Shown piece by piece: positions 1 to 47,556 of a stretch of DNA of 47,556 nt. Source of the stretch: Fibrobacter sp. Its GTDB lineage: Bacteria > Fibrobacterota > Fibrobacteria > Fibrobacterales > Fibrobacteraceae. The stretch spans positions 1-47,556 of the forward strand of contig JAILDK010000048.1 in NCBI GenBank assembly GCA_024689485.1. Direction: 5' to 3'. Under the pieces are notes generated by a model. It was not told the DNA's origin, ran no database searches, and saw only the letters and a program-made list of their open reading frames with translations. The position numbers and the translations under genes were made by a program. Position 1 is the first letter of the stretch, and each line of letters begins with the position of its first letter.

Positions 1-96
1 ATCCTGCATGCCTTCGGTCTCAGGCGCCACTTCTGCAAAAGCGGAAGTTCCCATCAGAGCACAGAGCATCATCCAAAATTTCATTTGCTTGATCAT
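1..96 (-). CDS. Secreted protein, N-terminal fragment (runs off the window)
   Basis: Only the first 32 codons are in the window and the gene continues past position 1. Translation from the ATG at 96 gives a short basic start, a hydrophobic stretch (FWMMLCALMGTSAFA) and a signal peptidase-like A-F-A site, so the product is probably exported. A good ribosome binding site (AGGAG, 6 nt before the ATG) supports this start; a second in-frame ATG lies at 84. It starts 9 bp after the stop of the preceding gene and is probably the last visible member of the fmt-rsmB operon. No function can be assigned from so little sequence. Confidence 0.6.
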   Translation of the reverse strand, partial: MIKQMKFWMMLCALMGTSAFAEVAPETEGMQD

Positions 97-105
97 GCGA
101 GTCTC

Positions 106-669
106 CTACCAAAGATTCCGTTGCAGATAAAATCCAAACCACGCTGTCTCGGAATTTTCAGGCGCGGTCCAGAGCGTTTCGAAATAAATCTTCGCACCCA
201 CACGCCAAGCATCCCAAGTCACAATCGGCAAATTCAAACGGGCGTAGAATCCAAATTCCGATTCATTGTCAGCAAGCGACGAGTTCGCCACATTACCGCC
301 TTCGTCATCGGCACGCATCCACACACAGCTAAAGCCTGCGCCAAAAGCCACCGGCTTCACGAACGGCAACGGATAATCCACACCGACACGTCCATTGAAC
401 TGATGGATCCCAGCATAATCCACATCGCCCTTCGTCGTCAAATACGAATAACCAAATTGCACGACGCCGATCAAGCTTTGAAAATACGTGTAGTTTAATT
501 CTAAAAGGCCGTAATAGGAATCGTCCAGATTCCGATTGGCGTCATCGAGCAAATACAAAGCGCCACCTTCTACAGCAAGCGAAACATGGTCAAATTCGAC
601 AGACGTCGAATCTTCCCCAGCCCAGAGCGTTGCCAAGGCAAGCATTACGGCGATTAGAATTTTTTTCAT
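106..669 (-). CDS. Small outer-membrane beta-barrel-like protein
   Basis: This is a 187-residue protein with a clear signal peptide (MKKILIAVMLALATLWA, cleavage near residue 17). The mature part is rich in alternating aromatic and polar residues (for example YYGLLELNYTYF and WFGFYLQRNLW) and ends in an aromatic residue, as outer-membrane barrels usually do. Family and function are not recognised. The start overlaps the end of rsmB by 4 bp (ATGA), so it is translationally coupled to that gene. The link to an rRNA methyltransferase is probably only operonic. Confidence 0.6.
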   Translation of the reverse strand: MKKILIAVMLALATLWAGEDSTSVEFDHVSLAVEGGALYLLDDANRNLDDSYYGLLELNYTYFQSLIGVVQFGYSYLTTKGDVDYAGIHQFNGRVGVDYPLPFVKPVAFGAGFSCVWMRADDEGGNVANSSLADNESEFGFYARLNLPIVTWDAWRVGAKIYFETLWTAPENSETAWFGFYLQRNLW

Positions 670-1913
670 GATTTTCTCCGAAGGGATGCAGCAAAGAAGT
701 GATCCAGTCCAAAGGCATTCTGGCCGATGTGAATCGCTTCTTTCTTTTCGAAATCGGGGTGTTTTTCTAAGAACTTCTGCACGACCTTGTCGGTTTCGGC
801 ACGGTCCGGGCTACAGGTGGCGTAAACCAGTTCGCCGCCCTTTTTCACCGCGGCGCTCGAAGCTTCCAAAATTTCAAACTGGAGCTTCGGCAGTTCCTTC
901 AAGTCGTTTTGCGTCAAACGGTACTTGACTTCCGGACGACGGGAAAGAACACCCAGGTTGCTGCACGGAACGTCGAGCAGCACACGGTCAAACTTTTCCA
1001 CAAACTCGGACTTCGTCGCATCGACCGTCTGCACTTCCACATTGGAAATTTTTAAACGCTTCGCCAAGTCAACCATCGGGCGCAAACGTTCTTCCGAAGC
1101 GTCCGAAGCTAAAATCTTCGCCGTCGGATTGTCTTCGGCAAGGAGCGCGGACTTTCCGCCCGGAGCCGCACAAGCGTCCCAAACAGACATGCCTTCTTCC
1201 ACGTTCAACAGGCGAGCGACTTCGTAAGCAGCCGGATTCTGTACCGAGAACAGTCCCTTTTCAAAGGAAGCGCTCTTCAAAAGTTCACCGAGGTGCGGTT
1301 CATTTGCGCCTTCGATCACTTCCAGATAACGATCCTTGTAAATGCGGCCCGAAAGCATCAACTTTTCTTTCAAATCCGCAGCGGAAATTTTCTGCGTGTT
1401 CACACGGATCCACTGACTCGGACGTTCCACCGTTTCCTTCGCAAATTCTTCTGCATGGGCAGAACCGTAGCAGTCGAGCAGGCGACGGACGATCCATTCC
1501 GGAAGGGAATATTCAATGCTGATGCGTTGCACGTTCTGCGCCGGAAGTGCGGGCAAGCCATCTCTTTCGAGACCACGCAAAACTCCGTTCACAAGCTTCA
1601 CAGAACCTTCGCCAAGGCTTGCACGCCGAGCGAGTTCCGCACTTGAATCCACCGCGGCATGGCTCGGCACGTTCATAAAGAAGATCTGGTAAATGCCCAT
1701 TTCCAGAACGCACTGCACTTCCACACTCGGCATCCGATGGACATTCTTTTTAATCGCATGCTGCAGACGCAAATGGCGTCTGCACACGCCCAGGGCGAGT
1801 TCTTTCGCAAACGGCGAAAGAGCATGCTCCCGCAACAGGGTTCCGTTCTTGATCCAATCGATCAGAGCATAAAGCGCCGAAAGGCGTTCCTTTAAGCTAT
1901 CGTCTTGAAGCAC
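666..1913 (-). CDS. rsmB: 16S rRNA m5C methyltransferase RsmB/Sun family
   Basis: The product transfers a methyl group from S-adenosylmethionine to a cytosine of 16S rRNA (C967 in E. coli). The 415 residues match the family: a NusB-like helical N-terminal domain (about 1-130), then a Rossmann methyltransferase domain. Visible motifs are DACAAPGGKS (246-255, SAM binding), DVPCSNLG (314-321) and YATCSPDRAE (364-373), with both family cysteines (C317 and C367) present. The start is GTG, preceded by AGGA at good spacing, and overlaps the end of fmt by 22 bp. The fmt-rsmB order is common in bacteria and supports both calls. RsmF-type relatives are possible, but the NusB-like domain favours RsmB. 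Confidence 0.93.
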   Translation of the reverse strand: MLQDDSLKERLSALYALIDWIKNGTLLREHALSPFAKELALGVCRRHLRLQHAIKKNVHRMPSVEVQCVLEMGIYQIFFMNVPSHAAVDSSAELARRASLGEGSVKLVNGVLRGLERDGLPALPAQNVQRISIEYSLPEWIVRRLLDCYGSAHAEEFAKETVERPSQWIRVNTQKISAADLKEKLMLSGRIYKDRYLEVIEGANEPHLGELLKSASFEKGLFSVQNPAAYEVARLLNVEEGMSVWDACAAPGGKSALLAEDNPTAKILASDASEERLRPMVDLAKRLKISNVEVQTVDATKSEFVEKFDRVLLDVPCSNLGVLSRRPEVKYRLTQNDLKELPKLQFEILEASSAAVKKGGELVYATCSPDRAETDKVVQKFLEKHPDFEKKEAIHIGQNAFGLDHFFAASLRRKS

Positions 1914-2830
1914 AGGTTATCCTTATCCTTCTTTTGAATTCCGCGGAGGAAGTCAGCCGCCGGCATGGCGCGCTTTCCTTCGAGCTGAATTTCTGTCACT
2001 TCGAGGACCCCGTTCGAGGTTCCCACATAAAGCTTTTCTTTGTCGCCGCGGGCTTCGCCCGGATTCAGCCAGGTGCTGTGATGCGGAATCGTTTTGCGGA
2101 AGTAAGCGGTCTTTCCGTTGAACGAGCAGAATCCACCCGGCCACGGATAAAAGGCGCGGATACGGTTGTGAATTTCAAGAGCCGACAGGTTAAAGTCGAT
2201 TTTGCCGTCATCCTTTTTGAGCTTCGGAGCGGGGGAAGCCTTTTCATGTTCCTGCGGCGGGAGCTCTTCGATATTGCCGTATGCGATGCGGTCGAGCGCC
2301 TTGTCCAAAGCTTCACAGCCCGGTTCCACCATCTTGTTCAGTACATCTTCCGACGTGTCGAAAAGTTCAATTGGGAATTCACGCTGTTCGAGGAGCGGAC
2401 CATGGTCCATTTTTTCGTCGAGCAAAAAGACGCTAACACCAGTCTTTGCGTCGCCACTGGCGATCGCCCACTGCACAGGCGCCGCACCACGGTATTTCGG
2501 AAGCAAGCTGCCATGCACATTCACCGCGCCAAACTTGGCACAGCCAAGCACGCGCTTCGGCAAAATGGAAAATGCAACGACCACAAAAAGGTCCGCCTTG
2601 TAACGTTCCAAATCCAGAGCGAAAGATTCTTCCTTCACCGAAACCGGCTGCAAAACAGGAAGTCCAAGTTCCAAAGCCTTGTTCTTCACCGGAGGAGCCG
2701 TTAAAACACGTCCACGTCCCACCGGGCGATCGGGCTGCGTCACCACAGCCACCACTTCATGCGGGCCTTTGCTTAAATGATCCAAAAAATGTGCCGCGAA
2801 ATCCGGCGTACCCATAAAAACAATTCTCAT
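1892..2830 (-). CDS. fmt: Methionyl-tRNA formyltransferase
   Basis: The product formylates initiator Met-tRNA using 10-formyltetrahydrofolate. The family start MRIVFMGTPDF is intact, followed by the catalytic region VNVHGSLLPKYRGAAPVQWA with the expected Asn, His and downstream Asp (SGD), and a C-terminal OB-like domain. The length is 312 residues from the ATG at 2830. The frame stays open further upstream to 2860, but that stretch lies inside a terminator hairpin, so 2830 (or the ATG at 2836) is preferred. No clear Shine-Dalgarno precedes it. It overlaps rsmB downstream by 22 bp. Confidence 0.95.
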   Translation of the reverse strand: MRIVFMGTPDFAAHFLDHLSKGPHEVVAVVTQPDRPVGRGRVLTAPPVKNKALELGLPVLQPVSVKEESFALDLERYKADLFVVVAFSILPKRVLGCAKFGAVNVHGSLLPKYRGAAPVQWAIASGDAKTGVSVFLLDEKMDHGPLLEQREFPIELFDTSEDVLNKMVEPGCEALDKALDRIAYGNIEELPPQEHEKASPAPKLKKDDGKIDFNLSALEIHNRIRAFYPWPGGFCSFNGKTAYFRKTIPHHSTWLNPGEARGDKEKLYVGTSNGVLEVTEIQLEGKRAMPAADFLRGIQKKDKDNLCFKTIA

Positions 2831-2837
2831 GCCCATA

Positions 2838-2871
2838 AAAATAGAAAACCGCCCCGACAAATTCGGAGCGG
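2838..2871 (-). terminator. Intrinsic terminator after the M18 peptidase gene, abutting fmt
   Basis: A 9-bp stem (2849-2857 paired with 2863-2871, one G-U pair) with a 5-nt loop is followed on the minus strand by a U-rich run (TTTTCTATTTT). It lies 20 bp past the aminopeptidase stop and ends 7 bp before the fmt ATG. That leaves almost no room for a separate fmt promoter or ribosome binding site. Confidence 0.8.
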
Positions 2872-2890
2872 CTTTTCAGAAGAGCTTCGA

Positions 2891-4135
2891 TTACGCCTGG
2901 TAAAAAACATGCATCAATTTTCGCATTCCATCGTGATCGGCAACAGCACTCATTTCACGGATGCTGTGCATCGAAAGAATCGCCTCGCCCAAATCGACCG
3001 TCGGAATTCCGAGTTCCGCCGAAAGATGCGGTCCCACGGTACTGCCACACGGCATGTCGTTACGGCTCACAAAAGTCTGCAACGGAATCTGATTTTGCAG
3101 GCAGAGCATTTTCACGACCGCATTCGACTGCGCTTCGCTCGCATAACGTTTTTTCGCATTCGTCTTCAGCACAATTCCCTTGCCGAGAATCGGCGAATGG
3201 TTCGGTTCCATTTTTTCCACGTAAGCGGGATGCGTCGCATGGGCCACATCCAACGAAAGCAGAATCGAATCGGAAAGCTTTCCTAGCATTTCCCCGTGAG
3301 AAATTCCACCGTTTGCCGCCACACGTTCAAGCATCGCCTCGGCAAAATTTCCCGCTGCACCGGTGCGCGTTTCCGAACCGATTTCTTCATTGTCAAAGAA
3401 GAACGCTCCGCGCACCTGTTCCGAAGCTTCCGACTGCGAAACAAGACCGTCCAAAATCGCTTCACAAGAAAGCAAATTGTCCAATCGTCCCGAGTAAATC
3501 CATTCCTTCGAAAGACCGCCAAGCGCTGCAGGTTGAGCATCAAAAAGTTGCATTTCAAAGTCGATGATTTTCGCGCCGACTTCTTCTTCAAGGCTCGTCA
3601 CAAAAAGCTTGGAAGCGGAGCCGCTCAAGCAGGCGTTCAAATGGTTCTGCGGATTCACCTGGAATCCGGTATCGTTTACGCCGCGGTTCAAATGAATCGC
3701 AAGTTCGGGCACTCGACAAAGCGTACTCATCCGCACAAGCCGTTTTTCCAGTTTATCCCGATTCTGCACCATGGCAATGCCCGCAATTCCCAAGTCGCGA
3801 TCGAACCAAGTATTGATCAGGGCTCCGCCGTAAACTTCCGGATGAATCAAATGGAATCCCGCCACATTTTTGTCAGGATTCGGCGTGATTTTTAAAGCCG
3901 GAAAATCCGTATGCGCCGAAGTCAAACGGAAGCGCGTTTCCGAAGTCCATTTACACGGTGTGCGAAAAGCGAAAATCGCCGCGCCGCGCTTTACAAAATA
4001 AGCGCTGTTCAGAGAAAGTTCCCAAGGCTCGGCTTCCAAAAGCTCTACAAATCCCTGCGATTGCAGTTCCTTTGCCAAATTTGCCGCCGCATGCCAAGGC
4101 GTTACAGAATCGTTCAAAAAATTCAACAGATCCAT
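2891..4135 (-). CDS. M18 family metallo-aminopeptidase
   Basis: This is a cytosolic dinuclear zinc aminopeptidase that removes N-terminal residues, usually acidic or neutral ones. At 414 residues it has the usual M18 length. Visible family signatures are the metal-binding SAHTDFP near residue 94, WFDRDL, GRLDNL, the glutamate pair in FFDNEEIGS, DVAHATHP, CGSTVGP, and the C-terminal metal-binding histidine in LSMHSIRE. The start has a good ribosome binding site (AAAGGAAG). It is transcribed divergently from birA with only 53 bp between the starts and ends in a strong terminator. Confidence 0.92.
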   Translation of the reverse strand: MDLLNFLNDSVTPWHAAANLAKELQSQGFVELLEAEPWELSLNSAYFVKRGAAIFAFRTPCKWTSETRFRLTSAHTDFPALKITPNPDKNVAGFHLIHPEVYGGALINTWFDRDLGIAGIAMVQNRDKLEKRLVRMSTLCRVPELAIHLNRGVNDTGFQVNPQNHLNACLSGSASKLFVTSLEEEVGAKIIDFEMQLFDAQPAALGGLSKEWIYSGRLDNLLSCEAILDGLVSQSEASEQVRGAFFFDNEEIGSETRTGAAGNFAEAMLERVAANGGISHGEMLGKLSDSILLSLDVAHATHPAYVEKMEPNHSPILGKGIVLKTNAKKRYASEAQSNAVVKMLCLQNQIPLQTFVSRNDMPCGSTVGPHLSAELGIPTVDLGEAILSMHSIREMSAVADHDGMRKLMHVFYQA

Positions 4136-4188
4136 GAATCTTCCTTTCTTACTGATCTCTCTTTGAAATTAAAATTATTATTGCGCAT

Positions 4189-4971
4189 ATGAATGATATT
4201 TTTTCCGTAGAACGTCCTTTCTCCGAATGGGAAATCACCGGTTTTGCAAACCGAAAAGCCCATCTCTACTCCAAACTGACAAGCACTCACCGCTACAGCA
4301 AGGAAAACATTTCGGAATTCGACGTCGGCGACGTTCTGGTGGCCGATTCGCAGTCGAACGGTCGCGGCAGACATGAACGCACCTGGCTTTCGCCCGAAGG
4401 AAAAAATCTCTACTTCAACATTCTCTATTCGCTCGAAGGTTTTTTACCGCAGCAGTACCCGCAGCTGATGCAGATTACCGCGATTTCCCTCGCCCAGGTT
4501 TTTAGAACGATCGGGGTGAACGCGAGCGTCAAATGGCCTAACGACATTCTTTGCGAAAGGAAAAAGTTTTGCGGCATGATTTCGGAAATTCTCGTGAAAG
4601 ACGGAAAGAAGATTCTCACGACGGGCATCGGAATCGATGTGAATGCGACTGCAGAAGATTTGGGCGAAATCGAACGTCCCGTGACAAGCCTTCGACTGAT
4701 TTTGGGCAAGCCTCTGAACCGCGAAGTTTTACTGCAAGAAATCCTTCAAAAGCTCGAAGAAGCGATTGAGATTGCACACGTCCAAGGCGTTGCGCCGTGG
4801 ATTGCGGAATGGCGTAAAATGGACCAATTTATTGGGCATTCCGCAAGAATGGTCGAAGGAAAAGATGTCGTCGAAGGCACGATCCTCGACATCAACGAAG
4901 ACGGAAGCCTGCTATTCCGCAAAACGGACGGCTCTATCATCAGCCGTTACACAGGCGACCTTGAAATTTAA
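4189..4971 (+). CDS. birA: Biotin--[acetyl-CoA-carboxylase] ligase
   Basis: The product activates biotin to biotinyl-AMP and attaches it to the biotin carrier domain of acetyl-CoA carboxylase and related enzymes. The 260 residues contain the adenylate-binding GRGRHERTW loop (residues 59-67), KWPNDI, a GIGIDVN-type segment and a C-terminal SH3-like domain (about 210-260). There is no N-terminal helix-turn-helix, so it is a monofunctional group I ligase and should not repress biotin genes. No convincing Shine-Dalgarno precedes the ATG. It is an isolated plus-strand gene between minus-strand neighbours. Confidence 0.93.
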   Translation: MNDIFSVERPFSEWEITGFANRKAHLYSKLTSTHRYSKENISEFDVGDVLVADSQSNGRGRHERTWLSPEGKNLYFNILYSLEGFLPQQYPQLMQITAISLAQVFRTIGVNASVKWPNDILCERKKFCGMISEILVKDGKKILTTGIGIDVNATAEDLGEIERPVTSLRLILGKPLNREVLLQEILQKLEEAIEIAHVQGVAPWIAEWRKMDQFIGHSARMVEGKDVVEGTILDINEDGSLLFRKTDGSIISRYTGDLEI

Positions 4972-4985
4972 GCGACCCGCTTAAA
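4967..4985. repeat. Perfect inverted repeat between convergent genes
   Basis: TTTAAGCG, a 3-nt spacer, and CGCTTAAA form a perfect 8-bp inverted repeat that includes the birA stop codon. It sits in the 17-bp gap between convergent birA and the small membrane protein gene. There is no U-tract on either strand, so it is only a weak candidate for transcription stop or mRNA 3' end protection. Confidence 0.4.
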
Positions 4986-4988
4986 GCC

Positions 4989-5186
4989 TTAACGGTCCTG
5001 CTTATTCTTAAAATAAAAGTTCCCGGCGAGAGCGATTGCAAGCAGAACGATAAAAACGTTCAGCGCCTTATTCGCCGATTCTTCCGGAATAAATCCGAAT
5101 TCAATCCCGAGTACATCGATCAGGGCTAAGAGCGCAATCCAAATCGCGGTGCGCTGGCAAACTTTGCGCTTATCATCGTAACGCAT
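4989..5186 (-). CDS. Small two-helix membrane protein
   Basis: This 65-residue protein has a basic N-terminus (MRYDDKRK) followed by two hydrophobic segments (about residues 13-29 and 41-57) and a short charged tail, so it is an inner-membrane helical hairpin. The ATG at 5186 is preferred to upstream starts because it has a near-ideal ribosome binding site (GGGAGGAG, 6-7 nt away). It begins 14 bp before the end of the UbiA-type gene, so it is coupled to the quinone cluster. The family is not recognised. A role beside the prenyltransferase is only suggested by position. Confidence 0.65.
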   Translation of the reverse strand: MRYDDKRKVCQRTAIWIALLALIDVLGIEFGFIPEESANKALNVFIVLLAIALAGNFYFKNKQDR

Positions 5187-6072
5187 TGACGTCTCCTCCC
5201 AAAAGAATCCACACGACCAGTCCAAGCATCACCAGGACACTGATGCCCACATTCGCCAAAAAGAAGTCCCGGTTCATCGCATCCAGATCATCGGATTTGC
5301 GGAACAGGTGAATGTAAAGGATCGCGACCGCCATCAAAGCGAACACGCTCCACCAGGCGATTCCCATCTGCCAGTAAATTCCAAAGATCACGCATAATGC
5401 AAGCATCGCCAAATGGCTCGCCAAGGCAATCTTCAAAGCCTTTGCACGGCCAAAACGCGCAGGCACCGAATGCAGCCCCTGCTTCTTGTCGATTTCTTCA
5501 TCCTGCGTCGCATAGATAATGTCAAAGCCGCCCATCCAAAGCATCAGAATGAACATCAAAAAAATTGGGAACGCGGCGAATTCCCCACGGACCGCAATCC
5601 AGGCGCCAAGCGGGCTCATTCCAATGGCAAAGCCCAAGTACCAATGGCAAAGCCAAGAAAAGCGCTTCCAGTACGAATAAAAAGCGAGAGCGCAAAGCAC
5701 CGGGAACGAGAAGATTCCCGCCAACGGATTCAAAAGCCAAGCAAACGCGCAAAAGAGAACCGCATTCACCGCAATAAAACCGATGACCGCCTTTTTCGAA
5801 AGGGCGCCCGTCACCAGGTGACGCTTTGCCGTGCGCGGATTTTCCGCATCGATTTTTGCATCCACCAGACGGTTGAACGACATCGAACTATTGCGAGCCG
5901 TCACCATGCAACCGACAATCAGCAGCACGAGCTTTGCAATTTCCCAAGCCGCCATATCGCGAAAACCATTCGCCGCCACCCACATGGAACCGATCGCGAA
6001 AGGCATCGCAAAAAGCGAATGGCTAAAGCGCACCATGTGACCGTATTCCACAATCTTCGAAAGAGCACTCAT
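5173..6072 (-). CDS. mqnP: UbiA-family aromatic prenyltransferase (MqnP-type, menaquinone synthesis)
   Basis: This 299-residue protein has about eight or nine membrane helices and both aspartate-rich UbiA motifs: NRLVDAKIDAENPRTAKR (residues 67-84) and DIIYATQDEEIDKKQG (about 184-199). It would attach a polyprenyl chain to an aromatic acid in the inner membrane. Plain sequence cannot separate UbiA from MqnP. Two other futalosine-pathway genes (mqnB and mqnD) are in this window and the downstream methyltransferase is here, so prenylation of dihydroxynaphthoate for menaquinone is the better reading. The start overlaps the UbiX-type gene by 4 bp (ATGA). Confidence 0.85.
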   Translation of the reverse strand: MSALSKIVEYGHMVRFSHSLFAMPFAIGSMWVAANGFRDMAAWEIAKLVLLIVGCMVTARNSSMSFNRLVDAKIDAENPRTAKRHLVTGALSKKAVIGFIAVNAVLFCAFAWLLNPLAGIFSFPVLCALAFYSYWKRFSWLCHWYLGFAIGMSPLGAWIAVRGEFAAFPIFLMFILMLWMGGFDIIYATQDEEIDKKQGLHSVPARFGRAKALKIALASHLAMLALCVIFGIYWQMGIAWWSVFALMAVAILYIHLFRKSDDLDAMNRDFFLANVGISVLVMLGLVVWILLGGDVNALR

Positions 6073-6623
6073 TTTTTAGAACCCCATTCTGGGACAATTG
6101 TATTCGGAACATTCAAATGATTCAAAATCTTTGCGACGACCGTATCCGCCAAGTCTTCTATCGTCTGAGGCTTTGCGTAAAAATGCGGACTCGCCGGAAT
6201 CACGACTGCACCGGCAAGCGTCAGCTGTTCCATATTCTTCAAATGGATCAGATTGTACGGCATTTCCCGCGGAACAACGACCAGCTTTCGACGTTCTTTA
6301 AGGCATACGTCCGCAGCACGGGTCAGCAGATTATCCGCAATGCCGTTCGCCATTTTTCCGAGCGTTCCCATGGAACACGGCACCACGACCATCCCCGCAA
6401 ACGCGGAACTTCCGCTAGCGCAGCTCGCAAAAAAATCCTTCACATTCAAAATTTCGTCGGCTTTCGAAAGCGCCGCCATCTGACCTTCAAACTCGGCGAC
6501 TTCTTTCCCCGCATCCGTCAGCATCAGCGAAACAGAATGCCCAGCCTTTTGCAAATAATGCAACGTTCTTGCCGCATAGATCGCGCCCGAAGCGCCTGTA
6601 ACGCCTAGCAAGAAACGGCTCAT
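6069..6623 (-). CDS. ubiX: UbiX-type flavin prenyltransferase
   Basis: This 184-residue flavoprotein makes prenylated FMN, the cofactor of UbiD-type decarboxylases. The family start LLGVTGASGAIYA (FMN binding), the central VVVPCSMGTLGKMANGIADN segment, and VVVPREMPYNLIHLKNM are all present. The start is the ATG at 6623, which overlaps the menG stop as ATGA; a longer open frame to 6674 lacks family similarity. In the futalosine pathway the UbiX/UbiD pair is called MqnM/MqnL, which fits this operon. No UbiD-type gene is visible here. Confidence 0.9.
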   Translation of the reverse strand: MSRFLLGVTGASGAIYAARTLHYLQKAGHSVSLMLTDAGKEVAEFEGQMAALSKADEILNVKDFFASCASGSSAFAGMVVVPCSMGTLGKMANGIADNLLTRAADVCLKERRKLVVVPREMPYNLIHLKNMEQLTLAGAVVIPASPHFYAKPQTIEDLADTVVAKILNHLNVPNTIVPEWGSKK

Positions 6624-7309
6624 GCCAAAGCCTTTTTCTGCAAAAGGACACGGTATGCAATACCAAAGAAGCATGGCTTCACCGACACAACGTCAAAGCC
6701 TTTTTCTTCTGCGAGAGCGCAAAAATCCTTTACCGGCAAAAAGCGCAAAATGGAATTGACCAAATATTCATACGCATCGCGCTTCCCGCTAAAGATTGCC
6801 CCGAGCAGCGGAATAAAAAGAGGCGCAAGCCGCTTGTAAAAGAAGCGGTTAAAAGCCTGCCGCGGCGAAAAGAATTCAAGCACCATCAGGTATCCGCCCG
6901 GAACGAGGACGCGGCAAGATTCCACAAGTCCCCCTTCCGCATTCGGCAAATTGCGCATGCCAAAGCCGTTCAACACCACATCAAAAGTGTTGTCCAAAAA
7001 AGGCATCTGCATCGCATCGAGCTGCACAGGCTTAGCGGAGGTTTTCTTTCCCTTCGCATGCTGAAGCATTCCGAACGAAAAATCGCCAAGGATCGCCTGC
7101 GTCGGTTTTCCCACAATACGTTCAAATTCTACGGCAAAATCTCCCGTGCCACCGCAAAGGTCCAAAAGGCGTTTTCCTGCACCGCGTTTTTTGAGTTCGC
7201 GGCAACACGCCTTTCTCCATAAAATGTCTTGAAAGCAGCTCAGCGTATGATTCAAAAAATCATAGCGTTTCGAAATATCGTCGAACATTTTACGCACAGG
7301 AGAAAACAT
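6620..7309 (-). CDS. menG: Demethylmenaquinone methyltransferase (MenG/UbiE)
   Basis: This SAM-dependent methyltransferase carries out the last step of menaquinone synthesis. In 229 residues it shows the family start KMFDDISKRYDFLNHTLS (8-25), SAM motif I LLDLCGGTGDF, the FGMRNLPN segment, and the VLVPGGYLMVLEFF segment. The ATG at 7309 lies inside the 3' arm of a terminator-like hairpin and lacks a clear Shine-Dalgarno. The next ATG (7288) has none either, and an in-frame stop lies just upstream. It is the first gene of the menG-ubiX-mqnP operon, 52 bp after the CotH gene. Confidence 0.9.
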   Translation of the reverse strand: MFSPVRKMFDDISKRYDFLNHTLSCFQDILWRKACCRELKKRGAGKRLLDLCGGTGDFAVEFERIVGKPTQAILGDFSFGMLQHAKGKKTSAKPVQLDAMQMPFLDNTFDVVLNGFGMRNLPNAEGGLVESCRVLVPGGYLMVLEFFSPRQAFNRFFYKRLAPLFIPLLGAIFSGKRDAYEYLVNSILRFLPVKDFCALAEEKGFDVVSVKPCFFGIAYRVLLQKKALA

Positions 7310-7337
7310 GCCCAGAATCTAGAAAAATTCCGGGCAT
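7308..7337 (-). terminator. Terminator-like hairpin overlapping the menG start codon
   Basis: An 11-bp stem (7327-7337 paired with 7308-7318, one G-U pair) with an 8-nt loop lies 24 bp past the CotH stop. The 3' arm ends inside the menG ATG, and the U-rich stretch that would follow (TTTTCT) is menG codons 2-3. It probably ends the CotH transcript, and any read-through RNA would have the menG start folded into the stem. Confidence 0.65.
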
Positions 7338-7361
7338 GGATTTCTAAAGGCTTCGACTGTC

Positions 7362-9833
7362 TTAGTTAAATTGCGCGATATAAGAAGCACCGCTCTGCGG
7401 CATCACCAAGCGCGGATTATCCGTAGAACCGTCTTCCCATGCGACGAACTTACCCGTTCCCGAAGGAACTGCAGTCAAGAGCATCGCGTTTCCACCGAAG
7501 AATGTTCCGGTGTAACTCGAAAGACTCGGAAGCGTAAAGCCGTCGAGGGTCACGTAACCGTTCCCTGTCGCCGCGATTGTCACTTCCACATCGCTCGAAA
7601 GTCCAAATTCTTCACGGTATTCCGAACGCATCACCGCGTCACGTTCTAGGCCCCATTCCTTGATGCAGGAACCGGAATTGCTAAAGCCGTTACCGCAAGA
7701 ATTGGAATAGTAGCGCTCGCTCTGCTTAAAGAGATCCTGGTCTCTTTCCCGTTGGTCAGCGTCAATCGTTGCCACCATCGCATCGATTACATTCGTCAGG
7801 TTCGTGCCGTTCACATATTCCTGGAGCATCACAGCCGCGCGGTTGATGAACATACGCTTAAAGTCCGGATTCTGCATCAATCTCACGTAGAAGGTGTGGA
7901 AGCATTGAGCGTTCGGATTCTTGTAGCACTTGCCCGAAGAATAGCCGCCCTGATTGACCCAGTCGAACATGTTCGTCGACTGTCCAAAGCCAGCCACATT
8001 CCACATCCAGTCAAAGCCGTGATCCAAATCATAAACCATGAACTTCCAAAGCGTATTCGGGCTCTTCCAAGCTCTCACGTTGTTGTTCGGCCAGTCACCG
8101 TTGTGGTCAAAGATTTCGGCAATCATGTAGCTTGCGAAATTCGTTACATCCATCAAGGTTTGAACGTAAGCGTAGGCTTCATTGTTTGCACCGCTAAAGT
8201 CCGCCTGAGACACGTAGGCAAGCAAAGCGAGATATTCATCCGAAGTGCCGTTGCTTGCCGTAATCGTCTGGTTCAAATGCTTCACGACCGTCACGTTCGA
8301 AGCGTCAATGCCGTAATTCGTTTCCACGTAGTTCTTGTTGTAACGTTCACGCATATCGTGAATGCCCCAATAGACACCGTCATAGAAAACAATCACCTGA
8401 TGACTTCTCTGGTAATCCACACCGGAACCTTCGAGCATTGCACCGCCTGCAGCATCGGCAATGTAGTCGCTCACAAAGCGGTTACCGTTGTTACGCAAAT
8501 TGAAAGCCTTGAACTTGCTGTTCGTTTCACTGCGCGTTTCAAACAGCGGATATTTCAGCCAACCGTCCTGATATTCTTCGCGCATTGTAATCGCCACGGA
8601 CTTCTTCTTTTCCAAGCGGCTGTAACCGCCCATCAGAGAAATGCCCGCATCGATTTCCCAAGCCTTCGCATCGCTTGCGCTTCCATTTGCAAAGTATTCC
8701 ACATGCACCGGGAATTCCACGTCTGCATAAAGCGTTTCATCATTCGGGTCCACCGAACTCGGCGAATAACCATTTGTACTACCTGCAGATGTGTATAGGT
8801 AATGGTTTTCAAAGAACTGGGAATCCACGCTAATCGAAACGACCGGCATGTTGTTGATTTCTTCATCGATAAAGTACGTGTTCGTCACGATCTTGTTCGT
8901 AATCAAACCGTCCTTGAAAGCGGCGCAACGGACCACCGTACTCTTTTTCAGCACGACCGCTTCCGACATTGCAGCCGTCGAAGCCGTCGGTTCAGAACCG
9001 TTGAACGTGCAGCGCACCGTAGAGCCGTCGTCCGTCGTCGGAGGCGTAATCACCACGGAATCCTGATAGAAGCCCGCATTCTGGCCGAACGCCGGCAAAG
9101 AAACGAAGCCCGTAGAACCCGTACTGTTCGCATTGCTTGCTTCCGGAGTCGACTTTGCAAAATAGAGCCAACCCGAAGAAGTCTTGCCCCAGCTAATGCC
9201 CGCATCCAAAGCCGGATAACTTGCAGAATCCAAAATACCACAGCTTTCGCTCACCAAGAAGAGCGTACCGCCTTCATCTTCAAGTTTCCAGTTCGTATGG
9301 GTACGGTAATGCAAAGAATCGGAATCCACGCCAGCCGGAGGATCCGCAAGGCCACGGTCCGAAGCAAAAATAATGCGGTAGCCGTTTGCCGGAATCGTAT
9401 CGTTTCCCGCCACCCACTTACGCGGACGCGCCGTATTTTCCACAAGGGCAAGGCCATTCAAAGCGACCGGTTCCGAACTCGAGTTGTAAAGTTCAACCCA
9501 ACCTGGATCCTTGCCGAGGTCATCATACCAGTTCACATTGCCCGGCATGATTTCGTTAATCGTCACCACGGATTTTCCAACCCACGAAGCAACGCAGAGC
9601 TGTTCACTGCTACTGCTCGACTGCGCAAGAGCTCCCGACGAAGAAGAACCGTTGACAGACGAACCCGACGTCGCGCTGCCCGAAGAACCGGAAACGTCTC
9701 CAGATGTACCCGAAGAAGTTTCGTCCTGCATGTCTGCAGAAGAAAGTTCATCTACCGGAACCAAGGATGCATCATCGCATGCAGCCAAAAGACCAAATGT
9801 CAGAGCCAGAACGGCGGATTTAATCGGCTTCAT
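7362..9833 (-). CDS. CotH-family lipoprotein with lamin-tail and repeat domains
   Basis: This 823-residue lipoprotein has a signal peptide ending in the lipobox LLAAC (C19), then a Ser/Gly-rich linker to about residue 80. Next come a lamin-tail-like domain (about 88-220, VTINEIMPGN...WVELYN), a chitobiase-C-terminal-like segment (about 250-325) and a CotH kinase-like domain (about 330-700, with MRERYNKNY and VYDLDHGFDW). A C-terminal InlB-B-like repeat (about 750-823) ends in SYIAQF. CotH proteins phosphorylate secreted proteins in some spore formers; in cell-surface lipoproteins like this the role is not established. The ATG has a good ribosome binding site (CTGGAGATAAA). It is a single-gene unit with a terminator-like hairpin behind it. 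Confidence 0.85.
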   Translation of the reverse strand: MKPIKSAVLALTFGLLAACDDASLVPVDELSSADMQDETSSGTSGDVSGSSGSATSGSSVNGSSSSGALAQSSSSSEQLCVASWVGKSVVTINEIMPGNVNWYDDLGKDPGWVELYNSSSEPVALNGLALVENTARPRKWVAGNDTIPANGYRIIFASDRGLADPPAGVDSDSLHYRTHTNWKLEDEGGTLFLVSESCGILDSASYPALDAGISWGKTSSGWLYFAKSTPEASNANSTGSTGFVSLPAFGQNAGFYQDSVVITPPTTDDGSTVRCTFNGSEPTASTAAMSEAVVLKKSTVVRCAAFKDGLITNKIVTNTYFIDEEINNMPVVSISVDSQFFENHYLYTSAGSTNGYSPSSVDPNDETLYADVEFPVHVEYFANGSASDAKAWEIDAGISLMGGYSRLEKKKSVAITMREEYQDGWLKYPLFETRSETNSKFKAFNLRNNGNRFVSDYIADAAGGAMLEGSGVDYQRSHQVIVFYDGVYWGIHDMRERYNKNYVETNYGIDASNVTVVKHLNQTITASNGTSDEYLALLAYVSQADFSGANNEAYAYVQTLMDVTNFASYMIAEIFDHNGDWPNNNVRAWKSPNTLWKFMVYDLDHGFDWMWNVAGFGQSTNMFDWVNQGGYSSGKCYKNPNAQCFHTFYVRLMQNPDFKRMFINRAAVMLQEYVNGTNLTNVIDAMVATIDADQRERDQDLFKQSERYYSNSCGNGFSNSGSCIKEWGLERDAVMRSEYREEFGLSSDVEVTIAATGNGYVTLDGFTLPSLSSYTGTFFGGNAMLLTAVPSGTGKFVAWEDGSTDNPRLVMPQSGASYIAQFN

Positions 9834-9930
9834 TTTATCTCCAGGTCAACATACCCATCCCATTTACATTCCAAATTTACTAGAATGCGCTTCTTTTTAC
9901 ACTAAAATTTTGGTTTACAACAAAAAACCC

Positions 9931-9959
9931 TTGACAGGATTTTCATTTTGATTTAACTT
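9931..9959 (+). promoter_or_regulatory. Sigma-70-type promoter of tRNA-Phe
   Basis: A perfect -35 box TTGACA (9931-9936), a 17-bp spacer and TAACTT (9954-9959) put the start of transcription a few bases before the tRNA at 9973. The divergent CotH gene starts at 9833, so the 139-bp gap serves both directions. I see no equally good promoter for CotH. Confidence 0.75.
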
Positions 9960-9972
9960 TGGCTTACCCGAT

Positions 9973-10045
<73 letters not shown>

Positions 10046-10050
10046 CTCTT

Positions 10051-10084
10051 CAAAAGCCCTGGATTTTTCTGGGGCTTTTGTTTT
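10051..10084 (+). terminator. Intrinsic terminator between the two tRNA genes
   Basis: CAAAAGCCC (10051-10059) pairs with GGGCTTTTG (10072-10080) and is followed by TTTT. The U-run ends exactly where tRNA-Ser begins. It should stop most transcripts from the tRNA-Phe promoter, leaving tRNA-Ser dependent on read-through or RNA processing. Confidence 0.75.
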
Positions 10085-10165
10085 GGAGGAATAGGCTAAT
10101 TGGTAAGTCAGCGGTCTTGAAAACCGCCGCCGTAAGGCTTGGGGGTTCGAGTCCCTCTTCCTCCG
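10085..10165 (+). tRNA. tRNA-Ser (UGA)
   Basis: This 81-nt class II-like cloverleaf has acceptor stem GGAGGAA with TTCCTCC, anticodon stem GCGGT/ACCGC and loop CTTGAAA (anticodon TGA). The variable arm is 13 nt and can form a 3-bp stem (GCC-GTAA-GGC). The T-arm is GGGGG-TTCGAGT-CCCTC and the discriminator is G, as in serine tRNAs. CCA is not encoded. No promoter is visible between it and the terminator directly in front. Confidence 0.92.
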
Positions 10166-10172
10166 CTAAAAA

Positions 10173-10883
10173 TTACACATGCCATTCCATGGCAGAGTCT
10201 GCCGCAAAATCCACACGCGCGGTCGCACTTTCTTCGTAAAGAAGCGTGCACACTTTCGAAAATCCCCCTAAATTTTCTTTTTCAAAAGCATAAAGGCACG
10301 CAGTTGTCGTCGCCCCGGTCGTAAATACATCATCGACGATTACCGGGATTCTGCCGTCCGGCCAACGGAAACGCTTTTTCAATCCAAAAGCTCCCGCCAC
10401 ATTATTCGAACGTTCCGACCGCGAAAGCGTCGTCTGCGAAATGCGAAACGTCTTTCTTTCGAGCGCAGGCGCCACGATTCCGTTCATGCGTCCCGAAATC
10501 GCCTTGGCGAGCTTTTCCGCTTGATTGTAGCCTCTTTCCCGCATACGGGCAGGGTGAAGTGGGACCGGCACAAAAGCGAGCTTTTTTCCCCATTCCTGCA
10601 AAGTTTCAAAGGTCTCCCGTTCTTTGAGCGCGGTCGTTACCAAATAGCCTGCAAGGCCCGGCATATTGCCGTACTTTAAGCCGTGAACTAAAGCCTTGGT
10701 CAAAGGCGTCATCGTGTACAGGCAAAGCGTATCCGGATTCGGACGTCGCGGATTCTTGGCGAGCCTTTGCAGTTCCTGTCTGCAATCCGGGCAAAGCCAC
10801 GGGTCAAGGGGCAAGCCTCCGCGTTTGCAGGCAAGGCATTCATTTCCGAACAAAAATTTCGAGATTCCGGTCCAAAATCGCAT
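10173..10883 (-). CDS. comF: ComF-family phosphoribosyltransferase-like protein
   Basis: ComF proteins support uptake and processing of transforming DNA; the biochemical role of the phosphoribosyltransferase fold is uncertain. The 236-residue product has an N-terminal zinc knuckle (CLAC and CPDC, residues 16-34), the VPVPLHPARMRERGYNQAE motif and the PRPP-binding loop VIVDDVFTTGATTTAC. The ATG at 10883 is chosen because GAGGAG lies 4-5 nt upstream; longer starts run through the rodA terminator and have no ribosome binding site. It converges on the tRNA pair with only 7 bp between. Confidence 0.88.
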   Translation of the reverse strand: MRFWTGISKFLFGNECLACKRGGLPLDPWLCPDCRQELQRLAKNPRRPNPDTLCLYTMTPLTKALVHGLKYGNMPGLAGYLVTTALKERETFETLQEWGKKLAFVPVPLHPARMRERGYNQAEKLAKAISGRMNGIVAPALERKTFRISQTTLSRSERSNNVAGAFGLKKRFRWPDGRIPVIVDDVFTTGATTTACLYAFEKENLGGFSKVCTLLYEESATARVDFAADSAMEWHV

Positions 10884-10896
10884 CGTTCTCCTCATC

Positions 10897-10923
10897 AAAA
10901 AAGGAACCTTTTCAAAAGGCTCC
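10897..10923 (-). terminator. Intrinsic terminator at the end of the mre-rodA operon
   Basis: On the minus strand GGAGCCTT-TTGAA-AAGGTTCC forms an 8-bp stem (one G-U pair) followed directly by six U residues. It lies 58 bp past the rodA stop and 13 bp before the preferred comF ATG. Confidence 0.8.
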
Positions 10924-10980
10924 TCTTCTATAGACGCTCCAAAATGCGGAATGGAGAATTTTCGGCGAATTTTCAACCGT

Positions 10981-12252
10981 TTAATCGTAATTGCTTTCGA
11001 GCTGACTTCCCTGATAGCGCATGTTCACCAGCAAACCGACAAGCATCATACAGGTGAGCATAAAAGATCCACCGTAAGAAAGGAACGGCAGCGGAAGCCC
11101 CGTCACCGGCATCAGCCCGAGCGTCATCGAAACATTCACCATCATGTGGAAGAAAAAGATCGTACACGCCCCGGAAACCACGTGATTCACAAACGGGTCC
11201 AGATGCAGCCTGCAAATCGACATCGCACGCCACAGGAACATAAAGTAGAGGAACAGCACAAACACGCAGCCGAAGAAGCCGAACTGTTCCCCGAGAACGC
11301 TAAAGATAAAGTCCGTATGTTCTTCCGGAAGGAATGCGAGATTTGTCTGGGAACCTTCGCCAAAGCCTTTACCAAAAATGCCACCGCTTCCAATCGCCAC
11401 TTCCGACTGGATCACCTGATACCCGGCGCCACGCGGATCGCGCATCGGATCGACAAAGGTCATCACGCGTTCCCGCTGGTGATGCTCCAAGGAATTCCAC
11501 GCCATCGTACTCGCATAACCGCAAATGATATTCAGCGAAAGAATCAAAATGATAAACTTCCTAGGCATCTTACGGAAAAGGAGCGCGAGGAACACAACGC
11601 AAAGCAAAAGTCCCCACAGCACCTGCGAATAAGGAATCTGCGGATAAGAAAGGATCACCGACGCCACCGGGCTCACAAGCAAAAACAGATCGAGCAGCGA
11701 AAGACCCGCCCAATAAAGCCCCACCATCGTCACCGCCGTAAACACGAGAGCCGTACTCAAGTCGGGCTGCTTTAACACCAAGGCAAACGGCACAATAAAA
11801 ATCAACGCGGGCATCACAAAAGTCTTCGGTTTCAAAATGTTCACCCGATGACCGGAAAGCCACTTCGACATCGCAAGCAAAAAGGTGATTTTCGCAAATT
11901 CCGACGGCTGGATTTTCAAAAAGCCAAAGTCAATCCAACGGCCAGCCCCCTTCGCGCTGTCACCGCCGCCAAATGCCACAAAAGCCAAGGCCGCAATTGT
12001 CAAAAAATACAGCGGAAAGGCAAAGCGCTGCCAGTAATCGATGCGCACAAAAGCAAAGGCCGCCGCCAAAAGGCAACCACCGCCAAAATAAATGATCTGC
12101 TTAAACCAGCGAGAAGTGTACCAAATCGGTTCCGTATTCACCGTCGCCGAATACACAAGGGTAATGCCAATCGATGTCAGCGCAAAGACCAGCACCAAAA
12201 AGAGCCAGTCAATCTTCATCGTGTTATTCAAAAAACGTCCGGAGCCTCTCAT
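10981..12252 (-). CDS. rodA: Rod-shape peptidoglycan glycosyltransferase RodA
   Basis: This is a SEDS-family polymerase that builds glycan strands in the lateral wall together with PBP2. The 423-residue, roughly ten-helix membrane protein carries the SEDS signatures GRWIDFGFLKIQPSEFAKI (about 105-123), a large extracytoplasmic loop with DPRGAGYQVIQSEVAIGSGG, PEEHTDFIFSVLGEQFG, and the C-terminal GLPLPFLSYGGS. Its place right after mrdA, with a 4-bp ATGA overlap, marks it as RodA and not FtsW. Translation may start at an internal ATG (residue 12, MKIDWLF), but the coupled start at 12252 is simpler. Confidence 0.94.
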   Translation of the reverse strand: MRGSGRFLNNTMKIDWLFLVLVFALTSIGITLVYSATVNTEPIWYTSRWFKQIIYFGGGCLLAAAFAFVRIDYWQRFAFPLYFLTIAALAFVAFGGGDSAKGAGRWIDFGFLKIQPSEFAKITFLLAMSKWLSGHRVNILKPKTFVMPALIFIVPFALVLKQPDLSTALVFTAVTMVGLYWAGLSLLDLFLLVSPVASVILSYPQIPYSQVLWGLLLCVVFLALLFRKMPRKFIILILSLNIICGYASTMAWNSLEHHQRERVMTFVDPMRDPRGAGYQVIQSEVAIGSGGIFGKGFGEGSQTNLAFLPEEHTDFIFSVLGEQFGFFGCVFVLFLYFMFLWRAMSICRLHLDPFVNHVVSGACTIFFFHMMVNVSMTLGLMPVTGLPLPFLSYGGSFMLTCMMLVGLLVNMRYQGSQLESNYD

Positions 12253-14105
12253 TCCTTTACCTCCGTCGAGTCCTTTGGATACTTCTTGGCAAAATAGGCT
12301 TCCATCACTTTACGGCAAACCGGAGCGGACTTGGAACCGCCACCGCCTTGAGCTTCCTGGATTACCGCCACCGCGATTTCCGGATCATAAAGCGGAGCAA
12401 CCGAAACGAACCACGCATGGGTCTTTTCACCCTTCTTCCATTCGCCCGAACCGGATTTACCGCCCACGCGAATTCCCGGAAGCGCCGCACGCTTACCCGT
12501 TCCACCCGGATGGTTCACCACGGAATCCATGCCGGCAAGGAGAGTCCTGTGCGTCGATTCGCTCATATTGCCTTCGAAAATCTTTTCCGGAATGTAACGG
12601 CCCACCACGTTGCCGTCCACGTCGCGCAATTCTTTCATCAAATGCGGGCGGTAAACACCCTTGCCCGTCGCAATGGAACCGGCAAGCACCGCTTCCTGGA
12701 GCGGCGTCACGAGCTGTCCCTGTCCAATCGACAGGTTCAATATCAAACCGCGCGCCCAGCGCCAACCGTTCCGCTTGTTGCGCGCATTAAACGAAACAGA
12801 ATCCGGAAGCCAGCCCGCCTTTTCACCCGGAATATCCACACCGAGCTTATGACCCAGACCAAAACGATTTCCGAATTCATTGATGCGTTCCATGCCGAGC
12901 ATCAAACCGAGCTGGTAATAATACACGTCGCAAGAAAGGCGCAGCGCATTCACCAAATCCAAGTTGCCATGCGTGCCCCAGCACTTCTGATAACGCGCGC
13001 CAAATGTAAAGCCACCCGTACACGGTTTCGGCAAATGCGTCTGTCCCGTCACGAGCTTATGCTCTAGGCCCGCACCCGACGTCACCAGCTTAAACACGGA
13101 AGCCGGCGGATACACGCCAGCCACCGCACGGTTCATCAACGGGCGCGTTGAATCCAAAGCGACCTTTGCCCAGCCCTTATTGCGTTCACGGCGCTTTAAC
13201 GAAAAGATGTTCGGGTCCAAACGCGGCGAAGAAACCATCGCGAGAATTTCACCCGTTCTCGGATCAATCGCGACGACAGCCCCGCGCACGGAATCCGGCA
13301 AAGCCTCTTCCGCCGCCTTCTGAATATCCAGATCGATCGTCGTCACCATGCCGTAGCCCGGAACCGAAGGCACATTCTGCATACCTTCGATCTTTCCCAC
13401 TTCACGGCCGTAAGCATCCACCTGAACGTACTTCACGCCGTCTTCGCCACGGAACTCGCCGTCATACTGCTGTTCAAGACCTTTCTGCCCCACGCGATCG
13501 CCAGACGAATATCCCGCGTATTCCGGACGCTCCAACTGCTCATCCGAAATTTCACCCGTGTAACCGAGCAAGTGCGCCGCCAAAGTTCCATACGGATACG
13601 AACGGCGAGATTCCACCACCGTCGTCACACCCGGAAATTCAAACGAACGTTCTTCGACAATCGAAACCTGTTCCACCGACGCATCTTCCAAAATGCGCAG
13701 CGTCCCGTGCGACTTCCACGCGGAACGTTGAAACATCGTATCGACCACCGCAGAATCAAAAACCGATTCCCCCTGGGAATCCTTCAAATGGATCAAGCGC
13801 TTAAAAAGGGAATCCTTTACATCCGGCTTCATCTTTCGAATTTCCGCAGGCTTGATCACGATCTGGTACGAAGGACGGTTCCCCACCAAAAGCGTTCCGT
13901 TACGGTCATAGATCAAACCGCGTTCCGCTTTCAGAACAATGCGACGCAAACGGTTTTCATCGGAACTCTGCAGGTTTTCTTCATAGCGCACATGCTGCAG
14001 ATAAAGCAAGCGAACGGAGAGGCAAGAAAAAACAAGCGCCACCGCCGCCATAAAAACAAGCGACTTCAAATTGCGGCTTTGCAATTCGTTCTGCGCTTTA
14101 TACAT
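12249..14105 (-). CDS. mrdA: Penicillin-binding protein 2 (class B transpeptidase)
   Basis: This class B PBP cross-links peptidoglycan during cell elongation and works with RodA and MreC. Its 618 residues comprise one N-terminal membrane helix (about 15-35), a dimerisation/pedestal domain with the RGLIYDRNG motif (62-70), and a transpeptidase domain. The active-site triads are S336-V-F-K (PPASVFKL), S391-C-D, and K550-S-G. KSG in place of KTG is also found in known PBP2 enzymes, so catalysis should be intact. It overlaps mreD by 8 bp and rodA by 4 bp. Confidence 0.94.
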   Translation of the reverse strand: MYKAQNELQSRNLKSLVFMAAVALVFSCLSVRLLYLQHVRYEENLQSSDENRLRRIVLKAERGLIYDRNGTLLVGNRPSYQIVIKPAEIRKMKPDVKDSLFKRLIHLKDSQGESVFDSAVVDTMFQRSAWKSHGTLRILEDASVEQVSIVEERSFEFPGVTTVVESRRSYPYGTLAAHLLGYTGEISDEQLERPEYAGYSSGDRVGQKGLEQQYDGEFRGEDGVKYVQVDAYGREVGKIEGMQNVPSVPGYGMVTTIDLDIQKAAEEALPDSVRGAVVAIDPRTGEILAMVSSPRLDPNIFSLKRRERNKGWAKVALDSTRPLMNRAVAGVYPPASVFKLVTSGAGLEHKLVTGQTHLPKPCTGGFTFGARYQKCWGTHGNLDLVNALRLSCDVYYYQLGLMLGMERINEFGNRFGLGHKLGVDIPGEKAGWLPDSVSFNARNKRNGWRWARGLILNLSIGQGQLVTPLQEAVLAGSIATGKGVYRPHLMKELRDVDGNVVGRYIPEKIFEGNMSESTHRTLLAGMDSVVNHPGGTGKRAALPGIRVGGKSGSGEWKKGEKTHAWFVSVAPLYDPEIAVAVIQEAQGGGGSKSAPVCRKVMEAYFAKKYPKDSTEVKE

Positions 14106-14589
14106 TGCGACGCTTCACGCGGTCAAAACGATTCAACAAGAAGAAGCAAAGAACACCGATCAGCATCGTGTAAATGCATTCCGGCAGCGTCTTCGAAAGG
14201 AAGAATGTCGTCACGCTTTCCTGGGAAATTCCAATCAAAGCGTAATAGACGAAATCATTCAGCATAAATGCAAGTCCGAGCAGGGCGACCTTTGTCGCCA
14301 AGTTCAAACGCAAGAATCTTTCTTCCAACTGTCCCACGCCAAAACCGACGCAGGTAAAAGCAATCGTCTGCGCACCGAGCCAATCGACCGATGCAAAAAC
14401 ATCCTCAGAAAATCCCGCAAAGAATCCCCAGAGCATGCCCGAAACCGGACCATGCGAAAGCGCCATCACCACGATGAAAATCAAAACGAAGTCCGGCTGC
14501 TGGCCGTAAAAACTGATCCACGAAGCGAGCGTCGTCTGCAAAACGATCGTGATAATAAAGCAAACGAGATGTTTAATGAACTTCAGCAT
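14098..14589 (-). CDS. mreD: Rod-shape-determining membrane protein MreD
   Basis: MreD is an integral membrane partner of MreC in the elongation machinery. The 163-residue product has about five hydrophobic helices and family-like features (QPDFVLIFIVVMALSHGPVSG and GFFAGFSEDVF). Sequence conservation in this family is low, so the call rests strongly on its place between mreC and mrdA. It overlaps mreC by 17 bp and mrdA by 8 bp. Confidence 0.9.
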   Translation of the reverse strand: MLKFIKHLVCFIITIVLQTTLASWISFYGQQPDFVLIFIVVMALSHGPVSGMLWGFFAGFSEDVFASVDWLGAQTIAFTCVGFGVGQLEERFLRLNLATKVALLGLAFMLNDFVYYALIGISQESVTTFFLSKTLPECIYTMLIGVLCFFLLNRFDRVKRRNV

Positions 14590-15409
14590 TTTTCAACATC
14601 TCCTGCAAAACCCAGTCCGGTTTCTTCTGCATAATGAAAACTTCTTCCAGGTGCGTAAAGTTCTGGAACGGGTCAAGTTCAAGCTCCGTCACCACGTCCA
14701 AATCACCCTTGTGCATCGAACGGACTACACCGATGCCAATCCCCTTCGGATAAATTCCACCCATGCCCGAAGTCACCAGCGTATCGCCTTCACGGACGCC
14801 CGTATAAGACGGAATCGAAGCGTTCAGGTAGTTTGCCGAACCGCCTTCCAAAAAGCCCACCACACGCGTTCTCTGCACCATCACAGAAACATGCAGCGAA
14901 GGATCCGGCAAAAGTTGCACTTTGGAATGAGTATTCGAAACCGCCGAGATTCGTCCGACAAGCCCATGCGTCGTAAAGACCGGCATATTCATTTCAATGC
15001 CATGTTCCGTACCGCGGTTCACCACGAACGTCGTCAAAAAACGACCCGGGTTCTTCCCGATTACGCGCGCCGTCACAATGGAATAATCCCAGACGTTGTC
15101 AAAATGCACAAGTTCACGCAAACGCTGCATTTCCTCAATGCCTTCGCGCAAATTATCGCGTTCCATTTTCAAGCGGGCGTTTTCACGCTTCAAATTGTCG
15201 TTTTCATAAGACAGCGAGTGAATGCGGTCCACCGAAGAAACGACCACCTGTGCCGGATAGTACACGGAAGAAAGCGCTCCAGCGACAACGGTTTCCTTTC
15301 CATCTTTTTCCAGATGGCGAATGCCGAAGCCGACCAAGAGCAAAATGATAAAGAGGACCAGCCCGTGCCCTTTAGAAAGGACGTTTCCAAGAAAACGGAA
15401 AATCTGCAT
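14573..15409 (-). CDS. mreC: Rod-shape-determining protein MreC
   Basis: MreC is a bitopic periplasmic scaffold that links MreB filaments to PBP2 and RodA. The 278 residues contain one N-terminal membrane helix (about 16-32), a coiled coil (about 65-97, SYENDNLKRENARLKMERDN) and the tandem beta-barrel domain with NRGTEHGIEMNMPVFT and GLVGRIS segments. It ends in a charged tail. It lies 21 bp after mreB and overlaps mreD by 17 bp. Confidence 0.93.
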   Translation of the reverse strand: MQIFRFLGNVLSKGHGLVLFIILLLVGFGIRHLEKDGKETVVAGALSSVYYPAQVVVSSVDRIHSLSYENDNLKRENARLKMERDNLREGIEEMQRLRELVHFDNVWDYSIVTARVIGKNPGRFLTTFVVNRGTEHGIEMNMPVFTTHGLVGRISAVSNTHSKVQLLPDPSLHVSVMVQRTRVVGFLEGGSANYLNASIPSYTGVREGDTLVTSGMGGIYPKGIGIGVVRSMHKGDLDVVTELELDPFQNFTHLEEVFIMQKKPDWVLQEMLKNAEVH

Positions 15410-15430
15410 TTTCTAGCGGGACTGTCGAAA

Positions 15431-16453
15431 TTAGATCGTGGAAGAAATCAAGACCGGGCGGAACTTGTCCAGTTCTTCGAGAATGCGAGCGGCACCCTTG
15501 CACACGCAGAGCAGCGGGTCGTCGATCACGTTCACCGAAAGACCGGTTTCCTTGCGGATACGAGCGTCCAAACCACGGAGCTTGGAACCACCGCCCGACA
15601 TGATAATGCCGCGGTCGAGAATGTCCGCAGAGAGTTCCGGAGGAGTCAGAGCGAGAGCCTGCTTCACCGCGTCGACAATCGCTGTCACCGGTTCATCCAA
15701 AGCTTCGCGAATTTCCTGGCTCGTAATCGTCATCGTACGCGGAAGGCCAGCCATCACATCGCCACCCTTCACGTCCATCGTCAATTCTTCTTCCAGCGGA
15801 TAAGCGGAACCGATAGCCCACTTGATCTGTTCTGCCGTGCTTTCGCCGACGATCAAGTTGTAGGTCTTACGGAGATAGTTCACAATCGCTTCATCCATTT
15901 CGTCACCGCCGACGCGCACCGATGCGTTGCAAACGATGCCGTTCAAAGCGATCACAGCGATATCCGACGTACCACCGCCGATATCGACAATCATATTGCC
16001 TGCAGGACCATCTACCGGGATGCCCATACCGACAGCCGCAGCCATCGGTTCATGCACCAGGTGAACTTCCTTTGCGCCAGCCATGCGAGCCGCATCCGTC
16101 ACAGCGCGTTTTTCCACTTCGGTAATGCCCGAAGGAACGCCGATCACGACGCGCGGCTTCACGAGGAACAGCGGATACTTCTGAACGCGCTTGATGAACG
16201 TCGAAAGCAGAATTTCCACCAACTGGAAGTCCGCAATCACGCCGTCCTTCATCGGGCGGATAGCCACATTCGCACCCGGAGTACGTCCGAGCATCTTTTT
16301 AGCTTCACCACCGATCGCGGTTACACGATCGTTTTTACGGTCCATCGCAACGACCGTAGGTTCATTGATGACAATACCTTGTCCAGCAACGTGAACAAGG
16401 GTATTAGCCGTTCCAAGATCAACGCCGATATCGCAAGAGAAAAGTCCGAACAA
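15431..16453 (-). CDS. mreB: Rod-shape-determining actin homologue MreB
   Basis: MreB forms membrane-associated filaments that orient lateral wall synthesis. The 340-residue product carries the actin-fold motifs DIGVDLGTANTLVHV (phosphate 1), DIGGGTSDIAV (phosphate 2) and a C-terminal GGGSKLRGLD adenosine motif. The start codon is TTG: no in-frame ATG exists upstream, MFGLFS is a typical MreB N-terminus, and AAGGA lies about 10 nt before it. It is the first gene of the mreBCD-mrdA-rodA operon, and the weak start codon may tune its level. Confidence 0.96.
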   Translation of the reverse strand: MFGLFSCDIGVDLGTANTLVHVAGQGIVINEPTVVAMDRKNDRVTAIGGEAKKMLGRTPGANVAIRPMKDGVIADFQLVEILLSTFIKRVQKYPLFLVKPRVVIGVPSGITEVEKRAVTDAARMAGAKEVHLVHEPMAAAVGMGIPVDGPAGNMIVDIGGGTSDIAVIALNGIVCNASVRVGGDEMDEAIVNYLRKTYNLIVGESTAEQIKWAIGSAYPLEEELTMDVKGGDVMAGLPRTMTITSQEIREALDEPVTAIVDAVKQALALTPPELSADILDRGIIMSGGGSKLRGLDARIRKETGLSVNVIDDPLLCVCKGAARILEELDKFRPVLISSTI

Positions 16454-16485
16454 AGTATGATTTCCTTCTTAATTTTTTGCTAAAA

Positions 16486-16494
16486 AATATAGCA
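16486..16494 (-). promoter_or_regulatory. Extended -10 promoter candidate for the mre operon
   Basis: TGCTATATT on the minus strand is an extended -10 element, about 30 bp before the mreB TTG, in the 60-bp gap after the small lipoprotein gene. No good -35 box stands at 16-18 bp (a TTGAAT lies 20 bp upstream), as is common with extended -10 promoters. Confidence 0.4.
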
Positions 16495-16513
16495 TAAAAA
16501 AGTGACAAGATAT

Positions 16514-16882
16514 TCAATTTTTATCCACATCTGCACCAAAATGCCACCGTTTCAAATAGCGGTCCCATTGTAGGAATCGATTGTCGTAACGGTACTTTCG
16601 TTCTTCATACATTTCGATGTCGCGGTAGATAAAAAATTCCACATTCGCATAGGCGGAATACATCTTGGAATGTTCCTTGTCAAAGAAGCGCAGATCGCGG
16701 ATCTTAAAATACGGGGAGTCCAGTAAGGCGCTCTTGTCGTTGCTCGCCTTGAGCGTCTGCGCCACCATAAACTTCAAATCATCCTGCAAGTATGCAGAGA
16801 GTTTCGCCTCGATATTTTCTTGCGGTTCCGAGCAACCTAAAAAGAGCAAGCACGGGAACAAAATCAACAACCATTTTCGCAT
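16514..16882 (-). CDS. Small lipoprotein of unknown function
   Basis: This 122-residue protein begins MRKWLLILFPCLLFLGC, a signal peptide with the lipobox LFLGC (C17). The mature part is charged and aromatic-rich, with an internal YDNRFLQWDRYLKRWHF segment. I do not recognise a family. It lies just upstream of mreB in the same direction but ends before the mreB promoter candidate, so a functional tie to cell shape is not shown. Confidence 0.65.
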   Translation of the reverse strand: MRKWLLILFPCLLFLGCSEPQENIEAKLSAYLQDDLKFMVAQTLKASNDKSALLDSPYFKIRDLRFFDKEHSKMYSAYANVEFFIYRDIEMYEERKYRYDNRFLQWDRYLKRWHFGADVDKN

Positions 16883-16892
16883 GTTTTAAATA

Positions 16893-16923
16893 TAAAAAAG
16901 CGCCGTTTCAAACGAACAGCGCT
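16893..16923 (-). terminator. Intrinsic terminator after the outer-membrane protein gene
   Basis: A 9-bp stem (16899-16907 with 16915-16923, one G-U pair) is followed on the minus strand by TTTTTTA. It sits 23 bp past the stop of the 429-residue barrel protein gene and ends 11 bp before the lipoprotein start. Confidence 0.8.
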
Positions 16924-16946
16924 CTTTTCAAAATCAGGCGTTTTTC

Positions 16947-18236
16947 TTAGAAGGAGTAAGTGGCGTCCAAACGGGAGAACCAACGGCCTTCACCCTGGAA
17001 CGGATTGCGGAAGAGAAGGTCTTCTGCGATCGTCACGTCGATCTTCAGCTTTTCTTCGATGTTAATGCCGAAGCCCCAGCCGACATGGTCATCCATCGTG
17101 CCGTTGCCAATCGGGTTTGTCGAGAAGAAAGTACCGTCGTCCGAGCAAATACCGCTATTGCCTGCATTGTGGGAATCCACATCGCATTCCGTGTAGAGAA
17201 TGGACTTCTGACCGCCCACGCGGATCACGAACCAATCATACCAGATGTTACGTTCAATACCGAAGCTGATCACGCCGCCGATATCCTTGCGCTTATCCCA
17301 GTAAGAATGTTCATCATCCTGAGCGTCATACGTCGAAACACCGGTATCGTAATCGATGCTCCAGTCATGAGCCTTCTTCTTGTTCCAGACGAAGTCTGCG
17401 CCCATCCAGAAGAAACCTCTATCCAAGCCCACGTTAATACCGAGACCCGCCTGAGCGTGCGTTTCACGGATGCCAGGAGCCTTGATAAAGTGACCGTTCA
17501 TCGCCGGGACAAGTTCACCGTCGATGGCGTCGAGAGTCACAAATGCGCGGGAATTGACGAGGTAAGAGAAGTCACCGTCGTCAAAGAAGTTCTTGTGTTC
17601 CGGACCGTACTGCACACGGGCAATACCCGCAGCGAGTTCCCAGTCCATCGTGTTCGTCACCTGGAAGTTAAAACCTCCATCGGCACGGATCACGGAAGCA
17701 TAGGAATCGTCATCAACCTGGTAGTCGCCGCTTTCCGTTTCATAGCCGCCGTCCTGGTGAGCGATATAGATGTGCAAACCAAGAGCGTTACCGTTCGAAA
17801 GCGTACCGCCAAGGAAACCGTCAAAGTTCGTCACGGTCTGCGGCAAGCTGTGCTTGTTACCGCTAGCGTCGATATAATAATCCGGGAGGAATCGGAACAG
17901 GAGCGCATCTTCACGGCCAAAGAGACCGCCAATCGAAAGGCGCGGATCCGGAGATTCTTCACTGCCAAGGCTCAGCGAGAAGATGCCACCGAAAGTCGGG
18001 TGCTGCGGGTCCTTGTTCGTTCCCGTTTCCACATCGCTCAAATAAGGACCAAAACCGCCGATAAGGTAGTTCGGATACAGGTTAATATTGGCCGGATTGT
18101 CAAAGATACTCACGTCGTCCATAATGTACGTCGTGTTCTTGCCCATGGATTCAACACGGGCAAACGTAGCAAACGCAGAACCTACGCCCAAAATTCCAAC
18201 CGTAAATCCCAACGCAGCAGCAGTTCTCATGTTCAT
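16947..18236 (-). CDS. Outer-membrane beta-barrel protein
   Basis: This 429-residue protein has a signal peptide (RTAAALGFTVGILGVGSAFA, just after the start). The mature part carries a MGKNTTYIMDDVSIFDNPAN segment, the D-x-x-N-x-x-x-N-PA pattern seen in PorV/FadL-like barrels, and many alternating strands, ending in RLDATYSF with a terminal phenylalanine. The ATG at 18236 is preferred over the adjacent TTG because AGGAG lies 7 nt upstream. The ExbD/TonB-like genes are just upstream in the same direction but behind a terminator. It could be an outer-membrane component of that system; no substrate can be inferred. Confidence 0.75.
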   Translation of the reverse strand: MNMRTAAALGFTVGILGVGSAFATFARVESMGKNTTYIMDDVSIFDNPANINLYPNYLIGGFGPYLSDVETGTNKDPQHPTFGGIFSLSLGSEESPDPRLSIGGLFGREDALLFRFLPDYYIDASGNKHSLPQTVTNFDGFLGGTLSNGNALGLHIYIAHQDGGYETESGDYQVDDDSYASVIRADGGFNFQVTNTMDWELAAGIARVQYGPEHKNFFDDGDFSYLVNSRAFVTLDAIDGELVPAMNGHFIKAPGIRETHAQAGLGINVGLDRGFFWMGADFVWNKKKAHDWSIDYDTGVSTYDAQDDEHSYWDKRKDIGGVISFGIERNIWYDWFVIRVGGQKSILYTECDVDSHNAGNSGICSDDGTFFSTNPIGNGTMDDHVGWGFGINIEEKLKIDVTIAEDLLFRNPFQGEGRWFSRLDATYSF

Positions 18237-18296
18237 CAATCAACTCCTGTTTTTTCGTAAAAGTAATTCGCTTTCGCCAATTTCGCAAGCAAAAAA

Positions 18297-18337
18297 TAAA
18301 CAAAAAGGGCTGGAAACAGGTGTTTCCAGTCCTTTTG
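18297..18337 (-). terminator. Intrinsic terminator of the ExbB/ExbD/TonB-like operon
   Basis: A long stem (18303-18317 with 18322-18336, one G-U pair, 4-nt loop) is followed on the minus strand by TTTTTGTTTATTTTTT. It lies about 20 bp past the stop of the AgmX/TonB-like gene and closes that operon. Confidence 0.85.
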
Positions 18338-18355
18338 TCATGCTTGAATAACGAA

Positions 18356-19294
18356 TTATTCAGAGAAGGTGAACGGAATCGTTACCGTGGTGTTGCCCGA
18401 CTTAACCTTGCTGAAGGTCCAGCGCTTCACCGTATTCTTCACTGCATTGTCGAATTCACCGTAACCGGTGGTCGAGGATGCAATGGAGATGGAGATGATA
18501 TCGCCACCCGGAGCAATGGTGAAGCGGAGCGTCACCTTACCGGCAAATCCCGGCTGCTTCTTCAAGTACTTGTTGTAGATGTGACGCAGACCCGGCGTAC
18601 GCTGACGGACAACCTTCATGATGTCTGCAGCAGAACGAGAGCCACCACCTGCACCCATGTCAATGTCACGGGCAGACGGAGTCTTGATCGTTCCCTTGGA
18701 GCGGGTAGCAATGCCACCGCCGCCACCGCCGAGGAGGCTTCCGAGACCGTCACCGATACCACCGGAACCACCTTCTGCGTAACCTTCGTTGAAGCCACCG
18801 TCAGCCTTACCGCGACGACCGCCGAGAACGGTCTTACCCGTCGTCTGGAGGCCAGCCACGTCCTTCAACACCTTGTTGATGTCCTTAGAGAACTTCTGGT
18901 CCTTCATCAGGTCATAAGCGGCGTAGTTGGACTTCGTAGTCTGAGCGGTGAGGAGCTTCAGCACGCCACGGGTCTGAGGAGCATTCGGCTGACCCTTTCC
19001 GCGCGGCTTACCGCCACCACCAGCCTTCTTACGAGGCTTCTTCGGTTCTTCTTTCTTCTTTTCTTCCTTCTTCTCTTCCTTCTTCTCTTCGATCTTCATG
19101 GTCGTCGTGAGTTCTTCGGCAGCGGTTTCTTCGAAGATAACTTCGTCAACCACGGCTTCATACATAGACGCCCAAAGAGATACAGAAAGAGCGACAACAA
19201 GAGAAATCAATGCGACACCCGCAAAGCGTTTGTCGGATTCCGGCATCAAGGAAGCAACAAACGGATCTACTGGTTGCTTTTTCGTTTTTGCCAT
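18356..19294 (-). CDS. AgmX/TonB-like energy-transducing protein
   Basis: This 312-residue protein has a cytoplasmic N-terminus, one membrane helix (about 23-45), a Lys/Glu-rich linker (KIEEKKEEKKEEKKKEEPKK), and a Gly-rich stretch. It ends in a TonB-like domain of the AgmX/PglI type (about 230-312: GLRHIYNKYLKK...GKVTLRFTIAPGGDIISISI...VKRWTF). Such proteins span the periplasm and pass energy from an ExbB/ExbD motor to outer-membrane parts; in Myxococcus a relative works in gliding. The ATG at 19294 has the ribosome binding site GGGAGGAA. It follows the ExbD gene after 2 bp and is the last gene of the operon. Confidence 0.85.
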   Translation of the reverse strand: MAKTKKQPVDPFVASLMPESDKRFAGVALISLVVALSVSLWASMYEAVVDEVIFEETAAEELTTTMKIEEKKEEKKEEKKKEEPKKPRKKAGGGGKPRGKGQPNAPQTRGVLKLLTAQTTKSNYAAYDLMKDQKFSKDINKVLKDVAGLQTTGKTVLGGRRGKADGGFNEGYAEGGSGGIGDGLGSLLGGGGGGIATRSKGTIKTPSARDIDMGAGGGSRSAADIMKVVRQRTPGLRHIYNKYLKKQPGFAGKVTLRFTIAPGGDIISISIASSTTGYGEFDNAVKNTVKRWTFSKVKSGNTTVTIPFTFSE

Positions 19295-19296
19295 GA

Positions 19297-19791
19297 TTAT
19301 TCCTCCCCGCCGTTCTTCATGTTCACTGCGAAGGCAATGTTCGTGTAGCCAGAGAAGCCGCACGTTGCCATCACCTTGTACATGACATCATAAGGGATGT
19401 TCTTGTCGATCTGGATAATGATGTTACCCGCTTCATCAGCCGGAAGACCAGCCTTCAAAGCGTGTTCACGTTCCGTTTCACGACGCAGTTTCAAGACGGA
19501 GTCGACCTTAGCGATCAACAGGTCTTCCTGAGCCATCACGTCCGGAGTCGTCACAATCTTCTGATTATCGACCACCACGTGACCAGCGTCAACGACCACA
19601 GAAAGGGAAACTTCCTTCGCCTGCACCTTAGAGGTAGAGATCGGAAGGACAAGGTTTTCCGCCTGGGTAATCAACTGACCTTCAGCGTCAAGGTTCTTGA
19701 TAAGGAACACCAGAATGATGGTCATCATGTCCATCATGGAGGTGAGGGAGAACGGGACGTCTTCTGAATATTTACGAGTCTTACGTGCCAT
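19297..19791 (-). CDS. ExbD/TolR-family stator protein (with the membrane aspartate)
   Basis: This 164-residue protein has a single membrane helix (about 18-34) and a periplasmic ExbD/TolR domain ending with IDKNIPYDVMYKVMATC and a short tail. D21 in SLTSMMDMMTIILVFL aligns with the conserved proton-carrying aspartate of TolR and ExbD. With ExbB it should form a proton-driven motor. The gene has a GGGAGG ribosome binding site inside the end of the preceding gene and lies 2 bp from both neighbours. It is the only ExbD-type protein here with this aspartate. Confidence 0.88.
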   Translation of the reverse strand: MARKTRKYSEDVPFSLTSMMDMMTIILVFLIKNLDAEGQLITQAENLVLPISTSKVQAKEVSLSVVVDAGHVVVDNQKIVTTPDVMAQEDLLIAKVDSVLKLRRETEREHALKAGLPADEAGNIIIQIDKNIPYDVMYKVMATCGFSGYTNIAFAVNMKNGGEE

Positions 19792-19793
19792 TA

Positions 19794-20681
19794 TTAGCCT
19801 CCCAACTTTGCAAGGTTAACCTTGACAAAACCTGCGGACTTCGCGCGGTCCATCAGCTGGATGATCTTATCGAACTGGACGTTATCGTTAGCAACGATAA
19901 TGATGTTGTCCACGTCTTCAAGGTCAATGAAAGCCGTATGGATCTGGATGAGCTGCTTGGAGATTTCGTCATACGCAGAGAGCGGATAAACGACGAGCTT
20001 TGCAGCATCTTCCGGCTTCAGCTTACGGGCAGAGTTCTGTGCGAGAGTAGCAACGCCAACGCCTGCACCCGGTTTCTTGAGAGCAGCCGGCGGATTAGCT
20101 CCACCTTCGCCTTCACCCACGAGAGCGAGGAAGTTGTTGTTACCGTCGACAAGGACGCTATCCGGCTGGCCTTCAGACTGAGAGGTATAAATACCCCACA
20201 TCAAACGACCTGCGTCTTCTTCCGAAGTCTTTTCAATCATATCTAATTCGATCGATTCGATGTCATAGATATACTTTTCTTTGTCCATTTCGCTGCCGTC
20301 TTTGCACTTCGGAGCAGAGCCGGAACTAATAGCCTTCTTGACGTCGTCAGCCGCATACTTGATAAGCTGGCCATCGGACTTGCAACGGAAAACCCAATAT
20401 TCCTTAAAGTAAACGTTGGGCTGGAAACCGCCGCGGGCACCGATAACGAGATACTCATCAGTAATGGCCAAGGACAGATTCAATGCTTGCTCATCTGGAG
20501 GTGGAGGAGTCTGGTCATCCATCTGCATCATCGAGCGTTCCGGAAGGTTGACTTCAACAATCGCCAACTTCGAGAACGAGGTCATGGAGAGCAGCATCGG
20601 AATCAGAATTGTGAACAAGCCCATCGCCGGAAGCAAATCCGGTTCTTCGACTTTTCCTGATTTCTTGATTGCTTTTGCCAT
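19794..20681 (-). CDS. ExbD-like protein with large insertion and no membrane aspartate
   Basis: This 295-residue protein has one membrane helix (about 18-36, LLPAMGLFTILIPMLLSM). The ExbD-type ending (about 237-292, DEISKQLIQIHTAFIDL then DNIIIVANDNVQFDKIIQLM) is clear. Between helix and ending lies an extra region of some 150 residues with two cysteines (C100, C126). Where TolR/ExbD has the conserved Asp this protein has glycine (G21), so it should not carry protons itself. It lies between the ExbB and ExbD genes with good ribosome binding sites and is probably a second, structural stator subunit. Confidence 0.78.
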   Translation of the reverse strand: MAKAIKKSGKVEEPDLLPAMGLFTILIPMLLSMTSFSKLAIVEVNLPERSMMQMDDQTPPPPDEQALNLSLAITDEYLVIGARGGFQPNVYFKEYWVFRCKSDGQLIKYAADDVKKAISSGSAPKCKDGSEMDKEKYIYDIESIELDMIEKTSEEDAGRLMWGIYTSQSEGQPDSVLVDGNNNFLALVGEGEGGANPPAALKKPGAGVGVATLAQNSARKLKPEDAAKLVVYPLSAYDEISKQLIQIHTAFIDLEDVDNIIIVANDNVQFDKIIQLMDRAKSAGFVKVNLAKLGG

Positions 20682-20699
20682 TTTAACTCCTATCTAATT

Positions 20700-20723
20700 A
20701 ATTGTTCTTAACCAACAACAATT
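20700..20723 (-). repeat. Inverted repeat between the ExbB and second ExbD genes
   Basis: AATTGTT and AACAATT form a perfect 7-bp inverted repeat with a 10-nt spacer, starting in the ExbB stop codon and ending before the ribosome binding site of the next gene. No U-tract follows. It could adjust message stability inside the operon. It is weak and may be chance. Confidence 0.3.
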
Positions 20724-21342
20724 ACGACAGGGCGTTGATGATCTTGAGTCCCTTTTCTTCCATTTCCTGAATGAGACGTTCGCTGTTCATGTTGAGGATA
20801 CCAACGATAACGAGCTGCGGAACTGCAGAAATCAGACCGAGGAGCGTGGTACCCATAGCGATAGCAATACCATCAGAAAGAGCCTTCGGACGTTCAGCAG
20901 CCGGCTTGTTAGCAACAGCGTCGAACGTGAAGATCAGACCGTAAATCGTACCCATAAGTCCGATCAACGTAGAGATGGAAGCCATAACGGAAATGATGGA
21001 AATGTAACGAGTGAGACGCGGAGCTTCAGTGAGGAACACAGCATCGCAAGCGTTCACCATAGCTTCACGACCAGCGTCGCGGTTGCTGACGATAGCAGCG
21101 ACGACCTTAGCGATCGGGAGCTTGGAAGAATTAGCGAGGCTCAAAGCCTGATCATACTGCTTAGCGCTGATGAGCTGGCCGAACTGGTTCAAGAACTTGC
21201 CGCGACCCTTTGCACTCTTGATGAGAATGTAAACGATACGTTCAATCGAGAAACCGATACCGATCGCGAAGACGGCAAGAATGATCCACATAAACTGCCA
21301 ACCAGAGTTCGCCGGGTTGAACGATTCAAGCATTTTAGACAT
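20722..21342 (-). CDS. MotA/TolQ/ExbB-family proton channel protein
   Basis: This 206-residue protein has three membrane segments: WIILAVFAIGIGFSIERIVYIL (first), the conserved STLIGLMGTIYGLIFTF region (second), and GIAIAMGTTLLGLISAVPQL (third). These are the expected T-x-x-GL-x-GT and GL-x-x-A-x-P patterns of ExbB/TolQ/AglR. It would form the inner-membrane pentamer around the ExbD pair. The ATG at 21342 has GGAG 7 nt upstream; the frame is open further back but without support. It is the first gene of the ExbB-ExbD2-ExbD1-TonB-like operon. Confidence 0.92.
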   Translation of the reverse strand: MSKMLESFNPANSGWQFMWIILAVFAIGIGFSIERIVYILIKSAKGRGKFLNQFGQLISAKQYDQALSLANSSKLPIAKVVAAIVSNRDAGREAMVNACDAVFLTEAPRLTRYISIISVMASISTLIGLMGTIYGLIFTFDAVANKPAAERPKALSDGIAIAMGTTLLGLISAVPQLVIVGILNMNSERLIQEMEEKGLKIINALS

Positions 21343-21455
21343 TAGGATACTCCTTTTATACGAGTGATTTGTGATTGTTTCCTGTAAAGGCATATTTATT
21401 TTATTTTTGGCGATTTGGGGCGCCTTTACGCTGTAAATTTTTCATTACCCCCAAA

Positions 21456-21484
21456 TAAAAAAGAAAAATCCCGCATTTGCGGGA
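21456..21484 (-). terminator. Intrinsic terminator after the giant TPR gene
   Basis: The stem TCCCGC-AAAT-GCGGGA (21469-21484) is followed on the minus strand by a U-rich run (TTTTTCTTTTTT). It lies 23 bp past the TPR stop codon and separates that gene from the ExbB operon. Confidence 0.85.
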
Positions 21485-21507
21485 CTTTTCTCTTGTAAAA
21501 GATCGCT

Positions 21508-24500
21508 TTACCGAGCCTGTGCCGGAGCGGTAGCCGGAGCTGCCGAAGGCGGCGGAGCCAGACGAGCCTGAAGTTCCTTGAGTTCAGCACGGAGCTTTTC
21601 GTTTTCAGCCTGTGCATCCTTCAAGATTTCCTGGTAGGTCGCGAGCTGTTCCTGCTTGGTCATGACCTTCGATGCGCGAACCTGTTCCAAGCGAGCCTTC
21701 ATCTTGAAGTAGCTCGGGTCCTGGAAGAGCTTGGAAGCATCGAACTTCGTGATCTTGATCTGGAGAGCTTCGTTCTGATCGTCGAGGTCACGGAGCATAT
21801 CGTAGAGCTTCTGAGTCCACTGGTTATCGATACCGTAGTGTTCAGAAGCGCGGATACCCGTTGCGCAACGCGGAACTGCAGCTTCGCGAGCAGCCTGAGA
21901 GCGGCTTGCCAATTCGTCGCGGTAAGCCTGGAGGTCTTCAGCAGCAGCGAATGCAGCGTCATCCTTCGTCATACCGTCGTATTCCACATACTGAGCCACG
22001 ATTTCAGCACTATCCGGAAGCGGAGAGTTAGCGAAAGCGTCACCCACTTCGACGAACACGGCGCAACCCTGGTAGTACATTTCGATGTAGCCTTCTTCAG
22101 CGGCGATCACGTCGGCGTTGTAGAAGCCCTGGTCACGAGCGAGGTCGATGTTCTTCTGGAAGATCGGCTGAGCCTGATCGTAGTAGCCCGGCAACTGCTG
22201 GACAATGCCGATGCGTTCTGCGAACTGTTCTTCATTCGTCTTACCGTTGAGTTCCTGTTCACGAATCTTGGCGGCCATCGTCACGAAGAGGAAGCCGATC
22301 TTGTTCGTGGCGCGGAACGTCCACTGTTCAGATGCGTAAGTAGCAGACTTCGAGTAGTGACCGACAGCGACCTTCAAGATTTCGGTGAGCTTCTTGACGG
22401 CAGCGTCCTTCTGCTTCTGCTTGCCAGAAACGGTGACAGCTTCCATCTTGGCGTATTCCATTTCGCCGAGGTAGTAAGCGGCTTCAGCCGGAACGCCCGG
22501 ATCGGCATTCTTGATCTGAAGACCGTACTTGTCGTAAGCATCGAGAGTCTTCTTGTAGTAATCAGCAGCGTTCTTATCATCCTTGAGTTCGCGGTAAGCG
22601 CGAGCCGTTCCGATGTAAGCAGCGATGAGCTTTTCCTTATCCGAAGTATAGGTCTTTGCGAAGAAGATGTAAGCGTCAGCAGCTTCAGACCAGCGCTTTG
22701 CATTCTGGTAAGCAACCGGGATGCTGAACGCAGCGTCGAGAGCGTAAGAGCTCTTCGGGTAGTCGCGAACGAGGTCCTTCGAGCAGCGGATCGCTTCTTC
22801 CGGGAGCTTGGCTTCATCGTAAGTCAAGCAAGCGCTATAGAGCATGCCCGGAGTCTTTTCGTGATCGTGATACTTCTTATAAGCAATTTCGTAGGTCTGA
22901 GCGGCCATCTTCTTGTTCGGAATCGAGTCATAGGTAGCAGCGGCAAAGCCGATAGCTGCGAATGCCATGGAATCCTTTTCGAAGTTGTTCGTAATGAAGA
23001 GGAACGTCTGAGCGGCCTGTTCCGGCTTGCCGGCCTTCTTGTATGCCATAGCAGCACGGAGGATACCCTTGATGGTGAGCGGCGAAGAACCGTAGTTCAT
23101 CGGGAGCATCATGAAGGTCTGAGCGGCCTTTTCAAAGTTGTTCGCCTTTTCGTAAGCGGTACCAGCTTCGAACACAGCCTTATCCGAGAAGGATTCCTTC
23201 GGATAGTGCTTGACGAGGTCCAAGTAAGCGACAGCGCCCTGTTCGTACTGACCGTTCTTCACAGCCTTATCAGCCTTCTGGAAGAGCACTGCAGCGATCG
23301 AGGTACGGATGATCTTTGCCATGGAGTCGTTGCGAGTTGCCTTGACATCGGTGTACTGCTTCAAGAGCCATTCGAATTCCTTCTGGGATTCATCCAGTTC
23401 TTCGGATTCGAGGAGGGACTGAGCAAGCATACGGCTGATGAGCAAAATGTACTGGTTGTTCGGATAGTTCGTCTTCAAAGCGCGGAAGTCAACGACAGCC
23501 TGCTTGAACTGCTTAGCCTGATAACGGACGATGGCAGCGTTGTAAGCAAGTTCCACAGCTTCCTTCTGCTTGCTGAACTTCTTCATGTACTTGTCCATCT
23601 GAGCGAAGTAAGCCTTGGTTTCCGGAAGGTTGTATGCCTTCACCGGATCGTCGCCAGCCTTGTTCTTCTGGGCATCGGCACGAGCTCTATCCATCATGAT
23701 GACAGCGTTGTAGCCAGCATCTTCCTTCTTGTACGGAGCAGCAGAACCGAGAGCGCGACGACCATAGCGGTTCGTGTCAGCGTCCACGATCTTGTTGAAC
23801 ATGTCAGCAGCCTTGGCGAACTGGTTCATTTCCTGATAGACGAGAGCCAAGTTTGCATAGACCTTGTATTCATCCCAAGACGGTTCAGCCTTGTAATGGG
23901 TCAAGAATTCGTTATAGCCCTTGATTGCGATGCCGTAGCGCTTCTTTGCACCTTCGGTGTCGCCTTCCTTCATGAGCTTAGCAGCCTGAGCGTGGTCGTA
24001 CTGCGGAATGTCGAGCATTGCAGAGCGGATAGCCTTTTCTGCGTTTTCGACAGACTTCGGATACTGCTTATTCTTCTTGTACCAAGAAGAGTTCTTGCTG
24101 TAACGCTTCACGACGAGCTTGCGCTGTTCCTGAGCTTCATCGAACTTCTGCTGGATGATGAGGATTTCAACCATGGCGACGTCGGCGAGCGGAGCGTCCA
24201 CGTAATCCGGGTTGATATCGAGCAAGTACTTGAAGGACTGCACGGCTTCTTCGTTACGGTCATGGTCCTTGTTCTTCATACCGATACGGTAGTAGAGGGA
24301 GTCCTTGAACTTGACCTTCTTGTCCTTGAGGAACTTAGCGGCCACGCGGACACCGTCATCGATGTCAGAGAAGGAAGCTGCCATGAAGTCCATAGCTTCA
24401 AGACGCAAGTCGTTCGGATACTTACCCTTGTCGGAACCGTCGATGTAAACGAAATAGGTCTTTGCAGCCACTTCGTATTCGGCGATGTTGTAGTAAGATT

Positions 24501-25263
24501 CAGCCAAGTGGTACATGGCAAGAGCGGCTTCCTTACCGGTGAGGTTTTCAAAGCCGGTCACGCGCTTGTAAGCATCGATAGCATCGCGGAACTTACGGTT
24601 CATGAAGTGGTATTCTGCAATACGGAGCCAGGTCTTCGGAACGAGACCGTTGTCCGGGAATTCCTTCACGAGACGCATACGGAGCTTGTATGCTTTTTCT
24701 TCTTCGCCACTTGCTTCGAACACGAAGGATGCCTGATACATCACGTTCGGAGTTCTAGCTTCCTTCGGATACTTATCAATGTATTCGAGGAAGTAGCCGA
24801 GAGACTTGGAGTGGTCGACCTTCGGACCCGAGCCGAGGTTCTGGCACTTGGCTGGTTCGTTATCGCGGTCTTCGCACCATGCCACGTCTTCTTCGTACTT
24901 GGCCATTGCATCGACCTGGTACTTTTCTTCCAAACGATACTGGTAGTTACCGAGCTGTTGGAGAGCGCTAGCGCAACGGGAGCTCTGCTTGCCCTTGCAG
25001 CGATCAACCTGCGTACGCCACTGCTTAATGGCGGACTGCATTTCGTTTTCATCCATACCACCGGAGCGGCATGCCTGCTGAGCCTGGGCCTTCAAAAGGT
25101 TGTAGGAACTTGCGCACTGCTTGTAATCGTGCGAACCTTTCTTCATCGCCTTACATTTGGCGAGCATGGTCTTCGCTTCTTTCGTTTTATCCTTACACGG
25201 ATCTGCGTAAGTTACACCGGCAAAGGTGAAAAGCGTCAAAGCGACCAGAAATAGTTTTTTCAT
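21508..25263 (-). CDS. Giant periplasmic TPR-repeat protein
   Basis: This 1251-residue exported protein (signal peptide MKKLFLVALTLFTFAGVTYA) starts with a cysteine-containing helical region (C23, C33, C48, C62) and then carries a long chain of tetratricopeptide repeats up to about residue 950. Typical units are AMYHLAESYYNIAEYEVAAKT and AAYIGTARAYRELKDDKNAA. After that come more helices, a coiled coil near 1195-1235, and a Pro/Ala tail. TPR solenoids scaffold protein complexes; a TPR protein of this kind takes part in Myxococcus Agl-Glt gliding. No enzymatic domain is visible. Its position between an OmpA/barrel pair and the ExbB/ExbD operon suggests a periplasmic scaffold of one machine. 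Confidence 0.85.
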   Translation of the reverse strand: MKKLFLVALTLFTFAGVTYADPCKDKTKEAKTMLAKCKAMKKGSHDYKQCASSYNLLKAQAQQACRSGGMDENEMQSAIKQWRTQVDRCKGKQSSRCASALQQLGNYQYRLEEKYQVDAMAKYEEDVAWCEDRDNEPAKCQNLGSGPKVDHSKSLGYFLEYIDKYPKEARTPNVMYQASFVFEASGEEEKAYKLRMRLVKEFPDNGLVPKTWLRIAEYHFMNRKFRDAIDAYKRVTGFENLTGKEAALAMYHLAESYYNIAEYEVAAKTYFVYIDGSDKGKYPNDLRLEAMDFMAASFSDIDDGVRVAAKFLKDKKVKFKDSLYYRIGMKNKDHDRNEEAVQSFKYLLDINPDYVDAPLADVAMVEILIIQQKFDEAQEQRKLVVKRYSKNSSWYKKNKQYPKSVENAEKAIRSAMLDIPQYDHAQAAKLMKEGDTEGAKKRYGIAIKGYNEFLTHYKAEPSWDEYKVYANLALVYQEMNQFAKAADMFNKIVDADTNRYGRRALGSAAPYKKEDAGYNAVIMMDRARADAQKNKAGDDPVKAYNLPETKAYFAQMDKYMKKFSKQKEAVELAYNAAIVRYQAKQFKQAVVDFRALKTNYPNNQYILLISRMLAQSLLESEELDESQKEFEWLLKQYTDVKATRNDSMAKIIRTSIAAVLFQKADKAVKNGQYEQGAVAYLDLVKHYPKESFSDKAVFEAGTAYEKANNFEKAAQTFMMLPMNYGSSPLTIKGILRAAMAYKKAGKPEQAAQTFLFITNNFEKDSMAFAAIGFAAATYDSIPNKKMAAQTYEIAYKKYHDHEKTPGMLYSACLTYDEAKLPEEAIRCSKDLVRDYPKSSYALDAAFSIPVAYQNAKRWSEAADAYIFFAKTYTSDKEKLIAAYIGTARAYRELKDDKNAADYYKKTLDAYDKYGLQIKNADPGVPAEAAYYLGEMEYAKMEAVTVSGKQKQKDAAVKKLTEILKVAVGHYSKSATYASEQWTFRATNKIGFLFVTMAAKIREQELNGKTNEEQFAERIGIVQQLPGYYDQAQPIFQKNIDLARDQGFYNADVIAAEEGYIEMYYQGCAVFVEVGDAFANSPLPDSAEIVAQYVEYDGMTKDDAAFAAAEDLQAYRDELASRSQAAREAAVPRCATGIRASEHYGIDNQWTQKLYDMLRDLDDQNEALQIKITKFDASKLFQDPSYFKMKARLEQVRASKVMTKQEQLATYQEILKDAQAENEKLRAELKELQARLAPPPSAAPATAPAQAR

Positions 25264-25285
25264 TTGAATTTTCTACCTATCAGCT

Positions 25286-25325
25286 TTTTAAAACAAGGAC
25301 AGACCCGGAATGACCAGGTCTATCC
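25286..25325 (-). terminator. Strong hairpin between barrel-TPR and giant TPR genes
   Basis: GGATAGACCTGG pairs with CCGGGTCTGTCC (12 bp with two G-U pairs, loop TCATT) and is followed on the minus strand by TTGTTTTAAAAAG. It lies in the 74-bp gap and leaves about 22 bp before the TPR ATG. It may therefore act as a partial stop that lowers expression of the downstream gene. Confidence 0.65.
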
Positions 25326-25337
25326 CCTTTGTTTAAC

Positions 25338-27587
25338 TTATTCCAAATCTCCCAACTCTTCCAATTCCTGGAGTTCCTGAGAGTTGGCACCACCAGTAGA
25401 ACCACCACCGCTTTCAGCCTTCTTGGTCTTCACAGTTGCCAAGGTAAAGCCTGCATCTTCGAGGACGCGCTTACGGTTGGATTCAAAGCGGTCGCTCTGC
25501 TGAGAACGAGCCATGAACTTTGCGTAATCGTCAATTGCTTCGTTAGCCTTATCGAAGTCAGGACGGAGCTGATCGCGCTTCATCTGGACACGCGGGGTCG
25601 GGAGCTGACGAGAAAGATCGAGAGCCTTGGCCTGGACGCTGTCGAAGTGAGCTTCGTTGTCTTCGTAAGCCTTACGAGCACTGTCACGAGCAGCCATCGA
25701 GACGACCGGCTTTTCGGTGAGCTTTTCAGCGTTGCTCAAAGACTTTTCTGCGTTATTGTAATCCTTCTTCATGTAGAAGCAGTAACCTTCAACGAGGTAA
25801 GCTTCGGAGAGGAGGAAGGAATCCGGCATATTCTTGATGATCCACTGAGCATACTTGAGAGCTTCATCCGGCTTGTTAACCTTGAGGAAGGACCAGCCGA
25901 GAGCAAGCATTGCTTCATCGTAGACCGGAGAACCCGGCTTCACCTGGCCATAGAGACCCGCCGCTTCCGGAATGTTTGCGTTTTCGCCAGAGAAGTAGAT
26001 GTGGCCGAGCTTCACCTTAGCTGCATCCTGGAGGTCCAATTCAGACTGGTTGGATGCCGGCTGGTCGATGATGTCGCGGAAGCAGTTTTCAGCTTCGTCC
26101 CACTTACCCATACGGCTGTTAGCAATACCCATGGTGTAACGAGCATAGAAGTAGTTGGCGTTACCCGGAAGAATTGCAGAGAGGAGGTCGATGGTTTCCT
26201 GATAGAGGCCCTGTTCGAACTTGATCTGACCTGCAATATAGTCGGCGTCAGCCTTGACATCGCTTTCGCTGAAGTGCTGGACGATGTACTGATACTTCAC
26301 CATTGCATCATTGTACTTGCCTTCCTTATAGTCGATGTTCATCAACTGGAAGTGATACTTAGCGCGCTGGTCACTCTGCGGATAACGCTTCACAGCGTCA
26401 TCGTAGACAGCCTTAGCGGCCTTGTGCATACGCATATTTTCGAAGGACTTGCCCTTGTAGAAAGCAGCCTGGTCCACCAAGTGGAATGCCGGGTACTTCG
26501 TCTGAACCTTACCGAAGGCATAAGCAGCTTCGAGGAACTGACGGTTCAAGTAAAGACGCATAGCGGCGCGGTAATCGTTTTCCGGTTCGATCTTCAAACG
26601 ACGATAACGATCTTCGCCGATGTTTTCTTCACGGGTGTTACCGAAGCGGGTCGTGAGCTTCACAGCCCAGATAAAGCCGCGGTTCTTCTTTTCCACGATA
26701 TCATCGTGAGACATTTCAAGGTCAAGTGCGACATAACGGAAGATCGTCACGTCCTTCACATTCACCGTTGCGCCAAGCACCGGGTAGCCTTCCTTCGTGA
26801 AACGAAGACGGACGCCCAAGTGAGAGCTCAAGTAGTAGGTCAACGTGAAGCTCGTTTCGAGATTCATGCCGTCGCCACCTTCTTCATCGTCGTGGAGAAC
26901 GTCGATGATAGAGAATTCGGCCTTCGCTTCGAGCATGCGGTTGAAGCCGCGATAGAACAAAGTGAAGTTCAGGTTGCTCGGAACCTTATAGGATTCGTCT
27001 GCACCCATGAAAACGAAATGGTAGGAATCGTTATCGGCTTCCGTGCTGATTGCCGGAGCAACCGCGTTCTGGAATGCGATACCGAGAGTCAAGCTACCGA
27101 AACGGGAGTTGTTGATCGGGTTCCAGCTGATACCCACATCAGCGCCCAAGGTCAACTGCTTGTTCATGTCGAACTGGTTGATCTGGAGAATCGAAAGATC
27201 GACACCCAAGGCCAAGCAGTGCATGAGACGGTAAGCATAACCGAGCATGTAGGCGTTTTCAACGTAGGAATAACCGCCATCCACATCGGCACCGTTTTCG
27301 AAGAAGCTAATGCCGAACGTGTGATCGTAGCCAACCGGAATCGTCAAAGAGCCGTATTCCTGAGAAGCTTCGCCGCTGATGGTGCTGAAGTAGCCGATAG
27401 AAAGTTCGATCTGATCGGTTTCGGCAATACCAGCCGGGTTCACGTACATGGCCGTGTTGTTGCTTCCAAATTCGCCAAACCAGTCATTCTGCTGGTACTT
27501 GTGCGGAGCGTACGACGGAGAAGCGAGCGCTGCACTCGTGCAGATAAGCCCAACGGCTGTTGTCTTGATGAAGCTAAAGCGTGTCAT
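25338..27587 (-). CDS. Fusion of an outer-membrane barrel and TPR repeats
   Basis: This 749-residue protein has a signal peptide ending ALA about residue 23. Residues about 30-325 look like a PorV/FadL-type outer-membrane barrel: SNNTAMYVNPAGIAETDQIE near the start, then many amphipathic strands. Residues about 340-690 are tetratricopeptide-like repeats (for example AAFYKGKSFENMRMHKAAKA and AEKSLSNAEKL). A Gly/Ser patch and the acidic end LQELEELGDLE follow. The TPR part must lie in the periplasm if the barrel is inserted, where it could hold the soluble TPR protein encoded next. The ATG has AAGGAGAAGG upstream. It is 15 bp after the OmpA-type gene. Confidence 0.78.
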   Translation of the reverse strand: MTRFSFIKTTAVGLICTSAALASPSYAPHKYQQNDWFGEFGSNNTAMYVNPAGIAETDQIELSIGYFSTISGEASQEYGSLTIPVGYDHTFGISFFENGADVDGGYSYVENAYMLGYAYRLMHCLALGVDLSILQINQFDMNKQLTLGADVGISWNPINNSRFGSLTLGIAFQNAVAPAISTEADNDSYHFVFMGADESYKVPSNLNFTLFYRGFNRMLEAKAEFSIIDVLHDDEEGGDGMNLETSFTLTYYLSSHLGVRLRFTKEGYPVLGATVNVKDVTIFRYVALDLEMSHDDIVEKKNRGFIWAVKLTTRFGNTREENIGEDRYRRLKIEPENDYRAAMRLYLNRQFLEAAYAFGKVQTKYPAFHLVDQAAFYKGKSFENMRMHKAAKAVYDDAVKRYPQSDQRAKYHFQLMNIDYKEGKYNDAMVKYQYIVQHFSESDVKADADYIAGQIKFEQGLYQETIDLLSAILPGNANYFYARYTMGIANSRMGKWDEAENCFRDIIDQPASNQSELDLQDAAKVKLGHIYFSGENANIPEAAGLYGQVKPGSPVYDEAMLALGWSFLKVNKPDEALKYAQWIIKNMPDSFLLSEAYLVEGYCFYMKKDYNNAEKSLSNAEKLTEKPVVSMAARDSARKAYEDNEAHFDSVQAKALDLSRQLPTPRVQMKRDQLRPDFDKANEAIDDYAKFMARSQQSDRFESNRKRVLEDAGFTLATVKTKKAESGGGSTGGANSQELQELEELGDLE

Positions 27588-27602
27588 CGTCTAACCTTCT
27601 CC

Positions 27603-29123
27603 TTACTTGATATCCGTACGGGTAAATTCAATGCGACGGTTCTGAGCGCGGCCTTCGGCAGTCTTGTTGGAAGCCTTCGGCTGAGTATCGCCAGCACCGC
27701 GGGTCACCATACGATTTTCAGCAATGCCGTTGTCAACAAGGAACTTCTTCACTGCTTCAGCGCGTTCTGCAGAGAGCTTCTTGTTCTTTTCGGCGCTACC
27801 GACGTTATCGGTATGACCCACAATTTCAAATGTCGTTTCCGGGAATGCTTCCATGATGTCGACAACCTTGCGGAGGGACACATCGGAATCCTGCGTGATC
27901 GTAGCCTTACCGGATTCGAAGTTCACGCCTTCGAGAACGAAGACCTTCTTCGGCGGAACCGGAACTTCATCCGGGCAGCCGTCGTCATCCTTATAGCCGT
28001 TCAGGGATTCTGCGTTATCCGGGCAAGCGTCTGCACCCTTACAGGTGTGAGCATACTTGTCGAGGAGACCGCTAGCTTCGACCCAAGGATCGCAAACACC
28101 ATCACGGTCGTTATCCGGATCCGGGCAACCATCGTCGTCCTGGAATCCATCGACGTCTTCTGCATCTTCCGGGCAGTTATCAATGCCGGAGCAGACAGCG
28201 GAATACTTTTCAGACTGGTTTTCTTCAGAAACCCACGGATCGCAAAGACCATCGCCATCCGTATCCGGATTGCGGGTTTCGTTCACTTCTTCTTCCTTTT
28301 CCTGGACGACGTCGTGAGCGAGGAGACCGATGTCGAGCTTGCCCTTACCACGCTTGAGCATCGGAGACTTGGAGTTGCAGTAGAAGTTCGGTTCGCCGAG
28401 AGACGGGTTGATGAACTTCGGATCCAAAGAAACGTTCGTGCGGTTCACCTTGATGAAACGGTTGAACGGGTAGTAGTTCTTGTAGATGTTGTTGTATTCG
28501 ATCTTCGTCTGACCGGCGGCCGGGTCAGCAAACACACCGTAGTAGTGGTTTTCCATGAAGATGTTGTTACGAGCCACAATGTTCGACGGGCCCTTCAAAG
28601 CGAGGCCCGAGTAACCGTTGCGGAGAACGACGTTCTGTTCGACGTACGCATCGAGAGACTTGGCGCCCCATGCGAGAATGCCGGACCAGCGGTTGCCGTA
28701 AACAACGTTGTTGCGGAGATTCGGGAGAGAGATGAAGGCTGCGATACCGGTTGCCTTGTTGTCCATCACGTAGCAGTGGTGGATGTACGGAGCGGCGTTT
28801 TCGCAAAGGATGCCTTCCATGCCGTTACGGATGGTGAAATGGGACATTTCTGCGCCCGAAGTACCCATCACGGTAGGACCGCGACGGCCACCATCGATGA
28901 TTGTCGAGAGAGGGTCTTCACCCTTCAGAACAACACCCATGACGAGGGTAATGTTTTCGTTGTAGGTTCCGCGCTTGACGAAAATCGTATCGCCAGCGTC
29001 TGCGTTACCGAGAGCGTCTGCAATCTTATCGTAATCGCCCGGCACATTGATCGCCTTTGCCGATGCGTATCCCGAAAAGAGCATAGCCCCAGCAAGAACT
29101 ACGAATACTTTCTTTAGGGTCAT
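27603..29123 (-). CDS. OmpA-family protein with beta-helix and thrombospondin type 3 repeats
   Basis: This 506-residue exported protein starts at the ATG at 29123 (MTLKKVFVVLAGAMLFSGYASA signal peptide). Its domains in order are a right-handed parallel beta-helix (about 24-225, with repeating N-x-x and G-x-x-x turns), two calcium-binding type 3 repeats (about 287-384), and an OmpA C-terminal domain (about 395-505). The OmpA domain includes FEIVGHTDNVGSAEKNKKLS and RAEAVKKFLVDNGI for peptidoglycan binding. It would anchor a surface or periplasmic beta-helix to the wall. It leads the block, behind a strong promoter, and is followed after 15 bp by the barrel-TPR gene. Confidence 0.85.
   Translation of the reverse strand: MTLKKVFVVLAGAMLFSGYASAKAINVPGDYDKIADALGNADAGDTIFVKRGTYNENITLVMGVVLKGEDPLSTIIDGGRRGPTVMGTSGAEMSHFTIRNGMEGILCENAAPYIHHCYVMDNKATGIAAFISLPNLRNNVVYGNRWSGILAWGAKSLDAYVEQNVVLRNGYSGLALKGPSNIVARNNIFMENHYYGVFADPAAGQTKIEYNNIYKNYYPFNRFIKVNRTNVSLDPKFINPSLGEPNFYCNSKSPMLKRGKGKLDIGLLAHDVVQEKEEEVNETRNPDTDGDGLCDPWVSEENQSEKYSAVCSGIDNCPEDAEDVDGFQDDDGCPDPDNDRDGVCDPWVEASGLLDKYAHTCKGADACPDNAESLNGYKDDDGCPDEVPVPPKKVFVLEGVNFESGKATITQDSDVSLRKVVDIMEAFPETTFEIVGHTDNVGSAEKNKKLSAERAEAVKKFLVDNGIAENRMVTRGAGDTQPKASNKTAEGRAQNRRIEFTRTDIK
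27972..28265 (-). repeat. Two 150-bp repeats encoding thrombospondin type 3 units
   Basis: Two units of 50 residues share the pattern D-x-D-x-DG-x-CDPWV, then KY, C-x-G-x-D-x-CP, and DDDGCPD. At DNA level the likeness is imperfect. They encode Asp-rich calcium-binding loops joined by conserved cysteines inside the OmpA-family gene. Confidence 0.8.
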
Positions 29124-29218
29124 ACTGCTAGATTTCTCCAATCATGAAACATAAATTCTTCACATCCATGGGATATGGGACAGGGGAACCACACCCTGTG
29201 CACCAAATCACAACGTGG

Positions 29219-29247
29219 AATATACCTTCAAAAAGAGCTTTAGTCAA
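29219..29247 (-). promoter_or_regulatory. Sigma-70-type promoter of the OmpA/barrel-TPR genes
   Basis: TTGACT (29242-29247), a 17-bp spacer and TATATT (29219-29224) on the minus strand form a near-consensus promoter. The 5' leader would be about 90 nt and can fold a 6-bp hairpin at 29180-29199 (ACAGGG with CCCTGT). The rest of the 190-bp gap shows no gene. Confidence 0.7.
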
Positions 29248-29317
29248 ACACTTTTAATGATAAATCTTTGAAAAAAAGCGCAAATAAAAGGGTTCATCCA
29301 CGCGGAATTTCCGGTTT

Positions 29318-29527
29318 TTAGGATGCTGCTCCTTCTTCTTCAGGTTTCTTTCCTTCGCCTTCTTTCTTCACACCTTGAATCGAGACACGAAGGTCTTGGC
29401 AAGTACGCTTGATGTCCTGGAGGACCTTGCGTGCGCGGGTTCCCGCCGATTTGTTGCCTTTTTCGAACTTTTCATACTCGCGCTTGAAAGCTTCGAGCTC
29501 CTGTTCCAGTTGCTGAACCAAGTCCAT
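29318..29527 (-). CDS. Histone H1-like (Hc1-type) DNA-binding protein
   Basis: This 69-residue basic/acidic protein has one long helix and the segment EKGNKSAGTRARKVLQDIK (about 24-42), which matches the KGNKAAGTRARK-type core of bacterial histone H1-like proteins known from Chlamydiae and Bacteroidetes. It may bind DNA non-specifically and compact the nucleoid. Unlike chlamydial Hc1 it has a Glu-rich tail instead of a Lys/Ala-rich one. The ATG at 29527 is chosen for its GGGAG site; an upstream extension has none. Confidence 0.75.
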   Translation of the reverse strand: MDLVQQLEQELEAFKREYEKFEKGNKSAGTRARKVLQDIKRTCQDLRVSIQGVKKEGEGKKPEEEGAAS

Positions 29528-29616
29528 AAGAAACTCCCTTGAATAAAGATTCTTTGGGAAAATAAATAAAGTTTTGGGCAAAATTCCGTGACGGGGTAAA
29601 AAAATTCTTTACATAT

Positions 29617-29645
29617 AAAGAAAACCGCCCCTGTCAAGGCGTTTT
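29617..29645 (-). terminator. Intrinsic terminator of the tyrS-pfkB-mqnB-mqnD operon
   Basis: AAAAC/GTTTT (29621-29625 with 29641-29645) and an inner GCC/GGC stem with one bulged base form a hairpin 13 bp past the mqnD stop. A U-rich run follows on the minus strand (TTTTCTTTA). T-rich sequence also follows on the plus strand, so it might work in both directions. Confidence 0.6.
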
Positions 29646-29657
29646 GTTTTTCTTTTT

Positions 29658-30458
29658 TTACAAAACAACGTGTTTTGCCAAAATTTCGAGGGCTTTTCGC
29701 CCCGGCTCCCCCATATCGCGAGTAAAGTCCGTGACGAACATGCGGATGTGCTGTTCGATCACAGAATCGTCCGGAATCTGAGCCTTTTCCCGGATAAAAT
29801 CCGTGACGAGGTTCGGACGGGCGTGCGCCTGGGCAAGACTTTCGCGAATTTCGGCTTCGACAGCCTGAATTGTGGACAGACCCAAGGATTTTTTGGCGAC
29901 GGAGCAGCCGAGCGGTATCGGAGACGCCGTTTCGGCTTCCCAGAAGGCGCCCAGGTCCATTAAAAGGCCAAGACCATCACGTTGCCAGGTAAAACGTTTT
30001 TCGTGGATGACAACGCCCTGAGCGTTTTTGCCGTTCAAAAGGCCGTCATAGACCTCGTTGAAGAAAGCGTAAGAGACCTGGGGAGCTTCCCCACCCTGCG
30101 TTTTGGCGTACCAAAAGCGGAAAAGGAGCGAAGCGGTCGTATTTTTGCCCGGCAAGACCGTTTCTTGATCGTTTTTGAATACGGCGGGGTTCTGCGCAGA
30201 AAGCAGAAGTGGGCCGCAGCCGTACCCCATGGCGCCGCCACAGGGCAAAAGTTGATAATCCTTTTGAACGAGCGGTAAAACGCCACAGCTGACCTTCGCC
30301 ACGTCGAGTTCCCCGCGGAGAACCATTTCGTTCAAGGTCTGCACATCGGCAAAGGTGACGTCCCAGGTAAATTCCGAGCCTGGAATGCCGCGGACGAGAG
30401 CTTCATAGATAAAAGTATCGTTTGGGCAAGTGGAAATTCCTAAACGGAGCGGAGTCAT
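29658..30458 (-). CDS. mqnD: 1,4-dihydroxy-6-naphthoate synthase (futalosine pathway)
   Basis: MqnD converts cyclic dehypoxanthine futalosine to 1,4-dihydroxy-6-naphthoate, a menaquinone precursor. The 266-residue product has the family start LRLGISTCPNDTFIYEALV, the DVQTLNEMVLRGELDVAKVS segment, and the GYGCGPLLL segment. The ATG at 30458 overlaps the mqnB stop (ATGA); the open frame extends 23 codons further up but inside mqnB. MqnD and MqnA are homologous, but the TCPNDTF start is typical of MqnD. It is the last gene of the operon. Confidence 0.92.
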   Translation of the reverse strand: MTPLRLGISTCPNDTFIYEALVRGIPGSEFTWDVTFADVQTLNEMVLRGELDVAKVSCGVLPLVQKDYQLLPCGGAMGYGCGPLLLSAQNPAVFKNDQETVLPGKNTTASLLFRFWYAKTQGGEAPQVSYAFFNEVYDGLLNGKNAQGVVIHEKRFTWQRDGLGLLMDLGAFWEAETASPIPLGCSVAKKSLGLSTIQAVEAEIRESLAQAHARPNLVTDFIREKAQIPDDSVIEQHIRMFVTDFTRDMGEPGRKALEILAKHVVL

Positions 30459-31111
30459 TTTGCGGCCTCGATGATCGGATTCAAAATCGAGCTTTGCAAA
30501 TTCTGAAGCGACTGTTTGACGTTCCAACGGGTTTCGTCGAGGTCGCCGGTAAAGTTGCTGACCGTGCGGATTTCAAAAATTTGAACTCCCAAGGTTTGGG
30601 CGACCATGAATGCGGCGACGCCTTCCATCGCTTCGACTTTGGCGCCGAAGAACTTGGCGCGGTATTCCAGAGCCTGTTTGCTCGAAGTCATGGTGTTCAC
30701 GGACATGCCGCGCACGCCCGGAAGCGAAGCGATTTCTGGGGGGGCGAACTTTTTAGGAGTCGCCTTGACGATTTGCGGTTTGGGGAAGTAAGACTGAAAT
30801 TCGTCTTTGTTCCAATAGCCGATATCGCCTGTGCATTCTTCATCGACGCGGACGATGTCGGCGGTTTGAAGACCGCTAAACGGTAAAGCGCCTGCGATGC
30901 CCGCGATGATGACTTGAGAATAGGATTTTGTACAAATTAACTTCGTGAGGTTTCCGACGAAGTTCACAATACCGATGCCGACGCAAGCCGCGTCAAATAA
31001 GGCGTTCAGCGCATACGGTTCTTCGACCGTTTTGCTGTGCGGAACCTTGGGATAAAGAATTTTCCATTCTTGCGGAGACGGAATCGCGATGAGCGTTTTC
31101 GACTTGCGCAT
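30455..31111 (-). CDS. mqnB: Futalosine hydrolase
   Basis: The product cleaves futalosine to dehypoxanthine futalosine and hypoxanthine. The 218 residues have the nucleoside phosphorylase fold, with IIAGIAGALP (about 69-78), EAMEGVAAFMVAQ (substrate-binding Glu, about 159-171) and the family ending IRTVSNFTGDLDETRWNV. MTA/SAH nucleosidase is an alternative, but the N-F-T-G-D ending and the neighbouring mqnD favour futalosine hydrolase. It starts 3 bp after pfkB and has only a weak ribosome binding site. Confidence 0.9.
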   Translation of the reverse strand: MRKSKTLIAIPSPQEWKILYPKVPHSKTVEEPYALNALFDAACVGIGIVNFVGNLTKLICTKSYSQVIIAGIAGALPFSGLQTADIVRVDEECTGDIGYWNKDEFQSYFPKPQIVKATPKKFAPPEIASLPGVRGMSVNTMTSSKQALEYRAKFFGAKVEAMEGVAAFMVAQTLGVQIFEIRTVSNFTGDLDETRWNVKQSLQNLQSSILNPIIEAAK

Positions 31112-31114
31112 GGA

Positions 31115-32074
31115 TTAATCCAAGAAGTTTTCGACTTGGGGAAGCAGTTCGGATTCGAAAGAGGAAACGCGCCCGAGATCGATATTCCACGGGCGGTCCA
31201 CTTCGCAACGGGCCGACGCGACAGCGGTCGCCTTCGCCAGACGTTCCGCGACGGAAAGTCCGAGGAAGTCGGCGGCGAGCCAGCCTGCGAGGAAGGCGTC
31301 ACCGGCGCCGATATCGTTCACCACCTTCACCTGCGGCGGTTGAAGGCTGATGCCCATAAACTTGCCTTCTTCACGGTAGAACGCGTGAATCGGAGCGTCT
31401 TCATCGGTCACGACGAGGTTTGTAATCGGCAAACGTTCAAGCAGCGTCGAAGCCGTCATCTTCCAGAATTGCGGGCTCGAAGTAATCTGCGGAATGCCGT
31501 AGCGCTGCAAGAGTTTGCAGTATTCGTCCAAGTTGATTTTGAGCAGTTCCACGCCGTGTTCAAGCCAACCGTCAATGCCTTCGACGGCGTCCACGAAAAG
31601 GCGCTTGCCGTCGAGGTCGAGCTTGCAAAGGTTTTCCATTTGGAAGCCCGCCGGAGACGAACCGCAGAGGGCCACGTTCAAGACGTCGCTCCAAACTTCG
31701 CCGACCGTCTGCAAGAAGTCCTTGTTTTCGGATTCGGTGATTTTGGGGGACGGTTCAATGAGTTCCGTGGTGTCGCCCTTGGAGACGATCGTGGTGCACA
31801 TGCGCGTTGCGGCGCCAATCCAAATCGGAAGCTGGCGAATGCCCGAAGCGGCGACTTCATCGCAAATCGAAACGCTGCGGTCTCCGCCGAGGAAATGCGC
31901 GAGGATAAAATCCCCGCCGAGCATGCGGAGAACACGAGCGCAGTTGATACCCTTGCCCGAAGCAAATTCTTCGACCTTGGAAAGACGGTTTACTTCCCCG
32001 GGCTTGAATTCGTCCAGGAGAAATAAACGTTGCCAGGTCGGATTGAGTCCGAGTATCAGGGTATCATGGGCCAT
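31115..32074 (-). CDS. PfkB-family sugar kinase (1-phosphofructokinase/tagatose-6-phosphate kinase type)
   Basis: This 319-residue ribokinase-fold enzyme phosphorylates a sugar phosphate with ATP. The N-terminal GKGINCARVLRMLGG (about 40-54, substrate binding) and C-terminal NDIGAGDAFLAGWLAADFL (ATP site with the catalytic Asp) are intact. GKG-N in the first motif points to the FruK/LacC group, but the substrate cannot be fixed from sequence alone. It overlaps the tyrS stop by one base (TAATG), so translation is coupled. No sugar transport gene is next to it. Confidence 0.85.
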   Translation of the reverse strand: MAHDTLILGLNPTWQRLFLLDEFKPGEVNRLSKVEEFASGKGINCARVLRMLGGDFILAHFLGGDRSVSICDEVAASGIRQLPIWIGAATRMCTTIVSKGDTTELIEPSPKITESENKDFLQTVGEVWSDVLNVALCGSSPAGFQMENLCKLDLDGKRLFVDAVEGIDGWLEHGVELLKINLDEYCKLLQRYGIPQITSSPQFWKMTASTLLERLPITNLVVTDEDAPIHAFYREEGKFMGISLQPPQVKVVNDIGAGDAFLAGWLAADFLGLSVAERLAKATAVASARCEVDRPWNIDLGRVSSFESELLPQVENFLD

Positions 32075-33291
32075 TAGAAATTAACCTTGAAGAAGTTACG
32101 CTTACCAACCTGAACCAGGAGCTTGTCGTCACCGGCAAGCTTCACTTCGGCCATCGGATCGGAGAGCTTTTCACCTGCGATCTTGACACCGCCGTTCTGC
32201 ACCATGCGGCGAGCTTCACCCTTGGAAGCAAAAGCCTTGATGGCGACGAGAAGGTCCACGGCCTTGTAATCACCGGCTTCCACCTTGCATTCCTTGGCGT
32301 CGGACGGAATTGCGTTACCGCTGTGGATTTCCTTTTCCTTGGCGGCTGCGGCTTCGGCAGCTTCCTTGCCGTAATACTGGGCGACGATGTCTTTGGCGAG
32401 GCGGTCCTTGGCGACGTTCGGATTGAGAGCGCCGGAAGCGATGTCTGCCATCATCTTCTTGACTTCTTCCATCGGGATGTCGGTCAAAAGTTCGTACCAG
32501 TTTTCGACGATCGAGTCGGCGAGGTTGTAAATCTTGTGGTACATGACATCGGCCGGTTCGCTGACGCCGACGTAGTTACCGAGGCTCTTGCTCATCTTGG
32601 ACTTGCCGTCCGTGCCGAGAAGAATCGGCATGAACATACCGATCTGGAGCGGCATGCCTTCGTACATTTGAAGGTCACGGCCACGGCAGACGTTGAACTT
32701 CTGGTCGGTACCGCCGAGTTCGACGTCGCTCTTGATGGCAACAGAGTCATAGCCCTGCATCATCGGGTACATGAATTCATGCAGGCTGATCGGGCTGTTA
32801 GAAACATAGCGGTTGTGGAAGTCTTCGCGTTCGAGCATCTGGGCGACCGTAAACTGACCCATGAGTTCCGTCACCTTGGAGAACGGAAGCTTGGAGAACC
32901 ATTCGCCGTTGTAATGGATTTCGACGCGGTCTTCGCGGACAACGCGGAAGAACTGCTGCTGATATTCCTTTGCGTTTTCCAAAACCTGTTCGTGAGAAAG
33001 ACGCGGACGAGCCTTGTTACGGCCAGACGGGTCACCGATCTGGGCTGTATAGTCGCCGACGATCAAAACGACGGTATGACCGAGGTCCTGGAACTGGCGA
33101 AGCTTGCGCATCACAACGGTATGACCGAGGTGAACGTCCGGAGCGGTCGGGTCAACGCCGAGCTTGATACGAAGAGGAATTCCCGTTTCATAAGACTTCT
33201 GGAGCTTCTGTTCGAGTTCATCGGCCGGAATGATTTCCGCAACGCCGCGGAGCAAGATGTCCATTTGGTCTTTTACAGGAGGAAATTGCAT
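32074..33291 (-). CDS. tyrS: Tyrosyl-tRNA synthetase
   Basis: This class I synthetase charges tRNA-Tyr. It has 405 residues with HIGH as HLGH in DPTAPDVHLGHTVVMRKL (about 47-64), the KMSKS loop (SKMSKSLGNYVG, about 231-242) and a C-terminal S4-like domain (about 340-405). The start has AAAGGA upstream. It leads the operon tyrS-pfkB-mqnB-mqnD. No T-box leader is visible. Confidence 0.95.
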   Translation of the reverse strand: MQFPPVKDQMDILLRGVAEIIPADELEQKLQKSYETGIPLRIKLGVDPTAPDVHLGHTVVMRKLRQFQDLGHTVVLIVGDYTAQIGDPSGRNKARPRLSHEQVLENAKEYQQQFFRVVREDRVEIHYNGEWFSKLPFSKVTELMGQFTVAQMLEREDFHNRYVSNSPISLHEFMYPMMQGYDSVAIKSDVELGGTDQKFNVCRGRDLQMYEGMPLQIGMFMPILLGTDGKSKMSKSLGNYVGVSEPADVMYHKIYNLADSIVENWYELLTDIPMEEVKKMMADIASGALNPNVAKDRLAKDIVAQYYGKEAAEAAAAKEKEIHSGNAIPSDAKECKVEAGDYKAVDLLVAIKAFASKGEARRMVQNGGVKIAGEKLSDPMAEVKLAGDDKLLVQVGKRNFFKVNF

Positions 33292-33528
33292 AGTTGTTTA
33301 ATCCTTTGGAAGATTTCCATTTTTAATGTAGAAAAATTTTGTTTTGCAAATTCTTTTGGGGCAAACAGCGAAAATTTCGCCAAATTTTGCGAATTCGTTC
33401 AACAAAATCCCATTAAAAAGGAATAGATCTTCATCATGTGACTCTTTTTGAGCTGCAATATAAAAATCATTGAAACGGCATCTCGCCCCCTTTGAAGAGA
33501 AGAGTGCGTTTTTAGTATTTTAAGGTCC
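33292..33528. other. Divergent promoter region between tyrS and the macrodomain gene
   Basis: This 237-bp AT-rich gap separates diverging genes and contains no coding frame with support. It holds short self-complementary stretches (GCGAAAATTTCGC at 33368-33380) and a copy of a TCGCCAA-type motif (33376-33382). A weak promoter toward tyrS (TTGCAA, 17 bp, TTAAAA) can be drawn. Nothing convincing is seen toward the macrodomain gene, except an AAGG ribosome binding site very close to its ATG. Confidence 0.5.
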
Positions 33529-34293
33529 ATGACACAGTTCGAACGTCTTCAATTTTTAACGGATCTCCTTTTAAAAGAATATCCGAGTACGATGTTCCAA
33601 AAAATTCCCGACAACGAAGCGGAATTGTTTCAAGTGTACCGTTCTCTTGTGAACGTTCGCCCGCCGAAAAAAGCGCCAGAAGGATTTTTGGAAGTCCAAG
33701 ACGCTTATTTGCAAGAAAAGTTAAAAGAACGCGGCACAGTGACGTTCAAAGACATGGAAGCCTTTGCCAACGGGCTTTACCTTTGGCAGGGAGACATTAC
33801 TCGCATCGCCTGCGACGCCATTGTGAACGCGGCCAACAACCAGATGCTCGGCTGTTTTTCACCCTGTCACCTTTGCATTGACAACTGCATTCACACCTTT
33901 GCAGGTATTGAACTGCGCAATGAATGCTTTCGCGTGATTCAAAAGCTCGGCCACGAAGAAGAAACCGGAGACGCCCAGATTACACGCGGTTACAATCTTC
34001 CCGCTAAATTCGTGCTGCACACGACAGGTCCGATTGTACACGGCATTTTAACGCCCACGCAAAAGGCTTTACTCGCAAGCTCTTACCGCAACTGCCTCAA
34101 ACTCGCCGAAGAAAACGGTTGCAAGAGCATTGCGTTCTGCTGTATTTCGACAGGCGTCTTTGGGTTTCCCAAAGATGAGGCTTGCAAGATTGCCGTGCGC
34201 ACCATTTTAGAGCATAAAAAGCCCGAAACCCAGGTGATTTTTAACGTCTTTGGCGACGACGATTACACGCGTTACAAGCAGGAACTTTCGTAA
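33529..34293 (+). CDS. Zinc-dependent macrodomain protein (ADP-ribosyl hydrolase)
   Basis: This is a 254-residue zinc-type macrodomain protein. The N-terminal ~75 residues are helical; the macrodomain follows with WQGDITRIACDAIVNAANN (86-104) and the zinc motif GCFSPCHLC (108-116). C109, H114 and C116 match the usual Cys-His-Cys ligands, and the segment continues IDNCIHTFAG. The late ISTGVFGFP loop is present. Enzymes of this class remove ADP-ribose from proteins, in some bacteria acting with a partner sirtuin on lipoylated carrier proteins. No sirtuin or lipoyl gene is nearby. The next gene (DUF1848) starts 3 bp after the stop. Confidence 0.9.
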   Translation: MTQFERLQFLTDLLLKEYPSTMFQKIPDNEAELFQVYRSLVNVRPPKKAPEGFLEVQDAYLQEKLKERGTVTFKDMEAFANGLYLWQGDITRIACDAIVNAANNQMLGCFSPCHLCIDNCIHTFAGIELRNECFRVIQKLGHEEETGDAQITRGYNLPAKFVLHTTGPIVHGILTPTQKALLASSYRNCLKLAEENGCKSIAFCCISTGVFGFPKDEACKIAVRTILEHKKPETQVIFNVFGDDDYTRYKQELS

Positions 34294-34296
34294 GCG

Positions 34297-35226
34297 ATGA
34301 TTCTGCAGACGGGCATGCGCACGGACATTCCGGCGTTCTTTTCTAAATGGTTTGTGAACCGTTTGACGGAAGGTTTTGTGCTTGTCCGCAGCCCGTACAA
34401 TCCGCAGCTCGTGACGAAGTACATCATTTCGCCGCACGTGGTGGACCTGATCGGATTTTGCAGCAAAAATCCCGCGCCGATGCTTGCACATTTGGATCTT
34501 TTAGAGCCTTACGGACAATTCTGGTTTGTGTCGATTACGCCTTACGGGCGGGACATTGAGCCGCACGTTCCAGATAAATTCACCGTGATGAAAACCTTTC
34601 GCGAACTTTCGCGCCGCGTCGGAATCGACTGTGTTTCTTGGCGGTACGATCCGATTCTGATTACGGAGAAGTATTCCGTGGAAAGGCACATGGCGGATTT
34701 TGAAGTGATGGCGTCGGAACTTGCGGGTTTTACGAAGGTTTGCGTCATCAGTTTTATCGATCTTTATGCAAAGGTTTTGCGGAACTTTCCCGAAGCTTCG
34801 AGAGTTGCGTTAAATGACCAGATTACCCTCGCGAAGGAATTTGTGCGGATCGGGAAAAAGTTCGGGATTCGCATTCAGAGCTGTGCAGAGGGAAACCATT
34901 TGGCGCCTTACGGTGTGGACATTAGCGGTTGCATGAACGAGCGTGCCATTCAGCAGGCGATTCACATGCCGCTCGACATTCCCAAGGGCAAATTTTTGCG
35001 GTCGGAATGCACCTGCATTGGCGGAAACGACATTGGCGCTTACGACAGCTGTGGACATTTGTGCAGATACTGTTACGCGACAAGCAGCCAAGGCGCCTTT
35101 GAGCAGAACATCAAAAAGCACGATCCGAATTCCCCGCTGCTCATTGGTAATTTACTGCCAACGGATAAAATCCATACAGCAGCCCAATCTTCGTGGAAAC
35201 ATTTGCAAACAGGACTTTTTGATTAA
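34297..35226 (+). CDS. DUF1848-family protein with a C-terminal CX3CX2C cluster motif
   Basis: This 309-residue protein matches my recollection of the DUF1848 family (MILQTGMRTDIPAFFSKW at the start, and SVERHMADFEVMASEL). The function is unknown. Conserved cysteines gather near the end: C238 and C240, then C252-GHL-C256-RY-C259. The last three have the CX3CX2C spacing of radical SAM [4Fe-4S] sites, although at the C-terminal and not the N-terminal end. C196 and C212 are also present. AGGAAC within the end of the macrodomain gene serves as ribosome binding site. Coupling with the macrodomain gene suggests a joint role. Confidence 0.8.
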   Translation: MILQTGMRTDIPAFFSKWFVNRLTEGFVLVRSPYNPQLVTKYIISPHVVDLIGFCSKNPAPMLAHLDLLEPYGQFWFVSITPYGRDIEPHVPDKFTVMKTFRELSRRVGIDCVSWRYDPILITEKYSVERHMADFEVMASELAGFTKVCVISFIDLYAKVLRNFPEASRVALNDQITLAKEFVRIGKKFGIRIQSCAEGNHLAPYGVDISGCMNERAIQQAIHMPLDIPKGKFLRSECTCIGGNDIGAYDSCGHLCRYCYATSSQGAFEQNIKKHDPNSPLLIGNLLPTDKIHTAAQSSWKHLQTGLFD

Positions 35227-35263
35227 CCATTTCCAAGATTCTTTTTTTAATTAGATTATTTCC

Positions 35264-35953
35264 ATGAAAATCAAGCACCTCTTTTTTGCAGCGAGCCTAG
35301 TTGCCTGTGCAACGGCCGCTTTTGCCGAAGGTTCCCGGGAAATTCCGGTGGCCCGTGGCGCAAACGAGACCGAAGTTTCGTTTGAATCTTCCGCAGAGTC
35401 TACTCCGCAGTCTTTTCCCCGTTGGTTTACAGCTGGAATTCGCGTTTCGGGCGGCTTTTTTAGCTTTACCGGTAAAGAAGCGAGTTACGTCGGTTGGAAG
35501 CATCCGGGTTCCGCTGTGGATGTCGGCCCTGTTTTCCGCTTCCGTTTGAACCGTATTTTTGAAATCGATCCGGCCATTTCTTTTGGCTATCGCTATCACA
35601 AGTACAATACGGATACTTATTCCTTGAAATTTCAGGAATATTTGATTCAGATTCCGGTCGTCGCCCGTGCAAACGTCTATGACGGTTTCTTTGTGGGTGC
35701 CGGTTTCCAGATTTCTCCGATTGTTCATTCGAAAAACAAAGCGACCTCTTACGGATTCCCGACGGAATTCAATTCGACGAATCCGGAATTGGGCGGAATT
35801 TTTGAACTGGGCTACGCCTTTACGCATTTTGCGATTGATGCGCGCCTTTATGCAGCGGCAACGGATTATTCCGACAGCGATATCATCGGTGAATGGAAGG
35901 GTTTGACCTACCGTCCGCTCGTCGTTTCCCTTGGCGCCACCTATCTCTTTTAA
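35264..35953 (+). CDS. Outer-membrane beta-barrel protein
   Basis: This 229-residue protein has a signal peptide (MKIKHLFFAASLVACATAAFA) and a short linker, then eight or more amphipathic strands (WFTAGIRVSGGFFSF near the start, and the end VVSLGATYLF with terminal phenylalanine). It resembles the PorT/OmpW-like 8-strand barrels. There is no good ribosome binding site. It may be read from the DUF1848 transcript (gap 37 bp). Function unknown. Confidence 0.7.
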   Translation: MKIKHLFFAASLVACATAAFAEGSREIPVARGANETEVSFESSAESTPQSFPRWFTAGIRVSGGFFSFTGKEASYVGWKHPGSAVDVGPVFRFRLNRIFEIDPAISFGYRYHKYNTDTYSLKFQEYLIQIPVVARANVYDGFFVGAGFQISPIVHSKNKATSYGFPTEFNSTNPELGGIFELGYAFTHFAIDARLYAAATDYSDSDIIGEWKGLTYRPLVVSLGATYLF

Positions 35954-35968
35954 TTTGAGGAAATCATC

Positions 35969-36586
35969 ATGAAGAAACTTTGCATTACCTCTCTCATCGC
36001 CTCTTCCCTCGTATTTTTGGGATGCGCCGCATCCGTCGTGGAACAGAAGGGTGCTGAACTCCAGCCGTTCCCGCAGGCGGAACAGTTGAAGGTGAAGACG
36101 GCTCGCACGTTGATGCTCCGTACCGAAACCCAGAACAAGAACTGCGACGTCACCACGTTCCTCCAAATTATGTCGGAACGCAATCCGGACATTCAGAACA
36201 TCATCGATGTGCATTATTCCCAGACGGAAATGAACGACAAGACCGAATGCTCTTACTGGGGCATTGGCGTGACCTACGAAGGCGTCGAAACCTCTATCGC
36301 TCCGAAGACTTCTTTTGCAGAACCGATCAAGGACACGGTCGCAGCTCCGACGGCAGATACCGCCAAGGTCGCTGAAGTTGCAAAGGAAGAAGTGAAGGAA
36401 GCTCCGGCAGAAGTCAAAACGGAAGCTCCGGCTGAACAGCCTGCTGCCCCGGCCGAACAGTCTGCAGCTCCGACGGACACGGCGAAGGTAGAAACCGCTC
36501 CGGCTGCAGAAACCGTTTCGGCGGATACTGCGAAGGTTGCAGAACCTGCAAAGGCTGAAGCTCCGGCGGATACGACGAAGAAGTAA
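35969..36586 (+). CDS. Lipoprotein with Ala/Pro/Glu-rich C-terminal tail
   Basis: This 205-residue lipoprotein has a signal peptide and lipobox VFLGC (C19), a compact region to about residue 115 (two cysteines, C57 and C92), and a low-complexity tail. The tail is rich in Ala, Pro, Glu and Lys with repeating ADTAKV and EAPAE pieces, and might cross the peptidoglycan. The ribosome binding site GAGGAAA is good. It follows the barrel gene by 15 bp and ends in a bidirectional terminator. Function unknown. Confidence 0.7.
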   Translation: MKKLCITSLIASSLVFLGCAASVVEQKGAELQPFPQAEQLKVKTARTLMLRTETQNKNCDVTTFLQIMSERNPDIQNIIDVHYSQTEMNDKTECSYWGIGVTYEGVETSIAPKTSFAEPIKDTVAAPTADTAKVAEVAKEEVKEAPAEVKTEAPAEQPAAPAEQSAAPTDTAKVETAPAAETVSADTAKVAEPAKAEAPADTTKK

Positions 36587-36604
36587 TTTTTTCGAAGTTC
36601 ACAA

Positions 36605-36638
36605 AAAAGACCTCGCATTGGCGAGGTCTTTTCTTTTT
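36605..36638 (+). terminator. Bidirectional intrinsic terminator
   Basis: AAAAGACCTCGC-ATTG-GCGAGGTCTTTT forms a perfect 12-bp stem. On the plus strand it is followed by CTTTTT, and on the minus strand the stem runs on into six Us. It lies between convergent genes and should end both the lipoprotein transcript and the gltB-gltD-regulator transcript. Confidence 0.85.
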
Positions 36639-36683
36639 GCACTTAAGGAAGTTTCGGAGATTCTTAAGTAAAGGGTTTGCGCT

Positions 36684-38213
36684 TTAAGCAAAACGCTTGG
36701 GGTTGATGCCGAGCATTTTGATCTTATAGCCGAGGATTCGCTGGGTCGTTGCCAAGGCTCTTGCCGCAGGCGCCACCTTACCCTTCGCGCTCTTGAGAGC
36801 GTCGCAGATAATGTCGCGTTCGTAGGTTTCGACCATGCTTTTCAAATCTCCGCGGACCGGCGCGCCTGTCGATTCTGCGGTCTGCAAAGTCGATGGCAAA
36901 TGGTGCGGATAGATGACGTTTCCTTCGGCGACAAGAACGGCGCGTTCAATGCAGTTTTCCAGTTCACGCACGTTACCTGCCCAGTGATAACTCATGAGCA
37001 TGTCGATTGTGCCTGTGGAAAGACGGCGAATGTCCTTGCCGAGCATCTTGTTGTAACGATCGAGGAAGTGATCCGCGAGGAGCACGATATCGCTCTTACG
37101 TTTGCGCAGAGGCGGAACGTAGATCGGGAAAATGTGCAGACGGTAGTAAAGGTCTTCACGGAACTTTCCTTCACGGACCATCTGCTGCAGATCCTTGTTC
37201 GTCGCCGCAACGACGCGGATGTTCACTCGGATCGTTTTATTTCCACCGACACGTTCGAATTCATGTTCCTGAAGCACGCGGAGGAGCTTGATCTGGAGCG
37301 ATGCGGAGATTTCCCCGATTTCGTCGAGGAAGATCGTGCCGCCGTCTGCCATTTCGAAGCGGCCCTTGTGTTCGGCGATAGCACCGGTGAACGCACCCTT
37401 TTCATGACCGAAGAGTTCACTTTCGATGATGTTTTCGGGGAGAGCGGCGCAGTGTACGCGGACAAAAGGTCCATTCGCGCGGTCGGAGTTGTAGTGGATT
37501 GCCTGGGCGACGAGTTCCTTACCGGTACCCGTTTCGCCAAGGATCAAAACCGTAGAGGGGCTTTTGGCAACGCGAGCGATCTGATCGTAAACCACCTGCA
37601 TTTCGCGGGAGTTTCCGACGATGTTCGACGGGCGAAAACGATCTTTCAATTCCGAACGGAGTCTTTCGTTTTCTGCCTGGAGGATTTCTGTTTCTTCTTC
37701 TGCCTGACGGCGAAGTTTCACAGCAGAGGCAATCATCATGGCGATGATTTCGAGCAATCGAAGGTCGTCGTCGAGCTGGTCGCTTGTCGGATTGAATTCA
37801 TCAACGCTGAGCGCTCCCACGACTTCTTTTTCGATGGAAATCGGAACGCAGATGAAACCCTTTTCCGCTGACTTTCCACGGCCTGTACGGTCGAGAAAAC
37901 GAGGATCCTTGGTCACGTCCGGAACAACAATCGGCTTGCCGGTTTCCACGACTTTACCCGTAATGCCTTCACCCACTTTGTAGCGGCCCTTCTTCGTCTG
38001 CAACGGAGAAAGTCCCGTGGCGAGTTCAATGGAGATTTCGCCCGTTTGACGGTTGTACAAAGTCACCGTCGCATGTTTGAATCCCATGTAGTCGCCGAGT
38101 GTGTTCATCACCGGGCGCAGGACATTGCGCATGTCCATGCTTTCGTCAAGGATTTGGCCTACTCGATAAAGTAATTCCAGTTCCTTTATCTTTTGATCGT
38201 CTTTCGTTGCCAT
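36684..38213 (-). CDS. NifA-type sigma-54-dependent transcriptional activator with GAF domain
   Basis: This 509-residue regulator has an N-terminal GAF sensor domain (about 20-170), a linker helix, an AAA+ domain and a C-terminal Fis/NifA-like helix-turn-helix (about 465-509). The AAA+ domain has Walker A GETGTGKE (226-233), the sigma-54-contacting GAFTGA (273-278) and Walker B GGTIFLDEIGE. The ending resembles NifA. It would open promoters held by RNA polymerase with sigma-54 in response to a small-molecule or partner signal. It lies 10 bp after gltD with its own AGAGGA site, so a role in nitrogen assimilation is likely. No -24/-12 promoter is evident before gltB. Confidence 0.88.
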   Translation of the reverse strand: MATKDDQKIKELELLYRVGQILDESMDMRNVLRPVMNTLGDYMGFKHATVTLYNRQTGEISIELATGLSPLQTKKGRYKVGEGITGKVVETGKPIVVPDVTKDPRFLDRTGRGKSAEKGFICVPISIEKEVVGALSVDEFNPTSDQLDDDLRLLEIIAMMIASAVKLRRQAEEETEILQAENERLRSELKDRFRPSNIVGNSREMQVVYDQIARVAKSPSTVLILGETGTGKELVAQAIHYNSDRANGPFVRVHCAALPENIIESELFGHEKGAFTGAIAEHKGRFEMADGGTIFLDEIGEISASLQIKLLRVLQEHEFERVGGNKTIRVNIRVVAATNKDLQQMVREGKFREDLYYRLHIFPIYVPPLRKRKSDIVLLADHFLDRYNKMLGKDIRRLSTGTIDMLMSYHWAGNVRELENCIERAVLVAEGNVIYPHHLPSTLQTAESTGAPVRGDLKSMVETYERDIICDALKSAKGKVAPAARALATTQRILGYKIKMLGINPKRFA

Positions 38214-38223
38214 TTATCCTCTC

Positions 38224-39651
38224 TTAGTTTAAGAGTGTTCTGATGATACCGTTTGCGACGCGTTTGCCATCGGTAATGGCTCTCACGACAAGCGATTGTC
38301 CAGTAGCACAGTCTCCTGCAATATACACACCTTTTGCCGAGGTCATCCCGGTCGGATCGCGGAAAATGCGGCCACGTTCGTCGGTTCTGAGGTTAAAGGC
38401 GCTTACAATCTCCGGAATGGCGTGTCCGACGAAGCCCATAGCGAGCAAAACGAGGTCCGCCTGGAGAATGAATTCGCCGTCCTTTTTCGGGACATTGTAC
38501 ATGCGACCGTCTTCACCGCGGAGCCATTCGATTTCGGAGCAGCGGAGAGCCTTGACCTTTCCGTTTTCACCGATCGCTTCGAGCGTGTTGATGTTCCACT
38601 TACGACCGCAGCCTTCTTTGTGAGCCGGAGTTTCCTTGAAGATGCGCGGCCATTCCGGCCACGGATTGTTCGGGGCACGCTTGATCGGAGCGTTCGGCAT
38701 GATTTCGATCTGCATCACGTCGGCAGCACCCTGACGGATAGCTGTACCGATACAGTTCGCACCGGTATCGCCGCCACCGATGACGACCACGTGCTTATCC
38801 TTTGCACACTTGGTTTCATCGAATTCAAAGACTTCCCCACCGTTGATGCGGTTCTGCTGAGTCAGATAATCCACGGCAAAGTGGATGCCCGAAAGTTCGC
38901 GGCCCGGAACCTTCAAATCGCGCGGAGCGCGGGAACCGCAGCAGAGCACGATTGCATCGTTTCCGCGCAAGAGATATTCTGGAGAAATGTCCTTGCCGAT
39001 GCGCACGTTCGTTTCAAAACGGATGCCCGCAGCCTTCATCAGTTCCACGCGGCGTTCGATGACCGTTTTCGGAAGACGGAAGTCCGGGATGCCGTAGCGC
39101 ATGAATCCGCCGACGTGTTCTGCGGCTTCGTACACGGTCACGTTGATGCCGGCACGGTTCAAGTATTCTGCGCAAGAGAGGCCGGAAGGTCCCGATCCGA
39201 TGACGGCGACGTGCTTGTTTGTGCGGATCAGCGGAACGTTCGGACGCACCCAACCGTTTTCGTAACCGGTTTCGATGACGCGATGTTCAATTTCGCGGTT
39301 CGTGACGGAGTCGCCGTCCTGACCGTTCACGCAAGAGCCTTCGCAAAGGGCCGGGCAGACGATGCCGGTGAATTCCGGAAACGGACTCGTGTCGAGCAAA
39401 AGGTCCAAAGCCTTGTGCCACTGACCACGGGAAACCGCATGGTTGATTTCCGGGATCACGTTCATGAGCGGGCAGCCATAGTTGTGGCAGAACGGAACGC
39501 CGCAGTTCATGCAACGCATTGCCTGTTCCATGACCTGTTCCTTGGTCATTTCCTTGGCGGTCTTTTTGTAGTCGTGAATTCTTTCTTCGACAGGACGTTC
39601 TTCCGCATCGCGACGCGGAATATCCAGAAACGGTTTTGCTAATGTCGTCAT
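38224..39651 (-). CDS. gltD: Glutamate synthase small subunit (NADPH)
   Basis: This 475-residue flavoprotein passes electrons from NAD(P)H to the large subunit. It has an N-terminal cysteine-rich iron-sulfur region (CMNCGVPFCHNYGCPLMN, about 47-64), an FAD site (VIGSGPSGLSCAEYLNRAG, about 149-167), an NAD(P)H site (VVVIGGGDTGANC), and the C-terminal FAD segment GVYIAGDCATGQSLV. All motifs are complete. It lies 11 bp after gltB. Confidence 0.95.
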   Translation of the reverse strand: MTTLAKPFLDIPRRDAEERPVEERIHDYKKTAKEMTKEQVMEQAMRCMNCGVPFCHNYGCPLMNVIPEINHAVSRGQWHKALDLLLDTSPFPEFTGIVCPALCEGSCVNGQDGDSVTNREIEHRVIETGYENGWVRPNVPLIRTNKHVAVIGSGPSGLSCAEYLNRAGINVTVYEAAEHVGGFMRYGIPDFRLPKTVIERRVELMKAAGIRFETNVRIGKDISPEYLLRGNDAIVLCCGSRAPRDLKVPGRELSGIHFAVDYLTQQNRINGGEVFEFDETKCAKDKHVVVIGGGDTGANCIGTAIRQGAADVMQIEIMPNAPIKRAPNNPWPEWPRIFKETPAHKEGCGRKWNINTLEAIGENGKVKALRCSEIEWLRGEDGRMYNVPKKDGEFILQADLVLLAMGFVGHAIPEIVSAFNLRTDERGRIFRDPTGMTSAKGVYIAGDCATGQSLVVRAITDGKRVANGIIRTLLN

Positions 39652-39662
39652 TGTTTGTCTCC

Positions 39663-42600
39663 TTATCCGCGGTTCTGATTCTTCATGTTGTTAAGTGCAC
39701 GGCGATATTCCATCGGGAACACCTTCACAAAGAGTTCGCGTTCCAAGTCCCAGTTGGCGAGGATTCTCTTCGCCTTCGGGCTGCCCGTGTACTTGGCATG
39801 GTTTTCAATCAGCTGTTTGAGTTCCGCTTCGTCTTCTTCGTTCAGCGGATCCAAGTCGATCATTTCGGTGTTGCAGACGCTGTCGAAACGACCATCTTCA
39901 TCGTAGACGTAAGCGATACCACCGCTCATGCCCGCGCCGAAGTTGATGCCGGTCGGTCCAAGGACCACCACGCGGCCACCAGTCATGTATTCACAACCGT
40001 GATCGCCGACGCCTTCGACAACCGCGAGCGCACCGCTGTTACGGATACCGAAACGTTCGCCAACTCGACCGTTCAAGTAAACTTCACCCGACGTTGCACC
40101 GTACAGAATCACGTTACCACCGATCACGTTATCTTCCGGAGCAAAGGTGCTTTCCTTCGGCGGACGCACAATGATCTTTGCACCCGAAAGGCTCTTGCCG
40201 ATGTAGTCGTTCGCTTCACCTTCCAAATCAATCGTGAGACCGTGAGCGGCGAAAGCGCCGAGGCTCTGGCCCGCAGATCCCTTGACGTGGAGCGTAATCG
40301 TATCGTCCGGAAGGCCCGCGTAGCCGTACTTCTTTGCGATGCGGCTCGAAATGATCGTGCCGAAGGTACGGTTCGTGTTGCGAATCGGGAGGTTCAAAGT
40401 AATCGGCTTTTTCGTTTCGATGGAGTTTTCGACAGACTTGAGAATTTCGTAGTCGAAAGCGCCTTCGAGGCCCGTTTCCTGCTTCATCGTGCAGCGGACT
40501 TCGTCGTTCTTTTCCGATGCGCGGTAAAGAATGCCGGAGTAGTCCAAGCCCTGAGCCTTCCAGAAGTCGATCGCCTTGTTCATTTCCAGAAGATCGCTGC
40601 GGCCGATCATTTCGTCGAAGGTGCGGAAGCCGAGCTGTGCCATGTAATGGCGGACTTCTTCTGCGACGAAAGTCAAATACTGGATAATGTGTTCCGGAGC
40701 GCCCTTGAAACGCTTGCGGAGTTCCGGATCCTGCGTGGCGACGCCAACCGGACAAGTGTTCGAGTGGCAGTGACGCATCATCACGCAGCCGAGGACCACG
40801 AGGATGACCGTTGCAAAGCCAAATTCTTCTGCACCCAGGAGCGCGCCAATCACCACGTCACGACCCGTTTTCATTTGACCGTCGACCTGAAGGCGCACAC
40901 GGCTACGGAGCTTGTTCAGCACGAGCGTCGTCTGAGCTTCAGAAAGGCCAAGTTCCCACGGAGCGCCGACGTGCTTCACGGACGACACCGGAGAAGCGCC
41001 GGTACCGCCATCGTAACCGGAAATCAAAATCATATCGGCACGAGCCTTGGCAACGCCAGCGGCAACCGTACCCACGCCCACTTCCGACACGAGCTTCACA
41101 GAAATGCGAGCCTTGTCGTTTGCATTGCGCAAGTCAAAGATCAACTGCGCAATGTCTTCGATCGAGTAAATATCGTGATGCGGCGGCGGGCTAATGAGGG
41201 TCACACCCGGAGTCGAATGACGCACGCGTGCAATCTGTTCACTGACCTTGTGACCCGGCAGCTGACCACCTTCACCCGGCTTTGCACCCTGAGCGATCTT
41301 GATCTGAAGTTCGCTTGCATTCACCAGGTATTCGTCGGTCACGCCAAAGCGGCCACTGGCCACCTGCTTCGTTGCGCTCGAAAGGGAATCTCCATTCGGC
41401 AGCGGAATGTAACGCGCCGGATCTTCACCACCTTCACCGCTGTTGCTGCGGGCGCCGATGCGGTTCATGGCAATCGCAATCGATTCATGCGCTTCATTCG
41501 AAATAGCACCGTAGCTCATTGCGCCCGTCACAAAGCGCTTCATAATTTCCGAAGCCGGTTCCACTTCGTCGAGCGGAATCGCATCCGTCTTCTTGAACGT
41601 AAAGAGACCGCGGAGAGTGCTCTGATGCTTCTGCTGGTTATTGATGCGTTCTGCGTAAGAATCATAACGCTGCTGATTTCCGGTGCGGACTGCAATCTGC
41701 AAATCCGAAATCGCTTCCGGAGTCCAGAGGTGACGTTCCCCATCCTTGCGCAAGCGATATTCACCGCCAGACGGAAGGATCGGGCTGTGGCTTTCGATTG
41801 CCGCACGCCAACGCATGAGAACTTCCTTCGCAATTTCTTCCATGCCGACACCGCCGACGCGGCTTGCGGCACCTGTAAAGTACTTATCGACGACTTCCTT
41901 CGAAATACCGACGATTTCAAAGACCTGAGCGTTTCGATAGCTGCGGAGCGTCGAAATGCCCATACGGCTCATGATTTTCTTCAAGCCCTTGTTCATGGCG
42001 TCGATGTAATGTTCCACGGCTTCCGTCACACCGATCTGCTTGTCGAGTTCCTGCAAGCGGCTCATGTGAGCGATCGATTCGAAAGCGAGGTACGGGTTGA
42101 TTGCCGTCGCACCGAAACCGAGCAGGCTTGCCACGTGCATCACTTCGCGAGCTTCACCCGTTTCAAGAATCAGACCGCAGCTCGTGCGAACGCCCACGCG
42201 TGCCAAGTGCTGGTTCACCGCAGACACGGCGAGAATCGCCGGAATCGGAGCGAATTCATCCGGAAGGTCCTTATCGCTCAAGATAATGACCTTGTTTCCA
42301 CGGCGAACTTCTTCTTCTGCCTTCTTGCAAAGATCCGTCAAAGCCTGTTCCAAAAGCTTTCCAGCGGAAAGCGAATCGGAAAGAACCGGGAAGCCCATCT
42401 GCACCGTCGCGCACTTGAAATCTTCCTGGGAAAGGGAACGGAGACGTCCCAAGTCTTCATTCGAAAGCACCGGGTAACGGAACTTGAGCAGGCGCGCCTG
42501 GGAAGGTTCTTCGGCGAGAATGTTGTCATGAATGCCGAGGAACGTCATGAGGCTCATCACGAGCTCTTCACGAATCGGATCGATCGGCGGGTTCGTCACC

Positions 42601-44147
42601 TGGGCAAAGAGCTGCTTAAAGTACCAGTAAAGCAGCTGCGGCTTTTCAGAGAGAACGGCGAGCGGCTGGTCAGAGCCCATCGAACCGATCGGTTCCACGC
42701 CATTCGAAGCCATCGAATTCAAAATGAAGTCCGTATCTTCACGGGTGTAACCGAAGAGCTTCTGGCGCTTCATCAAAGTATCTTCATTCACAGCGACTTC
42801 GCCGACCGCGTTGAAGAAGCCGTGGATGTCGATATGGTTTTCCTTGACCCAGCGGCGATACGGTTCCTTGCGGGCAAAGCGAGTCTTGACCGCCTTATCC
42901 TTGTAGAAACGACCCGTTCTGAGGTTGATGAGGAGCATCTGACCCGGACGGAGAGAGCCCTTTTCGGCCACGTCTTCCGGGGCAATGTCCAAAACGCCCG
43001 CTTCCGAAGCGAACACCATGAAGTTGTTCTTCAAAATCGTGTAACGTGCCGGGCGGAGACCGTTTCTGTCGAGAGTCGCACCGACCCATTCGCCATCGGT
43101 AAAGGCGACGGCTGCCGGGCCATCCCACGGTTCCATGATGCCAGCGTGATATTCGAAGAAGCCGCGCACATCCGGGCCCATCGCATGCTTTTTACCCCAA
43201 GCCTGCGGCATGAGCATCATCATCGAATGACCGACTTCACGACCGCCGAGAGTCAAAAGTTCAAGAACGTTGTCCAAGTTGCCCGAGTCGCTCGAACCCT
43301 TTTCGAGAATCGGCATGAGCTTTTTGATATCGCTACCGAAGAGCGGCGATTCCAAATTCTTTTCACGCGCCTTCATCCAGTTGCGGTTACCGCGGATCGT
43401 GTTGATTTCGCCGTTGTGCGCCATGTAGCGGAACGGCTGGGAAAGCGGCCAGCTCGGGAAGGTGTTCGTGGAATAGCGCTGGTGCACAACGGCAACGGCA
43501 CTTTCAAAGTTTTCGTCGTTCAAGTCCGGGTAGAAAACCGGAACCTGCGGGCCAGTCATCATGCCCTTGTAAACGATGGTGCGGGCAGAAAGGCTTGCCA
43601 CGTAGAAACCGTCGGCGCCATCGGCTTCGAGGCCCGATTCATGTTCGGCGCGCTTGCGGATCACGAGGAGAGCGCGTTCCAAAGATTCACCTGTCAGATC
43701 CTTTTTGGACTGCAAGAAGATCTGGGCGATGAACGGCATTTCTGCGCGGGCAGATTCACCGATCGAAGAGGCTACCACCGGAACGTCGCGACTTTCGAGA
43801 ACTTCGAAATCCTCTTCCTTCGCAATCTTTTCGATGAGAGCCATCACATCGCTGCGCTTCTTTTCGTTCTGCGGAAGGAAGAGCATACCGACACCGTAAT
43901 GGCCAAGTTCCGGAAGCTTCATCTTCAGAGATTTCTTAAAGAAGTTGTCCGGGATCTGGACGAGCAAACCGGCACCGTCACCGGTATTGACGTCTGCACC
44001 CGTAGCACCTCTGTGGAGGAGGTTGCAGAGAACCTTCACGCCTTTTTCGACGATTCCGTGTTCTCGATTGCCATTCATGTTCAGGACAAAACCGACACCG
44101 CACGCGTCGTGTTCGTTCTGCGGGTTGTATAGACCTTGAGCCTTCAT
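39663..44147 (-). CDS. gltB: Glutamate synthase large subunit
   Basis: This 1494-residue enzyme makes two glutamates from glutamine and 2-oxoglutarate. It has an N-terminal glutamine amidotransferase domain with the catalytic cysteine C16 (EHDACGVGF; the 15-residue leader is presumably removed), a central domain, and an FMN/iron-sulfur synthase domain with SGEGGEDPARY and a cysteine set in CVMMRHCHSNTCPVGVATQ. The C-terminal beta-helix carries GGNVILYGATSGE. The length matches the family. AAGGAGACAT before the ATG is a good ribosome binding site. It leads the gltB-gltD-regulator operon. Confidence 0.97.
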   Translation of the reverse strand: MKAQGLYNPQNEHDACGVGFVLNMNGNREHGIVEKGVKVLCNLLHRGATGADVNTGDGAGLLVQIPDNFFKKSLKMKLPELGHYGVGMLFLPQNEKKRSDVMALIEKIAKEEDFEVLESRDVPVVASSIGESARAEMPFIAQIFLQSKKDLTGESLERALLVIRKRAEHESGLEADGADGFYVASLSARTIVYKGMMTGPQVPVFYPDLNDENFESAVAVVHQRYSTNTFPSWPLSQPFRYMAHNGEINTIRGNRNWMKAREKNLESPLFGSDIKKLMPILEKGSSDSGNLDNVLELLTLGGREVGHSMMMLMPQAWGKKHAMGPDVRGFFEYHAGIMEPWDGPAAVAFTDGEWVGATLDRNGLRPARYTILKNNFMVFASEAGVLDIAPEDVAEKGSLRPGQMLLINLRTGRFYKDKAVKTRFARKEPYRRWVKENHIDIHGFFNAVGEVAVNEDTLMKRQKLFGYTREDTDFILNSMASNGVEPIGSMGSDQPLAVLSEKPQLLYWYFKQLFAQVTNPPIDPIREELVMSLMTFLGIHDNILAEEPSQARLLKFRYPVLSNEDLGRLRSLSQEDFKCATVQMGFPVLSDSLSAGKLLEQALTDLCKKAEEEVRRGNKVIILSDKDLPDEFAPIPAILAVSAVNQHLARVGVRTSCGLILETGEAREVMHVASLLGFGATAINPYLAFESIAHMSRLQELDKQIGVTEAVEHYIDAMNKGLKKIMSRMGISTLRSYRNAQVFEIVGISKEVVDKYFTGAASRVGGVGMEEIAKEVLMRWRAAIESHSPILPSGGEYRLRKDGERHLWTPEAISDLQIAVRTGNQQRYDSYAERINNQQKHQSTLRGLFTFKKTDAIPLDEVEPASEIMKRFVTGAMSYGAISNEAHESIAIAMNRIGARSNSGEGGEDPARYIPLPNGDSLSSATKQVASGRFGVTDEYLVNASELQIKIAQGAKPGEGGQLPGHKVSEQIARVRHSTPGVTLISPPPHHDIYSIEDIAQLIFDLRNANDKARISVKLVSEVGVGTVAAGVAKARADMILISGYDGGTGASPVSSVKHVGAPWELGLSEAQTTLVLNKLRSRVRLQVDGQMKTGRDVVIGALLGAEEFGFATVILVVLGCVMMRHCHSNTCPVGVATQDPELRKRFKGAPEHIIQYLTFVAEEVRHYMAQLGFRTFDEMIGRSDLLEMNKAIDFWKAQGLDYSGILYRASEKNDEVRCTMKQETGLEGAFDYEILKSVENSIETKKPITLNLPIRNTNRTFGTIISSRIAKKYGYAGLPDDTITLHVKGSAGQSLGAFAAHGLTIDLEGEANDYIGKSLSGAKIIVRPPKESTFAPEDNVIGGNVILYGATSGEVYLNGRVGERFGIRNSGALAVVEGVGDHGCEYMTGGRVVVLGPTGINFGAGMSGGIAYVYDEDGRFDSVCNTEMIDLDPLNEEDEAELKQLIENHAKYTGSPKAKRILANWDLERELFVKVFPMEYRRALNNMKNQNRG

Positions 44148-44167
44148 ATGTCTCCTTCGTCATCAAA

Positions 44168-44183
44168 GTGGCTACATCGCCAC
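44168..44183 (-). promoter_or_regulatory. Hairpin in the gltB leader
   Basis: GTGGC-GATGTA-GCCAC gives a perfect 5-bp stem with a 6-nt loop about 20 nt before the gltB ATG, just upstream of its ribosome binding site. It could affect translation, but the stem is short. Confidence 0.35.
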
Positions 44184-44256
44184 CTCAATCGTACAGGAAA
44201 AAATTATTTGCTCAAGGTTTTCGGGTAAAGGGTTTTGGAAATTTTCGACCGACAAG

Positions 44257-44285
44257 ATTGTAACATAAATGTCAGAATGTTACAA
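44257..44285 (-). promoter_or_regulatory. gltB promoter embedded in a perfect inverted repeat
   Basis: On the minus strand TTGTAA (44280-44285), 17 bp, TACAAT (44257-44262) makes a good sigma-70-type promoter about 110 bp before gltB. The same DNA is the perfect repeat TTGTAACAT-N10-ATGTTACAA (44258-44285), whose half-sites are 19 bp apart and coincide with the -35 and -10 boxes. Read on the plus strand it gives TTGTAA, 17 bp, TACAAA, so it may fire both ways. A dimeric repressor bound here would block the promoter. Confidence 0.6.
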
Positions 44286-44330
44286 AAATGTAATTCCATT
44301 TTTGAAGAAAATTTGTCGGCGTTTTAAAAC

Positions 44331-44366
44331 AAAATTGGCGAAATTGATATCAAAATCGCCAATTTT
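44331..44366 (-). terminator. Large inverted repeat, probable terminator of the STAS operon
   Basis: AAAATTGGCGA (44331-44341) and TCGCCAATTTT (44356-44366) are a perfect 11-bp inverted repeat; the 14-nt centre contains a second palindrome, TTGATATCAA. On the minus strand the stem ends in TTTTGTTTT, as in an intrinsic terminator, 86 bp past the STAS stop. Binding-site function is also possible. Confidence 0.5.
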
Positions 44367-44452
44367 CAAATGTGAATTTGTGTGCAAAAATCTTTTTTGT
44401 CGAATATCGAGGCTTCAAAAAAAATTTTTGTCACCTTTCGCCCAAGGCGATT

Positions 44453-44749
44453 TTATTCGAGAGTCAGGATATCATTGAAGCCCGTGACTTCAAAGATTTC
44501 CTTCACTTCCGGCTTCGCATTGCGAATGACCATGCGGCCCTGCTTGTTCATCACCTTTTGGGCAGAAAGCAGAATGCGGAGACCTGCAGAAGAGATGTAT
44601 TCCAAATTGACGAAATCAAAAATGAGTTCCGTGACGCCGTCGAGCTTGCCCTGGATTTCCCCATCGAGCTGCGGGGCGGTCAGCGTATCCAAGCGGCCTT
44701 CCACAGCAAAAGTCATCGTCTGTCCGGCAGTAGTCTTTTCGATCTTCAT
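44453..44749 (-). CDS. STAS-domain anti-sigma-factor antagonist
   Basis: This 98-residue protein is a single STAS domain of the SpoIIAA/RsbV type. The switch segment EYISSAGLRILLSAQ contains S54, which aligns with the serine phosphorylated by the partner kinase. The unphosphorylated form would bind an RsbW-like kinase and release its target. The ribosome binding site GAGGATG is good. It is the last gene of the partner-switching operon, with the phosphatase/kinase and the MATE-kinase-like protein upstream. No sigma factor gene is visible. Confidence 0.9.
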   Translation of the reverse strand: MKIEKTTAGQTMTFAVEGRLDTLTAPQLDGEIQGKLDGVTELIFDFVNLEYISSAGLRILLSAQKVMNKQGRMVIRNAKPEVKEIFEVTGFNDILTLE

Positions 44750-44817
44750 AATTCATCCTCACTGGCAATCGTTTTGAAAATTCTTTCTTTACCCAATTTA
44801 ATCACATTTTGAGACAT
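44746..44817 (-). CDS. Possible 23-codon small ORF between the MATE and STAS genes
   Basis: A short frame (MSQNVIKLGKER at its start, ending EDEL) begins 11 bp after the MATE stop and ends in TGA overlapping the STAS ATG (ATGA). It therefore exactly fills the gap. It is basic then acidic and has no known motif. There is no clear ribosome binding site, so it may be chance. If translated, it could couple STAS synthesis to upstream translation. Confidence 0.25.
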   Translation of the reverse strand: MSQNVIKLGKERIFKTIASEDEL

Positions 44818-44828
44818 TGCAAAGTCTT

Positions 44829-46559
44829 TTACGCCCAAGACTCCCTGTCAAAGCGGAAAACATGCCGATTATAGCTCATGGTGAGCATATAAAGCTTTTC
44901 CCGCTGATACGCCATCAGGGCGGTTACAAAGTAGGCGCGCAAGTCCGAGACCACCATTTCGAGGTCCGTCATGTTCTGCAACACGCCGTTGTCCTTCATG
45001 ACGCAAATAACCTTTCCCTGGAAAATGCGCACGCTGAACTCGGTATAGACCTTGCGGTTCCGGTTCACATCGTAAATGTGCATGCCGAGTTCTTCGACCA
45101 GGAGCATCACCTTGTTGCAAATCGAATTTTCCACATTTTTTTTGCGCAGATAATCGCCCATGTGATCGCGCAAAGCGACAATGTTCTGCGGCGTGACTTC
45201 GCAGCTTTCCGCTTTCCACATGTCCTTTCCACGGTGGAGCAAGAGCGGAAAATACTTTTTGCCGTAAACCGCAAGGAACGCCACCACGCAAATCGCAAAC
45301 GAAATAAACGGCGCCACCGCAAGCCCCACCCAGATACCGTAAGAACCGTAAAGGCTCCCCAAAATCACGCAGCAAAGGATCGGCATCAGCAGGTCGCGCA
45401 TCAACACAATGAACATCGAAAACAGCGGATTGTGATGCTGGTAAAACGGCGCATAGACCCTCTGGAAAGCTTTGACGAGGCACCCGATACTCGCCACGCG
45501 CACCGCCCAAATCGCCTCGGGCAAAATGCTTGTCGAATGGATGTGAAAAAGATCCGCGAGGAACGGCGCCCACACAATCAAGAACGCGGTCATCAAAACG
45601 CCTTCCACCAAAATCGATTCGTTCACATACTTCATCACACGGCGAACGCCGATCAGGTTGCGTTCCCCGCGGTACACCGAAACCAAAGGTTCTGCCGCAA
45701 GCCAAATACCGCCAAAAACAGAACCGAGTTCCACCACTTCAAAAATCATGGCGAGCACCGGCATCGAATCCGGATCGCAGGAACGCAAAAAGAAGCGCGT
45801 CAAAAGGAAGGTGAAAATGGAAAAGCACAGGTAGGCACTGCTCTTTGCCACGCTAAAGCGGAACACCGATGCAATGTCCTTTACGTTCACATGCAGCTTA
45901 AAATGCAGCGAATTTGACTTTTTGAAGAAGTGCAACAGGAGCACGCCCAAAAAGAGAATGCTCGCCACAAACAGCGCAAGGCCAAGCCCCGCAATGCCCA
46001 TCGAGTCTACAAAATACAGGGACAAAGCCACTTCCGCAGCAATCAAAATGCCGTAGGACCAAAAAGTCAAAACCTCATCGCCGTCGGCATAGACGAGTTC
46101 CGAAAGAAAATACCCTACCGGCAGCACAAGTACAACACCGAGGAACCACTTGTAAAACGGAAGAACTTCCATCACCAGCTCTGGCGGCACACCAAGAAAT
46201 TCAAGAATCGCATCCCGCGCCAGGGCAAAAAATCCAAACAGCACCACGCCCGAAAAAAGGGCGAGCAGAACGCCCTGACCAAAATGTTTTGCCGCTTCTT
46301 CGGGCTTTAACTCCCCGACCGCCGTCGTATAGCAAATGGTCGTACCGCAAGCGATGCAGGCACCGACGAACAAGACAAAGCTAAAGAGAGGCGTCACCAT
46401 CGTCACCGCGGCAAGAGCCGTTTCGCCGATCAGGTTACTCGCAATAATTTTGCAAATGAGCATCACCAGGATTTCGGCAACCATCGAGAACGATGACACA
46501 AAGAGCATCGAAAGGTATCGACGGCCCGAAAAGCTGTGAAGGATTCCTCTTTTAAGCAT
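44829..46559 (-). CDS. MATE-family transporter fused to a degenerate RsbW-like domain
   Basis: This 576-residue protein has about twelve membrane helices up to residue 435 with MATE-like features (LAAVTMVTPLFSFVLFVGAC at 49-68 and a pseudo-repeat after 230). A soluble C-terminal domain of about 125 residues (450-576) follows and resembles the RsbW/SpoIIAB GHKL fold: LLVEELGMHIYDVN (486-499) looks like the N box and MKDNGV (521-526) like the G1 box. The usual asparagine after the N-box glutamate is histidine (H494), and no Gly-rich G2 loop follows, so ATP binding may be lost. It overlaps the phosphatase gene by 8 bp. A membrane-bound docking site for the STAS protein is the likely role; transport substrate unknown. 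Confidence 0.82.
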   Translation of the reverse strand: MLKRGILHSFSGRRYLSMLFVSSFSMVAEILVMLICKIIASNLIGETALAAVTMVTPLFSFVLFVGACIACGTTICYTTAVGELKPEEAAKHFGQGVLLALFSGVVLFGFFALARDAILEFLGVPPELVMEVLPFYKWFLGVVLVLPVGYFLSELVYADGDEVLTFWSYGILIAAEVALSLYFVDSMGIAGLGLALFVASILFLGVLLLHFFKKSNSLHFKLHVNVKDIASVFRFSVAKSSAYLCFSIFTFLLTRFFLRSCDPDSMPVLAMIFEVVELGSVFGGIWLAAEPLVSVYRGERNLIGVRRVMKYVNESILVEGVLMTAFLIVWAPFLADLFHIHSTSILPEAIWAVRVASIGCLVKAFQRVYAPFYQHHNPLFSMFIVLMRDLLMPILCCVILGSLYGSYGIWVGLAVAPFISFAICVVAFLAVYGKKYFPLLLHRGKDMWKAESCEVTPQNIVALRDHMGDYLRKKNVENSICNKVMLLVEELGMHIYDVNRNRKVYTEFSVRIFQGKVICVMKDNGVLQNMTDLEMVVSDLRAYFVTALMAYQREKLYMLTMSYNRHVFRFDRESWA

Positions 46560-47556
46560 TCTTTTCGATCGTCAAAATATTCTTGTCGCCTTCGCGCGTG
46601 TATTCCATTTTGTCCATGGTCTTTTTGACGAGGAAAATGCCGAGTCCGCCGATTTCACGTTCTTCTGCAGAAAGCGTCACGTCCGGATCTTCCTTTTGCA
46701 AAGGATTGTACGGAACTCCGGCATCGATAAAGATCAGCTTGGCGCGGAACGGATTGTTCGCGGATTCGATTTGCAATGTGAGCTTGGGCGACTTCGAATA
46801 TTGCACGATGTTGCCCGCAATTTCATCGACAGCGACGCTGATCTGCGTTTGCGTCTTCATGGGGCAGCCCGCCTCCTCAAGCGTCTGCTCTACGAACGCA
46901 TAAAGCTCCGAGAGCTTTTCTCTGGTCGCATCCAATGTGATTTCTTTCAACATACCACCCTCCGCCGACTTTCCATGGAACAGGAGAGACAGCATTGTAA
47001 TATCATCAAATTGCGGAGCATTCCGTACGAATTCATCCACCGATAACTTAACATTTTGGCACAGCATTCCGTTCCGCTTGATCGCGTTCAAGAGCCTTTC
47101 ATTGCCAAAAAGGGACTCATACGGATCCGTCGCCTCGGTAACGCCATCCGTGTACAGGAAAAGGGAATCTTCCTTGGCGAGTTCCAAGGACTGCAAATTG
47201 AAGCGAACGCCCGACATACCGCCCAAAACAAAGTTCGCCTTGCTTTTCGCAAATTCCACGCTGCCATCTGCATGGCGAATCACCGGCGGATTATGGCCCG
47301 CCGAAACAAAGTCCACATGCCCCGTCTTCAAATTCAGAACGCCCATCCAAACGGTCACAAACATGTTCTGATCGTTCTTTGCTGCCAAACGGTCGTTCGT
47401 CTGTTCAAAGGCTTCGTTCAGCGGAATACCTGTCATCACCACCGTTTTGAGCAACGTGCGAACGCCCATCAAGTACATCGCCGCCGGGATTCCCTTGCCC
47501 GAAACGTCTGCAATCATAAAGGCAAAATGATCTTCATCCATCTGGTAAAAATCGTA
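46552..47556 (-). CDS. SpoIIE/RsbU-type phosphatase fused to an RsbW-like kinase (5' end outside window)
   Basis: The frame is open to the window edge, so the N-terminus is missing; 334 residues are seen. Counting from the Met at 47541, a PP2C/SpoIIE phosphatase domain (1-190) has DVSGKG (12-17), SAGHNPP, YTDGVTEA (130-137) and the metal-binding DD (179-180). An RsbW-like GHKL kinase domain (198-329) has VDEIAGN (238-244, N box), IDAGVPYNP (G1) and GGLGIFLV (298-305, G2), all intact. The protein holds both the kinase and the phosphatase for a STAS partner. The gene overlaps the MATE gene by 8 bp. A sensor domain may precede the visible part. Confidence 0.9.
   Translation of the reverse strand, partial: YDFYQMDEDHFAFMIADVSGKGIPAAMYLMGVRTLLKTVVMTGIPLNEAFEQTNDRLAAKNDQNMFVTVWMGVLNLKTGHVDFVSAGHNPPVIRHADGSVEFAKSKANFVLGGMSGVRFNLQSLELAKEDSLFLYTDGVTEATDPYESLFGNERLLNAIKRNGMLCQNVKLSVDEFVRNAPQFDDITMLSLLFHGKSAEGGMLKEITLDATREKLSELYAFVEQTLEEAGCPMKTQTQISVAVDEIAGNIVQYSKSPKLTLQIESANNPFRAKLIFIDAGVPYNPLQKEDPDVTLSAEEREIGGLGIFLVKKTMDKMEYTREGDKNILTIEKNA

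Follow-up and report, generated by a model that had tools for sequence, protein, structure and literature searches.

RsbU/RsbV/RsbW and SpoIIE/SpoIIAA/SpoIIAB are the canonical partner switches, and the locus described here has their three enzyme and adaptor families in common with them, with intact motifs. It differs from them in that its operons are devoid of a sigma factor gene and in that a second, degenerate copy of the RsbW fold forms the tail of a transporter. STAS outputs that do not involve a sigma factor are known as well, SypE/SypA among them (PMC8256260, PMC12826045). In SypE/SypA the phosphorylation state of the STAS protein is set by a kinase and a phosphatase and the output is not a sigma factor, as is proposed here; however, the target of SypA is not known, whereas the target linked to the present switch is a transporter. 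The nearest precedent for a STAS-controlled transporter is MlaB-MlaF, where a STAS protein controls the ATPase of an ABC transporter (PMC7367683). MlaB resembles the STAS protein of this locus in standing alone and in having a conserved Ser/Thr, and it regulates its transporter post-translationally, as is proposed here. However, MlaB binds the ABC ATPase directly and has no known kinase or phosphatase, whereas here a full phosphorylation switch comes together with an RsbW-fold tail on a MATE protein. Rv1364c of M. tuberculosis (an RsbU-RsbW fusion, PDB 3ke6) likewise has the phosphatase fused to an RsbW kinase, but here the STAS protein is separate and the module includes a transporter. In the SLC26/SulP family a transporter is also coupled to the world of STAS and anti-sigma domains, but there STAS is fused to the transporter while here it is the RsbW side. 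No description of RsbW-tailed MATEs was found in the open-access PMC literature, subscription papers and preprints being outside the scope of the search.

The window, that is the whole stretch of 47,556 nucleotides that was analysed, is an entire contig of a Fibrobacter genome (G000:C83). Three tightly spaced genes on its minus strand code for a SpoIIE-HATPase protein, a MATE transporter and a STAS protein, and ORF positions and Pfam matches confirmed them as an earlier note on this DNA had placed them (Table 1). The overlap between the first two genes suggests translational coupling, and 79 bp separate the MATE and STAS genes. Next on this strand, downstream of STAS, lies gltB, coding for the large chain of glutamate synthase (39663-44147). 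The STAS-gltB order, with a gap of about 300 bp, is common to the window genome and the related genome G002, while the related locus L140 does not have gltB as a neighbour.

Table 1. Features of the partner-switch locus, in positions of the window
Feature	Position	Strand	Details
SpoIIE-type phosphatase fused to RsbW-type kinase	46552..47556	-	334 aa seen, without start; 5' end off the contig
SpoIIE (PPM) phosphatase domain	46984..47538	-	PF07228, E 7.4e-46; motifs ADVSGKG, TDGVTEA, DDITML
RsbW/SpoIIAB-type GHKL kinase domain, intact	46564..46929	-	PF13581 (HATPase_c_2), E 5.6e-18, over cut-off; DEIAGN, DAG, GGLGI
8-bp overlap of phosphatase-kinase stop and MATE start	46552..46559	-	
MATE transporter with RsbW-fold C-terminal tail	44829..46559	-	576 aa; MatE, E 1e-13
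MATE membrane domain (about residues 1-432), PfMATE/DinF-like fold	45264..46559	-	Foldseek, phmmer alignment
RsbW-fold tail (residues 434-576)	44832..45260	-	AlphaFold2, Foldseek, hhalign
STAS protein (RsbV/SpoIIAA-type)	44453..44749	-	98 aa; PF01740, E 9.1e-16; TIGR00377 over cut-off
Ser54 codon of STAS, predicted phosphorylation site	44588..44590	-	invariant motif and PDB alignments

The enzymes of a canonical switch are present. The phosphatase is of the SpoIIE/RsbU type by its Pfam match. The fused kinase retains both the N-box and the G2 box in the family alignment (A8), as expected of an RsbW-type kinase, and the profile made from this alignment matches SpoIIAB with an E-value of 7.1e-7. 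Full-length homologues of the fusion in two related loci (L140 and L144) have 783 and 777 aa and carry dCache and HAMP domains at their N-terminus. The window phosphatase is probably a dCache-HAMP receptor as well, a point that the earlier note had missed. In the STAS protein, residues S53-S54-A55-G56 are invariant among 11 aligned STAS proteins (A9), and Ser54, within YISSAGLR, falls in alignments with PDB sequences in the column of the serine that is phosphorylated in SpoIIAA/RsbV. The STAS protein is thus predicted to have a phosphorylatable serine. The fusion of a SpoIIE phosphatase to an intact RsbW kinase and the presence of such a serine had both been claimed before and were both borne out.

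The tail of the MATE protein presents a different picture. It has no significant Pfam match, no family that accounts for it came up when the tail or the proteins were searched against NCBIfam, PHROGs and PADLOC, and a sequence-profile search of the PDB with the tail returned only a designed protein (E 0.45). However, an AlphaFold2 model of the tail alone from 33 sequences (pLDDT 78, pTM 0.74) has the topology b-a-a-b-b-a-b. The top PDB matches of this model in Foldseek are UsfX, SpoIIAB and RsbW chains from structures in which they are bound to STAS or sigma partners, with E 8e-5 and TM 0.68/0.74 for 8ih8_C. Comparison of the tail with RsbW-type kinase profiles in hhalign gave P-values of 6.4e-8 and 5.4e-7, against 0.083 for an unrelated STAS alignment used as a negative control. 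The predicted fold is that of an RsbW-type GHKL domain. The tail retains the catalytic-type Glu490 and the DxG motif Asp523-x-Gly525 (alignment A6). The G2 box (GxG) is absent, and the column of the N-box Asn, which with the G2 glycines marks an RsbW/SpoIIAB kinase, is His in the window protein and variable across the family. On these grounds the tail was rejected as an ordinary kinase; it looks like a pseudo-kinase serving as a docking module. Thus, the earlier description of the tail as RsbW-like holds for its predicted fold and in profile comparison but not for a Pfam match or for intact kinase motifs; the degeneracy, and hence the need for a separate true kinase, had been overlooked. Residues N499, E507, D523, G525, N564 and R565 are invariant and E490 is nearly always present. 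Between the window genome and G002 the tail shows a dN of 0.30 with a dS of about 2, which is saturated, and by this comparison it is under purifying selection. Identity between the two genomes is 63% for the tail as against 67% for the membrane domain, so that conservation of the two is about equal.

The full-length MATE protein was modelled with a pLDDT of 88 and a pTM of 0.87 (AlphaFold2). In Foldseek its membrane domain matches 4mlb_A (E 5.5e-13, TMt 0.81) and is PfMATE-like, so that both the MatE domain and the fold place the protein among the MATE (MOP) transporters. In the window protein C36 and S180 take the positions of D41 and D184, the N-lobe acids of PfMATE (phmmer alignment); the TM1 Asp is retained in many relatives. 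Not all MATEs have these acids, so that their replacement limits what can be said on coupling and does not touch on membership in the family; the coupling to cations may differ.

A scan of genome contigs gave 46 loci with tailed MATEs, mostly from rumen and gut Fibrobacter, Lachnospiraceae, Selenomonadaceae, Treponema and other Clostridia. A complete operon in L140 (G085) has two GGDEF genes followed by dCache-HAMP-SpoIIE-RsbW, STAS and the tailed MATE. In L138 (G088) the order is RelA/SpoT-like, HD-APH, RsbW, STAS and tailed MATE, and in L190 of Lachnospiraceae it is tailed MATE, STAS and HAMP-SpoIIE-RsbW. L144 (G096) has dCache-HAMP-SpoIIE-RsbW and the tailed MATE. RsbW-type proteins form dimers, and in L144 RsbW stands beside the MATE gene without STAS. 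It could be that the tail, which still has the fold and has lost the catalytic Asn, pairs as a pseudo-kinase with the RsbW kinase domain and not with STAS, and that STAS phosphorylation decides whether the kinase is held at the transporter or released from it. We consider this pairing unlikely, as loci of the L040, L052, L193, L199 and L208 types have STAS and SpoIIE without a nearby RsbW, which argues for STAS as the partner of the tail.

Further tailed MATEs are accompanied by SpoIIE, STAS and a nonribosomal peptide synthetase (NRPS) of A-PCP-C type, RsbW being absent, or just by the NRPS. This conserved protein of about 940-1000 aa adjoins the tailed MATEs of L032, L040, L052, L063, L141-L143 and others. 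Such pairs occur in Fibrobacter, Treponema and Lachnospiraceae and had been missed by the earlier note.

No sigma factor gene is present in the complete operons of L140, L144 and L138. A SigB/F/G-type sigma factor over the curated cut-off was found in 0/6 genomes (G000, G002, G085, G096, G088 and G029), and 1/14 control genomes has a member over it. At this cut-off the six genomes thus have no cognate SigB/F/G-type sigma factor as a canonical partner switch would, and the complete operons of the relatives have none either. The only sigma match near a tailed MATE is of RpoD type and lies at a distance of about 4 kb, in L137, where no switch genes are present; this comes from a scan that used one RpoD-type profile and that ECF sigma factors may escape. 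A sigma gene elsewhere in the operon had been named earlier as what would overturn a sigma-free reading; the complete operons of relatives have none, while the window's own contig ends inside the phosphatase gene. This upstream end, together with other sigma-70 family members that exist in the window genome below the SigBFG cut-off, would allow the MATE gene to be a co-transcribed passenger. That is the least likely of the alternatives that we weighed: the genomes and operons surveyed speak against it, and it leaves unexplained why an RsbW-fold tail is found on the linked MATEs and not on the untailed ones.

The neighbour survey proposed in the earlier note was run after dereplication of the tailed MATEs at 60% identity into 31 groups, with 40 untailed-MATE loci of the same families for comparison. 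A gene for SpoIIE, STAS or RsbW lies within 5 kb of the MATE gene in 15/31 tailed groups as against 1/40 untailed loci (p 4e-6; 9e-5 and 3e-5 with dereplication at 80% and 95% identity). The single linked untailed locus has SpoIIE; STAS, RsbW and NRPS are found in 0/40. An NRPS gene lies beside the tailed MATE in 9/31 groups. In about half of the 31 tailed groups no gene for SpoIIE, STAS or RsbW is close by; the tail may thus act in trans or on partners of another kind. Genomes in which the tailed MATE stands alone (G006, G016 and G035, and G029 with one lone copy) have SpoIIE-RsbW with an adjacent STAS of 98-126 aa elsewhere. At the level of genomes, RsbW is present in 38/39 Fibrobacteraceae with a tailed MATE as against 36/72 without one, with a p of 5e-8 that is uncorrected for shared ancestry; within one genus the co-occurrence is weaker, and there the most conservative count gives p 0.01.

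DxG is the adenine-binding motif in GHKL proteins. The tail's invariant residues could serve in nucleotide or metabolite sensing, which counts against a switch. The tail could then be an allosteric sensor of a nucleotide or metabolite, with the switch genes as neighbours only through a common signal-responsive metabolic cluster. The invariance of DxG and several other polar residues, the groups without nearby switch genes and the adjacency of NRPS genes are in keeping with such a sensor. We nevertheless regard it as improbable, since the missing Mg-binding Asn and G2 box speak against ordinary ATP binding and since linkage to SpoIIE and STAS is found in two phyla.

Our data make it fairly probable that the locus encodes a partner switch that acts on a transporter where a canonical one acts on a sigma factor, and that it thus controls transport directly and not gene expression. 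The earlier note had suggested such a sigma-free switch, and the tail fold, the sigma-less operons, the linkage and the co-occurrence support it, while docking of STAS on the tail, the sign of its effect and the cargo are what we infer. In the proposed mechanism an extracellular ligand would bind the dCache domain of the dCache-HAMP-SpoIIE-RsbW receptor, a domain seen in the relatives and lying off the contig here. Judged by their intact motifs, the phosphatase would then remove the phosphate from Ser54 of STAS and the fused RsbW would restore it. Dephosphorylated STAS would dock on the MATE tail as RsbV does on RsbW and alter transport, most likely by switching it on. Having neither the N-box Asn nor the G2 box, the tail is probably unable to phosphorylate STAS, so that a separate true kinase would be needed as the reset; this need agrees with the finding that almost all genomes with a tailed MATE have RsbW. 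A small metabolite is the probable cargo, the partner gene in many relatives being the NRPS.

Related domain arrangements were observed in the surveyed loci. ABC ATPases of amino-acid type with a C-terminal tail lie near tailed MATEs (L079:5725-6792, L070:4909-5994 and L044:8352-9425), and more copies exist in Treponema and Butyrivibrio genomes. The ATPase tail matches RsbW with an hhalign P of 6e-7 and the MATE tail with 2.5e-7. STAS is fused to APH-like kinase domains at L079:12955-14181 and 14702-15874, within a partner-switch cluster. It is fused at L207:2312-4219 to an AMP-binding (acyl-CoA synthetase-like) enzyme, where the phosphoserine position reads SLAG. A STAS-HATPase fusion of about 273 aa (L098:1078-1896, G000:C36) is present in 6/6 genomes of the genus that were examined. 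MATEs of 749-751 aa in L205/L206 were considered as a STAS-MATE Rosetta-stone fusion and rejected, as the extra N-terminus is not STAS; in L205 it is ECF-riboflavin-transporter-like.

It is conceivable, and we put it forward tentatively, that an unannotated RsbW-fold docking domain plugs SpoIIE/RsbW/STAS switches into transporters of gut anaerobes, both MATE exporters and, through the similar tail, ABC ATPases of amino-acid type, as a general sigma-free route from an extracellular ligand to transport, often of NRPS products. If the proposed switch is true, partner switching, which is known mainly for freeing sigma factors, would also gate membrane transport directly and quickly, and would do so in rumen and gut bacteria that belong to at least two phyla. 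A tail without a Pfam family would gain a function, and a mechanism would be provided for the signal-controlled export of small molecules, including the products of uncharacterised NRPS clusters.
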